From: Cystobasidium ongulense
Lineage: Eukaryota > Basidiomycota > Cystobasidiomycetes > Cystobasidiales > Cystobasidiaceae
Assembly: GCA_022835595.1 (NCBI GenBank)
Contig: BQUP01000007.1
Coordinates: forward strand, 620,001 to 684,000
Direction of reading: 5' to 3'
DNA: 64,000 nucleotides
Part shown: positions 1 to 64,000 of the stretch, piece after piece
Numbering within the stretch: the first letter of the stretch is position 1
Layout of the letters: each line of letters begins with the position of its first letter
Notes under the pieces: model-generated
What the model saw: only the letters and a program-made list of their open reading frames with translations
Told to the model about the DNA's origin: nothing
Database searches by the model: none
Program-made: the position numbers and the translations under genes

Positions 1-1
1 G

Positions 2-3000
2 ATAACAGCAGGCATCTTTTGCGCTGTTAATACGCGAGTAACAATCGCTTATATAGATGCGATATTCAGTGAGTCCCCTTCCTCTCTGCCTGTATTGCTG
101 TTTCAATGCTGATTCCTTTGGTTACCTTGTGTCGTTTCACATCTGATTCACTTCACTCTCCATAGTGTGCACTTCTGCTTTGACACTCACTGGTCTATCA
201 AGCGTACTGCTAGCAGATATGAGCTTCGGTAGGTCCACTATTCTCAGCAACAGTAACAAAGGTTCGGAAAGAAAGAGCTGACAAAACGGTCGCACAATCT
301 GTTCCCGACATTGTTAACAGGTCAACAATTCATATTATATCTCTTAATGCAATTCGGATCGATTCAATTCGTTTCATTACTAGTACTAGTCATAAGAAGA
401 TCAACATTTAGTAAAAAGTTTTCACCAAATGAATCTTATTGGCCACACAAAACATTTATTTTAAAAACCGAAGATTTTAATTTAGCAAATGATATTCTAG
501 AAGATCCTGATGAAGTTCCTAAATTACATAAACATATGCTTAAGAAAATTAAAAAAGGGTCAAAGAACAAGGACAGTTTACCAGTAGCTGTTGCTGCCGC
601 TGCCACTAATAATAGTATTAAGAATAAAAAGGGGAAAAAACAAAATGGTAAAAGTAGTTTGAAAGATCATAGTAATGATAGTCATCAGAATGAAAATGAA
701 ACAATTGGAGATGAGGATACTCGTAATGGGAGGAATAGCTTTCAGTTGAAAAGAATGAATTCACCGCTTTCAATGAAAAGTAGTGATTATGCTGCTCACC
801 CTCTCAAGAAGAAAGCCAGTCATAACAGCAGTACTTCGCGGCATGACGATGCTCAAGATCATTCTTCGAATATTGTAGGATTAGCCGGCACATCAACATC
901 AACCTCTCATCCCCTCGATAAACATCGTTATAGGGTGCGACAGCGTACCATTGTTCCGCCTTCAAAAGCCGAAATTGATACCCAACGCAAAACAACGACT
1001 AGAAAAGGGACAAATATCTCAAATGGTACGAGTCGAAAAGCAGCTACTACTTCAAGTTCCACTGCAAACCCACATCTACAAAATCATCATCGTCCACATC
1101 AAAGTTCAAGAGGTGGTTTCCCAAATCCAATAAATGCTATTTTTTCTGAAGGTATTTATCAATTGAGGAAAAGAAATGATACTAGACAGCATTCTCATTC
1201 TAGAGAATTTGAACGATTTGAAAGTGGATTACATGGTCATCTTTTGAGTAATCCTTCGCATAATGATGGTCGTACTGCAAGCCTCAGTCGAACAAATACT
1301 GGACGATCTAGGAGAATGAGTATATCAGCAAGACAAGGAACTGGATCAGCTACTGTTTCTAGAGAAGGGAATAACGCTGATTTAGAAGCGGGATATAAAA
1401 ATGGCGTCAATGGCATCAAGCGTATAGGAGGAGAAAAAGCGGAAGGTCCCAGAAATCCAACTAGAAAAGTGTCTATGCCTTCTTCAGCGTATCGATTCGG
1501 ACGTAACTCTACCGTCAGAGACTTATCAAAAGAAGCTCATCTGAAATTGGCTCAACTCGAGGTAAGACTATCTTTCTTACTTGTGCCCTGTTGCAGACCA
1601 CGAAGACGACTCCTTACTAATGGATGTTTTTTGATTTCTTGGACTGCTTTTCAGATATCGTCAATGTCATTACTCATTTACATTATTCTAACATGGTGGA
1701 TTGGTCTACAACTCCTCTTTGTTATCATTTGGTCACCTTATTTCGAAGCAGGTCATTTTCAAGATGTTTTCCAACAATACAACCCTAGAGTTTCTAGAAC
1801 TTGGTTTTCAGTTTTTCAAGTGTCTAGTATGCTCAATAATTGTGGACTTTCGTGAGGTTTTACATTTTTTTCTCGCCCCCTTCCCCCTTTCATCCTTTCT
1901 TCTCGCGATACCAATGCTTTCTGTAAGTCATGGTCAAAACAATCTAGACTGACTCTCGTTGCCTTTTTCTGCGAATTTATAGCCTAGTAGATGGTAGCTT
2001 GACACCATTCAGAACATGCTTTATCATGCTCGTCCCTGCCGTATTCCTCATGGTTATTGGCAATCTTGGCTATCCAATCTCGTAAGCGAAGGAAATTACC
2101 TGAAGCGAGAATCATGTTTGCCTGAATCTGACTAATCGTCTGCTATAATTATCAGATTGCGCTTCACCGTGTGAGTGCACAGGCGAACATTGTGTTCTTA
2201 TCGCAAAACCCTATTCCAAGCTGACTCCCATGATTCAATCATAGATGGCTGGTCCACTCATGTATTCGAGCTACCTCGAAATTACGTTTCATAACCTCTT
2301 TTATGCTGGCTCATCCGCGTCGAATATTCTACTATATCTTTCCACCCTATGAAACTCAAGCTTTGTTTATTGTCGTCATGTTGTTGACCGTCATCGACTG
2401 GGCATGCTTTTTCGTGAGTCTTCTGCAACACGATACTCCTTCAAACGGGCTTGTAGTAGTCTACATGTTTGCTAATGCACGACGATTGATCGACAGCTTC
2501 TGGACATCAATTATACTTCGCCCGTCTTCGCCATTTCCAGAGGCACTGGGGTCTTATCTGGCTTAGTGCAGGCCGTCGCTGTTCGTTCCGCTGGCTTCTA
2601 TACCGTTGTAAGTCATGCGCTTCCCGGCCATTTAGCATGACATGTTCATGAGATGCCCCCAGCTGATTTGCTTGCTTTTCTATTCAAGCCTCTGTATCAA
2701 GTTGCGCCTGCTCTGGATATGCTCTACCTCTTCATGATGGCATTCTGCGTCTATCCTTTGGCACTGGCTATTCGCGCTACCAACGTGTACGAAGAAAGGG
2801 CACTTGGCATTCAACACGATAACGAACCTTCATTCAAAAGCGGACTATACAACCTGAGACGAGAGAAAGGATACTCTAAATTCCATCTGAGAGAACAACT
2901 TGCTGTGAGTTTACGCACTTCCCCATTTTGGGGTTCTAGTTTTCGCATCGTCGCGTAGGAGGTCACTAACTCCTGTATCCACATTTCGTCTTTCTAGTAT

Positions 3001-3484
3001 GACGTCTGGTACATCCTCCTTGCATATTGGTTGAGTAGGTGATACTTAATAAACGGTTTTAACCGCCGGTTGTCAGTCTGACATGGTTATCCGCCTCGGG
3101 CTCTTTTGCAGTTTGCATCGTCGAGCGCAACAATATTGGTATCACTGGGGCAGACCCAGCAGGATCAATTGACATGTTTGCCATCCTCTTCGAAGTGACA
3201 TCAGCCTATGCCAATGTCGGCTTCAGCATAGGGACCCCTACAACAGATACCAGTATAAGTGGTAATCTAAGGCATTTAAGTAAGCTTATACTATGTGCTA
3301 CCATGATTCGTGGTCGTACACGAGGTTTGCCTGTCCTTTTGGATCGGGCGGTATTGACGCCAGTGAGTCGGATTGAGCGAACGTCTAGGCTTTTCTACAG
3401 CTTGCTGACTTCGTCTACTGTATCTAGCGCCAATTGGAACGATATGGCGATCCGGCCGATGGCGGAGCAACCGACGAGGAATAG
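2..3484 (+). CDS. TRK1: TRK-family high-affinity potassium transporter, 5' partial
   Basis: Plasma-membrane K+ (or K+/Na+) uptake protein of the fungal TRK/HKT family. The start lies left of the window. Inferred exons: 2-68, 166-228, 321-1561, 1655-1851, 1983-2081, 2156-2170, 2245-2413, 2497-2607, 2689-2904, 2998-3034, 3112-3362, 3428-3484; phase is kept throughout and gives about 840 residues. Family landmarks in order: YIDAIFMCTSALTLTGLSS (first pore region), a roughly 400-residue hydrophilic, basic, Asn/Ser-rich cytoplasmic loop typical of fungal TRKs in exon 3, NNCGLSLVDGS, AHPRRIFYYIFPP, VAVRSAGFYTV, TNVYEERALG, the pore region SAYANVGFSIG, and MIRGRTRGLP near the C-terminus. The 15-nt exon 2156-2170 is unusually small. 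Exon 3 is AT-richer than the downstream exons. Family identity is very secure; TRK1 versus TRK2 cannot be decided. Confidence 0.93.
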
Positions 3485-3827
3485 TCTGCGGCCGCCATCC
3501 AGTACAGAGCATACTCACATCTTGTAGCATACCCCAAACTCAGGCATACGAGGTATTGTGTAGCAGTATTACTTGTTCATCGGCCCTTTGCTTTTATCCT
3601 CTTGAAGATCCAGCTTGATTTCGAACTCGTAAAGCGTTGCCCGCTGTGATTCTCTGTTACTCACATGATTAATCTCGCCAAGAGACGCTTCCTTCAATAG
3701 AAGACTATCTCACGATTGTCTCACGCAACAATAGGTTAGACTGTGGCAAAACAAAAAAGGTGCATCTGATAAATTGGAAATGTGTGACATGCGTCTTCTT
3801 TTGCGAAACCATCAAAAACCTTCAGAC

Positions 3828-5135
3828 ATGGATTCACCAACTCAATCTAGAGCAGAAGTCAGCAACAACTGGCGAAGACGCGATGATGCTGTTGGTTCCT
3901 CGTCACCTGCACCGACGAGCAACTGGAGCCGACCTCGAAGAGATAACGGCGATGCGACAAACGCCAGTGGACGGACTACGTCTGCTTACCCTGCTAGAGC
4001 GCAGCACCGTGTTGACAAGGACGGCGAAGGGATCGACTACAGCAAGCGTATCTATCTAGGTGAGACAAGCTCCAGGCTTGCTCGACATGCAGCTTTCGTT
4101 CCTGCGCGTGATCGTGTCGACTGCGTGCATTGCATGCTGCTGCATCCATACTCGAACAGCATGCTGACACCCTTGATTACTAGGTAATCTACTATACTCT
4201 GCAACTGAAGACGACGTGAAAACCCTCCTTGAAGGCTTCGACTAGTGAGCGGTTCCGTCTGTCTGACGCTTCCCCAGCTGTGCAGCTAGAATACACAAAA
4301 GCTGATAGATCTGATTGCACAGCTCAAAAGTGGTCATGTCCATAGACCCTATGACAGGTCGCAATCCAAGCTACTGCTTTATCGACTTCAACAGCGAAGA
4401 AGAAACACAGAGAGGACTTGTTGAACTAGATGGCAGAACACTTCTCAAACGCCCTGTAAAGACACGACCTGCTACAAAGCCAGGCGAAGGTCCTAAGAAG
4501 TACGAATCCACCCGAGAAAGACCTCCTCAAGCTAACTGGAAGGAGCCTCCACAAGACAGGAAAAATGCATTCGCATTCAACAGATGGGAGAGGACTTCAG
4601 CTGAGGCTAAGGAGCATCACGTCCCTTCCGAAGGATGCAGATTATGGGTAGGAAGCTTGCCAAGTTTCAATTTAAACCCTGTAGACGTTCAGACGAACGT
4701 CCGAGCGTTGTTCGAGACTCAGGATCTCACTCCGTAAGCCTGTTCTCTTGTTTCGTTCTGTATCTAACGCAGGTGTAAAGAAGACTAACGAGTTGGCATT
4801 TGTATTGCTACAGTACTGCAATCTCAAAAATAATTCCACCTGCCCCAGAGCACAAGCAACCAGATGGACGCGATCATTACTGCTTCGTAGACTTCGCTAA
4901 TAAGGAAGAGAGTGCGAAAGCAGCGGACGCACTCAATAATGCCACACCTCCTTGGGGCGGTAGACCAGTCAAGGTCAGAGTCAGTGGAATCAAGGCCCCC
5001 AACTCTTCTTGGAAAGTGAACCAGCGAAAGGATTTTATGAAGCAGCATGGTTTAGAGTCAGCTGCAGATGAAGGGAAAGAGCCGGATTTAGTTCAGCCTT
5101 CCCAAGGAGCCGAAGAGCCTTTTGTGGAGCGATAA
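3828..5135 (+). CDS. RNA-binding protein with two or more RRM domains
   Basis: Probable RNA-binding protein. Exons 3828-4059, 4184-4244, 4323-4733, 4814-5135; phases agree and give 341 residues. An in-frame ATG at 3780 would add 16 residues; I prefer 3828 because the protein then begins MDSPTQSR, but this is not decided. The first RRM starts RIYLGNLLYSATEDDVKTLL (RNP2-like) and continues YCFIDFNSEEETQRGL (RNP1-like). The second has LWVGSLPSF and HYCFVDFANKEES. The N-terminus is Ser/Arg/Asn-rich and disordered. An AATAAA lies at 5188-5193, about 50 bp past the stop. It converges with the NUP2 gene. The exact orthologue is not recognised. Confidence 0.9.
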
Positions 5136-5304
5136 CCGAGGAGAGCGATTATCGTTGATCCTATACAGCAAATGGTTGCAGAATAGCAATAAATGCAGTA
5201 GACAAGCGCGAAATATACCAAACCATCACGTGTAGTGTGGATGTGTCAATTAAGGGCTAATGAGTGATACCAAACGATACAATACAAGCGATACTGGGCC
5301 AAAT

Positions 5305-7986
5305 CTACGATGAATTTGACACTTCGGCCTCTATCGCGTTTTTGAGATTGCCAGCTAATTCGGCATTGCGCAGCCTTAGACGCAAGAGGATGGGCTCACC
5401 GTTCTCGAACGCCATGAACGTCAAGAAAGACTTTTCGAGTTTAATGTTCAGGTCTTTGAATAATGAAAAGTTCTGGTGATGTACGACAAGCGTATAGTCA
5501 GCATCCTGCTTCAAGGGATATGGGACAGGCGAGGAAGACTCACAATTTGTACTCGCCCGTTGGCATCGCTTCGGCCAAGCATGCGAACTTTCCCAGTTTC
5601 CTTATTTCGATTGAGCTTCACAATACTGATGCCATGTTCCACGAATTCTGCCTTCTCTACTTCAGAGTCACCCTCTTTGACCTTTCTAGCCTCATTCTTC
5701 CATAACTTTGCTCTAGCTTCGCATATCGTTTCCTCGTTCTCTTCGCCAGCTCCGCCTTTCAGCAACGTGTTCTCCGAAGCCGCTTGTCCTTCGTCCGTGG
5801 CATTATCGGCATCTGGCGCTGGTGTACTATTCGCTGAAGCTCCTGGGGTGGTAGCGAGTGACGAGCCGCCGAAAGGTGAGCCGGCGCTGACCGTGCTTAG
5901 CTGGGAGCTAAATCCACCAAACCCGCCGCTGCTTCCAGCCAGTGATGTCGTGGAGCCAAAAGCTGAGGTCGCTGGAGCTGCAGTATTAATACTCGAAGTT
6001 CCTCCAAACGAGAAAGCTGAGGTTGAAGGTGCCGAGGTTGAGGTAGCCGTAGGCTGGGGACTGCCGAAAGAGAAGCCAGCGCTCGCGGAGAAGCCCTTAG
6101 GCGAGCCGCTTGATGCGCCGAAGCCAAATGTAGGAGCAGCCTTGGGAGATGTAGCTGCAGTGGCACCTCCAAACGAGAAAGTTTTGGGTGGAGTCGAAGC
6201 TGTAGTGCTCGCTGGCGTGCTGCTTGCCGCAGGCGCGCCAAACGAGAAACCAGAAAAGGGCTTAGGGGCCAATGGAGTCTCATTCGAGCTAGCATCGACC
6301 TTAGCTTTAGCTTCCGCTGGGAAGGTTTCCACTTGGCGTAAAGGAGAGGGCTGTCGGGCTCTACTGTTCGCACCGGGGAAGAAAGGTGCGGCAGTGCTTG
6401 ATAGATTGTTAGAAGAAGATTTGCCGTTCGCAGCTGGTTCAGGAGAGAGCTTATCTGCATCTTGCGTAGTCGTCGATGATGCAGGCGGAAAGGCGAATGC
6501 TGATTTCTCCCCGCTCGATTCTGCTTTCGAGGGATTGAAGGTGAAGCCTCCGGAAGCGGCACTTCCGCTTGAAGAGCCAGACGGTTTAGAAGGATCAGGC
6601 TTGAAAGTATTGCCTGCGAAGCTAAACATGGCAGGCGGCGCAGGTGGTACAGGCCCTTTCGCAGCTTCCGGTTCTGATACCGTTGCGCTAGCGGCAGGCT
6701 TGGGCTCTTCAGCCTTTTTGTCCGAGCTGAGAGTTGCAGATGAAGGTGTCGGCGCAGCTGACGAGCCAAAGGAGAAGCCAGAGAAAGGTTTAGTCGCTGC
6801 AGGTTGTTCCTTTGCAGGCGCAGCGGTTTCGGCAGGTGTACTGGTGGGAGCGGCAGAAGATGGTGATCCGCCAAAAGCAAAGCTTGCAAATGGTTTCGCA
6901 GGCGCCGGGGCTGCAGATGCGGGTAGACTGGATGTAGGAGCCGCTGATGAACTACCACTTGGAGCAGCAAAACTGAACATCGGCTTTGATGCCTGGCCAT
7001 CGCTAACGGGCCCGTTTGCTGTGGTGCTTTGCTTGCTTGTGCTCTCGTGCCGCCGCAATGTCGATGTTGTCGCCTGTCGTTTCCCATCTATGGAAGCTCG
7101 TTCCTTTTTGTAGTTGTCCAGTATCTTCTTCAGTGCCTCTGACAGATCCGCGAATGGATCCTTTTCAAGCAGCCGCTGTATAGGAGGGACTACCGACAGA
7201 TTCAGGCCACGCAAGGAAGAGTAGTACTGAACATCCGCATCTTGATCTGATGATGCCTCAGACGGAGATGATTTTGAAAAAGCTGAATTGCTAGCTGATG
7301 GCGGCGCACCGAAGCTAAAGCCATTGGAAACTGGTTTCGCTGCTGTGGAGCTTCCACCAAAAGCGAAAGACGTTGCGGGTGCTGCGCCGAACGATGTTGC
7401 AGGTGCGGAGGAGCCGAAGGAGAAGCCAGAGGTCGGCTGGCAGCATGAGTCTATGTCAGATACGGAATGCATGATTCGCTGGCAGAAGCTCAAAGAAAGC
7501 CTCACTGCTGGACCAGGCGAAGCTGCTGGAGTTGTCGAAGCTGATCGTTTGCCAGGCAGAGCGCGAATGCTGAAGAGACGGAAGCAGCAAGCTCAGCAAT
7601 CAGATACTGCGGTAAGTCTTGTTTCACGACCATTGCCCTGTGCAAAGGCGGTCTTGCTCATCTGGCTTCACTCACGGTCTTCTCGCGAGCTCAGTAGGTG
7701 CAGCCTGCTTGAAGCCATCAGAGCTGCCTGTCATCTGTCGCAGAGATAGAGAGACAAGCAGAGCTGTCAGCCAACTTATAGTGAGCCTAAAGCTATCCAT
7801 GCCTGCTCACCTGGACCTCATCTTCATCTTCCTCGTCCTCCTCGGCGTTTCTGAAATTCGCAGCACGCACGCCTGATCAGCATCATCACACCGCTTGTCC
7901 AGCTCAACCATCGTAGAAGCATCCAAGTCGCGAAGCAAAACGTCTTCTCACCTGTCTGTGAGATACTTCTCGGCGCCTCGCTTCAT
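5305..7986 (-). CDS. NUP2: FG nucleoporin Nup2/Nup50 with Ran-binding domain
   Basis: Mobile nuclear-basket nucleoporin that binds importin-alpha and Ran and helps recycle import receptors. Exons in transcript order: 7952-7986, 7811-7850, 7676-7734, 7506-7569, 5544-7436, 5305-5472, about 752 residues. The N-terminus reads MKRGAEKYLTDRN followed by an acidic run and later RRPIRALPGKR, the classic Nup50/Nup2 importin-alpha-binding signature spread over four short exons. A Nup50-type segment (YYSSLRGLNLS ... DPFADL) lies about 130 residues in. The middle is rich in FSFG, SFGS and FAFGG repeats in a Ser/Ala/Pro context. The C-terminus is a Ran-binding domain (ARAKLWKNEARKVKEGD ... GISIVKLNRNKETGKVRML ... 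SFLTFMAFENGEPILLRLR). Converges with the RRM gene; only about 130 bp separate its start from the end of AFG2. Confidence 0.94.
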
Positions 7987-8120
7987 TCTTGTCTGTTGTA
8001 AGGGATGTCGGTTCTTGCAGTCAGACAGTGCAAGAAAGACGGGGTAAATCAAGAACGGTCCACGAGCTTGGATGTGTACAATTATTACGAGAGAGATATG
8101 AGCTACAAGTGAGAAGAATC

Positions 8121-11038
8121 CTACACCTCTCGTACACCGACACTGTCTCGCCATGCTTCGTAGAAGGCAATCGTTTCTGGCGTAATGCGCCTTCTGATGC
8201 TAGAAGCTGCTTGTTCGAGATGTCTCATCTGGATCTATCAGATGACAGAGTATCAGCTGACCCATTCGCAATAAGATATTGCCATGATCTCGCTTACATT
8301 CTCTGCATCCAAATCCTCATTCATGGCATTGAAAGCTGCATCTTGGCATATAGAGGCCACTTCCGCACCAGAACAACCTTCTGTCTGTGGACATCAAGGG
8401 TAATCAGTATATTTATCATTTTCCAAGTGCTCTATTACTTCTTACCATCTCCGTCAATCTCTCCACGTCAACATCCGCATTGACAGCCATTCGGCGGAAG
8501 TTGACTTGGAAAATCTCCCTTCGAGCATTCGCATCGGGTGGGGAGACGTAAAGAATCCTGTCTAGTCTACCTGGCCGCATTAGAGCAGAATCCTGAGAAC
8601 AAGTAATGTAAACTGTCAGCTGAACAGCGTGGGAATCGTATAAGAGAGCTCACTATGACTTCTGGCCGATTGGTGGCCGCCAGTACGGTGACCCCGTTCA
8701 ATTCCTCTATACCATCCATTTCCGTCAGTAGCGTAGTAAGGACTCTATCGCCCGTTCCACCACCTTCTCCTTCATCTCTAGATCCAGCAATGACATCGAT
8801 CTCATCCAGGAAAACGATACATGGCGCAGCTGCTCGGGCCTTGCGGAAAGTTTCTCGAATTGTCCGTTCAGATTCACCCACGTATTTATTGAAGATTTCT
8901 GGCCCTTTGACAGCTATGAAATTGACACCCGCGCCACTGGCCAGCGCTTTTGCAATTAGAGTCTTACTGCAACCTGGTGGACCATAGAGGAGGATACCCC
9001 GTGGAGGCCTTACGCCTAGACGCTTGAAAGTTTCTGGATGTTTCAATGGCCATTCTATAACTTCCTGAAGCTTTTGCTTGACTTCAGCCTGTCCTCCGAT
9101 ATCCGACCATGCTATTTGTGGCGTTTCCAGGAAGACAGACCGCAACGCAGATGGGCGGGTCGTCAAGAAGGCAGCTTCAAGGTCTTCGACGATGATATTC
9201 ATCTCTTCTATCTTTGCTTCCGGTAATGCTTCCTCGCCATCTTTGGATATCCGAGTAACTCGTCTTATCGCATTCAGACCAGCAGAATGTAACAAACTCG
9301 ACAAATCCGCACCTACATAGCCATGCGTCTTATTAGCTATGTCTACCAGCATAGCGTCTGGAAGGGTGTGAGGTGTTCGCCTCAACAAGACTTTCAGTAT
9401 TGAAAGTCGAGCATCGGCATCAGGTACGCCTATCTCGATTTCTTTATCGAATCGGCCAGGTCTGCGCAGAGCTTGATCGATGGCGTTGGGTCTGTTTGTA
9501 GCTGCGATGACTATGACACGACCGTGATTGTCTTGTTCTGCTTCAGCGGCTGAATCCTCCGAATCACCCTTGTCTTTATCTCCCAGACCGTCCATTAATG
9601 TCAACAGTGTCGCGACAACTCTCCTCTCGACTTCTCCTGCATCTTCTCTTGCCGGGACTAGTGCGTCAACTTCGTCTATGACGACTATGCTAGGTGCACA
9701 TTCTTCGGCCTGCTTGAAGATATCCCTCAGCTTTTGCTCTGTTTCTCCATGATATGGCGACGATAGGCTGGGTCCGTCGATGCTGATAAGAGGCAGCCGC
9801 AGACTGGCTGCTATACTGGAGGCCAGAAGAGTCTTTCCTGTCCCTGGAGGACCATGCAGTAGTATGCCACGAGGTGGCTTCATGCCGAAATGACGATACA
9901 AGTCGGGTCGCGTCAGAGGTAGCTCGACTAGTTCTCTGATCTGAGTGATATGACGGTCTAGTCCTCCGACTGCTTCATAGCCGACAGGCAAGCCTACAGA
10001 GCCTGAAGGCTCGGACGGTATCAGCTGTTCCTGCAAACGACAATGATGACTTAGCATGTTCGTATTTAGAGTACAGACATATTAACTTACCCTTTTCGAC
10101 TTGGCGGGATTGTCAATCTTGATTATAACATCGTCTACTATGGTGTATACGCCTTTCGGTGCGGGATCTCCATCATCAAGCCTCGCTCCAACAACTCTAG
10201 CCTGTCGAATACCGCCCGATGGAAGTGGTATTTCGAAAGTTTGACCGAGGAGCACACAGACCAGGTCGACTGCGAACAATGTCAAGCGATGTTAGCCTGA
10301 GAGAGGAGCATTCAGGTTAGGGGGTAATTACCCAATGTCTCTTTAACCAGCTCTTCTATATTGCCTATTGCTTCAGTAGCCTTCTTCTTGCCTTTCCTGT
10401 CGGCTGGTTCGTCGAGTAGCTTGACGCGAACCTCGGAAATGTCGTAGAGATGCTCCGGCAGCAGCGGCGATATGGACACCACATCGCCATGTTCAAGCAC
10501 TGAACCCAAGAGCAGCGAGGACGAGGCTGCCACTTCTGTTATCGCGTGCCTTTGCTTCAGCGTGAATCTCTCAGAAAAGATGGTGATCGGCACCCGTAAA
10601 GTCAGACCTACGAGACTTTTGCAGTGTGAATGACGGCCATGCGTACGCCAGTACTACAGGTGAGGGTGCGTCTACCTGGAGGACGTCCCCTGTCAGCTGT
10701 CAGCTGTCATTTTGTGGCCGTGGCGGCTCGCAGCTCACTTTTTGCTCCAGCTTTGCTGCATTGCTCTGCTTTACATCTTGTCCATTCTCCTTCAATGAAA
10801 GCCGCTTTCCCAGGTCTCTAGTTGAAAGCGTACTAGCTAAGAGTATTGGATCTGACGCAGCTATCTTGCATGCTCGCAAAACGTCCGCTGGCACGTGTAG
10901 TCTGCGACTGGCGCGACCTGCTCGACTGGAAGAAGAAGCCGAGGTTGAAGCTGATGGACCTGGAAGCGATACGAGACTGAATGTTCTCTGGCTGATAGAC
11001 AATGAAGGCGACTGTAGCCCGTTTCTTTCTGGCGGCAT
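8121..11038 (-). CDS. AFG2: AFG2/Drg1 (SPATA5-like) type II AAA ATPase
   Basis: Cytoplasmic AAA ATPase that releases shuttling factors such as Rlp24 from pre-60S ribosomes. Exons in transcript order: 10739-11038, 10612-10675, 10332-10535, 10091-10269, 8654-10030, 8446-8592, 8298-8384, 8121-8234; all phases agree, 823 residues. The Cdc48-like N domain is followed by D1 (Walker A GPPGTGKT, Walker B IVVIDEVDAL, ATNRPNAID) and D2 (Walker A GPPGCSKT, where the Ser is diagnostic of AFG2 rather than Cdc48; Walker B IVFLDEIDVI; ATNRPEVI). The C-terminus ITPETIAFYEAWR matches the AFG2 ending. Exon 2 to 3 uses donor GTAGGT and an acceptor at 10536-10537; the 76-nt intron is partly open in another frame, which can mislead gene callers. 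Divergent from the FAD oxidoreductase. Confidence 0.96.
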
Positions 11039-11328
11039 GATTTCACGAAATCGCAGCGAGACAACCTGCTACTTGCTTTACTCGCTTCGTACGGACGGAG
11101 TAACGCCACTGTCAAATTTATGTTGTCGCGCCAAGTCTGCTCTTTGAGAGCATAGCAGCACACTATATTGACAGTCGATTTATTTGATGAATCCACCTTA
11201 AGGCTATGCTTGCGAATGCCCTGAACGTCAATCTGAGCAAGCTTGCTGGCTAACTACCTTTTTGATCAACGACATTGCAGAACATCGACGCCCTCTCTTT
11301 CATTCCAAAACTGGCTATCTTCAAGATC
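11039..11328. promoter_or_regulatory. Divergent intergenic promoter region, AFG2 / FAD oxidoreductase
   Basis: About 290 bp lie between the two start codons, so the two promoters must share or abut here. No clear TATA box or known operator was recognised. Called from gene layout only. Confidence 0.4.
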
Positions 11329-12711
11329 ATGGCAGAGTCCCCACAGCGGCACGTCGTCGTGATTGGCGGTGGCATAGTCGGTTCGTCCACAGCGTATTAC
11401 CTCCGTAAGCGTGGTGCGAACGTCACTATCCTCGAAGGAAGCAGTATTGCGGCTGGTGCTTCAGGCAAAGCTGGCGGCCTGCTGGCATACGACTGGACAG
11501 AAGGCCAACCTTCTGAATCCTTGTAAGTATAAAACATCAAAAAGCCATTCCTTCGTGAGATCTTCCTACTGATGATCGACAATCACCAAGGACGAAAGTC
11601 AGCTATAAACTGCATCAAGACTTAGCAAAGGAATTTGGTGCAGATGTAACAGGGTATAGGCCTATTACTACCGTCTCTCTTGCTATTGACACTGTCGCGA
11701 ACCGGGGCAAAAAGGTGCGGACAGATTACTAGCCTCAGGAAACTATTCCGAGGGCCTGACAATCATGCTTTGCTTTGCAGGTGCCCGGAGCAGACTGGAT
11801 CAATAACAAGTCCGTCTCGCAGAGTAGCAAGCTGGGTGATGAAAGAACGACAGCACAAGTCCATCCCCGACTTTTGACACAAAAGCTATCTGAGAGCGCA
11901 AATAAGATCGTTTACGCGCAAGCTGAGAAGATTGAAACGGTGTCGAATGGCAAGCCTTCCGCTGTGTTAGCTAAGACCAAAGAAGGCAAAGTTATCAGAT
12001 TAGAATGTACAGATGTCGTCGTAGCCGCCGGACCATGGGCAGGTGAATTGACGAAGAAGCTCTTCAAGGATGACCCAAGCATTGATACCAGCGATTATAA
12101 CATTGTTGGCTCACGCGCTCACTCCGTCAGTCAGACACATTGATGTTAAGTAGTTTAGTCTCCGCTGACTTCCATGTTTGCTTTGTATGGACACAGATTG
12201 TCCTCAAGTCCTCGCTGCCTCTATCGGCCATGGCATGCTTCACCTCCATCCGAACAGGGAAGAACACAACAGAACCGGAGCTGTACTGTCGACCAGATGG
12301 AACAGGATATCTCTGCGGACCAACAGATAGCAGTGCGTTACCCGAACGGGCCGATGAAGTCCAAGTAGATTCACAAGCAATAAAAAAGCTCAAGGCCGAA
12401 GCTATCTTGATCTCGCCTGAAGCGTTAGGGGAAAAGGCGGAAGTTGTAGCCGAACAGGCTTGTTTCCTGCCTATTTCGAGAAGTACTGGATCACCCATGC
12501 TTGCTAGACTGAGAGAAGGGGCCTATTTTGCCGCTGGTCATAGTTGTTGGGGTGAGTGATCTGGACCCATTCCATTCATCATGAGCATGAGCATGAGGCT
12601 GACGCGAAACCACCAGGCATTTTGCAAGGACCTGCAACTGGGCTAGCTATGTCTGAGCTGGTTTTGGATGGAAGAGTATCGTGCTGCGATGTTAGCGAGC
12701 TTACAGCTTGA
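11329..12711 (+). CDS. FAD-dependent oxidoreductase, DAO family (Tda3-like)
   Basis: Predicted flavoprotein oxidase or dehydrogenase. Exons 11329-11522, 11591-11714, 11781-12125, 12197-12551, 12617-12711; phases agree, 370 residues. The N-terminus holds the Rossmann dinucleotide fold VVVIGGGIVGSSTAYYLRK with the acidic residue that binds ribose (TILEG), then AAGASGKAGGLL. In the middle lies VVVAAGPWAGEL and at the C-terminus AAGHSCWGILQGPATGLAMSEL, the second FAD-contact region of D-amino acid oxidase/glycine oxidase-like proteins. The third intron uses a GTCAGT donor. Substrate unknown; the size and motifs resemble yeast Tda3. Preferred start is the ATG at 11329, immediately before the Rossmann fold. 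Confidence 0.92.
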
Positions 12712-12903
12712 AAGCTACGCGTGGCATTTGGTAATTAGAGGCGCTCTAGCGCGGATAGATCGTTTTCCACTTGTTACAAACAACGTACTCAATTGTAGCA
12801 TTCTCTTCTTGATATGAGTTTAACCCAACCTTCGATGCCATCATTTATGTCCATTCAAAGCTCTCCATAACTGTTGATGGAGAGTTTGTCAGCTACGTAC
12901 AAA

Positions 12904-14556
12904 TTACGATTCCTGCACGTGAGCTGAATGAAATTCGACTCACACGCTTGAAGAAAGTTTGTATCAACTCATATTCAAACTTAATATGGCCTCTGATAGC
13001 ATTTTCCATACTATCAATAACTTCATCGTCTCTACCAGGTAATAGATCCGGTATGAAATCTACAGAATTGTTTTCTCGATCTACAATAAGCTTGAAGTTT
13101 AACGCTTTGCGTTTCTTAAAGTCTGTCATTACGAAATTATAGGTCTTGTCTCCTTCTTGTGGTCTTCGGACGAGTGTCATGCCTGTAAAATCAAGAAGTA
13201 GCTGAATGAGCTCTTCTGAATCGCTTGAGGTGCTTGTAATTGCAGCAGCTGGTACGCTAGGGGTGTTTCTGACATGAGATGCACTGGGTTGCGAGGCTAG
13301 TGACTGTAACTTCTTGGACTGTTCGACTTCGAAAGCTAGCTCTTTTTCGAGTTGAGCAGCTACATTGGCGATTATAGGAGTTTAGCGTTCAAGCAGTGCG
13401 GGCCATAAGAGACAACTATACTACTCACATCTAGATACCATCTCCTCATTCTCTGCGAGCAGCTTCTGACGTTCTTTCTCCCACCGATGCTTCAAATTGT
13501 TTTCCAAACGCTCAATGTCTGCCTCCCATTGTTTTTTCAACGACTTCTTCTCCTTCTTTAGTTGTTGTGCATCCTCCGTCAATGCCATTACTTCTTCGCC
13601 TAATTCCTGCACTTTCGCCTTAAGCTCTTCGTTCTCTTCCCGCAAGAGTGCCTCGTCTTCTCTTAATATCCGTAAGGAAGCTTCGGCTTTACTTGTCGAT
13701 CCTCTCGAAGTTCCGTTATTATCGGTAGACATGTCCATCGTCTCATCTTCTCTTCCGGATGCAGTCTCGCGCATAGGTTGTGCTATATCATTACCGCCCT
13801 CATGATTTTCTGATAGCGTAGCTACTTCCTCCTTCAGCGCATCGGCTTGATTTCGCAACTCCTCGTTTTCTTTTGCGTAGGTCGAGACTTGCTTTCGAAG
13901 AGCTGCGGGGCACAATGCTTGTAAGTATAAGGTCAGCATTACTATTTCGATTGAGACTTTACCCTCAAGTCTCCCAACATTGTGAGTTTGAGCCTCTCGC
14001 AAGGTGGCCTCTGGCCCAGTTTCTCGAAGTTCTTGCAATGTTTGATACGCTTCTCGAATAGCTTGATGATTCGCCTGCAATAGCACACAGATGTACAAAC
14101 CGTCAATCATTCAGCCTGTTCTAGTCGGCCCTTAAGGCCATACTCACTTGCGTCTCCTCAAATCGCGCCTGTAGATCCGCATGTTCCTGCAGTAGACCTC
14201 TTTCTTGTCCTCCCGAGATCCGTCGCAGCACCTTTTCTGAGGTCTTCTTGGTTGATTGCGAAGATGAAGAAGGCTTGCTCTTACTTCCTGACGCTATAGG
14301 TGCGCTGTCCATTTCTTCCTGTACTTCTGTGCCGTTATCTTGGTCTCTGAGCTTTGTTGTTTGTGGCGGTCGACGAGCTTGAAGCTTTCTTACTTTGCTG
14401 GAGGATGCCTAATGGGTGAGCAGAGGGGAGCTTGTCAGCTACGTGTCTTACTGGAAGGTGTCCATTATCGACATCGTACTCTTTCTGCTCTCTCGTCACC
14501 TTCATGCTCATCGTGACTCCCACTACCTGATCGCCGACGTTCAATGTCTGCCGCAT
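12904..14556 (-). CDS. Csm1/Pcs1-like monopolin (kinetochore) subunit
   Basis: Likely kinetochore-associated coiled-coil protein of the Csm1/Pcs1 family, which clamps or crosslinks kinetochore components. Exons in transcript order: 14452-14556, 14148-14408, 13963-14074, 13429-13902, 12944-13359, 12904-12912; phases agree, about 458 residues. A low-complexity Ser/Lys N-terminus is followed by a long charged coiled coil (for example LREENEELKAKVQELGEEV) and a C-terminal globular domain (GMTLVRRPQEGDKTYNF ... LNFKLIVDRENNSVDFIPDL ... IRGHIKFEYELIQTFFKR) resembling the RWD-like Csm1 fold. The last exon would be only 9 nt (Glu-Ser-stop); reading through the donor instead ends at 12893. The N-terminal exon is uncertain: another ATG lies at 14608 in a different frame. 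The family call rests on domain order and appearance, not on a search. Confidence 0.68.
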
Positions 14557-15470
14557 GACCGACAGCGGTGGAGGTGAATCTGCTACGTTTGCTGATATTG
14601 CCAGCCATGATCAGGTATGCTTGAGCGTCCTTCAGCGCTTCCTGTTGTCTCTGCCGGGCTGACTGTTCGTGCTGTTGCTCCTGTTGCTTCCAGCTTGCAT
14701 GTGTGTTGGCCAGAAGGTGGCCCTTGTTTGCAGACTTGGCTAGGAGTGGGCTAGAAAGACTGGAGAAGGTCTGTGATGCTCGCAGCGCAGGAACGGGCAG
14801 GGCTAGAATGGTAGTCCGGTCAAGCTAAAGGAAGCCTTGATGAACAGGTTGGAGCGCGGAGAAAGTCCGCTTGAACAAAAAAACTCATGTTTTCCGTATT
14901 GAAGCGCGCGTGCCTCCGAGAATGTCGATAATAGGTCTATCTGTACGATACTTGGGCGTCTATATCAAGCTCTGAGAATGCCTGAAAGGCTCAGAAGGCG
15001 AAGATCAGTTTGCCTCGGTGTACCTAGTATATCACGTGACATTTTATGGCTTGGAACAAGTCCTTCATCTGGACGGTATCAAGGCCAGAAGGTATTTACG
15101 AGGCTTGCATAGCAATTCTATGATTGAGAGACCCTCGTGGCATGCACTGAAGGTAGTCTAATCGGCATACATTACAGTCGGTAAATAACTTGAGTATGCA
15201 AAAACTCAGCGCGGTAAGTTTAAAAGCTCGATTACAATCTTGTTCCCAGCATTAACAAATTTGCTAATCTTGGACGTTGCCCTCAGCTCAGCTGGTTAGA
15301 GTGGATTTTGACGGAATTATGCATTTCCAAAGTGGACCAGAGAGCTTGAAGATTCATGCCAGCGGCTATATAGAATCTTAACAAATGCTTTGACTACTTT
15401 GCTTGCCAATGTAGTGCAGGGTGCCTTTTAAGCGTCTTGTACTGTATTTGCCTGCATATGTACTAGTATA
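14557..15470. other. Intergenic stretch, no supported gene
   Basis: Upstream region of the monopolin gene and beyond. Reading frames are short and not conserved in appearance. A tRNA A-box-like run occurs near 15285-15305 but no matching B box or cloverleaf follows, so no RNA gene is called. Confidence 0.5.
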
Positions 15471-15499
15471 CCAGTCGTCATCCAAGCACGTTGGCAAGC

Positions 15500-18400
15500 T
15501 TTTAAGGCAGATTTAGTATCCCTAACCTATCTATGAAGTGCATTGATACTCTCCTGAGCTGATCCAACGACATTGGGAAATTTCTTGTGATAGACAGACT
15601 GTCAATGTTGTGAATGTTTGTCAATGTTAAAGTCCGGACTTTTGGACATTCTGCCAACAGATCTTGAAGAAGCTTGAAGTGGTTGACTAATATATGTGAT
15701 GTAATACCAAGATCTATAGAGACGCCGCTTCTGTGGTTTATGACCATGGACAAGCGAATACGTGACTTCCGAGAAAGATGCGCGGTCGTGTAGATTCAAG
15801 TCACGTGATGTGTTTATCGTGGACATTTGGAACTCTACTGGACCCTGGATACCTTACGGAACGACTCTGCTGGAAGCTCCACAGTAGGCTTGGCATCCCT
15901 AATGATGATATGTTACGCTAAGGCTGGTTCTCGGAACTAAATCGATGCTTGGGAAATTCAAATCGAAGACCGGCCGTAGGAAAGCCTAGCACGGGGATTT
16001 TTGAACGGGCTGGTTAGTAGCTTCTAACCGTTGCTAGTAATTGGACTAATCGTCTAACTGCACTACAACTTCGAGTTTCCAGAACCGGAATCAGTAGGCC
16101 CGCAAACACTAAGTTTATCAATTCGAGCATATAAGAGACGACTGATAGCCCTAGACCAGCTCTCCTGCCCCATTCCCGATTTTGAAAAGGACCTGTCGAC
16201 GCGTTTATAGTCAGAAAATGATACTACTCGATGATATGGCTTCGAAAGGCAACCAGGGCCGCTTGGCAGCACTTTGAGCATTTACTCAATACACCTAGAG
16301 CAAGCGAGTGTGCGCTCCAGATATCTCTCACAAGTAAGGCATTTGTGCTTGGTTAAGACAGGGTTCGATGGTAGTTTGACCATTATGGAGTTTCAACCTC
16401 GGGCAAAAGCCAGACTCGATTTCCGAAATTATCAAGAGGGCCTTGAGCAACAGCTGGTACTATCTATGTTATGCGTTTGATCAATCTGGAACTGTCCGAC
16501 TCTGCATGTCAATCCCAGGTGTCTTCTGGCATCCCTTAACGTAAAAGCCCAGGTGGCCATCGGTACACCAGTCCAGCAACAGACGTACTATCCACCTAGG
16601 AAGCCATTTTTCGTTGTATTTTCAGACCATTGAGGGCCGTAAAAGCTATATTGAGTTGATTCAAAATCATCGGGAAACTTCGCCTAATATCTTGAATCCG
16701 GACCCAAGTTCGGGTCCGGACGTTAACGTATGTCAAGACTTCGTTGCTAGAACGGACTCGGTGTAGATTTGAGTACTTCAGTACGTTCCTACATCTCTCA
16801 CGGAGCGTATACAAACAATGAGCAAAAAACGAGGCCTTTGTAAGAGCGAAACTTCAGATATGACCGAAGCATAACGCTATCGTGCTATATCAGCTGTAAA
16901 GTCGCTGCTGCACAGGGAATGTGTGGGAAGCATGTTAGATTTATTCTGGTTAGTCCGGCTACATTGCGCACTATACTTTATCATTCATGGGGAATCTTCA
17001 GAACAGAAAGCCCGCTTAAGCTATGCTGTAAAGTCCACGAGGACCGTCACGTGCGCACCTTGGATTCGGCTGTATCTTCGTACCAGTATCAAAGGAGGAA
17101 TGTGAGAGAGGAAAGCAGCACACAGAAAGCATACTGACCTACTCAATTGTCATATTCCGAGTTTTGAAGTCTGTAAGCCTGTGTTCGGAAGTTAGCGAAA
17201 ATCACAAGGTTGGGCTCTGACCGCGTTGTTAGCGACGGACGTTAGCGAACAGGAATTACGAATGGCACAGGAAGGGTGATTTAGAGACCTCACCTATCAA
17301 AGAAGCCACATGGACGCTGAATGGTAAATCTAGATCAGTCCTCTTGTCCCCGTCCCTGTTTCTGTGACGGACTCGTGGCGACGTGCGCAAGGTATGCCTA
17401 AGAATTAGTACCATTCAGCAATACGATTACGAGGGAGGCAGCGGAGACCGCTTGAGAGGATTCGGGACGTCCAGTACACTTAAAGCAAATGATTGGGACT
17501 TCAGACTATCTCTTACTGACTTCTAGCACAGTTTTGATGCCTGAGTCGGACAAGTTAGCTTGCCAATTATGGGGTTTCAACTTGGCCACAATCCCAGACC
17601 TAATTTCCGAAGTCATCAATAGAGCTTTGATGAACAGCTTGTCTGATTGATGGAATGTATATGACTGCTGGAGTATTGTCTGTATCTCCGTATATGTCTC
17701 TCATGCTTCTGGCCATCTAGATGGTAAAAGCTCAGATCTCGCATTTGTACGCCGGTCACGGACGAGACTTGCTAGTCACCTAAAAGTCAGTCTTTACATG
17801 TTCTGTTCCATAATAAAACATATAGAGATCTATACTGGCCCAATCCAAAGAAGTTCGGAAATTAATTCTAATATCTTGAATCCGGACGGATATGGGTTTT
17901 GACAGATTTCAAACTCCTCTTCTGGACACGATTGGGGAGAAAGCCAAACGAACCGATACGTTCAAATAGCTCTTTTGGAGTAGAGAGATTTGACCAGATA
18001 TGCACGAGGCTTTGTAAGAGTGAGCCAGGCAGATATCCGCGTTTCAAGGATAACGCTGATGGTGATCGGCCTCTTCGGAACTGATGACAGTTCGTATGGA
18101 AGATTCCAAGTTATTGTAGATACTTCAGCCACTGTTCTACTCTCAAACTGTTGGTCCAAATAGAATCTGTGGAAGTGGAAGCCCGGTTGAGCTATACTGA
18201 GAAAACCGTTACCTACCTGTGCTGGTAGCGATTTGATTTCGGCTGTACTTGAATATTAATCTTGATGATTATTAAACTTGAAGGAAGGATGTGAGAGATC
18301 TAAGCAACACACATTCTGGTGACCACCCATATCTATTAGCCGATAGGATGGCTCTAGTGCCTACAAGACCATTTTCGGAAATTTCAGTACAAAATCACTT
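15500..18400 (-). repeat. Three decayed tandem copies of a ~1.1-1.2 kb unit (ex-gene family)
   Basis: Several scattered landmarks recur at a constant spacing. One pair of copies is offset by about 1,180 bp: the run around 16381 recurs near 17563, aatatcttgaatccgga at about 16686 recurs near 17870, ctttgtaagag near 16837 recurs near 18010, and a gtgagag motif near 17100 recurs near 18287. A third, more diverged copy lies about 1.1 kb further left: the run at 15552 resembles that at 16653. On the minus strand the copies keep broken, similar peptides (RNFPMSLDQLRR, RRSFPMILNQL, RINFRTSLDW) after a segment like CPKVRTLTL, which looks leucine-rich, as in F-box/LRR proteins. Stops interrupt every frame, so I read this as an eroded tandem gene family. 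What the parent gene did is not known. Confidence 0.6.
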
Positions 18401-19269
18401 AGTCGGGTTCGTACCGCCTGTTAGCGACTTTAACGTAGGCATACAATTTCTTCCCGAAATGGGATAAGTGGATTGCTCAGATTGCTCGACCATCTCGCAA
18501 GACCAGTGTGTCTCATTGGCACTATTTAGCGAAAGCTCTGGATATTGTGGTGGCCTTGAGAGCAGATCGCAGTGCAGACCATCGTCGAGATCTGCACGAT
18601 CCTTGGTATCACGTTGCAAGCCATCAGCTGAATATTTAGCGTTGTCCAGACATCTTGTTGGCCAGTGTGCTGCAACAGCAGTCATTGGGCTTCATGGTGG
18701 AAAAGCAGGTGTCCGTAGCATTGAAGGCAAACGCGCTATGCATGAGTCGGCATGTACGATACATCACCTTGTAATTTATTAAAGCACGTGCGCTGTCAAA
18801 TGCCAAACGCGAACTCGAGAGTGCGAGCTTTTCCCAGTCCCAGCAGCCATTCAGCGGGTCCCATTAGTTACAGCACGTCCAGGCGTACGGTGCAGTATGA
18901 AGTCGCTCGTCGTGGGCAGGACACCTGGTGTACAGTAGACGAGAGAGAGCCTCGCATTCCTGCACAAGCCAAGAAGGAGGGCAAAAGGGAAAGTCGATTG
19001 GGGGCACGCGTTTTTCCAACACCCGTCCTCGTATCGAGAGGCATGCAGGATCTGCCACTTTACACCTTGCTTTTCTCTTTCCACATCCAAACTCATACAC
19101 ACACTCAATAGCGCTGCATTGATTGCACGCTCACATACACACTCACTAGGACACCGGACTGTCCTTATCCCACTCTCTCTCTGCTGGTCTTTCAGATAGT
19201 TCACTCGTCGGTTCACGCATAATTACAACAAGCCACCTCTCGAGAGCAGCGCATATACCTTCAACAAGG
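18401..19269. other. Intergenic, upstream region of esterase 1
   Basis: No supported gene. The last 200 bp are rich in CACA/CTCT tracts (for example around 19095-19180), as often seen in fungal 5' leaders. Short open frames on both strands show no family features. Confidence 0.4.
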
Positions 19270-21093
19270 ATGCTCTCAACACTCTCCTACCTCGCGCTGG
19301 CAACAGCTGCAGTCCTATCACCGTCCCTCGTACAAGCCAAGTACGAGTGCGACACCTCGCTCGGCAACTACTATCCCTACTGTGTCAATGTGCCCGATGG
19401 CGCTTCGAGCTCTGACAAGCTGCCTACCATTGTCTTCCTGTCGGGCTCGGGAGCAAGAGGGCCTGCTTCGAATGTGAAGGGTTTGGTGAGTGCCTTCTCT
19501 TCGTCTGTCACTATACTCTATCATCGTCCCTTCTTTCCTTCACTCTCGAGACGTGTCACGTCGCCTTCCTTGTCGCTGCATAACTCCGCCTCACTTGTGC
19601 CAGGCAAAGTGCAAGCGACAGGCTAGACAAGCAGCAGCCGTCCCCGACACACCCACATGCAGCCTCTAGGCACAGCTGTCTGCTCACAACGCGTTCATGC
19701 TCGCATCCACGCGTCTCTATGCCCTCCTCCGTTCCCTCCCTCCGATCATCACGACGACGCCACGAAGGATAGAATGCACGACTGAACTCTTTTCTTTTCT
19801 ATTGACTCACAGTCCGGTTATGATGGCTTTGGAAAGCTCATCAACGAATACCTCTCCGGTAACAAAGGCGAAGCTCAGACCATGGCCGCCGAGAAGTTCG
19901 TTACTGGTGAGTTTTGACAGCATAGCCTTTCCGAGTGGCATGTTCACCTTGTATCCCTTGGGCTGCAAATGCTCACATGATTCCCATCTCCCCAGTCATT
20001 CCCATCTCTCCTCAAAATGACAACGGTCAGGAAGTTCGCCATTGGTGGCCCGAGAAGCTAGATGATGTCTATTCATCTTTGAAATCCAAAGGTTATCCTA
20101 TTGATTGGGATCAACTCCATCTTTCTGGCTATTCTATGGGTGGACGTGGTACATGGAGAAATGCTGTAGCAAGACCTGATGTGAGTTTGTCTACTTGTGC
20201 CTTGTCAAAGTAAAATCATTGCTGAATGGTGTTGTATGCACATTCAGTTATACGCTTCTCTCGCACCTTCAGCAGGAGCAGCTGAAAAAGCAGGAGATGG
20301 AACACTATCACAACAAAAAGCAGATTCAGTTTTCGACAAGCTTGATTTGATTAAAAACATTCCAGTTATGCAATTTGCAGGAAGTAGTGATTCAACTGCA
20401 GGAGGAGATCCACCTAAATCAACAGAAGCTCAACTAAAAAAGATTGGAAATAGTTTGGCTTCGTTGGTCATGGAAAGTACTGATCATTCTGGAATGAGCA
20501 TTATTCCTTTTGATACTACTCTCATGAACTGGATGCTGAAGCAAAAGAAGAGTGGTTCGTCATCGTCTTCTTCGTCGGACGTAGGCGACTCTACTAGCTC
20601 CAATGACAACAATGAATCGGAAAGCACATCATCCAAGAAAGCTAGTATAACAAAGACTAGATCTTCATCCGGATCTACCAAGACTTCTTCCGCTGGAACA
20701 TCGAGACATACACAACAAGTCAAGGTTGTTGATACCGGTTCTTCAGGTGATACTATCTCAAACTCTGGCTCTGGATCCTCTACATCAGGCAAGAAGAAGT
20801 GCACATCATCAGCATCCGCTCGTCGTCGTCGTGCCAAGAGAGCAGCAATGCTAGAGGAAGGATATGCATTCGCACATCCAGGTCCCGTTAGACGGGGTGT
20901 TTATGAAGCTACCCCTTCGGCACCAATGATCAAGAAGAGAAGTCTCACACTAGCTGATATTATCAAGAGCTCATCACAACAACTTTCAAATGAAAAGACT
21001 AAAACTTTGTTGGAAAGCAATGTTAAAGCACATGCTAATAATCAGGCTAGATCTCATACATCTACTAAATTCGGTAGAAGATTATCGAGATAA
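19270..21093 (+). CDS. Secreted alpha/beta-hydrolase (esterase-like), copy 1
   Basis: Probable secreted serine esterase. Exons 19270-19485, 19813-19906, 19996-20180, 20248-21093; phases agree, 446 residues. A signal peptide is visible (MLSTLSYLALATAAVLSPS, cleavage likely after VQA). Next comes ECDTSLGNYYPYCVNVPDG, a beta-strand/oxyanion region LPTIVFLSGSGARG, then the nucleophile elbow GYSMGG (Ser in the G-x-S-x-G pattern). A candidate catalytic His lies in ESTDHSGM. After about residue 270 the protein becomes a Ser/Thr-rich linker, then a basic region with RRRRAKR and KKR sites and a short tail. Copy 2 at 22237-23921 has the same exon plan. AATAAA overlaps the stop region at about 21095. 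The substrate cannot be read from sequence; the fold resembles feruloyl/PHB-depolymerase-type esterases. Confidence 0.85.
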
Positions 21094-22236
21094 ATAAAGT
21101 GTGACATGACTTTTTTTGGGGGGAACGAAGGGAATCTTGGCGATAACGAAACAATATTCTAGCAGCAAGAACAACAACAACAACAACGACAACGACAACG
21201 ACGACAACAGTGAACCTGGATCTTGACGATTCTGTTTTCAACCCATTTCCAAGAGTGCAAAGCCCTCATCCACATCTACATTTTACACCTGTCAATCAGC
21301 CTTTTCTCAAGGACAAAGTGCAGCATCAGAATGAGCTGGACTCATTCATGTAGCACGTCAGGGACTTGAGGACCTGCTTTCAAACGGGCATAAAAAGTGT
21401 ATTTTCTCTTTTCTTTCAAAAACCCTGGGTTGAGAATCTTTAAAGCAGTTAATGATAGGAGGGGAGCCTTTTTCTGCTTTTATCTTTATATTGTTGAATA
21501 GCTAGACTATTATTTATGCGAGGACTGGTATTTTGAGCTTTCCTTTTCAGTCAGTGTTACATCCATGACGGTAATTCCACATTCATTATTTCCGATTCTC
21601 AAAGAGATGATCGGCCGAACTTGCATTTACACTTTACTTTCTTGGATTGATTTGATTTGACTTTCTTTTTATTCGCTAACGCGTGTACAAGTCAGTAAGG
21701 TGCACCTTGGCCTAAGAGAAGCCTGCTCAAACGAATATCGACATGCCACCTGATTACGGTGCGCCATCGTGCCTGCTCGACGGTGTTCAACCGCCTTCTT
21801 CTTCGGTCTCTTGAGCGGTGGATGCAAAGCAGCAAAGCAAGCAAACCGATGGAGAAGGCATGCATGTTCGGGATACTGTACACCATCTCACACAAGTAAC
21901 CACATGGTGTGGATGTAATATGAGCATGTCCCTCGGTCAATTCAATTCACTTTCAAAAGCCATGCCAGTGCCCTCTCGCGCACGGATAACGAGGACGGGG
22001 CTGCAACGAGCCAAAGCAAAGCAAGATGGATCGATGGACGGAGGATGAGGCTGAGATTGAGATTGACTTGCATCTTGACTCTGTTCCTACTCGTTCTCGC
22101 TCCTTCTGACCTTTTCACTTCCAACCTCATTCTACCACGGACAGCTGGATTGTCCCTTCACCGTCACTCGCTCACTCTCACTGTCGCCATCTCATTCAAC
22201 ACCCATCCAGACAGTTCATTGCTCAATCAACACAAC
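21094..22236. other. Intergenic between the two esterase genes
   Basis: About 1.1 kb without a supported gene: the 3' region of esterase 1 and the upstream region of esterase 2. It includes a short CAA/CGA-type microsatellite at 21169-21210. Confidence 0.45.
21169..21210. repeat. Trinucleotide-type microsatellite (ACA/CGA)
   Basis: A run of AAC/GAC triplets just downstream of the esterase 1 stop codon, in non-coding sequence. Likely in the 3' UTR. Confidence 0.75.
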
Positions 22237-23921
22237 ATGTTCAGCCCTACCACTCTGGCACTCGCAGCTGTCGCAGCACTCGTTGCAACACCCTCCTTCG
22301 TCCATGCCAAGATAGAGTGCGACACCTCCCTAGGCACATTCTATCCCTACTGCATCAACATCCCCGATGGCGCTTCATCCAGCGGGCAGAACTATCCCAC
22401 CATTGTCTTCCTCTCCGGGTCGGGTGCTAGAGGCCCGCCTTCCAAGGTCAGAGAATTGGTGAGCGCTTCCTCCTGTCTGTCTGTCAATCCAGCACTCTCT
22501 CGTCACCCTCGTCCATGGCGAGCTTTGGCCAACTCTCACCCAACAAAGGCAGCCATACAGCATACTATCAACAAAAGCTGGATTGCAATAACTGCAGATG
22601 ATACACCCAATACTGACGACAACTGCATTCTACTCTCTCATTCATTACTATTGGCAGTCCGGCTATGATGGAGACGGAAAGCTCGTCAATCAGTACTACT
22701 CCGGGAACAAAGGTGCAGCCCAGACCATGGCAGCGACAAGGTGAGCAGTGCTTCACAAATACTCTCATACAATTGTTTCTCTACCCTCTCTTTGCCTGAG
22801 CCATTCAATGCCAAGATACCATACTTACAAATGATCCTTCTCACAGATTCGTAGTCGTCACTCCAATCCTACCAAAGTATGCAGACGGTCAAGAACAAAG
22901 ACACTACTTTCCTGAACATTTAGATAAATTATATGCACATTTGAAAAATAAAGGTTATCCTATAGATTGGGATAGACTTCATCTAGGCGGTTATTCAATG
23001 GGTGGTAGAGGAACTTGCAGAAATGGTGTTGCTCGTCCAGAGGTGAGTGACCGAATCTTCTTCCGTACTCGAAAGTCTACAGACGACTTATATCCTCATT
23101 CTCAACTATCTTGTGTTCTTTGAAATTCGCTGCAGCTCTACGCCTCTCTGTCTCCCACAGCAGGCGCATGCGAAGCACCCGGAACCGGTACTCTGTCCCA
23201 ACAAAAGGCCTCATCGACGCTAGACAAAGTTACAGCAATCAAGAATATTCCACTAAGACAGTATGCAGGTAAATGGGATAATACAGTTGGACAATCATCA
23301 CCTAAACAAATGCAAGATGCTTTAGAAAAAGTTGGTGCTACAAATGCTAAATTAATTTGGGTTGATGGTTCACATAATGATATGTCTACAAAACCTTTTA
23401 CTGTTGATAGATTGGAATGGATGCTCAAGCAGAGAAGGGGTGGTGGTACTGTTGAGAACAACGATAACAACGACAACAAGCAAAATGAGGAGAAGCCTAA
23501 AAAGGAAGTACTCAACCCTGATGAGACTGGTAAAGGAAACAACGCTTCTGAAGGAAGATTCATTGTCGATCTCGGAAACGGTGGTAATCAAGAATCCGCT
23601 CCTTCTTCTCCTTCGAATGAATCTCCTTCTTCCGATGCTTCTCCCGCTCCATCTGCATTAGCTTCTCCATCTCCATCAAAAGGAGGCGTATGCAAAAGAC
23701 GACGCAGGAGCAAGAGAAACGCAAAGAGATCAATGGGAGCCTCCACTACCTCGTCTAAACAGAACCTGAAAAGAGGTCTAACATTAGCTGCTATCGTAGC
23801 TAGTGCCGAAAAGAAAGTGGATGATCTACAAAAAAGAACACCTTTGGAAAGCTTGAAAGCTCATGCTGGAAATAGGAGATCTATTCATGGTTCAAAACTC
23901 GGTAGCAAGGTATCTCGGTGA
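22237..23921 (+). CDS. Secreted alpha/beta-hydrolase (esterase-like), copy 2
   Basis: Paralogue of the gene at 19270. Exons 22237-22458, 22658-22740, 22847-23042, 23136-23921; phases agree, 428 residues. Signal peptide MFSPTTLALAAVAALVATPS, then ECDTSLGTFYPYCINIPDG, YPTIVFLSGSGARG and the nucleophile elbow GYSMGGRGT. A candidate acid/His region is WVDGSHNDMS. Intron 1, which follows the KVREL (copy 1: NVKGL) region, is in the same place as in copy 1; intron 2 lies close by but has shifted phase. The C-terminus again carries a Ser/Pro-rich linker, a basic block (KRRRRSKRNAKR) and a tail starting KRGLTLAAIV that resembles copy 1. Exon 3 and the start of exon 4 are notably AT-rich compared with exon 1. 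Probably a secreted enzyme acting on plant or storage polymers, but the substrate is not known. Confidence 0.85.
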
Positions 23922-25062
23922 TTACCCTCTTCCTCCCGATTTGTACATCGAAAGACCTGGCTTCTTTCTCGCGGTTTACACCTGGGCTACATCTTTCGAT
24001 TTTAATTGTAACACTTTCCTTCCATATCGTAGTGTTCATTTGAAGACAACATCACAACGAAGGCTATGTCTCTTTCATCTATCTTTGGGAACGCTATCAT
24101 TCTTCCATCTCACATCTATCACTTCCCAACAACACTATGCAAACCAGGGAAGAATATGGAAATACTTCTTCAGCTTACTATTTCAGTTTCTCTGCTCAAT
24201 CAATTCTATTCCGAATCTCATCCAACCTCCCACTCCACAAACTACTCTCGACGAGTCTGTACTCTTCCGGCGCGAAGCAATCAATCCAAGCATATGGGCT
24301 AGTTCCATGCATGGTTTCTTCTTTCAAGACATCTCAATAGACAAAGTATCTCGGATTACGAGGATTGTTCGGTTGATTCGAATATATCCATTTTCTTTTT
24401 TTTCTCGATTCACTCGAAAGTGACATTCAAGAAGAAATTACGGGGTCCGTGTCGCTGTGCTGCTCTGGCCCAAATCACTATATCAAGCAGAGTCATCCTA
24501 ACAGGAGGATTGGTGTGCGCCATCCATTCTTGTGTTTTCATCAGCTAGTTCTGAAGATATATGGAACTTTTTCTTTGTGCTCGCGTAAATGGTCGGTGGG
24601 AATGTATCTACAGCGGGTCTGTCATTGTGAAACGGAATGGAATGCAAGGAGCTTGTTCTGTTTTGTCTATGGTGTCTACATTGTCTCTTATCTCTGGCGC
24701 AAGTGATATATGGAACACTCTCGGCTTTTGACGCGACTCTGCGGCATACATGGCTCTACCCTGGATTGAGTTGGCCATCTTGCCAGACAAGGTCGGAATA
24801 TGCAGTATGCAATGTCATATAGTCAGCATACGTACTCTTCTGCAGAAGTGTTGCTCAACAGGTCTGAGGAAGAGGCCGAACGCGATCGCGCTGCCATGAA
24901 GCCGTCAATGGACCGCCTGGTCGCTTCTCTTTTCGACCACAAGAGCACCAGCAGCATTACCGGCAAGAGCAGCGGCTACCGAGAGTAGCTCAACAACACA
25001 CGCGCGCACGTTGGGCGGGGCTGGCTGTCTGGGGCTTGCAGAGCAGAGCGAGCGACGGCCAC
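23922..25062. other. Intergenic between esterase 2 and COG2
   Basis: About 1.1 kb. An open frame continues in another phase from 23863 to 24423, but it overlaps the end of esterase 2 and has no family features. I see no supported gene. Confidence 0.45.
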
Positions 25063-28000
25063 ATGCAGAGCCATGCGCCTCGTGATGCGGCCGACAGCGA
25101 AGAGAAGAGCACGGCAATGACAGAGCACGACGAGAGCATACCAGCGCCCGAAGAGCTGCCATTCAACGCACCCTTGTCACACGAACTCTTCCTGTCCACT
25201 TCCCTAGTCACCAACAGCGGCGAATTCGACGCCTCTGCCTTCTTGCTCACTCGGAAGCACCTCTCATTAGACGATCTACGTTCAGAACTACGCACATATT
25301 TACAATCATTAAGAAATCAATTAACAAATATAATAAATAATGATTATGAAGATTTTATAAACCTAGGTGGATCACATTTATTAGGTTCTGAAGATCAAAT
25401 GTCTTTAAGAATGAGGAAACCCTTGGAAGGTATTTCAAGAGAAATCAAAGATGCTAAATTATCTCTTGAAGATATAAGAGATGAATTAACTATTAAATTG
25501 AAAAGGAGGGAATTAGTTAGACAGAGGAAATTGATTTGTAGGAAATTATTAAGTGTGAATGATCAGGTTATCAAGGTCGAGGAAATGCTCCTCATTTCCG
25601 ACCACTCTGCTGATAATGGAACTGGAGATTATCCTCATGATATGAACGCATTAATACCCGGGAGCGCCCTCGCTGTTAGAAATAATGCAAGACGTGTGTC
25701 GCCCTCCCTTGCTAAGAAGGTAGATAGGTAGGTGGTATTCACTAATTATGCGTAGAACATCGAGGAATTGTAGACGAGGATCATGCTAACCTTGGGCTAC
25801 TTCTTTGCGCAAATCTGGTAAACAGGTCCATGGGTTCCGATACAAAACGCTTAGAGCGGATAGCCCAAGAGTACAATCAGCTTTTGTACCTTGTCCGAAA
25901 GTCAGAAGGGCTCAAATTCGTCGACAGTCTACAGCCTGTGAGTGCAGTTGTTTCAATCATTTGAAAACTGGTGACAGGTGACTTACTTACGTTGGTCTTG
26001 CTTGGTAATCTCAATGTTGCCAGCGCATAGACCGAATATCAACAACCCTCCAACAAGATCTCTCCTCGCTTCTCTCGTCCACTCTCACTTCCTTACACAA
26101 TTCTTCATCGTCTACCTCAAATGCTTCCACAACCTCTAAAGCTGCACTTCTAAACGATCATAAAAGCAAGCTAGAAAGCTTGACTGATCTCTTCCGTACC
26201 TACGCTTCAATCAATAAATACAGAGAAGCTGAAGAAGTAGTACGAAAACTTTTGGTAGTAGACTTTATGTCGAAAACTATACACCGAGAAGCTCTGCTTG
26301 GACCTCAAAGTCCTCTCATGCCTATTACACCATTCATAAGTAATGCATCGGGTTCTACTCCTTCTGCTGGCATGTTTGGCTCTCTGGGACAAGCATTCTC
26401 TCAAGCTAGCCCTAGCGTATCGTCTCCTTCATCCTACCCTTTTCCAGCGTCGCAAAATGGAAATTCACCGGAAGGTCCAAAATTGACAGCCCCTTCCACG
26501 TTATCGAATGAAGACCGATCCATCATTCCACCCTTTTATATCATTGAACCAGTCACTCCACCCTCAGCACCTACAGACTCGGATACCTACATATCAGACG
26601 CCCTTGTCGAGCTATATAACAAAATCCTAGTGTTTGTCAGTAAAGAATTAGGTTACATACTCGAAATTACAGAGCGAAGACCTTCACAAGGTAGATCAAA
26701 TACATCTACAACAGGAGCAAATGAAGGAGGTTTAGCTTCCTCTGGGTTTCTAGAGAGAGATAGTGGAGAGAAAGGAATACCTAATTCGCCAAGTACGAAA
26801 GAAAGGACGCTATACCCCGGTCAAACGGCTAACAAGGCGGGTTATGAGATCCTCTCCAATGTCATCTGGAACGAAATCGCAAAGAGGCTCATGAACGAAT
26901 GTGGTCATCTGATATTCGCTGCTGGACGACCGGACTCTTTTCATCGAGTAAGTTTTGTACTGAACGGTACACGCGTTGCATGACACTCAAAGACACTTGT
27001 TGACCCTCACCTCTATTCATCTCCGACTCGTAGAACTATCTTACGACCCTTTCCTTCGTGGAACGCTTGGAGTCACTATGCCCCAATACGCGATATCTCC
27101 AGATCTTGCGCAATAATCCCGAATATAACGCTTTCATGAAGAGGTGGCAATTACCAGTCTATTTCCAGCTACGATTTAGAGAGATTGTCGGACAATTGGA
27201 AACCAGCTTGGCTGCTCATACAAGTAAGTCCTTTGCACACCCTTTCCAGTATGAATGCATTGCGTGAAAGTATGACAGCTGACGATTTGTTCGAAATCCA
27301 AGTTGCTCCTGCTCCGTCTGCAGTCCAGACTACTTCTCTTACAATGGCAGCAACAGAACAGATATACAAAGCAATAACAATATGTTGGTCCGACGATGTC
27401 TACTTATCGGATCTAACACCGCGTTTCTGGAGGCTCACTCTTCAAATCATGAGCCGGTATAAAACTTGGCTAGATGCGCATCTGCCCGACTATGTCGTCA
27501 GAGATGCAGCGGCTTCTGTGACTGCAAATGCTTCGCACAATACGGCGACGGGCCCTTCATCAGGTCTGAATTTGCAGAGGGTGAGTGTTTCGCATGCCTG
27601 TTGGCGAAGAAAGTCTGTAAAGCTAACGCTTTTCTGTGTCGCAGCTTCTTCCGTCAAACCCGCTATCGAATACATCAATCAATAGCCGACCCTCGACACC
27701 TCAGCAGCAAGGTGGCACCGATGACAGTATGGACGATAGTACCCTACGTCAACTTTCAATTGTCGTTGCGGACATCACCAAATTAGAAGCTATGATGCAT
27801 CAGCTATATGAGCGTACAATCAGTCAGAAGTTGCCAAGTTTCGCTACGAGTTCCATGCTTGCTGTTGATGAGGGCGAAGGCACGCCGGAAGGTACGCTAT
27901 TTATTTTGTTCAGACAAACTTTGCTAACGATATGCTGAGCTACTTGTGACATCTCAGCCGCTCTCAACGCAACCTTAGCATCTCTCACTTCTACCATACC

Positions 28001-28523
28001 ATCACTGCTTTCTCAGCTTGCCACGATACTTTCAAAACGTTGCTCAGAACCACTGCGCCTTGTGAGGTCAGGTGCTTCACAAGTTCGCGCCAACACAAGC
28101 AAAAACAATAATACAGCTGCTCCTGAACCAAGTTATTTCGTTCCGAACATTCTACGGCCAGCAAAAATATTCCTCGATGGATACGGCAAGGTATTACACG
28201 ACGATATGAAGCGAAATATAATGCAAACGCTTTTCGAAGACCTTGCAAATCGATACGAAGCTGCTCTATCTAAGATGAAAAAAGATGGCGATGCATTACG
28301 AAGACTCAAGAAAGGCAGACAAGGTTTTCAACTTTTTGGAAGGAATACATCATCTTCTGCCGCTAATGATGAAGCTGCAAGTGCCGAAGATGAGAAAGTC
28401 AGAATTCAAATGAATGCTGACATTGAAGCATTTGCCAAAGATGCTGAAAACCTGGGTGTAGTGATGGATGATAGTGAAGCTTTGAAAGCTTTGAGGGCAG
28501 TGGTGAGAGATTGGAACAAGTAG
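25063..28523 (+). CDS. COG2: Conserved oligomeric Golgi complex subunit 2
   Basis: Subunit of the COG tethering complex (lobe A), needed for retrograde traffic within the Golgi. Exons 25063-25727, 25826-25937, 26024-26947, 27034-27223, 27279-27580, 27645-27891, 27958-28523; all phases agree, 1,001 residues. The N-terminal COG2 signature is clear: FDASAFLLTRKHLSLDDLRSELRTYLQSL, then LINN-type INNDYEDFINLG and a helical coiled region. A later landmark is SDDVYLSDLTPRFWRLTLQI, matching the mammalian segment around the TH-RFWKLTLQ motif. A Ser/Pro-rich insert occurs at about 26390-26560. A downstream in-frame ATG at 25117 is an alternative start. Codon use in 25290-25560 is strikingly AT-rich. 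Converges with the b561-like gene. Confidence 0.93.
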
Positions 28524-28841
28524 ACCCAGTATGGATCAAGTACCTTCATGCGCGGCAAGAGTAGAAGTGCTCGAAATTGTCGTTGTATAAGGCTGAGATT
28601 AATTGCAACGAAGAATCTTTTTAGGTTGAGCCTTTCCTACCTGCTAGAATCACAGCTAACTCTACAGCTAAATTTACAGACTTCATCGTTACCCTCAAGG
28701 TACGGATAACTCCTGGACATTACGTAAGAACTGCTACTTCCCCTGTTGAAATCGCTAATTATTTTACAGACAAAAACTCCGATGAACCTAGCTCTTGACC
28801 AAGTACTGCATACTGCGATGCTCCTGAACAAGACCACTACT

Positions 28842-30490
28842 TCACGACGTAGGCGCAGGCTTTCTCTTTATGCTTCTCGAGTGCGAAATATGGCTTGACG
28901 ATTGAACACTTCTCCATTGCGTATCGATGGAAGCAGCACTGGACGAGATCCAGCTCGTAGGCCTGCCGTCACTAAAATAGTCTAGTGCTTTTTCATCTGT
29001 CTCATACTCTCCAGCTTCTTCCTCCTCAGTGTCTTCCTCCAGTATGGGTACTAGAGGTGAGACAGGCGTCAAGGGCAGCGCAAGGCTCGCACTGCTTGCT
29101 GGAGCGCGGTCGCTGTGAGATTGATTTACTTGATAGACAGGTAAAAGTGATGGATCCACTGGCATATCCCTCTCTAGATCATTCAGCCACAACGTGGGTA
29201 TGACAAGTGACTCTGGAAATGATGTCGCCTTCCTCTCTGACAAAGTCAAGCCAGGATCTTTGGAGGCTTCGGAGAACACAGTAGTATCGGTGTAGCTTGA
29301 TACGAAAGTGGAACCACTCCTGAGGGAATGATTGAACATTAGCCTTTGACCGCTTTATAGCGTGCATTAAAATAAAGTACTGACGCGTTCTCTCCGATGA
29401 TGCCTACCCACAGGCCGTCGCTACGGATTCCGCGCTCGCGATGCTTATTCACATGCACAGTCGCTTTGCGCTTTTTCAGATTGAAGCTCTCCTTCATAGA
29501 AAGCGATGGCTTTGGCCGGGCGCTGACATCTTTTTTCACTGCGAAACCTATCAAGAGTATCGAGAATACAGACACGATGATCGCCCCTTTTCAAATTCGA
29601 TAAAAGTTTTGATGGTCAGCGAAACAAAATTGTGTATATGGCTTAAAGATACAATGCACTTACAGATGACTTTAGCAGCAAGTGGAGTTTCCCTTCCAGA
29701 TTTGGCCTCGTACAATTCCATACCTAGCCAAATCTGTGCAAATCCTATCGAACTCAAGGCGAGCCCTAATATCTTATGCAAGAGGTTTGTTATTGGAGGG
29801 ATGCGAACATCGACATTGCGGTGTGATCCGATGAAGCGTCCTAAAAGTATATGTAGGCTGTTTCAGAACATAAAATCTCAGCTTTCGGGGCCTTGGATCC
29901 ATCTCGCGAGCTCAAACGGAATTGCAAAGTACTCACAGCAGCAATAGCATCAAAGTCAGACCCATGCGTTGATGTACGGACTCAAAATGACCACTTGAAG
30001 GCCCTATCCTCGTGGCCACACATCCTAACACGACTGCCACGCTGGTAAGCCCGCTCGTGACAATGCTTTGTGCTGTAGCGTACGCTCCAGAGCTGGTAGT
30101 TGAGGCTCGCGCAAGGATGATAGCGGTAGGTGAGATCTGTAAGAATGGGAAAGCGTGTAATGATCAGTTCTAGCCCTTGTTGAGTTTATACAGTAATGAG
30201 TTGAATCTCACTATCATCCATGCGACACTGCCAACCACGGCGTGCGCCACAACTACTTTATCGAATGTTGTCCATTGGTCCGAGGATTTGCCACCTTCTT
30301 GCCCGACGGGTATGTCGCTTGATATCAGCATGGGTGAGTCGGCTTGTAAGATTGAAATGTCATCGCCGTTGGTGCTTTGCGCGATTGTCTGTGTCGCAGC
30401 CTGGATGATTAAAAGTGCGATGATCCATCGGAAGGTGTAAAGCGGGGATCTGCATTGGCTTCGGCTTCGGGTATAGTTGTGACTGAGCAT
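28842..30490 (-). CDS. Cytochrome b561-like membrane protein
   Basis: Predicted multi-pass haem membrane protein. Exons in transcript order: 30212-30490, 29937-30136, 29664-29857, 29385-29586, 28842-29319; phases agree, 450 residues. A signal/anchor segment (FRWIIALLIIQAATQ) is followed by a lumenal stretch, then transmembrane helices containing His residues in b561-like positions: VVVAHAVVGSVAWM, FESVHQRMGLTLML, NLLHKILGLALSSIGFAQI. A further helix (AIIVSVFSILLIGFAV) precedes a cytoplasmic tail that is long, acidic and Ser-rich (EEDTEEEEAGEYETDE). Intron 4 has a GTCAGT donor. Known b561-domain proteins move electrons across membranes using ascorbate or act with ferric reductases; the role here is inference. 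Could also be a more remote b561-fold protein. Confidence 0.72.
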
Positions 30491-31230
30491 GCTATGCAGG
30501 ATGGCAGTTTGATGATGATGCTTGATGCTATGCGTAGACGAAGTCTTGCTGTCGTCCGCCGCTAGGTTGCCTGCAGTCCTGATGCTGGGCCTCCGAAGGA
30601 GATGAGGGATTGCCGATGCCTAAGTGTCGGAGAGGTAACACACAGCGTGTATAGTGGTGAAAAGGGGGAAAGGATAAGAGCTACAGCATCAATTTGAAGC
30701 GAACGAAAGGTCCTTCTGGTCGCTAGTCTTCAAATGCTCCCCTCATTCTTTGCTCTGCAGTGCTGCAGCTCCCTGGCCGGTGCGGTGGTTAGGTGCCCTG
30801 TCAATCTTCTCTCTTCAATCACTGCAATGTACCCGGAAGGTGACTTTCACACATGCCCTTTATCTCTTTATTCCTTCCTTTTGAGACAGGAATGCAGGGC
30901 CGAAGCAATCAATCAGTCGTGCAAACATTCGGGCAATCAGTTCATACTCTGATTCCTGGTAGGACGGCCTTCGCGCCTTGGTAAATGTAATTTGTGGGTC
31001 GGGTTCATGCTGGGGGAGATGCCGCACTCAAGCCGGCGTCGCGGCAGATGCAGGTATTATATTGTGGATTTTCCAGCGGTGCGACGCAAAACAGATGTGC
31101 CTGAGTAGCGCACTGCAGTCTTGAAGCTCTTTTGGCAGTCATGATTTGCTTCCGGTCAGAGCAAAGACACGAACCAGGAATTACCTACCTCGAGAGTAAG
31201 CATCTCCTTCGGACGAGGAGTGAGGTCGAG

Positions 31231-31256
31231 CAGCATCAGCATCAGCATCAGCATCA
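31231..31256. repeat. Hexanucleotide microsatellite (CAGCAT)n
   Basis: Four perfect tandem CAGCAT units in non-coding DNA. Confidence 0.8.
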
Positions 31257-31633
31257 GACTGGCCAAATCATCCAAAGCCGTCGCAGCCACGCATCAATTC
31301 GTCTTACCAGCGACACTCCAGCTGCTTCGTCGTTAGTCGAGAGATGGTGGCAACTGATTCGATCGCATGGGCACGTGCTAAGCTGGGCCGTGAAAGCTTC
31401 CGAGAAAGCACAAGTGTGCCGGCCGCCCAGCTTGGCGAGTTCAGCACCAAACTGCTTGCGTTATTGTCTCTGCACACGGCGCACAATCTGATTGTCCTAC
31501 TATGCGGGTGGCGTGTCGTGGAGTCGCCATTAGTCGGAAGGGCCCGAAGCAATTGCCACCTGCTCGTAGAGCCGTGTGAGGTGCAAGACGAAGGTGCGAC
31601 CGATAGCTGTCCCTGTTACTAGCGAACGATACC

Positions 31634-31792
31634 ATGGATAACCGCTCGCACGCCCTCGCCACCCTCGCAGACAGCGAAGCGGAAGCAGACGACGATTCAA
31701 CTGAGCTGGAGGTTGGTCGTATCAGAACATCAGCAATAAGTAGAAATCGAAGTAATATTTGGTATTTGACATTCAAGAAGAGCGTCGCCTGA
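31634..31792 (+). CDS. Candidate small protein (52 aa), unrecognised
   Basis: ATG-initiated frame MDNRSHALATLADSEAEADD..., ending FKKSVA. The first half is acidic and uses the GC-rich codons of neighbouring genes, the second is basic. The initiator context (ATACCATGG) is good. It lies 67 bp from the convergent thioredoxin stop. No family is recognised; it may be a chance frame or the first exon of something longer. Confidence 0.25.
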   Translation: MDNRSHALATLADSEAEADDDSTELEVGRIRTSAISRNRSNIWYLTFKKSVA

Positions 31793-31858
31793 CGTCATGG
31801 CAGGCTCGTCGACTCTTTGAACATGTTATGAAGTATCGCAAGAAAGGCAAAAGGACGT

Positions 31859-32752
31859 CTATGCGGATGCGGAAGCGTACTTTGCGATAAACTCCTGTTC
31901 GATGTGTGGAACATGACGAAACGGTAGACTATTAGCATCAGCAACAGCCAGACTGTCCATTTGAGGTGTGGATACGCACGGGAAGCTTGTTCTTGTCGGC
32001 ACCGACAAAAGTATCGACCTTCTCGCCGTTCTTGAAGACCATGAAGGTGGGCATGGCCTTGATTCCGACTTCCTGTAAATGCGGATATCATAAGAAGCGC
32101 AGAATGCGTCAGTATCAGGGAATCTGATAGGAACATAATTGTACGCACCTGAGCGATATCTTCCTCCTCATCAACGTCGAGCTGGATGTGCCAGAGCGAG
32201 CCGTTAGTCCAAGTCATGACGCGTATAGACAGAACGGCGACGCACGGTAACGAAGATAGCGTTATCCTTGTACTTTTCATCCTCAGCTAGCTTGTTGAAG
32301 ATGGGCGAGATGACCTGTAGGGTACAGAAGGAAACGCGACCGTCAATACGGAGAGTATTGCACAATGTCGAGAATGGATGAATCGAACCTTGCATGGACC
32401 GCACCTGGAGATTTGCAGAGAGTGGTGCATCAGCATGATGGGTTTGCCTTTGACGGCATCTTGCGCTGCCTGCTGTGCTTACCATGAAGCACCTGTGATG
32501 CGATTAAGAAGAATGTCATAGAAGTCGCGATCAGCTCAGCGTGTGCGCGCCGGTGAAGCAACTTGACGCACTGAAGTCGATGATGACTGGCTTGTCGCCG
32601 GCAATCTACGAGTCAGACACACCACTGTCAGTGCATATCCTTCCGTTGGCACTCCGCCGCGATGAGGCGCGCCTCTGCTCTGGCGCCATCAGCAAACTCA
32701 CGACCTCCTTGAACTGCTGCAAGCCCTTGATCTCGACGCCGGTTGGTGACAT
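31859..32752 (-). CDS. TRX: Thioredoxin
   Basis: Small cytosolic thiol-disulfide reductase. Eight exons in transcript order: 32702-32752, 32572-32605, 32483-32492, 32389-32404, 32246-32314, 32149-32181, 31980-32072, 31859-31894; all phases agree, 113 residues, the normal size of the family. The joined product reads KPVIIDFSASWCGPCK, the canonical active site, then AIFVTLDVDEEEDIAQ, GIKAMPTFMVFKNGEKV with the cis-proline, and the C-terminal helix FIAKYA. The active-site motif is assembled from three exons: one ends in DFS (first base), a 10-nt exon gives the rest of SASW, and a 16-nt exon gives CGPCK. The donor after the 16-nt exon is an unusual GTTCGA. Start chosen at the only ATG giving a thioredoxin N-terminus (MSPTGVEIKGLQQFKE). 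Confidence 0.96.
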
Positions 32753-33473
32753 GGTGTGGATGATGTGTGGTGAATAGAATGGGCTTGTAGGTATCGCTTG
32801 CTTGCTTGAATCGATGGATGTAAAGCAAGAAGTGAATGAGCTTTCCCAGATCTCTTTATCGCCTGTTGCACTCTTGCTTATTCAGAACAGCCAGCTCGCC
32901 TTCTGTCGGCATGTAAGCAGACACAACACAACACTCAGCGACGCCTCGGATATGCCACGAGTCAAGACTACACTGCTGCTGTTACAAATCTCCCTGCACG
33001 TCGAGAGCTGTCTAAGTTCTGACGGCTCCTATTCATGTTGGTGAAGCCCAATCTGCTATTGCATGACCTCTCTCTCCGAAGGCACAAGCATCGCCAGTTG
33101 ACGGTGCACAAGAGTGTCCGTTGTAGCTGCTACCAGAGGCCATCCAATCCTCTCCTCGGTTCCGTCGCATGCGGCTAATTAATTTGCTGATGTAGATGTC
33201 AAGCAGTTATACCGTCTATATATACTGGACGCTCGCGACGGACGACATATGACCGCGTGTACTGATGATACGAATAAGACCACTAAGACCAACATAGATT
33301 GTAAGGTGGCATGTCTGTCTGGCACGCAGCGGGAGTGCAGACTGTCGGGTCAGTGGTGTATGAGAACAGTACACTCAGGATAACATTTGAGAGCAGATAT
33401 TTCAGGCAATGAGCTTTGGTTCTCTGTCCTACATCCGAAAGTATCACAACTAGAGCCCATCTTTACAGTGTCA
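32753..33473. promoter_or_regulatory. Divergent intergenic region, thioredoxin / BCS1-like copy 1
   Basis: About 720 bp between divergent genes. The part from about 33308 resembles 36168 onward upstream of the second BCS1-like gene (shared ggcatgtctgt run and following CAG-rich words), so the duplicated unit includes the promoter. No specific operator recognised. Confidence 0.45.
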
Positions 33474-35685
33474 ATGGTCCCACCTCCAACTTCGCCCGTC
33501 GTGGCCCGGCAGGCGCGGTTCCTAGACGCTCTACTGCAGATATACAATAAAAGATGGATGTCACTTGGAACTACTTCCATCCTTTTACTCGTTCAAGCCT
33601 TTTTTGGGCTCCTTCGCAAAGTAGCTCCAAGCGGAGAATTGGAAACAGAAGTTCGGAGAGCTCTTTACAACAAGGTGATAGGAGCGTTCACTTCGATCTG
33701 GCCCGCTATCAATCCCTTTTCAAACATCAACAAGATGTTCTATTACGAATTCAAGATTGGGGAGCACACAAATGAGTGTCAATGGATCTCGTATGTGATG
33801 AACAGTTTTACTAATTCAATGTAGAAAGCACTGACTTTTCAGTTGCTTGTCGTCGGTCTTGCTTGTCATCTGATGGTGTTGGTAAAGACGTTGGTTGTGT
33901 AAGCCCCACAATCTTGAGCTTTACACACCGAGAACTGACTCCCTCCTGTTTCCCCTCTACAAGTTCAGCGAGTCCGCTCGGGCAAAGAGAAGCGTCAAGT
34001 CAGGGTACAGACGGGTCTCAAAACATCTCGGGCTACGATGAAAGAACTTTCAGGTGAAGACCCAGAGATTTCAATGATCAGGAAGGAAATCGGTTACTTG
34101 GGAAATCCTTTTATGCCTGAATACCATTGGTTTGTGTATAGAGGTGGCCTCTTCCGAGCACAAGACCTTCGCGCTGGATGGTTTCGGCAGAATGGACCCC
34201 CTCCACTAGGACCTCATGCACCGAGATACGCACTGACTATCCGGTGAGCGATAGTTTGGACGCCTTGAGGATAGGACCGCTTGCTAAACCCTCTTACATG
34301 CGTTTTTGGTTTTACCTTCACCTACAATAGCCTCTATGCAACGAGTCGGGGCCCATTCCTGTACTGGCTCGACGAGGCCAAGAAGAAGTATGAAGCAGCT
34401 AGTCCTGCAGGTATGTCTAAGGATTGATCTTCACATCGAGCGCAAAGTGGCATGCTTAGCAACGTTTCGAAAACGCAGTGATTGATGTCGTCCATTTCGA
34501 CGGCGACGACTGGGACAGCAGCGTTGTACAGCGTCAAAAGAGAAATTTCGACGATGTCATCTTAACAAAGGAGAATCGCGAGAAATTGGAACATCTAGTC
34601 CAGGACTTTCTTCAGAGTGGAGGGTGGTATCTTAGTCGCGGCTTATCCTGGAAGAAGGGTATTCTCTTGCATGGACCACCAGGATGCGGGAAAACTTCGA
34701 CTATCGTTGGCTTGGCATCAAAATACGATCTGAACCTTTACATGCTTTCTTTAAATGACCCTGACTTGACTGACGACGGGTTGGCCTCTGCAATTGGTCA
34801 AGTCAGGCAAAGGTCCATTGTGTGCCTGGAAGTAAGCCACACGTTTGAATCACAGCGTAATAGACGAAAGATACTGATGGGAAGTGCTGTAGGACTGCGA
34901 TATATGGGCAAAAGATCACAATCGCAGACTAGCTGAAAAGGCTGCCGCAGCTGCTGCGGGCGGACCGCGGTCTAAGCCGACTCCGACTGTAGCGGTGGCA
35001 GTGCCGCAAGCAAGTGAATCGCCAGACTCAGCTCAAGCTGTAGCCTGTGGACCAGTCCATATCCCAGCGCAGCGTTCAGAATCGCGCCTTACTTTGGCGG
35101 GCTTGCTCAATGTCCTAGATGGAGTAAACGAGCTGAAGGGTATCTTATTTATCTTGACAACCAGTAAGGCGCTCCCACTCTGGTGAATAGTACTGGTACG
35201 GCCGGCTGAAGTGACTTTCCATAGACGATCCAAGCAGTCTAGATTCTGCTCTGATACGCCCCGGCCGAGTTGACGCGTATATTGAGCTCACTCGAGCGAC
35301 AAGACAACAAGCGGAAGATCTATTCAACAGCTTCTACAAGCCTTATGACGAAGAACAGCCAGATTACGATCTCGACAAGGTATCAAGCTGGGCAAAGACA
35401 TTCGCTGCTTGTGTCGACGATTGCGAGTTCTCGCCTGCCTCTTTGCAAGCGTTCTTATTGGAGCATAGGCTGGATCCTGCAGGCGCAACTACCGCTATGC
35501 CTCACTGGGTATATAAGGAGAGAACCTCTGATCCCTCCACGCTGCATCCATTTGTCGGACCAATAAGAGAATATCCATCTGGGAAGCCAAAGACAAAAGC
35601 GACCAAACCTGTACAACCTAGCGCTGCTGAAACTTCCGATGAAGTGAAGAACTGCAGATGTGGGGTCAGGTCAGTCGAGAATTGA
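33474..35685 (+). CDS. BCS1-like mitochondrial AAA ATPase, copy 1
   Basis: Member of the BCS1 branch of AAA proteins; yeast Bcs1 moves the Rieske protein across the inner mitochondrial membrane, but fungi carry many extra BCS1-like genes of unknown role. Exons 33474-33790, 33969-34243, 34331-34410, 34479-34831, 34893-35163, 35225-35685. At least one short exon between 33791 and 33968 is needed to restore phase and is not settled (33843-33855 fits). An N-terminal hydrophobic helix (GTTSILLLVQAFFGLL) precedes the BCS1-specific region (EYHWFVYRGGLFRA, LYATSRGPFLYWLDEA, RNFDDVILTKENREKLEHL). Walker A is GPPGCGKTST, Walker B IVCLEDCDIW, followed by an Ala/Pro-rich insert, LTLAGLLNVLDGV and RPGRVDAYIELTRA. 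The C-terminal domain has FSPASLQAFLLEHRLDP. Confidence 0.88.
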
Positions 35686-36306
35686 GAGTGTATATATCGG
35701 CGTTTCTGTACTGTCCTTACTGTCTGGAAAATTACGGTACAAATCGATTCACGTAGCTACGCAAAATTGTTAGACATAAGTAACGAGGCACGTTCCACGA
35801 ACTGATCTAGCTTTCACCATACCACAATGGCCATGCTCACGCAGAGATGCCGTGGCCCACAGGTTTGAAGTCGACCTTTTGCCACTCGTCGAGCCGCTCG
35901 GTCTCGACGTGATCACGTCAAAGCGGTCCTGCATTGCTTCCACCGCAATCACTTCGACGTTAGCTTTCATCAGCGAGGCACGATGGCAGGCCTTCAGAAT
36001 GTGAGAGAAGACCATCAGAAGCACTTTGCGTGTCGCAGAACTGCCGGCGAGGCTTCCGAGGCTTCAGAGTCTTCAGCGGCTGTGAAGGCTTGCAAGAACG
36101 TCGCAGACGTGTCATGGTTGGACAGTCCGTATGAGGGGTAGCTAATGCTGACAAGTCCCGCAAGACGGCATGTCTGTATGGTCTGCAGCAGGTGTGCAGT
36201 CTGTTCAGTCAGTCGTGCTAGGGCTCGACCAAAGAGACGTGCCCTGCAATCCCAAGATTCATGTTGTCGAGCAAACTAAATCTGGCTCTCCATCTCATGT
36301 AGGCGA
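35686..36306. other. Intergenic between the two BCS1-like genes
   Basis: Contains the 3' flank of copy 1 (35755-35830 resembles 38612-38690 after copy 2) and the duplicated promoter segment of copy 2 from about 36168. No supported gene. Confidence 0.5.
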
Positions 36307-38482
36307 ATGCATACAGACAAGTCCAAACAGAAAGTGTCCTTGATGCCAACTGCCATTATACGACCTCTGCGGTGTTCAGTCCCGTTACTCGAAACATACA
36401 ATTCGCTATGGGCGAAATATGGAAACACCCGGGTCTTCCTCCTCGTTCAGGCTTGCTTTCGACTTCTTCGCAAGTCAAGTCCTGATTGGCTAGGGATACT
36501 GCAAAGAGAAATCCAGACCGACATTCTCAGGAGACTGGCAACAGTTCTTTTTGCCTCCATCTGGCCCATCATCGACCCCATTGCAAATCTCAACAAGATG
36601 CTTTGCTACGAATTCCAGATTGCAGGACGCACGAATGAGTACCATTGGACAACGTGGGTACTGCTTATACATTTTGTAGCGTGGTGCAACAGCACTGACT
36701 GTCCTCGTCTCTTACCGTTTACTCGTATCCTGAAAAAGGCGTTGGCTAAGTACGTTTCGCAATTGTGACCTCTACAAGCCGGAATCTGACTGACTTATCC
36801 TTGTTAGGTCATCGAGACCGTACCGGGAGGGAACATAATCAAGTCAGCGTACTTACTGGAATTAAGACGGCCTCGACTATGGATTCTTCAAGCGAATCTC
36901 CCGAAGTCGCGTCAATCAGGAAGGGACTTGGTTACAAAGGAGTTGTACCGCACTCTGATGAGCCGCAATGGTTCGTATACAAAGGCGGCCTCTTTCGAGT
37001 ATATAAAAAGCGCATCAATCTCCAACCGGAGAACGGCCCTCCTCTACCACCTAGCGCTGACAAATTCAAAAGCGAACTTTGTGTTTGGTGAGCGAAAGTA
37101 TAGGTCGCTCAAGACTTCCTTGTTCATTACATGATTATTTACGTTACACTGACTCCAACACACGCGTGTGATAGGCTCTATGCGACTAGTCGATCACCTT
37201 TTTTCTATTGGCTCGCCGACAGTAAACGGGCTTATGAGTCGTCCATCCGTCCAGGTATGTCCATCATTCGCAGGGTGCAGTCATAGTACGCTGTAATGAC
37301 AATCTCACTTGCAGTTGTACCGATCCATCATTTCTCCACTGATGGATGGAAATACCCTCTATTTCGGACAAAGAGAAGGCTTGAAGATATAGTAATGACG
37401 AGCGCAAACCGTGAAAAACTACGACACCTGGTCGAAGATTTTGGGAGAAGTTCAAAATGGTATCTCGACCGAGGGTTATGCTGGCAAAAAGGGATTCTTC
37501 TACATGGTCCGCCAGGCTGTGGCAAAACATCCACTATCGTCGCCTTGGCTTCCGAATATGACTTGAGAATCTTCAAGCTATCTTTGAATCATCCTCTTCT
37601 CACTGATAACTTGCTGAGGAAATTCATTGGGAACGCACATCAAAAGGCGATTGTGTATCTCGAGGTAAGTATCGTATCTGCTTTGCCAGAAACCTTGCAA
37701 AGCTCAGAGACGTATGCTGCAGGACGTCGACGTATGGGCGAAGGGTCACAATCGTAGACTAGCTGAGAAAGCTAAGAGAGCTGAACAACCGGAGATGGCT
37801 GCAAAGAAGTCGCCTGCCCCTCGCACGGTCCCGATTGACGCGATCCAGCCGCCAGAGCCAGCCCTACAACATACGAAGCGGGATCAGGCTTCCACAGGAG
37901 CTCAACTATCGCCCCCTCCGGAGTCGGGCCTCACCTTGGCTGGCCTGCTCTCTGTCTTGGATGGAGTAGACGAGCAGAAGGGCCTGATGTTTGTCCTAAC
38001 AAGCAGTAAGGTGCTTTCACACCAGTGTAACTAGTCCGGATAAGACAAGCTGAATGAGGTTTCTTGTAGACGATCCGAGCAGCTTGGATTCTGCTTTGAT
38101 ACGCCCCGGCCGAGTTGACGCGTATATTGAATTCACTCGAGCAACCAGACAACAAGCCGAAGAGCTTTTCAATACCTTCTATAAGCCTCGTGACGAAGAA
38201 CAGCCAGATTATGATCTCGACAAGGTATCAAGCTGGGCAAAGGCATTCGCCGTTTGTGTTGACGATTGCGAGTTCTCTCCTGCCTCTTTGCAAGCTTTCT
38301 TGTTAGAGTATAGGCTGGATCCAGCAGGGGCGGCTGCCGCTATGCCTGACTGGGTACACAAGGAGAGAACCTCTGATCCCTCCACATTGCACCCATTTGT
38401 CGGACCACTAAGAGAATATACATCCCTGGAGCGAAAAACAAAAGAAGCTGAACCCGTACACCCTAGCGCTGCGCTGCGGTAA
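36307..38482 (+). CDS. BCS1-like mitochondrial AAA ATPase, copy 2
   Basis: Tandem paralogue of the gene at 33474, with the same exon plan. Exons 36307-36653, 36808-37087, 37175-37254, 37315-37664, 37723-38005, 38070-38482; a short linking exon between 36654 and 36807 is required by phase but not resolved. Landmarks: FVYKGGLFRV, LYATSRSPFFYWLADS, Walker A GPPGCGKTST, Walker B IVYLEDVDVW, LTLAGLLSVLDGV, DPSSLDSALIRPGRVDAYIE. The exon of 80 nt is exactly the same length in both copies. The last exon is about 90 percent identical by eye to that of copy 1 while the Walker A exon is far more diverged. Start may lie at an internal ATG (36343). Function beyond the BCS1-like fold is not known. Confidence 0.88.
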
Positions 38483-39260
38483 AACCCAATGGACCGAGCA
38501 AGTGCAAGTGTGTAGTTGAGTTAGACAAGATTTGAGGTAATTACGAGCGTATAGCTACGAGGTTCCTACTGTTCTCTTTATTGCTTGAAAATACGGTAAA
38601 AGTCGATTTATGTTAGCTACGCGAATTTGTTCAACATGTGTAACGAGGCACAATTCTCAGACTGATCTAGCTCCCGGGCTACCACAATGGCCAGAGATGC
38701 TGTTTGACCTCCAAAACTGTAAAGCGCATATTCCCGCCATGTGTGGTTCGGCCCGCCGTGTTTGCCACTCGCGGCCACATGGCCCACCGACCACTACTGG
38801 AGACGATGCCAGTCGAGGCAGGGTCTTTCTGCAACCAAGTCTGGCCTGGCAAGACTGGCACATGGACAGGACCACTGCAGCAAGCTCGTGTGGTGTCTCA
38901 GAACCAGCTGCCGGGCGAGTCTCCCGCTTTGTTCCAGTTCTCCAAGTGGTCAGACACCATTGACCGGCTGCAAGCTGGCTGCCCAAAGCATCTGTCAATC
39001 CGGCGGAAAGGCATGAATAAAGGAGCGAGTCAGGTGAGAGCATCATATCATATAGGCTGTAGCGAGCTGTGGATGCGCTGCGTCGAGATCGCTGCTGATG
39101 CCGGGCCGTGTTTCTGCCCAATTGTAGGCGCAGTGTTCCAGCGAATACGAAGATACTATAAGTGAGTCGCGCCTCTCTTTGAAGTAGCACACCAGCGTCT
39201 AGAACCAACATTGCTCCCCCGTTCTTCGCAGGCCATTCCAAAACAGCTAATTGAAGCAAA
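38483..39260. other. Intergenic between BCS1-like copy 2 and the disordered protein gene
   Basis: Duplicated 3' flank of the BCS1-like unit up to about 38690, then unique sequence. Open frames on both strands overlap one another and show no family traits. Confidence 0.45.
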
Positions 39261-41567
39261 ATGCCAACCTCTCGCCCGACCAGCTCGAGTGGCCGCCGCC
39301 CTCCCAACGCGACACATCCCTCTAGCGAGACAGCGAAGCGGTCTAACTCTGCCATCAATCTGAGCAACGAACACCAACATGCTGCTGCTGCTGCTGCCTC
39401 TACTTCGACCTCGGGCAGTGCTCGACGGTCATCCGACCAGAGCGAGGGCAATGACGAGACGAAACGAACAGCTGGAGGGGGCCATCACTCTCGTGTAGGA
39501 CCCAAAAGGAAGAGCAAGATTGGCATCTCTGGCCTTGCAGACCAGTCACACTTCGGACATCCTCACGCGCGAAAGAAGAATGCCTCCTCTTCAGCCCTGT
39601 CTCGCCGGGACAAGTCTCGCTCTCATCTTGCTCTGACACACGTAGCTAGCGACCTTGCAGGCTTATCGCAAATGGCAGATGACACCGAGTATCAGCAATC
39701 TACTGCGCGAGCTAGCAAGTCTAGGGAACGAAAGTCTAGGCAGCAACAGTCACATCTATCCTCACAGGAGCCAGGCGCAGCAGAAGAGGAAAGCGCCGAC
39801 GTTGCGCCACCTTCAACAACCCAAATTGGAACGACAGAGGAGGATGACGGAAATGAAGCAGGATGGATATCAGCAACCTCGTCTGCAGCTGCCACGCCCG
39901 TAGCAGGCACGTCACCCACATCTCCAGAATCATACAAGGCGCTCGAGTTTGGCAAAAAGTCACGCAGGAAGAAGGCGCCCGCTGTAGACCAAGTTCAACC
40001 TTTAGACTTCCCCAAGTATGAACCACGGCAGTCATTACAGCGCACAGCAACCGAGGATGAAGAGTTACTAGGGACAACTCCACGTCAACGTGAAAGTGCA
40101 TTGTCACTGGCGGCTCCAAAGAGCTTCATCTCGCCCTCCGCGGTCTCAACCGCCGATTCCAAGTTGACTAGCACTGGCACCCCAGCAAACGAGAATGTGT
40201 TAGAGTCCTCTGACGCAAGCAAAGCCACGCCATCAAATGCCATTGAAGATTCTGATCGCAGAGTCGTCGACAGCGGATTTACGACTGATAATCATCCTAG
40301 CGAACTCCCTCAGCTCCCGGAAATCAATCAGAACCAGCGGCCTTATACAATGCGCAAGGCATCGACCTCCACAATCCGCTCACTTGCTTCTGTAGGCGGC
40401 ACTCGCCCTCTTAGCTCGTCAATACGACGGCAGACTCTCGCGCCTCTTCAGCCTCGACTCGATACTTCTGTAGAAGGCTTCGGCCAGTTGAAGCATGTCG
40501 GCTTGACCCCGAAAGAAAATGACACATACTTCCCCGCTGGTCCAACTTCAGCTCGTCACCACCGCCGACAGCATTCAGGCGCATCCCTCGGCGTATCAAA
40601 AGCGGGAACACTGTCACCTCAGGAAGCTGAAGAACTTGCCAAGCGGCTGAGAACCGTCTCTGGCAGTGATATACCAGCCGCAGACACCGTACCCGACTTT
40701 GGGCAATATCCTATCAGAGGTACTCTACGCCGGAGCGCCTCGACTGCTCAAAGCGCGACCCTAGCCTCGTTGCAGAAGTATGGCATTCATTCGCCCAAGG
40801 GCGAGCAAGTACCTTCGTCGACGGCTAGCGGTGCACTTGGAACACTCAAAAGAGCTTCTGGCTACTTTGGTTCGATGACACGGTTGACTAGTCTTGGGTC
40901 TACACTCGGTCTGACGAGTATCGACAAGACGAGTCAGGATCCAAGTCCTACCAGCCCTGGACCCAGGCGAACACCGTCTTCTGGTGGCTCGATGGCAGCC
41001 GCACAAGCGTCGACTTCCCCCATGCAGCGGTTGCAAGGCGCATACGGTTTGAGAGGGACCAGGCCTAATTCTATCCAGGTGCGCCAACCTCTGATAAGCA
41101 AGTTTATCGATCCAAGTGAAAGCTATCAGCCTTTTCCGAAGGCTTCGGCTTCGCCTACTGCTACACAGAGCCGGCATCCCGGTCTAGCGCGTGGCGGTAC
41201 TTCACGAGCAAGACAAAAGCTGCTCACCCAGCGAGACTACCCCGATGAGTACACTATGCCACAGGAAGCTGGTGGTAGTGGAATATCAGACGAAGATCCG
41301 ATGGCATCACAAGTAAATTTACGCAAGAATTTATCAAGCAAAAACTTGTCAGGGACTGCTACACCACTCCAACCTGGTGTACAGAGATGGCTAGTAGCTC
41401 TCAGTAAAGAAGCCGAACGGATAGATCGCGACCACGAGACATTTGAGAGATTCCATGATACTATGCAAGCTAGTTTTGCTAGGATATTGGAAAGACGAGC
41501 AATCGAAGAACAGGAAGAGGTGAAAGCTTGGAAAGCAAAAAATCAGAATATGACAGAAAGGCCGTGA
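39261..41567 (+). CDS. Large disordered protein, possibly TORC1 subunit TCO89-like
   Basis: Single-exon frame of 768 residues, Ser/Thr/Pro/Gln-rich and mostly disordered, with a poly-Ala tract near residue 40. Short ordered-looking motifs suggest fungal TCO89: a basic SRRDKSRSHLALTHVASDL block and NEAGWISATSSAAATP, where TCO89 proteins have a conserved acidic-aromatic motif. The C-terminal 60 residues are helical and charged (QRWLVALSKEAERIDRDHE ... RILERRAIEEQEEVKAW). If correct it would be a TORC1 component at the vacuole. This is a tentative match from motif appearance only; it could equally be another disordered regulatory protein. Confidence 0.4.
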   Translation: MPTSRPTSSSGRRPPNATHPSSETAKRSNSAINLSNEHQHAAAAAASTSTSGSARRSSDQSEGNDETKRTAGGGHHSRVGPKRKSKIGISGLADQSHFGHPHARKKNASSSALSRRDKSRSHLALTHVASDLAGLSQMADDTEYQQSTARASKSRERKSRQQQSHLSSQEPGAAEEESADVAPPSTTQIGTTEEDDGNEAGWISATSSAAATPVAGTSPTSPESYKALEFGKKSRRKKAPAVDQVQPLDFPKYEPRQSLQRTATEDEELLGTTPRQRESALSLAAPKSFISPSAVSTADSKLTSTGTPANENVLESSDASKATPSNAIEDSDRRVVDSGFTTDNHPSELPQLPEINQNQRPYTMRKASTSTIRSLASVGGTRPLSSSIRRQTLAPLQPRLDTSVEGFGQLKHVGLTPKENDTYFPAGPTSARHHRRQHSGASLGVSKAGTLSPQEAEELAKRLRTVSGSDIPAADTVPDFGQYPIRGTLRRSASTAQSATLASLQKYGIHSPKGEQVPSSTASGALGTLKRASGYFGSMTRLTSLGSTLGLTSIDKTSQDPSPTSPGPRRTPSSGGSMAAAQASTSPMQRLQGAYGLRGTRPNSIQVRQPLISKFIDPSESYQPFPKASASPTATQSRHPGLARGGTSRARQKLLTQRDYPDEYTMPQEAGGSGISDEDPMASQVNLRKNLSSKNLSGTATPLQPGVQRWLVALSKEAERIDRDHETFERFHDTMQASFARILERRAIEEQEEVKAWKAKNQNMTERP

Positions 41568-43841
41568 GAGCATCAACGATTCAATCTGTCAAGCGGTAGA
41601 CGTTTTCAGTAGGAACCCAATAGATGGCGAACTGACACCTCATACGTTACGTTGGCAGATTCATCTGTGTTTCTCGAGAGTCGGAAAACGTGTTTCAAAC
41701 TCACTTTCAATCAACGTAATAGTGTAATTATTCTTGTATAATCATACATTGACAGTTTTCTTTCGTCGTTCGTACTCTTCTCGCACGCAGCTTAGTCGTT
41801 CGGCTTTGTAGTATATCTTCTTCATTCCGCTAAATCACTAGGTAGTATCGCTACCCTTGCAGTGCTCTTGTTACAATATACTTGACAAATTACTACAGAT
41901 CTAGGCAATAATACAGTCAAACAGCTGTATAGGATGTCGTCTCGAGACTTGCGTGCTGATCCTTGCAGAGCGGTGGGATAAAGTATCACATGTATTGCTC
42001 CACTCGTGCACGACTGTCCGCCAAAAGTTTTGAATACTATGCCCTGCAGGAGATTACAGGTACAGCATTCAGCGACCAGTATGCCTCTGATACCGATAAA
42101 GTCTCACCTGAGCGAATGGCCACTCAGTTGACCGACCCACAACCCGGAGCTCCACACCCGACTTCACGGCTTGCGAACAGTCTTGCCATCGCGCTCAAAA
42201 TACGAGCTTCCATAAGACATTGCACACGCATAGTCGAATATGCTCTCCCCGAACTTGAGATAGCTGTCTGCGATGCTCTTTGGCGTTCCTTCTGGGATGC
42301 CGATGTTCTGAGGAGCCAAGCTGGAAGCAGGCAGGAATGGAAATGTGCGTCAGCACCTACCACACATCTCTAGCAAGTACAGCGTGGGATCCACAGCTCT
42401 GTAGCTCGTTTGAGACGATGACCTGCGGTCCCAGATATTCGGCTTGACCGACGCTGAACGGCGCTGCGCCCATCCGTCGGCTCCAGCTTGCTTGCAACAG
42501 CACCTACCCAAAGCCAGAGGTTCGCTTCACGCCAGCGAGAATGACGCTGACCATCACGAGGTCCACTCCATAGTGTGTCAGCCGTCCGAGAACCATCCTT
42601 GCGTGTTATCGAGTTGGCTGGGATGCAACTCAAGTTACAAATGGGCGGCTGCAAACAAGCCGAAGGGCGTGCGTGGGCAACAGTTTAAGACAGCTTGCAG
42701 CGATAGCAAAGGTCGCTGCTAGCACACATACAGGACGTCGAATCAAGGGAGCCCCGGCCATGCTCGTGCTCATTGTCTTAGGGTTTGGAAGGGCTGGCTC
42801 GTTAGCGAGCGTGAACGATGCTGAGATGGCATCGTCGTCCGGCAACGGCAAGCCTGTGCTAGGTAAGTACTGCGTTATCATGCCCATCACACTGTCTCTT
42901 AGCAAGCTGACGCTTCTAAGTTTTGTACTTGTCGTGCCGGCAGTCTGCTGTTCACGAGCTTCATTTCCCGTCGAAACAGGACCGTTTCGTGTCCAGCCTG
43001 ACCACCAAAAGCCAACAAGCAAAGGACTGCCTGGTACTCCCTATCCTTTGTACTGTCTGGTCATATGACCTCCACCTGTGTCCTCAACCAAGCCCCAGAT
43101 TCCTCGAAGCTATTCGGTGCCACTGCAGCCGACCCAACATAGGGCCCCTCAATGCACCTCTCACATGACACGGCACCTTCGTGTGTGTTTCTTGCAATGT
43201 GCCAAACAATCCTGCATGAGCGGTCTCCATTTCCCAGCCCCCTGCGATTTCTGGATAAAGTTGCCCTCAAGCTGAACATATGAGGCAAGAGAAAGCACGG
43301 TAGTGGCCCAAGGTCTAAGCGAGTGGTACATGTAGTTTACATCTGTGGTCCTGCCCGAGAGTGAACACTCCGACTCCCAAAAATCCTTACTCCCTGTCAT
43401 GTGGTCATCGTGTGCAACGTATTGCCCCCAAAAATGATGCGACCCGGTACCTGATTTTCTTTGTCGGACAACAATACCTGGGGGCAGAGTTTGCGCAATA
43501 TTCCGCATATTCTGATGCCTGCGCTACTCCGCAATGCTCCAATGTTCTTCCCCTAACCGACTTGGCCGGAGTCGAGGGGGACCACCTTTGCGGTGACTGC
43601 TGTCTTTCTCCGCCGCTTGGCCCTCTGTCTTCCTCCTCGAATACAAACATTGACTCGAAGGCGAGCTCTGTGGTGAGTAGTTATCTTGCGTCCTTCTATT
43701 TTAGCAGTATAACACTTCTTGCGTCCTCTCTTCCCTGTCAGTGACCCTGCTTTACGTCAAGGCGCCAAGCAAGACATCCGTTTAACAGCTACCCGCAAAC
43801 TTCTCCATTGCAGTTTCCAGCAGTAGCCACGACGCGTCATC
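41568..43841. other. 2.3-kb intergenic region before the BTB array
   Basis: No gene is supported. A frame at 42115-42373 on the plus strand (starting MATQLTDPQPG, with an amphipathic stretch LANSLAIALKIRASIR) is the most protein-like piece but has no recognisable family and no clear splice partners. Frames at 42630-43022 and 43161-43508 on the minus strand look random. Confidence 0.4.
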
Positions 43842-45927
43842 ATGATGCCAGCATCCTATGCACCCTCATACTCCACTCCAATACCCGGCCTGCCTGCTGA
43901 GCCACCGTCACGGTCTCGTAGTCGTCCAGCTAGTCCAGCAACGGTTCGAAGAGAGATCGCACTAGGTAACTATGAGCTGTCGAGGCGCTGTGCCGAAGCA
44001 ACAGAGTACAACAACCCTCTGGAGGCCCTCCACACTCAACTTGCCATCGCAGCACAGGAGAAAACGCTTCACGAGGACGAGGAGAGACAGCAACGGAGAG
44101 CAAGACGAGAAGCGAGGAAACTTGCAAAGTCACTGCGAAAGCTAAAGCTGGAACAGCATGGGAGCAGGTCAGGTTCTCGCAGTACACTTGGCTCTCGGAA
44201 GGCTACTCCATACGCAAGCGAAATATCGGCTTCTTCCTCTTCTGCTGAAAGCGATTCTCAGGGTGAACCAAGTCGTCAAGACGATTCGGCAGATTATAAG
44301 AAGCATAACCATAAGCGCGAGCATAGAACACGACGCAAGTCTACTCCAATGGATACTAGACGCCATGTATCGGGAAGTTTCGCCGGCAAGCCTGATCTAC
44401 AGGTTCACGTATCTCAGAACACTGCAGCGTATCCAGCAGGAGAGAGCTCGCACAGTCATCCCGTCCCAGTCGAAATACCCGATATATACTTAACTACACC
44501 TTCAAGCGCTAGTCGCCATTCGAGCCTGCCAAGCCAGCCAGTCTCCCCTCCAGCCGCAATTCACGTCCTGCCCACTACCGACAAGCATAAGCGCTCCGAG
44601 CCCCTTCCCAGCGCACTCAGCACAGGAGAACCTCAACCGCCGGTCAGATCCTCAGCTGGTCACATCAATCACGCATACTGCAACACTGTCAAGCGAGCCG
44701 CGTCTGACAAAGAGCCAATTGTGCTCCATCTGACCTTCGTAGACGGGCGAGAATTCGATCTCAGTCACAAGCAACTGCTCGCAGGTGGGTCAGAGAATTC
44801 CTTTCTCAAGTCTTGGACAGGCAGCTCTCATCGTCTGAGTGACGGTGAGAGACTCACAATCAAGATGCCCCATGATAGAGATTCAGGCCTTTTCCACGTC
44901 ATCTACGACTTCTTGACAGGAAAGCAAGTGGTGCCACTCTGCAGCCAACACGCAATACATATATGCGGTCATGATATCCCTACCGCTGAGGTCTATAAGC
45001 AATTACAGAAGGAAGCTAAGCTTTACGGTATACGAGACCTGGCGGCACAGATCTCAGTCTACAGGAAGCATCAAAAACCCGAAGGTCCAGATATTTCCGA
45101 ACATTTCAGGGTTTACGATTCATCTAGCAATGTTGCATTGGACAAGGACGAGTTGAAGCAAATGGCTCGCGACTTTCGATCGGGCTCTGTAAGACCAAGT
45201 AGGCCGCTGAGGGCGGTAGCCATTGGGGCAGCAATAAAGTAAGACATTGCCCGACCATGAGGACAAGTGTACAGTACGAGGCTAACACGTGCGTTGCAGC
45301 TTCATGACTCGCAGGCTGAATGCGCGTGAAATAGTCCTGGAATACAGTCTCGTAGCACCTCTTACTTCAATATCACATGCTCTCGGTAGAATAGTAGATT
45401 GCTCAATCGACAAATCAGGCGGCCAAGTTGTTCTTGAAGGCTACTTGACGAGAGAAGAATGTCGAAGTGTGGTCCTCGATATTATGTTCAATGACTTAGC
45501 ATCAAGACATGAGGACGATGCACCCGTGATCAAAAGGCACCCTTACACATTAGAAACCGTGCTCTCTGTCTTAGAGTCGCCTCAGTAAGCGCTTTCTCGT
45601 TGACCTATCACATAATACTCAAGCTGACCTTTGACTCTACGCACTTCAAGCATTCCTGACGACTCGTCAGAGCACTTTTTCGATGCCTTCAATGTCCAAT
45701 ACTTCGCCAGTCAAGGAAACGGTGAGGTGCGCGATCCTCTCCAGCCCAAGTCCTCAGCGAAGCTAGCGGACGACTCGGCCAGTCCATTCTTTCTCAATCT
45801 GCCTTACGCGACCGTTTGTCTGCGCTTCTCCATGTCGAATATGGATGTAGGCCGGTCCCAGGCGGTGTTTGAACAGATACACACTGCCTCTCGAGAGATA
45901 TTACAAACACAAACACATGCGTCATAA
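43842..45927 (+). CDS. BTB/KCTD-like domain protein 1 of 3
   Basis: Exons 43842-45238, 45300-45584, 45651-45927; phases agree, 652 residues. The N-terminal 280 residues are basic, Ser/Pro-rich and contain a charged coiled stretch (RRARREARKLAKSLRKL). A BTB-like domain follows: LHLTFVDGREFDLSHKQLL, SENSFLKSW, LFHVIYDFLTGKQVVPL, then VYKQLQKEAKLYGIRDL, the usual order of a Kv-tetramerisation-type BTB (strand, helix pair, a one-line 'drop in' strand, closing helix). After it come EHFRVYD and two shared C-terminal exons (EYSLVAPLTS ..., LNLPYATVCLRFS). BTB domains mediate oligomerisation and often recruit cullin-3, but no partner can be inferred. Start is the first ATG of MMPASY; the second adjacent Met is equally possible. 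Confidence 0.72.
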
Positions 45928-46363
45928 TATCACACAGGCAACTCGAGTACGTGTCAAATATAATACGAATACAAGTTAGCAATTCAATACCACGTAATAG
46001 GCATTCATCACAAACTCGTAAAGACGTTCCTTCACTCCTTATATGGGACTACATCGCGTCCTGCCCCCAGGTATTCTATTTGTGGATAGCGCCGACGTCC
46101 TTGCGGGCGATATGCGTGCTGAGGCTTCGTTTTTCGGAAGTTTTCTTCTTGTCAGACCAGCGGCGCCTCTTGACGCCACAAAGTAAAGTCGTCAGTATGT
46201 CCGGATTGTCTGAGAAGTCTTGCCATCATACACGATTGACTGACGCAACGATTACCTTTTGGAACATTTGTCGCAATGCGCTAATTCCCTAATGATATCG
46301 CTGGAACGCAGGTGTCTACATCGTCTGTAGTTCTGCTCTTACACATCTGTAATCTTCAACAGC
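45928..46363. other. Intergenic between BTB genes 1 and 2
   Basis: Nothing supported; short frames only. Confidence 0.5.
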
Positions 46364-47981
46364 ATGGCCTCGAGAGCTGGCAAAAAGGCTGAACGCGAGC
46401 AACGCCGCATAAGCAAGTTACAGCGACAGCTGCAAGACTTACAGCTAGACTCTTTGCAAGAGAGAAACCCGACTATTCCCGAAAGCAATGGCAATATACC
46501 AGACCTTGTCAGCCAGCTGTCTGATGATAACGAGTCTCTTGATGTCAAGCAGGTGCATGAACCTGATCCGCAGAGACGTGGCTCGTCAGTTGGTCCGCTG
46601 TCGAGGGCTCGTCAGACAGATATGTTGGCCGTGATTGCAGCCCTGGAAGTCATTAGCAATACCATGCCTCCCAAGCAGAGAGACCTCGAAAAGTCTGCTT
46701 CTCCATCGCCTACCTATACTCCACCGGACAGGATCAACTATGAAGACGGGGTTTATATCGTCACAAAACCTAAGGCCCCGGATCCTGATATGATGCGCAT
46801 AACATTCGACAATCACCCAGACTTTGTCCTTACTCGTAATGAAATCCTTCAAGGTGGTCCCAAGAATTCATTCTTACTGAATTTGAATAAAGCGAATCAA
46901 GTAGATAATGGCCAGCTGCTCACAACCTCATTCCGAAATAAACGTAGCCCCTACCTCTTCAAGATCATACACGCTTTCCTCCAGGGAAAGGATGTTATAC
47001 CTTTTAGCCAAGAGCACGAAAAAATGATCCTCGAACACTACTCTTCTTTAGAAGAAGGGTATGAGCAGCTGTACCAGGAAGCCAACCAGTTTGCCATCTA
47101 CGCTTTGTCGGATAAAGTGCGAGATCACCAAAATCCTGAGGGCTCAGAACATTTCCGAGTGTATGATGCTGTCACCCGTTGTCCGCTAAGAGAAGGAGAT
47201 CTCGAAAAGCTTGCTCGGCGCATCAGCAAGCGACCCTCACAGAACACGAGTAAGCCGCGTGTCATTGTCATCGGTGCCAGCATAAAGTAAGTTCGTCAGG
47301 GGAATCAGGGCAATAGCGAGCTAATCGTTCCTTCTGTGAAAGCTTCACTCTACGCATCGCAGAGGGCAGATCTGCAATCCTTGAATATAGTCTCGTGGCG
47401 CCAATAAGTCCCCTGGCGTTCGCCTTCAGCAAGCTGTACGACTGCCTTACGGACACGCTGCCGCGACAATTTGCCGTGGAAGGATCCTTGACCGAGGAAG
47501 AAGCCGAGCGAGTGGGCTTGGATGTGTTCATGTTCGATCCCAAGAGCAGACATGATGAGGACGAGAAAGTCAGCAGACAGATGCATTACACGCTGAAAAA
47601 CCTGCTTTTGAGGCTCCATCCGGCTCAGTAAGTATCGGTACAACGCAGAAAGGCCTCCCATCTCGCTGAGAATCTCGACTTTGGCGATGTAGCGACTCCA
47701 GGGGACTGCATCCTCAGCTAGAAGACACCTATAGCGTGTCCGGGTTCTCTCCCGACGACGATGAAGAAAAGGCTCACAGATCGCGTCCGACCCAACGAAG
47801 TTCTACGACCCAAAATCTAAGCTACTATCTGAATATACCTTATGCAAAAGTCTCGCTAACCTTTGCTCCGGCCACCACGATCCCTAGTCAGCCGGATGTC
47901 ACTCTGGAAGTCATGCAAACAGCGACGCGCGAGGTCCTGGTCTCGCAGCTTCCCGAAGAGCTACGTCCATTGTCTGAATGA
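46364..47981 (+). CDS. BTB/KCTD-like domain protein 2 of 3
   Basis: Exons 46364-47286, 47343-47627, 47735-47981; phases agree, 484 residues. It shares the whole plan of gene 1 with a shorter N-terminus (a charged helix EREQRRISKLQRQLQDLQLD). BTB-like region: ITFDNHPDFVLTRNEIL, PKNSFLLNL, LFKIIHAFLQGKDVIPF, GYEQLYQEANQFAIYAL, then EHFRVYDAVTRCPL, VIVIGASIK at the exon junction, EYSLVAPISP and LNIPYAKVSLTF. Both introns sit at the same positions and in the same phase as in gene 1, and exon 2 is exactly 285 nt in both, so the pair arose by tandem duplication. Function unknown. Confidence 0.72.
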
Positions 47982-48533
47982 GCGTTATCATTATTATTCA
48001 TGAAAGTCATCGGAACTCACATTCAAGTAACATTGTTTCAGTAGACATTAGCACTAAACTACCGTCATCTTTTGTACAATTGAACAAACGCCAAGAATTC
48101 TGACAAGTCAGCTTTGAGGATTATCGTAAACCGTACATGAATAGGGAAGACTGGAGCGCAACCACTGTGGATGTTCAACCAATAGCCCTATGATTTGCCT
48201 AGGCCTGGAGAGGAAGGCCCAGGTATTACGAAAAAAGTTAGAACCCGAGCTCTGGCCAGGCTTCCCCTTCCCAATCATATTATTATGCGACAGCTTGTAA
48301 GTCCTCTACATAGGTATATCGGAACACTCCTGACTAAGTTCATCAATTTGAGGGACCCTACTGACCTTACTGACTTGACTGACTTTCGCACACTGGCAGG
48401 CGCGACCTCTGACAAAAAAGACGCCAGTTCGCCAATGCAGAGGGTTCTCTAGCGCTGAAGCGCTTTGGTAACTGCCTTTGAGTCCGACGCTCATCGCCTA
48501 CAGCTTTCACGGAAGCTATCTTATCCCTCAAGC
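47982..48533. other. Intergenic between BTB genes 2 and 3
   Basis: No supported gene. A frame leads into gene 3 from 48465 without an ATG, so an upstream exon of gene 3 cannot be excluded. Confidence 0.45.
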
Positions 48534-50021
48534 ATGCAGTGTAGACCCGCGAAAACCACACCTGAACACGATGCTGTAGCGGAAGACGGACACGACGCCC
48601 AAAGTGGATCCGCAACAGCGTCTCCGGAAAGCAGTGCCACGACCTCGTCTGACGGCGGCAGGGGGCCAGCGCGTCCGTTGTCCCAGGCTTATATGGAGGG
48701 TTTGTCTTCCTTGCGATCGCTAGAGGCGTCTCCAGACTGCGAAGACCGTGTCGAAAGCCGTGCCAGATCCGATCTAGGGCGTTTGAATCTAGCACTACAC
48801 CTGAAGATACAGGAAAAGGACATACCCCTGACAACGTCTCAGCTGGAGTTCGACGCCCCTAATCTCATCACGAGGGCACTGGAAGGCAACCCGACATTTC
48901 GTGACGATATTGAGATGAGGTTGACTACCTCCGGTATCCATTTACGGCTACTACAAGGTGATCGCAGGCGAGGGAATCGCTCGCCTGCGATCTTTGAGTC
49001 GTTATTGCGGCCATACTTGTCGGGCTCGGTTATTCTGCCACTCTCAAACAAAGCGCTAAGTGTGCTCTTACCCTGTTGTCAGCAAGACGAAGACCCGCTC
49101 GCAGTACTCTACGGAGAAGCAGAATTCTGGGGTTTCACGAAGTTGGAGGAGTGTATCCTTCAGGAAAAGAATAAGTCATTGTCCGGCGATCAGACCGAAC
49201 CACTTCAGGCGGGTCAGCCAGGCTTGCAACCTGGCTTGCGGGAGTCCGAGGAGATGGAAGAGAAATATGAAAACCCTCTTGCCTTATTCCAACTCCCCAA
49301 CGAGCAATTGACCGCATTTCAGCGAGACCGCCTTCGGCAGTATCGTGCTAGCAACGAAAAGGTCATAGCATGGCTCCTTGCACTACGGGGCTCAAACCTG
49401 GCGAAACCATCCAATTCGACATATTTAGCGACGTTCGGCTGGCAGCCCGGCACCATGTTCTACAACACAGGGCCAGCTGTCCATAGGTCGTCGATTGACT
49501 CCGAAGCTCTTGTACAGCCGGCTGGCGATGCAGATTATGTGCGCAAGGTTGACTTTGTTATCAAGTCCGGCCTACGGTATGGCAACCTGAGCATCAATCG
49601 ACAATCAGCATTCACACTGTCTACGGGAGACTTCCATTTGCTTGCAGCGCAGGTTACCGAAGGTGGCGCGTTCCATACCTGTATGCAGAACAAGTATGGT
49701 CGGCACGGCCTTCGCATTCTCTATCAAGAAGGGTGCAAACCTTCCTCCGCTCCTGCATTTTTGGCGGGAATTCTGCTTGTCGGCTATTATTGCAGAGGTT
49801 CTATTGAGATCACGAGTCACCCATCCGCGTTGATGAAGAGAGTTCTGCCAGAGAATAGATGGACCGCATCTCTGGCAAGTGCACTCCGCGACGATGAATT
49901 TATTGACAGCGAGACCGATATTCAAAGTGAGCAGTTCGATCCCGTCTGTGGTGAGATTAATAGAAAACAAAAAGCTGAATCCCTGCGGTCGTACCGGTAT
50001 AGTTGCATTTCGACTAGCTGA
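48534..50021 (+). CDS. BTB/KCTD-like domain protein 3 of 3, diverged, apparently intronless
   Basis: One uninterrupted frame of 495 residues from the first ATG at 48534. After an acidic/Ser-rich N-terminus the BTB-like region reads LALHLKIQEKDIPLTTSQLEFD, FESLLRPYLSGSVILPL, DPLAVLYGEAEFWGFTKLEECI, matching the order in genes 1 and 2. The C-terminal 230 residues differ from those genes (for example LATFGWQPGTMFYNTG, HGLRILYQEGCKPSSAP, AFLAGILLVGYYCRGSIEI) and look globular. It lacks the introns of its neighbours, so it is either an older relative or a retro-derived copy. Function unknown. Confidence 0.65.
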   Translation: MQCRPAKTTPEHDAVAEDGHDAQSGSATASPESSATTSSDGGRGPARPLSQAYMEGLSSLRSLEASPDCEDRVESRARSDLGRLNLALHLKIQEKDIPLTTSQLEFDAPNLITRALEGNPTFRDDIEMRLTTSGIHLRLLQGDRRRGNRSPAIFESLLRPYLSGSVILPLSNKALSVLLPCCQQDEDPLAVLYGEAEFWGFTKLEECILQEKNKSLSGDQTEPLQAGQPGLQPGLRESEEMEEKYENPLALFQLPNEQLTAFQRDRLRQYRASNEKVIAWLLALRGSNLAKPSNSTYLATFGWQPGTMFYNTGPAVHRSSIDSEALVQPAGDADYVRKVDFVIKSGLRYGNLSINRQSAFTLSTGDFHLLAAQVTEGGAFHTCMQNKYGRHGLRILYQEGCKPSSAPAFLAGILLVGYYCRGSIEITSHPSALMKRVLPENRWTASLASALRDDEFIDSETDIQSEQFDPVCGEINRKQKAESLRSYRYSCISTS

Positions 50022-50175
50022 CCCAACAGTGTTTTGGTACTTGCCATACTAGGAAATCCGGGGAGTACAGATCCGAAACGACGGAAGTATTGATACATGC
50101 TGATACAGCAATAGAGCCGGGAAAAAGCAAGACTGCCGCTCAAGTGTTTGGGCGATAACGGATGAGCGACTGATT

Positions 50176-51040
50176 TTAAAAGGCGATATGACTGTCTAGA
50201 GCTTCAACTTCTGCTACGACTGTCTTGTAATCCTCCTTGTAATCTTCTGGCTCCTTGACAGGCAAGACATTGCCGTCTTTGTCGGTGCGTGGCTTTTTGG
50301 GCTTTCGTTTGCTCTCTGGGCAAATCATGACGCAAGATGTGGGCCGCTTCGTGCTTGACGCCTGTCCTAAAAGGTCCTTGGACGTGACAAAGACGTATGG
50401 ACACGAAGCTTCTTCGGCCAAAAGTGGAATGTGTGTGAGAATGTCCATGGGTGAGATATCGGCTGCCATGATCACGAATCTGCGGTTGTTGCAGAGAGTG
50501 GTGTCAAAACAATACTCAAGACACAGCTGGTAGTGAGCAAGTTCTTACCCTTTCTCGCCTTTCTTTATCGCTTTGACGACTTCTTTGACACCGCGCTTGA
50601 CATGTCGAGCACGAGCAGCTGCAGCCACGAAAAAATGCAAAGTCAGCCAGATGATTCCACGGCAGCAGCAAGCACAGAAGGAGCATGGCGTTGAGCATAC
50701 CTCGCTTGACGAGCTTCAAAGTCGACTTGTTGAGCTTGCGTCCAGCCAGAGGGTGTGCAATAGGTGAAAGTGCGTCTGCAGGGATTTCAAGTTCTTTGCG
50801 CTCCTTGCTCTTCTCTTTTTTGCCCTCCTTCTTGGATGATGAAGACGAGTCCTTCTTTTCCTTCTTGTCCTTCTTCTTCTTGTCCTTCTTTGCTGCTACA
50901 GAGGTGTCTCCATCAACTGCCATCGACACCTCGCCGACATCTGCAGCTGGCTCTCCAACGCCTGCAGCGGTAACTGCTTCCGCTGCCACAACGACTGTAG
51001 CCGCTTCAGCCTCGGAGCGCTTCTTGTCTTTCTTGCCCAT
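50176..51040 (-). CDS. NHP2: H/ACA snoRNP protein NHP2
   Basis: Core protein of H/ACA small nucleolar RNPs, which pseudouridylate rRNA and support telomerase RNA in some species; nucleolar. Exons in transcript order: 50701-51040, 50549-50618, 50176-50479; phases agree, 237 residues. The L7Ae-type RNA-binding domain shows LSPIAHPLAGRKLNKSTLKLVKR, ARHVKRGVKEVVKAIKKGEKG, FVIMAADISPMDILTHIPLL and CPYVFVTSKDLLGQA. The N-terminal 90 residues are an added acidic/Lys-rich region with KKDKKKKDKKEKKD runs, about 80 residues longer than yeast Nhp2. Kozak-like context at the chosen ATG fits (MGKKDKKR). Confidence 0.94.
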
Positions 51041-51210
51041 TGTAACGGTGTATATGCGAGCTTAGTTGATGCAAGTCGTAGCAAGAACCGTCGTCTATCG
51101 CATCTTTCGAAAATTGCTATTGCAAAAGTCGATCGTTTTAGCACTGCACCGCTGAACGGTCTATCATACATGCTGGAAAGCAATCAACCAATTCTCCTTC
51201 TTGTGTGTTT

Positions 51211-53061
51211 CTATTGGAAAAAACTTCCATACACTTCGCCCTTTTCGCCCTCGACAAGCTCTAATTCAAGCTCGACATCGGCTCGCACAAAGGCAGAGTG
51301 GCCTTGTCTTAGCGTTATGCTCTCTCCATCGACGGTCGCTTTGACAGTGCCTTCGGTCACGACAAATGTGTGAGGTCCAGGCAGAGTGATCTTTTCCGCT
51401 TTGCTCGAGGGAGACAGTGAGACTCGAATGATATCAAACTCGGTAATCGGTACTCTGTACAACCTCGTATTGCCTTCTGTACCTTGCCATCCGTCTTCGT
51501 ACTTCAAGGTGAGCTTGCTGGCGGGTAGATGACGATACGAGAGCATGTCGACAAAGGTCTGCTTTCCGCCCTGTTCGGTCTCTCCAAGACCGTGGCATAC
51601 CCTGAACATCGAAGAAAGTTAAGCATGCAGTCATAGCAGTAGAACGAAGCAATGCAATGCAAGCTGACTTACATCTGGAGGAACACATCAAGGAAGAACG
51701 AGACGTTCAGCTACAAGGGTCAGCATTTAAGCTTGTCACTTACATTATCAGAGTTGGCCATGCACTCGATAACATCACCTAACAAGCAGCAACAGACGTC
51801 AGTCTCAGGAGGCTTGACTAGAAGCATCAGAGTAGGAGCCTCACCATCAACGTAAGCATGAATGTCATCAGCAAGAATCCAGCAACCCTCTCCAGGGGGA
51901 AGTTGCATCAAGTTCATCATGAAACTGGTGACGAGAATCCCGACATCTCCTTCACCATATGTTTTCATGTTCTTCTTCCAAACCTTGGCAAGTGCATCTG
52001 CATTTTCGTTTTCGCCAAAGACAGCTGCCGGACTTTGGCTGTTGATCTTTTCATCTAGCGTGAGAATAAGCTTCTTGGCTTTCTCTTCTGGCAATTTGAT
52101 GAGCACATCGAACACATCTCGAATAGCCTTGGTTGCAGTTTCATCTTCTTTCTCATCGGCTTGTGCTGCGGCTGTTTTGAGGTTGTCAATGTGGCTTTGT
52201 TCAAAGAGTGCTGCAAGGTCCTTATTCCTCTCAATGAAAGCTGCAATGTGCGAAGGTGGGCGGAAGCCAATGAAACCAGTAAAGTCGGTAAGAGCAACCG
52301 AGACTTCAGGTTTGCCGTTCTCGTCGACGACTATTAGATAGAGTCGAGCATCAAAATCTTGCGGTTTCGTGAAATGAAGACAAGCTACTTACAGTCTTCA
52401 TTCTTGCCCTCTTCCCTTTTCTCTCTCATTTTCAACTTGCTACCAAGGCTAGGATCAGGGTGACTGCAATGACATCCAATCTCCTTGTTAGCAAGTCGCC
52501 CTTCTACGAAGGATCATTCACAGGTACCTACGCCTGAAGGGGCAAAGCCTTGTCAAAGCTGAGGATCTTGAACAGAAAAGGGAGGTCGTTCTTGTACAGT
52601 TTCTGCATGTCCTCGTTGCTCAAGAGCTTTTTGCCAAGGTAGTACTCTGGGTCGGACGCCACAATGTCGCGCAATTTCTCGCCAGTCTTGATGTTTGAAG
52701 CTGGGCCATTCTGGTGTGTTGACCCAATCCAAATCTACGCATTAAAGCATGTAATCTCAGCTTGAGAGTCATAGCCCGCGGTCGTGGGCCAGATGAAGAG
52801 GTGATCGAGCCGTGCCTCTTTGCGACGGTGCCCTCAGAGTGAAGCAGCCCAACCCACCTCGCCGTAAGGCTGCTTGGGCTCAATCTTGGTTCCCAGAACC
52901 TCTTTTGCTATCCGGGCTGCCCGAGAGTCTTCACCTTCGCGGCCTGCAACAGTCGACGATCAGCGTCATTCAGGGCAATCACGACGGAATTGCGGCGCAC
53001 CATACGGGAACGGCTGAAGGTAAGGCTTAAGTTCGAAGATGCTTTGCTTTGCTGTAACCAT
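51211..53061 (-). CDS. PMI40: Mannose-6-phosphate isomerase
   Basis: Zn-dependent cytosolic enzyme interconverting fructose-6-P and mannose-6-P, feeding GDP-mannose for glycosylation and the cell wall. Exons in transcript order: 53001-53061, 52858-52943, 52532-52734, 52393-52463, 51845-52330, 51744-51778, 51673-51710, 51211-51601; phases agree, 456 residues. Type I PMI landmarks: YGEIWIGSTHQNGPA, PFLFKILSFDKALPLQAHPD (zinc ligands Gln and His), DENGKPEVSVALTDFTGFIGFRP (Glu ligand), then NLMQLPPGEGCWILADDIHAYVDGDVIECMANSDN (His ligand) and LVDM-like FVDMLSYRH. The C-terminal cupin ends HTFVVTEGTVKATVDGES. The GYQ.YDWG motif near the start is replaced by a shorter LQPFPYGREG, so the first exon is the least certain part. 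Confidence 0.95.
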
Positions 53062-53332
53062 TGTATCTGGCTGCTGTGTTTTTGACTAGCGAGTTGATGC
53101 AGAGGAACAAGGCGAATGCTGTATTTTCACTCAGGCGCGGTATGAAGTCATGATGCGATCTGCAGTGGCGAATTATTAATCTTGTGATACTGCAAGACAA
53201 CGTAGAGATGTCGTTATCACCTTGGCACCTTTTGAGACGCTAGCAACCTCATCGACCTTTCCGAATGATGCAGGCTATTGCGAGGCAGAGCTACATGATG
53301 GCAGGAGGTCCAATCGCACACGAAAATGAAAC

Positions 53333-54344
53333 CTAGTATACACCGGGGATAAAGGCGTACGGAACTTCTCGTTTGTATTGCTCCCATTGACTTCCGTACT
53401 TCTTGAACATAGACCCATCGAGATCAGGGATGCTCATGCCGATAAAGAACCAGCCTTGGAAAAGGGCTTGCGCAACAGCTGCACCGATGCTGCCCTGCAG
53501 TTGGGGACATGTGAGTCAGGATCAAGCTTGCACTATTATCATATATATTGTAGCGTGCTTACAGAAGCCAGGGTGAGCCCTGTTCTCCATAGGGTATATC
53601 CCAGGTAGTTTACGTGTCGGACGTATCTGAGAGAGAGGAACGATCAGTCTTGTCAAAGTTGGTTCGAGGTCTGAGCATTAAATTACTTACGCCCACAGGC
53701 CTGTGTTATCGAGCTTTCCTTTATTTTCAGGCTTGGCCTTGAAAGATCTCCTAGTCTCTTCAGGAACAATTTCCAAAGCAATACCAGCAGCGAACAAAGC
53801 GATACCGACGTATTGCTTCCAGCCCAGAGTTTGAGAAGTGAAAGGTGTTCGGCTTGATGTGTACACGAGAATGCCGGTAGTGAGCGCGTTCATGATGCCA
53901 TTGTACAGGCCGACGAAGACTCCGCCCGAAATGGGAAGATGGAATGTCCTGGTGCAAAGTGCCCAGTATGCCTGTGAATCAATCAATAGTAGGAGCATGA
54001 AGCGAAAAGATTGCTCAAGGTCAGCTTGGGCTACGACAATGCAGAGTACGTAATCTGCATGTTCATGAACCTACATGGCGTAGACCCGCAACGCCATACA
54101 TGGCTACCAGAGCAGAAGCGACTTCGTTGAGACCACCAATTGAGAATGTGGATATGCCAGGCACAGCCAGGACAGCTGGCCCCAGTGTGTACGCCGCAGG
54201 CATGCGCATGATTGACTGCATGAACTGGGCCGCGTATCCGTCGCGGAGCAGCGTGAACTGGAGGAACGGGTCAGCCAGACGCAGGCCTGCCATGGCTACT
54301 GAGCCAGCCGTGAAGACCGAGGGTGAAGCCTTGGTGCGATCCAT
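53333..54344 (-). CDS. DUF1295 / steroid 5-alpha-reductase-like membrane protein
   Basis: Predicted multi-pass ER membrane protein. Exons in transcript order: 54075-54344, 53691-53971, 53563-53626, 53333-53494; phases agree, 258 residues. Hydrophobic segments are followed by the family C-terminus: a basic YVRHVNYLGYTLWRTG motif, standing where DUF1295/isoprenylcysteine methyltransferase-like proteins have RHPNYFGE, then FKKYGSQWEQYKREVPYAFI close to the end. Proteins with this fold reduce steroid or lipid double bonds or methylate prenyl-cysteine; which, if either, applies here cannot be told. The Pro of RHPNY is Val here. Sits tail-to-tail with nothing; same strand as PMI and the sugar transporter. 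Confidence 0.7.
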
Positions 54345-54670
54345 GGCTACAAGGTGTGCGGCGAGTTGTGTTGCGCCGGAGAAGAGCCAGACCTCAGCTC
54401 AGTTGCGAGAGCTGATGAATGCCGCTGATAGTGGCAAGGCAACGGCATGTGATGCGGACTCTTGCAAGCTCACTACTGTGCATTATACCTTGCAGACAGA
54501 CAGACAAGCGAAATGACACGAGATATACACAAATGTTTGCATTGACATTCTGTTCCTATGATTCAGACTTGTTCCGGGCATACCACTCGAAGACTTCAAG
54601 AGCACCCGATCATCGTTCCTTTACACCATTTCCGCTTCACTCTTCACCAGATCACATCGAGCATGCACTC
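54345..54670. other. Intergenic between the DUF1295-like gene and the sugar transporter
   Basis: Roughly 325 bp. Only short frames, some overlapping the antisense of the neighbouring genes. No supported gene. Confidence 0.5.
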
Positions 54671-56740
54671 TTATCCGATTCTCTGCTCTACAGCTACATC
54701 CTTCTCCTTCTGATCGCCAGCCGAAGATCCTTCTCCTGCTTCGAGCGTTCCGGCCCTGCGTCGTCGAGCTAGTTCATCGAGGTGGTGGTCCTCAGCAACT
54801 TCGTCTCCAAAGCTGATTGCGCAACAGAAACGTCAGTCAGGCGGCGCAATACACGAACAGAAACATGCACATACATGGCTGCCATCTGCTCCAGTGTCTT
54901 GCAAGAAGTCTCGGGCATGAAGAAGTAGACGAGAATAAAGTAGACGACGCCCAGAGCAATGAACAGAAGGAAGAACTTCCAGGAGACTGCCGAAAGCGCA
55001 GTAGGAGTAACTGCAAGATAGACGGTGCTGCAAAGCATGTCAGTCGTGATGATCACTCCCAGCAGCTAGTGGAAAGACACCTACTTTGCCAACCATTGAC
55101 CCAAAAGTGAGAAACCCATGCCGAAAGATCGCCATAACATGGGGAAGATCTCGGCAGCATACAAGTACTGGATTACATCGCATCCACCACTGTAGAACAC
55201 AATGTACCCGAAGAGAGCGAAGACTGCAGGGCTGGACGTCAGTGCACAGTCCAAGGCAACCTTAATATGCTGACTCACCTCCGGCAGCATTTCCTGCCTT
55301 GTTGTCTGTTCCGACATATTGTGCTATCATTGCCGTCTCGATGGACAGGAAGACAAGGCATCCAGCAATACCGACAAGTAGGAAGGTGCGGCGTCCGACA
55401 CGGTCCACGAAAAGCGCACATGTGCCGTTGCCGAAGATAGCCACCACATTCCACATTGCTGTAAGAAGGATAGGTAATCCTCCGGTGATTCCGAGCGAGC
55501 CATACAGGGTGACTTGATAATTATTGATGACGATGTTACCGACCTGCAATGAGAAGATCAGCTTGAGCTATGTACTCAATCTAAGAAATGGATACGTACA
55601 CTTTGGTTGCCTGCTTGGAGAAGGAAACCCAGTCCGAGTCGCTTGCGATAACTGGCTTTGCTGAAGGCAAGCTTGGCTTTGCCCCATGGAGTGACTGCGC
55701 CAACCTTTTGTTCCAGTGCAATCTGCGCTTTCATCTCCTCGAATTCCTCTTCTGCGAAAGCCGGGTTGTTTGGATCGTGATGTAGTGCCTTTGTTACTTT
55801 CCATGCCTCGTCGACCAAGCCTTTGCTAAGTAGCCATCGTGGCGAACGTGGGAGGTAGAATGAACCGGCGAGAAGGACAGTCACAGGTAGGAGCTGCATT
55901 CCAAGAGCTGTCAGAGGCAATAACAATTAGCAGCTGCACCGCAAGATAAGAAGAAACGCTGTTCTTACGCAAGCGCCATTGGAATTGCCCGTAGGGTGCA
56001 AAGTAGCATGCATATGATACGATGCCAGCTAGAGTATAGCTACAGGCGATAAGAACACCCTGCGTTGCCACACATAAGTATAGAACTGCCACTGAACTTG
56101 ATCCTTCCTTACTCACATGGTATCCGACCATGAGACCGCGATGAGACGGAGGACTGCACTCGGATTGGTACAGAGGTACCAGAGTAACGAGCATTCCGAC
56201 TAGAGGAATACGGGTCAGTCAGCTACAATTCAGAAACATAGGCTACTTGACTAATGAGACTCACTAGAAAAGCCCATGATAAATCTGCTAACCAAGAACA
56301 TGGCTACATTCTGGGCAGCGCACATCAGGACTGAAACAAACCCAGAGAATCAGCGCCTGTCACGCATACTTTCGAGAAAAGATCTTCTTACTAGCGCCGA
56401 CGATACCGATAATACAACCAATCTGCATGCTCTTTTTTCGCCCGTAGACTTCACCAGACCAGGCTGTGAATAGACATCCCAAGCATCCTCCGCCAGGCTA
56501 TCGATCAAGGAACATAATTAGCTTTGCGTTGGGAGACTGCAAGATTGGACAAAGACTTACATAGAGACCATTTGCAGCACCGATGATCGAGTTCGAATGG
56601 TCGGAGTTGGAGACCAGGCCCATATAGTCGAAGAAAGATTGGAAACCAATGGTGTACGCGATAATGGAAGAAGCATAGCCATATGCCAAACTGCCGACGG
56701 CAGCAAAGGCAGTCACAGACTGAGAGTAGCGCGTGGGCAT
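54671..56740 (-). CDS. MFS sugar (hexose) transporter
   Basis: Twelve-helix plasma-membrane sugar/H+ symporter of the SP family. Ten exons in transcript order: 56561-56740, 56392-56497, 56265-56330, 56117-56199, 55969-56059, 55600-55907, 55279-55543, 55085-55223, 54875-55027, 54671-54812; all phases agree, 510 residues. Family marks: GEVYGRKKSMQIG after helix 2 (the G-R-K/R-x loop), SRFIMGFSIGMLVTLVPLYQSE-like helix 4-5 with ECSPPSHRG, a long central loop (LPRSPRWLLSKG), FVDRVGRRTFLLVG, QYLYAAEIFPMLWRSFGMG and the closing VYFFMPETSCKTLEQM. Substrate cannot be read off. A cytoplasmic tail rich in Arg/Glu follows. Divergent from acetoacetyl-CoA synthetase. Confidence 0.95.
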
Positions 56741-57076
56741 TGTGCTCGAGGGAAGTTGTCTCTTGACGAAGAAGAGGAAAGAGGGGCTCCAAACATTTCT
56801 TTGGACCAAACACTCGGAAGAGAGCCGACGTCCAGGAACGTCCAGACAAACCACCGAGCTAGAATAATTTCTCTATTTTCGCTATTTTCTCCATCCCTCC
56901 GTAAGGAAGTCAAGCTGGGGCCTCCTTGAACCGACGCGGCTCTTAGAGCTTCTTTAAAAGGCCGATCGAGAAATCAAGGCCGGGGTGCCCGGTGCCCGGT
57001 CTAAAAGTGATACTGTACATACTACTGGCTGGCGCTTTACAAGAGGAAGAAGCATCATATCAACTGCATCACAATC
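56741..57076. promoter_or_regulatory. Divergent promoter region, sugar transporter / acetoacetyl-CoA synthetase
   Basis: 336 bp between two start codons. It contains a short direct repeat (gtgcccg twice near 56985-57000). No recognised operator; inferred from layout only. Confidence 0.4.
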
Positions 57077-60022
57077 ATGTCCAAAGTCGGAGAGCTATTC
57101 AGGCCTGCTGACGAGAACGTCAAGCGCAACAGTCAGATTGAGCGTTTCCGCCGGTTCATAAACGCGAGATACAGCACAAACCTTCAAGATCCTTGGCAGC
57201 TACACAGCTGGTCGGTGGATAACAGGGCCTTGTTTTGGGATGCCATCTGGGACTACTTCTGCTTCATTGGCGAGAAGGGTGCACAGCCTGTAAGAAAGCC
57301 TACATGTACGCCGGCTTCTGTTGCATAAGCTGAAATACAATTGTTGTTTCCAGCTCTTTGTGGAAGATGGACCAATGACCTCGACCAGGGCTAGGTTGCC
57401 AAATGCGAAGCTTAACTTTGCAGAGAACATCCTGCGCTCTCACGTGAATGCTCAACATCCATCCAAGGTGGCGATTCATTCAGTAATAGAAGGTGCAGTT
57501 CTCCGAAGCCTCACATGGGCCGAGCTGGATGAAGAAGTTCGAAGAGCTGCAAATACTCTACGCAAGTTAGGCGTTCAGCCTGGAGATCGCGTTGCTGCCT
57601 ATACAGCAAACAACGCCGAAGCTGTCGTTACTCTTCTCGCCACCACCGCAGTCGGAGCTATCTGGTCCGCTACCCCGTGCGAGTTCGGTATTGAGGCTAC
57701 ACTCAGCCGTCTGCATCAAGTAAGCAGTCTCTGCAATGACCAAGTATACAGAATGGACACCAACTTACGTATCTGATCTCGCAGATATCGCCGAAATTCA
57801 TACTAGTTTCCGACAGATACAAGTATAATGGCAAGATTATCGATGTTGCAAGTAACATCCAGACGATTGTGCAAGAATTGGTGCCCGTAGGCTTGCAGAC
57901 CGTGGTGGTGGTTGGACAGCTAGAAGCTAGTCGAACGCCTGCAACACTACCCAAGCTACAAGGAGTTCAAACCCTTGACTGGAACAGTTTCCTTGACTAT
58001 AGTAATGAGACTAAAGGACCGGCTAGCTTCCATCGGGGACCGGCAATGGCACCTATTTATATCCTCTTCTCTTCAGGTGAGTTTTGCTATCCATCATCTT
58101 CGACTCCGTTGCTCACTCAGTTCGTTTTCCTCACCTAGGTGTGAGTCCAGGCATCAAAGGTAATCAGCTATGACATGCTCGAGGCTGACACAATCAATGT
58201 AGACCACTGGCCAGCCAAAGTGTATTGTGCATCATGGTACGTAAGTTGAGCTACAGAAAGGGAGGGAAGGAGGCTCATTCGTTGATTTGCACAGCTGGTG
58301 GGCAGCTTCTCAGTCATGCCGTCGGCCAGGCACTGCATTCGGACCTTGGACCAAACGACGCGTTCCTCATGTTCACAACCTTCGGTAAGCTTTTCCCTTT
58401 CTTCTTAAGGTGAAATGGAGCTTATGTTTGGTAATACAGGTTGGATGATGTCTGTAGTAGGTTAAAGTAAATCAGCTATGAATAAGTGAGGCTTGTCTAA
58501 TGCTTCCCGCAGTTTTACGTCTCATCCCTGCAAACCGGAGCGACCGTCGTGGCCTATGATGGATCGCCATTAAAGCCTATGGGAGTACTGTGGGATCTAG
58601 TAGAGAAGCTCAAGTAAGGATTCTGGATCACCTGTCAGGTGGATTGGAAAGCGTAACTCACTGTCCTCGCCCTAGATTAACGATGCTAGGCATTTCGCCT
58701 CGATACCTACACACTCTTCTGCAAGCGAAGTACTATCCAAAAGATCATCATGATCTTTCCTCTTTGCGTATCGTATTAACGACCGGTGCGCCTTTATTGC
58801 TGGAGCATCATGATTTTATGAGAGATCATGTTGGCCAGAACGTGTTCTTGTTCAATGGAAGCGGAGGCACAGGTGAGCCTCGGGTATTTCTAACAAGCAG
58901 TACCTGCATATGCTAAAGTATAGATCGACTAGACGTCTGCAATCACCATGTCTGTAAGTCGTTGCATCTTTTGCATCGTAAAAAGTGCTTTCCGGCTCAA
59001 TAGTGTGACGACTTCCTAGGCGGATGTGTAGCTTTACCTCATCATTATGGCGAGCTTCAAATGCCGATGCTTGGATCCAAGATCGAATGTTGGGATGATG
59101 ACGGTCAGTTGAGGTGACAGAGCTAATGGCAGTGTGTTGTGCTGAGTACAAACCTTGAAAACAGGTAATCCCGTCGCAAACGGTGCCGAAGGTAACCTGG
59201 TCTTGAGTCGTGCAATTCCGAATCAGCCGCTGTATTTCTGGAATGACCCTGAAGACAAGAAGTATCGAGAGACGTACTATGAAGCTTTCCCAGGTAAAAC
59301 CGCGTGGAATCAGGGTGACTGGTAAGTCGAATGCAAGCTAAAAACCCTCAATCATGTGCGTCTTAATGAGGTACTTGCTTGCTTGAATAGGGTCGTTGTA
59401 GGGCCGCAAACGAATGGCTATCATATGCTTGGACGTAGCGACAGCGTACTTGTAAGTTGAGCGATGCAAGGCTCGAGCTCGCCGTTCATCTAGCTGACAC
59501 TCATGCAAGAATCCTTCTGGAGTACGATTTGGGTCAGGAGAGTGAGCACATTTGATTGCTTTTCATGGCTTGCAAAGTATTGACGTGGTACCTCCTTGCA
59601 GAATCTATAGCATCATCGACAAAATGCCAGAAATTGGCAATAGCATGGCCGTCGGCCAGAAGACCGGGACTGACGAGAGAGTGTAAGCGAAGCAAGTCGC
59701 AGAGAAGTCTCGATTCTTTCGCTGATAATGTTGTCTCTACAGTGTGCTCTTCATTGAGCTGGCGAACGGCGCACAGCTGGACGACAACTTGCGGAAGAAG
59801 ATTAACAAGGCCATAGCTGAAGGCCTTTCTCGTCGACATCTGCCTGCGGTCCTGATGGCTTGTCCGAAGATACCCATGACAAGCAACGGCAAGCGACAGG
59901 AGATTGCTGTCAAGAAGATCCTGAATGGTGCTAGAATAGATCAGGTGAATGCAGATCCCGAGACGCTGAAATGGTTTTTAGAACAGCCAGAGCTGCGCAT
60001 CGCAATTCGCGCCAAGTTGTAG
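57077..60022 (+). CDS. AACS: Acetoacetyl-CoA synthetase (16 exons, one probably 2 nt)
   Basis: Cytosolic ANL-family ligase: acetoacetate + ATP + CoA to acetoacetyl-CoA, feeding sterol and lipid synthesis. Exons: 57077-57289, 57354-57719, 57785-58076, 58139-58140, 58203-58236, 58295-58384, 58440-58456, 58513-58613, 58676-58872, 58933-58953, 59020-59103, 59165-59321, 59391-59451, 59510-59541, 59602-59682, 59743-60022; all phases agree, 675 residues, close to the human protein (about 670). Landmarks: FRRFINARYSTNLQDPW near the start, PNAKLNFAENILR, AAYTANNAEAV, the adenylate loop SSGTTGQPKCIVHHAGGQL, GGTD, YHMLGRSDSVL and the catalytic Lys region MTSNGKRQEIAVKKI near the end. Broken copies of parts of this gene lie at 61300-61675 and 62985-63170. 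Confidence 0.96.
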
Positions 60023-60458
60023 TAGTGTAGCTGGGTAGCAATGTGAAGGCATTGAGGTAAACAGTATTGAAGAAGTAGATATGAGCGTGTTAATTGGCAT
60101 GTCCACTACGTGCAAGCATGAATCGGAATTCGCAGTATTCGGGATGATCGAGCAGCTTTGCAGCGTGCATTTGCCATGTATGCTGATTAATTGCGTTCTG
60201 CTGAGTGTCCGAATGCTTGAAATGACATTAACATGACTGAAGGAGCTCTGCTTCATCAGTTGCCCTCAAGGTGTACTTGCTGGCTCAGCTCTTATCGCCG
60301 ATGATCCAGCTTGGTTATCAGCTTGGTCATCAGGCTGGTTGGCTGTCCCGTTATAACGTTCTCGAGGTGGCTCCGAGGCCTCTGTTGTCTCTCTGCTCGC
60401 ATCTGAAAAGTCACCAGCAATCTCTCCAGCATCCATCCACCATTCGAAGAAGCACAGC
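60023..60458. other. Intergenic between AACS and GFA copy 1
   Basis: 436 bp without a gene. The part before the GFA start (about 60290-60458) resembles 61970-62130, so the promoter was duplicated with the gene. Confidence 0.55.
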
Positions 60459-61096
60459 ATGTCCGAGATCATTCCACGCCACGAACATCCCGTTGAGCGA
60501 GCAGGCGGAGTGCTAGAGGAGTGCTTTCCTCTCTTCATAGCCAACGATGGTTATACGAAGCAAGAAGGTGACGGTGAGACGACGGCGACCTGCTTCTGTG
60601 GTGGTGTGCAGTATGCCTTCGTGAGCTTCTCCGCTTCAACCACGTGCATCACGCAGCTTTGGCGCGTAAAGCTGATTGCCTCTGGCTTCAGCCCATCCGC
60701 GGTGAAGGTATCTCGACTTGCTTCATATGCCACTGCACCGACTGTCGCAAAGTGAGCACCAGCATGTTTGCTACCAACTTTACCGTTATGGCAACACACC
60801 TTCGTCTGGTGCGCGGCAAAGACCTGCTTCAGAGTTACGGTCAATCTGCTACCATTGGATCTTCGCGTAACAAGCACACAATGACCAACACGTGGTGCAC
60901 TAACTGTGGAACCGTCATGCATCGTGTTTCAAGCGGATTTCCAGACGAAGTCTACATGCGACTAGGCCCGGTAGATGATTTCTCTTTACATGAGACCGCT
61001 TTCAAGCCAACAGTCGAACAATTCGTCAAAGACAGAGTCAGCTGGCTGAAGCCGGTCAAAGGTTTAGCTCAATTCGAGAGGATGGCGAATGAGTAG
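60459..61096 (+). CDS. GFA-domain (glutathione-dependent formaldehyde-activating-like) protein, copy 1
   Basis: Small zinc-binding beta-tent protein of the GFA/CENP-V family. Exons 60459-60620 and 60692-61096; 188 residues. Zinc-cysteine motifs are all present: ATCFCGGVQ near the N-terminus, FICHCTDCRK, and NTWCTNCGTVM. A G-T-G-A-G-C after CRK looks like a donor, but reading through gives KVSTSMFATNF, the family sequence, so no intron is placed there. Members include glutathione S-(hydroxymethyl) transferase-like enzymes and many of unknown role. Its twin lies at 62131-62765. Confidence 0.92.
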
Positions 61097-61299
61097 CTTC
61101 AAGCAAATGAGTAGCTTTATTATATGCTGCATACCTCGATACGAGAACGAATGATGGACTGTATAGGAAGCCTACAGCAACGAGAGCTGCCATTGAGAGA
61201 CCCGCTTGATTGTCTTCCATGATAGTTGTACGTCTACATATCTTGTTGGCAATAATAATCCGAACTCGCGCAACGATCGGGTGTACACACCGTCTACAT

Positions 61300-61675
61300 G
61301 TTGATGGAGCCTTGGGATCTTCTGGAGGATCGTGTTAGCCAAAACGTGTTCTTGTGCAGGCCGCAGAAACATCCTTGGAGCCTTTCGCTGGAGGTGCTGT
61401 GACGAGTGCAGTATACTGTTCATTTGCGCTCGCCAATAGCGCAAAGCTAGACAACAACCTGCGAAAGAAGATCAACAAGGCCATCGCTGATGGCCTTCCG
61501 CGTCGACACTTGCCTATGGTCTTAACGGCTTGTACGAAGATACCAATGACGAGCAATGGCAGACGACACGAGATTGCTGTCAAGTACATATTGAACGGTG
61601 CCAGAATAGATCAGGTGAACGCGGATCACAGCCAAGATTGCGCATTGCTGTACGCGCCAAATTGGTGATAGAGTA
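61300..61675 (+). pseudogene. Acetoacetyl-CoA synthetase fragment (3' end)
   Basis: A truncated copy of the AACS gene. It begins with a piece of the exon around GQNVFLFN (61323-61357: an altered SQNVFLCR-like segment), jumps directly to the last exon, and carries ALANSAKLDNNLRKKINKAI and IPMTSNGRRHEIAVKYILNG before diverging at the stop (residues LLYAPNW). The parent's Lys of NGKRQE is Arg here. No full reading frame exists for the enzyme, so it is not functional as a synthetase. Confidence 0.85.
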
Positions 61676-62130
61676 GCACAGCAGCGGGGTAGCAGTGAGG
61701 AGGCGTAGTAGTGAGGAGGCGTAGTACAAGCATCACCTTGAAGAATTAGATATGGGCGTGTTGGCATGACCATCTTGCGAGTAGCCAGATTTAGACTTGG
61801 TCTTCGAGTTGATCGAGCGGCTTTGAGGCATCTAAGTGCCATGTTGGCTGAATAAGGGCATTATTCTGTTGAGTCTATCAAAGCTTACACTGACAATATG
61901 CTTAGTAAACCATTGCTGCTGCTTCATCAGCTCCCCTGATATCTCACCCGCTTGCTCAGCTCTTACCGCCGAATGATCCAGCTTGGTTATCAGCTAGGTC
62001 ATCGAGGTGCAGGGCTTTCTCGTTAAAACGTTCCCGAACTGGCTTCGAAGGCTCTCTTGTCTTGCTACTAGCATCTAACTAGTCACCAGCAATCTCTCTA
62101 GCTTTCATTCACCATTCGAAGAAGCACAGC

Positions 62131-62765
62131 ATGTCCGAAATCATTCCACGCCACGATAAGCCCGTCGAGCGAGCAGGCGGAGTGCTAGAGGAGTGCTTTC
62201 CTCTCTTCATAGCCAACGATGGTTATACCAAGCAAGAAGGTGACGGTGAGACGACGGCGACCTGCTTCTGTGGTGGTGTGCAGTATGCCTTCGTGAGCTT
62301 CTCCGCTTCAACCACGTGCACCCCGCAACTTTGGCGCGTAAAGCTGATTGCCTCTTGCTTCAGCCCATCCGCGGTGAAGGTATCTCGACTTGCTTCATAT
62401 GCCACTGCACCGACTGTCGCAAAGTGAGCACCAGCATGTTTGCTACCAACTTTACCGTTATGGCAACACACCTTCGTCTAGTACGAGGCGAAGAGCTACT
62501 ACGAAGCTGGGGGCAATCTGAAACCATAGGATCCCCGCGTAACGAGCACACAATGACCAATACATGGTGCAACACTTGTGGAACTCTCATGCACCGCGTA
62601 TCAAGCGATACTCCAAACCAAATCTACATGCGACTAGGCCCGGTAGATGATTTCTCCTTACACGAGACCGCTTTCAAGCCTACAGTCCAACTCTTCGTCA
62701 AAGATAGAGCTAGCTGGCTGCAGCCTGTCGAAGGTTTGGCTCAAATCGAGAGGATGACTTCATGA
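62131..62765 (+). CDS. GFA-domain protein, copy 2
   Basis: Tandem duplicate of the gene at 60459. Exons 62131-62292 and 62364-62765; 187 residues. The zinc-binding Cys motifs (TCFCGGVQ, FICHCTDCRK, NTWCNTCGTLM) are intact. Exon 1, the intron and the first part of exon 2 are nearly identical to copy 1; the second half of exon 2 (from about 62475) is clearly more diverged, mostly at third positions and a few residues. Both copies look functional. Confidence 0.9.
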
Positions 62766-62984
62766 GCAGCTTCGAAGTATTTCACATAGCGCTATACGAG
62801 AACGAACGGTGGGCTTCGAACGATAGGAAGCATCTGACAGCAAGAGCTACCGGTGAGATAGTGAGATTCGCGCTTGGTTGTTTTCAGACTGTGATCTATT
62901 GTTAGCTGTTAGCCTACATATCTCGTTGGCAATATTAATCTGAACTTACGCAACAATCATTGCAATTCGTCTATTGTGTCGGTT

Positions 62985-63170
62985 GAGAACGTAACTTACT
63001 GTCCTTGGCCCTAGACTAACCATGCTGGGCAGCTTTGCACGACATATGGATACACGTCCGCAAGCGAAATATGATCCAAAGATCATCATGATGATCTTTT
63101 CTCGTTAGGTATCGTGTTAAATCGTCACACCTCTCTTGCTGCAGCATCACGATTTTATGAAGGACTCGCA
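62985..63170 (+). pseudogene. Acetoacetyl-CoA synthetase fragment (middle exon)
   Basis: A second broken piece of the AACS gene, matching 58645-58820 (intron end, then the exon encoding the SPRYLHTLLQAKYYPKDHHDLSSL segment). Matches include ctgtcctYgccctagaYtaac, the run aaagatcatcatgat, and catcaYgattttatga. Several indels and substitutions disrupt the frame. Confidence 0.85.
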
Positions 63171-63617
63171 CGTCTTGCAATTGAAGAATGCGAGATTCGC
63201 CGTAGGTGGGGATCTGTTTGTACAGAAGTAAGGATAACGCCAGCTACGGTTGATCAGATTCTTTCAAGCTCACCACTTCCACTTCCATTGAACAGCTCGA
63301 AATCATCCGAGCCTTGGCTTGGGTATTGATAGTCGTATCTTCCCTTGCAGCATTGTTAGCTTTCGCTCGTCTTGTGCTAGGTGTCCCGGAATGGATGCGA
63401 GCGAAAGCCGAGCGAGCGCTGTTGAAAAGAGCCCTATCGACAGGAGCTGGTGCTTTAGGGAAAGTCCGGTGACAGTAGTCGACGCTTGTTCACTCTACTT
63501 GAGGTTGTCTGACAGTCACCAGCAGCAATGCATTCCGATTCCATTATCACATCTTCAGAGCCGGAAGGCACGGCTATACTTGCGTCTAAATGGATTAATA
63601 TACTGACGAATACGCCA
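63171..63617. other. Intergenic with an unplaced membrane-protein-like frame
   Basis: On the plus strand 63267-63472 stays open and reads like FKLTTSTSIEQLEIIRALAW followed by a hydrophobic helix (VLIVVSSLAALLAFARLVLG) and a basic helix (MRAKAERALLKRAL). No ATG or upstream exon is clear, so it may be the 3' end of a degraded or unrecognised gene. Nothing else is supported here. Confidence 0.3.
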
Positions 63618-64000
63618 TTATACAGGCTCATGTACCGACAAGAAATCGGGCCAGGGGAATTGCGCCGTGAATGACGGGTCGAAATTGAATGGGGGCATCG
63701 GGAAATTCAAGTTTGCTAGCGAGGTTACGGAGTCGAATTCTCCACCTCCGAGCATGTTGTCGACACTGCTCATCATATTAGGCGCGGTGAGGGACCAGAA
63801 TATAGAATCGTCGATCTCGTTAGGCGCCGCTTCCGGGTTGGCAAGATAGAAGTCCTGGAGATAACAACGTTAGCCGACGCTGTGATTGGCATAAACGAGC
63901 ATTTGAACTTGCCAAATCCGCCAAGAGGTTCTCCTCCTCGCCTGTTGTTTGCTCTGCTATGGCGTCTGAAGAATGTAACCCCATAGGTGCAGGAGAAGCA
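63618..64000 (-). CDS. C-terminal part of an unidentified gene, possibly a fungal transcription factor
   Basis: The window cuts this gene. Exons in transcript order: (beyond edge)-64000 to 63913, then 63854-63618. The final exon reads DFYLANPEAAPNEIDDSIFW and ends FPWPDFLSVHEPV; the preceding one reads SPAPMGLHSSDAIAEQTTG ... EEENLLADL. Acidic, aromatic-rich and low in structure, like the C-terminal activation region of a Zn2Cys6 factor, but no DNA-binding domain is visible. The intron is GC-AG (GCAAGT donor); with a GT donor one base further in, the phase fails. Confidence 0.35.

Follow-up and report, generated by a model that had tools for sequence, protein, structure and literature searches.

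A predicted two-nucleotide exon between two 62-nt introns in an acetoacetyl-CoA synthetase gene of the basidiomycete Cystobasidium ongulense

How is the SSGTTG loop of an acetoacetyl-CoA synthetase encoded when the matching reading frames on its two sides are separated by 126 nt, of which two nucleotides appear to be retained in the mRNA? The question arises in a 64,000-nt stretch of Cystobasidium ongulense DNA (the window; GCA_022835595.1, contig BQUP01000007.1, positions 620,001 to 684,000; coordinates below are those of the window), part of a genome of 19.77 Mb in 19 contigs. A sequence-only reading of this DNA had proposed that a GT dinucleotide with an intron on either side is spliced in as an exon.

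The synthetase gene and its predicted product

The acetoacetate-CoA ligase (acetoacetyl-CoA synthetase) gene (57077-60022, + strand) has 16 exons and 15 introns. It starts with ATG at 57077, its stop codon ends at 60022 and all 675 codons between are open, as the sequence-only reading had it when describing a 675-residue product in phase. All introns are GT-AG and 55-69 nt long; exons 1 to 16 measure 213, 366, 292, 2, 34, 90, 17, 101, 197, 21, 84, 157, 61, 32, 81 and 280 nt. Two curated models for acetoacetate-CoA ligase recognise the product above their cut-offs (NF002937, 677.1 bits, cut-off 639; TIGR01217, 613.4 bits, cut-off 520.9), and it aligns over residues 18-651 with a solved enzyme (PDB 4wd1; E 1.2e-121), ungapped across the loop and through LFSSGTTGQPKCIV. 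Because both curated models are passed and the alignment with 4wd1 has no gap at the loop, the locus looks like an intact member of a well-defined family, encoding a predicted enzyme. The SSGTTG loop at the junction is a nucleotide-binding motif of the superfamily. Placed within this loop, the 2-nt exon would have to be spliced correctly for the metabolic enzyme to be made, and annotation unable to place such an exon would break the gene there.

Layout and signals of the two-nucleotide exon

Exon 3 (57785-58076) ends in ATCCTCTTCTCTTCAG, encoding ILFSS and the first base of Gly (final letters TCTTCAG). Intron 3 (58077-58138; 62 nt, GTGAGT donor, CCTAG acceptor) is followed by exon 4 (58139-58140), the dinucleotide GT, which completes the Gly codon of SSGTTG, then by intron 4 (58141-58202; 62 nt, GTGAGT donor, TGTAG acceptor) and by exon 5 (58203-58236; 34 nt), which starts with ACCACTGG and encodes TTGQPKCIVHH plus the first base of the next codon; all lie on the + strand. 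The two 62-nt introns with GTGAGT donors and TAG acceptors, as described earlier, are exact in coordinates and length. Complete donor and acceptor signals are thus present on both introns flanking an exon in the ultra-micro range (1-5 nt), and each intron also has a branch-like site: CTCAC in intron 3, with the A located 23 nt before the end of the intron, and CTGAC in intron 4, 14 nt from the end.

Splice matrices built from 13 synthetase introns, with introns 3 and 4 omitted, and 36 introns elsewhere gave 19.1 bits for intron 3 (first of 15) and 14.8 bits for intron 4 (fourth of 15), while a single 126-nt intron at the same place scored 8.9. A self-trained gene finder overpredicted and its stricter version gave a weak coding signal; the splice matrices alone were used afterwards. 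Shuffling the interior of the 126-nt interval produced an AG|GT|GT arrangement with both introns of at least 45 nt in 93 cases out of 20000; none of the 20000 shuffles brought both introns to 14.8 bits, the weaker of the real scores. At a cut of 12 bits for each intron and an exon length of 2 mod 3, up to 5 nt, such arrangements were found in 8/20000 mononucleotide and 9/20000 first-order Markov shuffles.

Two possible origins of the introns were tried and rejected. Duplication of one 62-nt intron into the other finds 25 of 62 positions matching, and 325 of 1000 shuffles align as well. As for a mobile or introner-like intron, an own-genome search with 58057-58240 returned one match, the query itself (this search skips very common words). 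No relative was found in the viral contigs searched.

Alternative splice models

Enumeration of excisions over exons 3-5 (one or two steps; GT-AG, GC-AG or AT-AC ends; introns of at least 30 nt) yielded the SSGTTG product by exactly two two-step pathways, which remove the same two 62-nt introns in either order. Of the types of single excision tried, one alone leads to this product, a GA-AG intron of 124 nt (58079-58202); the earlier remark that one such intron formally yields an identical mRNA is thereby confirmed. U1 can pair at this shifted site (-9.2 kcal/mol), though in the GT register. However, the splice score is -6.4, compared with the 19.1 and 14.8 of introns 3 and 4, introns of the GA-AG type are very rare, and an acceptor, a strong donor and well-spaced branch-like sites would all have to lie inside the interval by accident (0/20000 shuffles), making a non-canonical intron very unlikely here.

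A broader test combined 254 candidate introns into 4837 models of up to two introns; 505 of the models were open over their full length, giving 453 proteins. SSGTTG is present in a single one of these proteins, and the view that the GT exon restores the loop holds up: among the 4837 models only the formal GA-AG intron otherwise does so. Against a profile built from seven bacterial homologues (L009-L015), all with SSGTTG, this product ranks first (596.5 bits); the runner-up (589.6 bits) requires an AT-AC intron and has SSGEYG as its loop, and the best other models with two GT-AG introns (584.7 bits) carry extra residues in the loop. Skipping exon 4, with 58077-58202 excised as a unit, causes a frameshift that ends the protein after 352 residues. 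Only two single GT-AG introns at the site are in frame and open (scores -2.5 and -5.8). If the 2-nt exon is kept but the next AG (58214) is used, TTGQ is lost; the overlapping donor GTGTGA, read without an exon and in the wrong frame, gives an intron pair with good scores as well (19.1 and 10.3 bits), a point against the 2-nt exon. The two nucleotides are needed both for the frame and for the conserved protein sequence.

One of the models at 584.7 bits has a longer exon: introns at 58077-58120 and 58141-58202 enclose 20 nt, so that VRFPHL is inserted in the loop (SSVRFPHLGTTG), which might occur at least as a minor isoform. This model is in frame, open and GT-AG throughout, but its first intron has only 44 nt (others 55-69) and a splice score of 2.2, the CTCAC branch-like site and its AG are only about 5 nt apart, and the insertion breaks a loop kept by 7/7 bacterial homologues and by 4/4 paralogues; we regard it as highly improbable.

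A mistake in the assembly, or a 2-nt deletion of recent date, would leave the gene misread or frame-broken, the true or ancestral exon end being TCTTCAGGT, followed by a single 126-nt intron. The site is indeed a short GT repeat, CAGGT(GT)GAGT, in which loss of one GT would leave a 126-nt intron, and length alone does not exclude such an intron, given a single intron of 123 nt in the nearby isomerase gene. Against this, the frame stays open elsewhere in the 675-codon gene, across 14 further exons and 13 further introns, a ready-made GT exon splitting the interval into two 62-nt introns would not be expected by chance, and a like arrangement is found in a second gene of the window. An error or deletion is accordingly considered unlikely.

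Paralogues in the same genome

A protein search of the genome identified at least four further synthetase-like genes or remnants, on contigs C5 (853001-855600), C6 (311901-314500), C9 (30201-33000) and C12 (109501-112200), in addition to fragments adjoining the gene; only the best candidates were scored, and the count is a lower bound. SSGTTG is kept in all four. The C6 and C12 copies (L055 and L056) have no intron at the loop: the GT site reads GGTACTACTGGC in the former (wider stretch TCAAGTGGTACTACTGGC) and GGTACCACTGGC in the latter (wider stretch TCTTCTGGTACCACTGGC), i.e. the bases split in the window copy are uninterrupted in intronless relatives, which also provide a length standard for the spliced product. 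In the C5 and C9 copies one GT-AG intron, at a shared position, lies in the second Thr codon, 4 nt beyond the GT|ACC site (joins placed by eye). Neither of the twin introns is found at exactly this position in the paralogues, and since the 2-nt exon is absent from all four, the predicted twin-intron arrangement is peculiar to the window gene among these copies.

Splice signals, reading frame, restoration of SSGTTG and paralogues that keep the motif together support the 2-nt exon. The preferred reading, to which we assign a probability of about 0.86, is that two independent and complete U2-type GT-AG introns of 62 nt, with insertion sites 2 nt apart, leave a GT exon of two nucleotides.

In the C12 copy, stop codons occur in some of the matched segments, where introns or decay are possible. 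Within the window itself, 59740-61278 and 61409-62958 form a tandem duplication (77% identity) and 58652-58821 and 62990-63160 a further duplicated pair (75%). In the second duplicate copy, parts of the 3′-end of the synthetase gene recur, as does the reading frame downstream of it, MSEIIPRH...; this frame, compared as the 98-residue pieces of both copies, had no Pfam match.

Possible course of splicing

As both introns are complete and short, intron definition, the usual mode for short introns in fungi, would be expected, and introns 3 and 4 would then be removed one after another, in either order. Sequential removal is likely because U1 on donor 4 (-3 to +6, 58138-58146) overlaps the last base of intron 3. 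If intron 4 went first, intron 3, whose donor pairs with U1 at -11.9 kcal/mol, would be left unambiguous, with a single outcome. If intron 3 went first, the junction would read CAGGTGTGAGT, with two overlapping donors of which GTGAGT must be preferred; their U1 energies are -6.7 kcal/mol for the wrong frame and -6.0 for the right frame, while the matrix prefers the right-frame donor (intron score 14.8 vs 10.3). The stronger donor 3 would thus argue for intron 3 being removed first and accuracy for intron 4, and the sequence does not decide between these orders. Around a 9-nt exon of potato invertase the second intron is reported to go first (PMC4674806). The sequence-only reading had held that splicing would have to be ordered: a fixed order is not forced by the signals, either order being workable, whereas removal in succession remains likely, given the U1 overlap and the donor ambiguity.

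The same reading had likened the process to stwintron or nested splicing, in which one intron interrupts a splice element of another. A stwintron is defined by an external splice element that is split (PMC5639578), and fungal [D1,2] and [D2,3] stwintrons resemble the present case as two adjacent U2 introns excised in succession, a likeness extended here by the donor-like CAGGTGTGAGT regenerated once intron 3 is gone. In stwintrons, however, the internal intron splits an element of the external one (PMC5639578), whereas here both introns are complete, no donor, branch site or acceptor is interrupted and a 2-nt exon remains between them. No nested path to the product was found among the enumerated excisions (introns of at least 30 nt, tested ends), nor does either intron become removable only after the other, since as a test on sequence either order formally works. 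The stwintron comparison was therefore dropped, and a true stwintron is judged extremely improbable.

A second candidate in a phosphomannose isomerase-like gene

A gene resembling type I phosphomannose isomerase (51211-53061, - strand; low end from exon lengths) encodes 444 aa and has seven introns, one of 123 nt. Two of the introns appear to flank another 2-nt exon, AT (51673-51674), supplying the first two bases of Met in SDN-M-VCHGL; the intron before it (51675-51743) has 69 nt (GTAAGT...CTCCAG) and the one after it (51602-51672) 71 nt (GTAAGT...GTTCAG). The product matches PF20511 (93.4 bits, cut-off 22) and PDB 5nw7/1pmi (E about 1e-49), with the helical domain (18.4 vs 23.4) and the cupin domain (24 vs 27.2) under their Pfam cut-offs. 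Across the junction the spliced product, DVIECMANSDN-M-VCHGL, aligns without gaps to DIIECMAASDNVVRAGF, and in a more canonical isomerase paralogue on contig C8 (L041) DNVVRAGL / ACAACGTCGTTCGAGCTGG is uninterrupted, an intron lying two codons upstream.

By similarity to the own-genome paralogue and 1pmi, the 2-nt-exon model ranks first of 60 open models restricted to GT-AG introns, and its flanking introns score 17.0 and 12.4 with matrices that contain no isomerase introns. With GC-AG introns allowed, two models stand above it and others are equal; with GC-AG and AT-AC both allowed, it is absent from the 12 models listed, under a scoring that penalised unaligned ends. The protein is also divergent in the segment that follows the exon, which counts against it. 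The AT dinucleotide appears to be a second 2-nt exon in the window. The 123-nt intron of this gene (52735-52857, - strand) is twice the usual length; within it there is no AG with a GT 0-15 nt further on that would leave two introns of at least 45 nt.

Relation to known ultra-short exons

Exons of 2-5 bp have been cited for Arabidopsis, Drosophila and human (PMC12940212), and 1-nt exons are published for Arabidopsis APC11 (PMC4674806), for plant APC11 and VPS55 (PMC8831610) and for Fusarium CYP621A P450 genes, the last in 20 orthologues and confirmed by RNA reads of two species (PMC12940212). The description of the GT exon as among the smallest known is accordingly fair, although it is no record. 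The Fusarium case is similar: an ultra-short exon of a fungus, flanked by two short introns, falls in a conserved motif (there PKG) and was deduced from the frame and an intronless relative, the part played here by the C6 and C12 copies (PMC12940212). It differs in exon length (1 nt vs 2 nt), and the present cases come from one genome and two genes and are predicted from sequence. The plant APC11 and VPS55 exons are likewise too short for exon definition; these were demonstrated by constructs, RT-PCR and RNA-seq, the present ones being predictions from genomic DNA. For Arabidopsis APC11 the authors propose intron definition with one-after-another removal (PMC4674806). Microexons in P450 genes of Phanerochaete chrysosporium also lie between short introns and in a basidiomycete, but the shortest given in that report has 6 bp (PMC1184071). 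Titles and abstract openings of the matches listed in open-licence PMC articles, for very small exons and for synthetase introns or exons, contain no report of a fungal 2-nt exon.

Ultra-small exons are already known in plants and Fusarium; the less expected part is the apparent occurrence of two in one 64-kb window.

Tandem introns elsewhere in the genome

Tandem introns 0-15 nt apart were sought on both strands of 264 kb, made up of the window and 200 kb of further sequence (L017-L036), with the total over five Markov-shuffled copies of the whole sample as a control. For pairs with any exon of 0-15 nt, observed counts against this five-copy total were 2 vs 1 at ≥14.7 bits, 4 vs 3 at ≥13, 14 vs 7 at ≥12, 19 vs 25 at ≥11 and 38 vs 62 at ≥10, the excess being small at ≥9 (64 vs 182 in five copies). 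Part of the excess is to be expected, because real introns supply half a pair. For an exon length of 2 the corresponding counts were 1 vs 0 at ≥14.7, 1 vs 0 at ≥13, 3 vs 0 at ≥12, 3 vs 2 at ≥11, 3 vs 2 at ≥10 and 5 vs 5 at ≥9 bits.

The 14 pairs at ≥12 bits include the synthetase locus, read in two ways, and one place in L032, likewise read twice. Inspection by eye covered 13 of them, the remaining one being the second synthetase reading. The L035 and L033 pairs are false, as coding sequence makes up part of the presumed second intron. The L024 pair, with an exon length of 2, lacks a long upstream frame, the L031 and L032 pairs show short frames, and for a 4-nt exon in the window (49549-49674, - strand) a single-intron reading is equally good. 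Ranked by summed score among 119 tandem pairs in the 264 kb (exon 0-8 nt, each intron at least 8 bits), the synthetase pair is at the top (33.9), and the next distinct places are in L036 (33.2, 4 nt) and the isomerase-like gene (window, - strand, 51743-51602; 29.5, 2 nt, AT), with L024, which lacks supporting frames, fourth (29.0).

In L036 a putative 4-nt exon, ACAA (6802-6805, + strand, within 6728-6875), lies between introns of 74 and 70 nt that score 19.4 and 13.8, compared with 8.9 for the best single in-frame intron. No Pfam or PDB relative of note was found for its product, and the exon is only a candidate, based on frame and splice score. It joins two long open frames, and the resulting protein has two CX3C motifs, noted by eye.

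Two homology-supported 2-nt exons in the 64-kb window and one 4-nt candidate in the 200-kb sample raise the possibility, put at slightly under even odds, that exons of 2-4 nt recur in this fungal genome where two short introns lie almost adjacent in conserved genes, and that its spliceosome handles them routinely by sequential intron definition. If the rate held, tens to a hundred or more such exons would be present in the 19.8-Mb genome, most of them hard for standard annotation; this extrapolation is rough, as the window was chosen for holding one case and L036 is without homology support. Recurrence would make the genome a good system for studying acceptors and donors too close for simultaneous binding, and also how often a second intron lands beside an existing one. 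The synthetase case also suggests a search for such exons in conserved fungal genes that are seemingly frame-broken at an intron of double length.

A different kind of array was seen in L022 (6177-6535, + strand), where four intron-like units with short flanking frames lie in a row, spaced 12, 73 and 9 nt apart; the last two are visibly similar, which would fit the duplication of an intron or a host gene that is non-coding.
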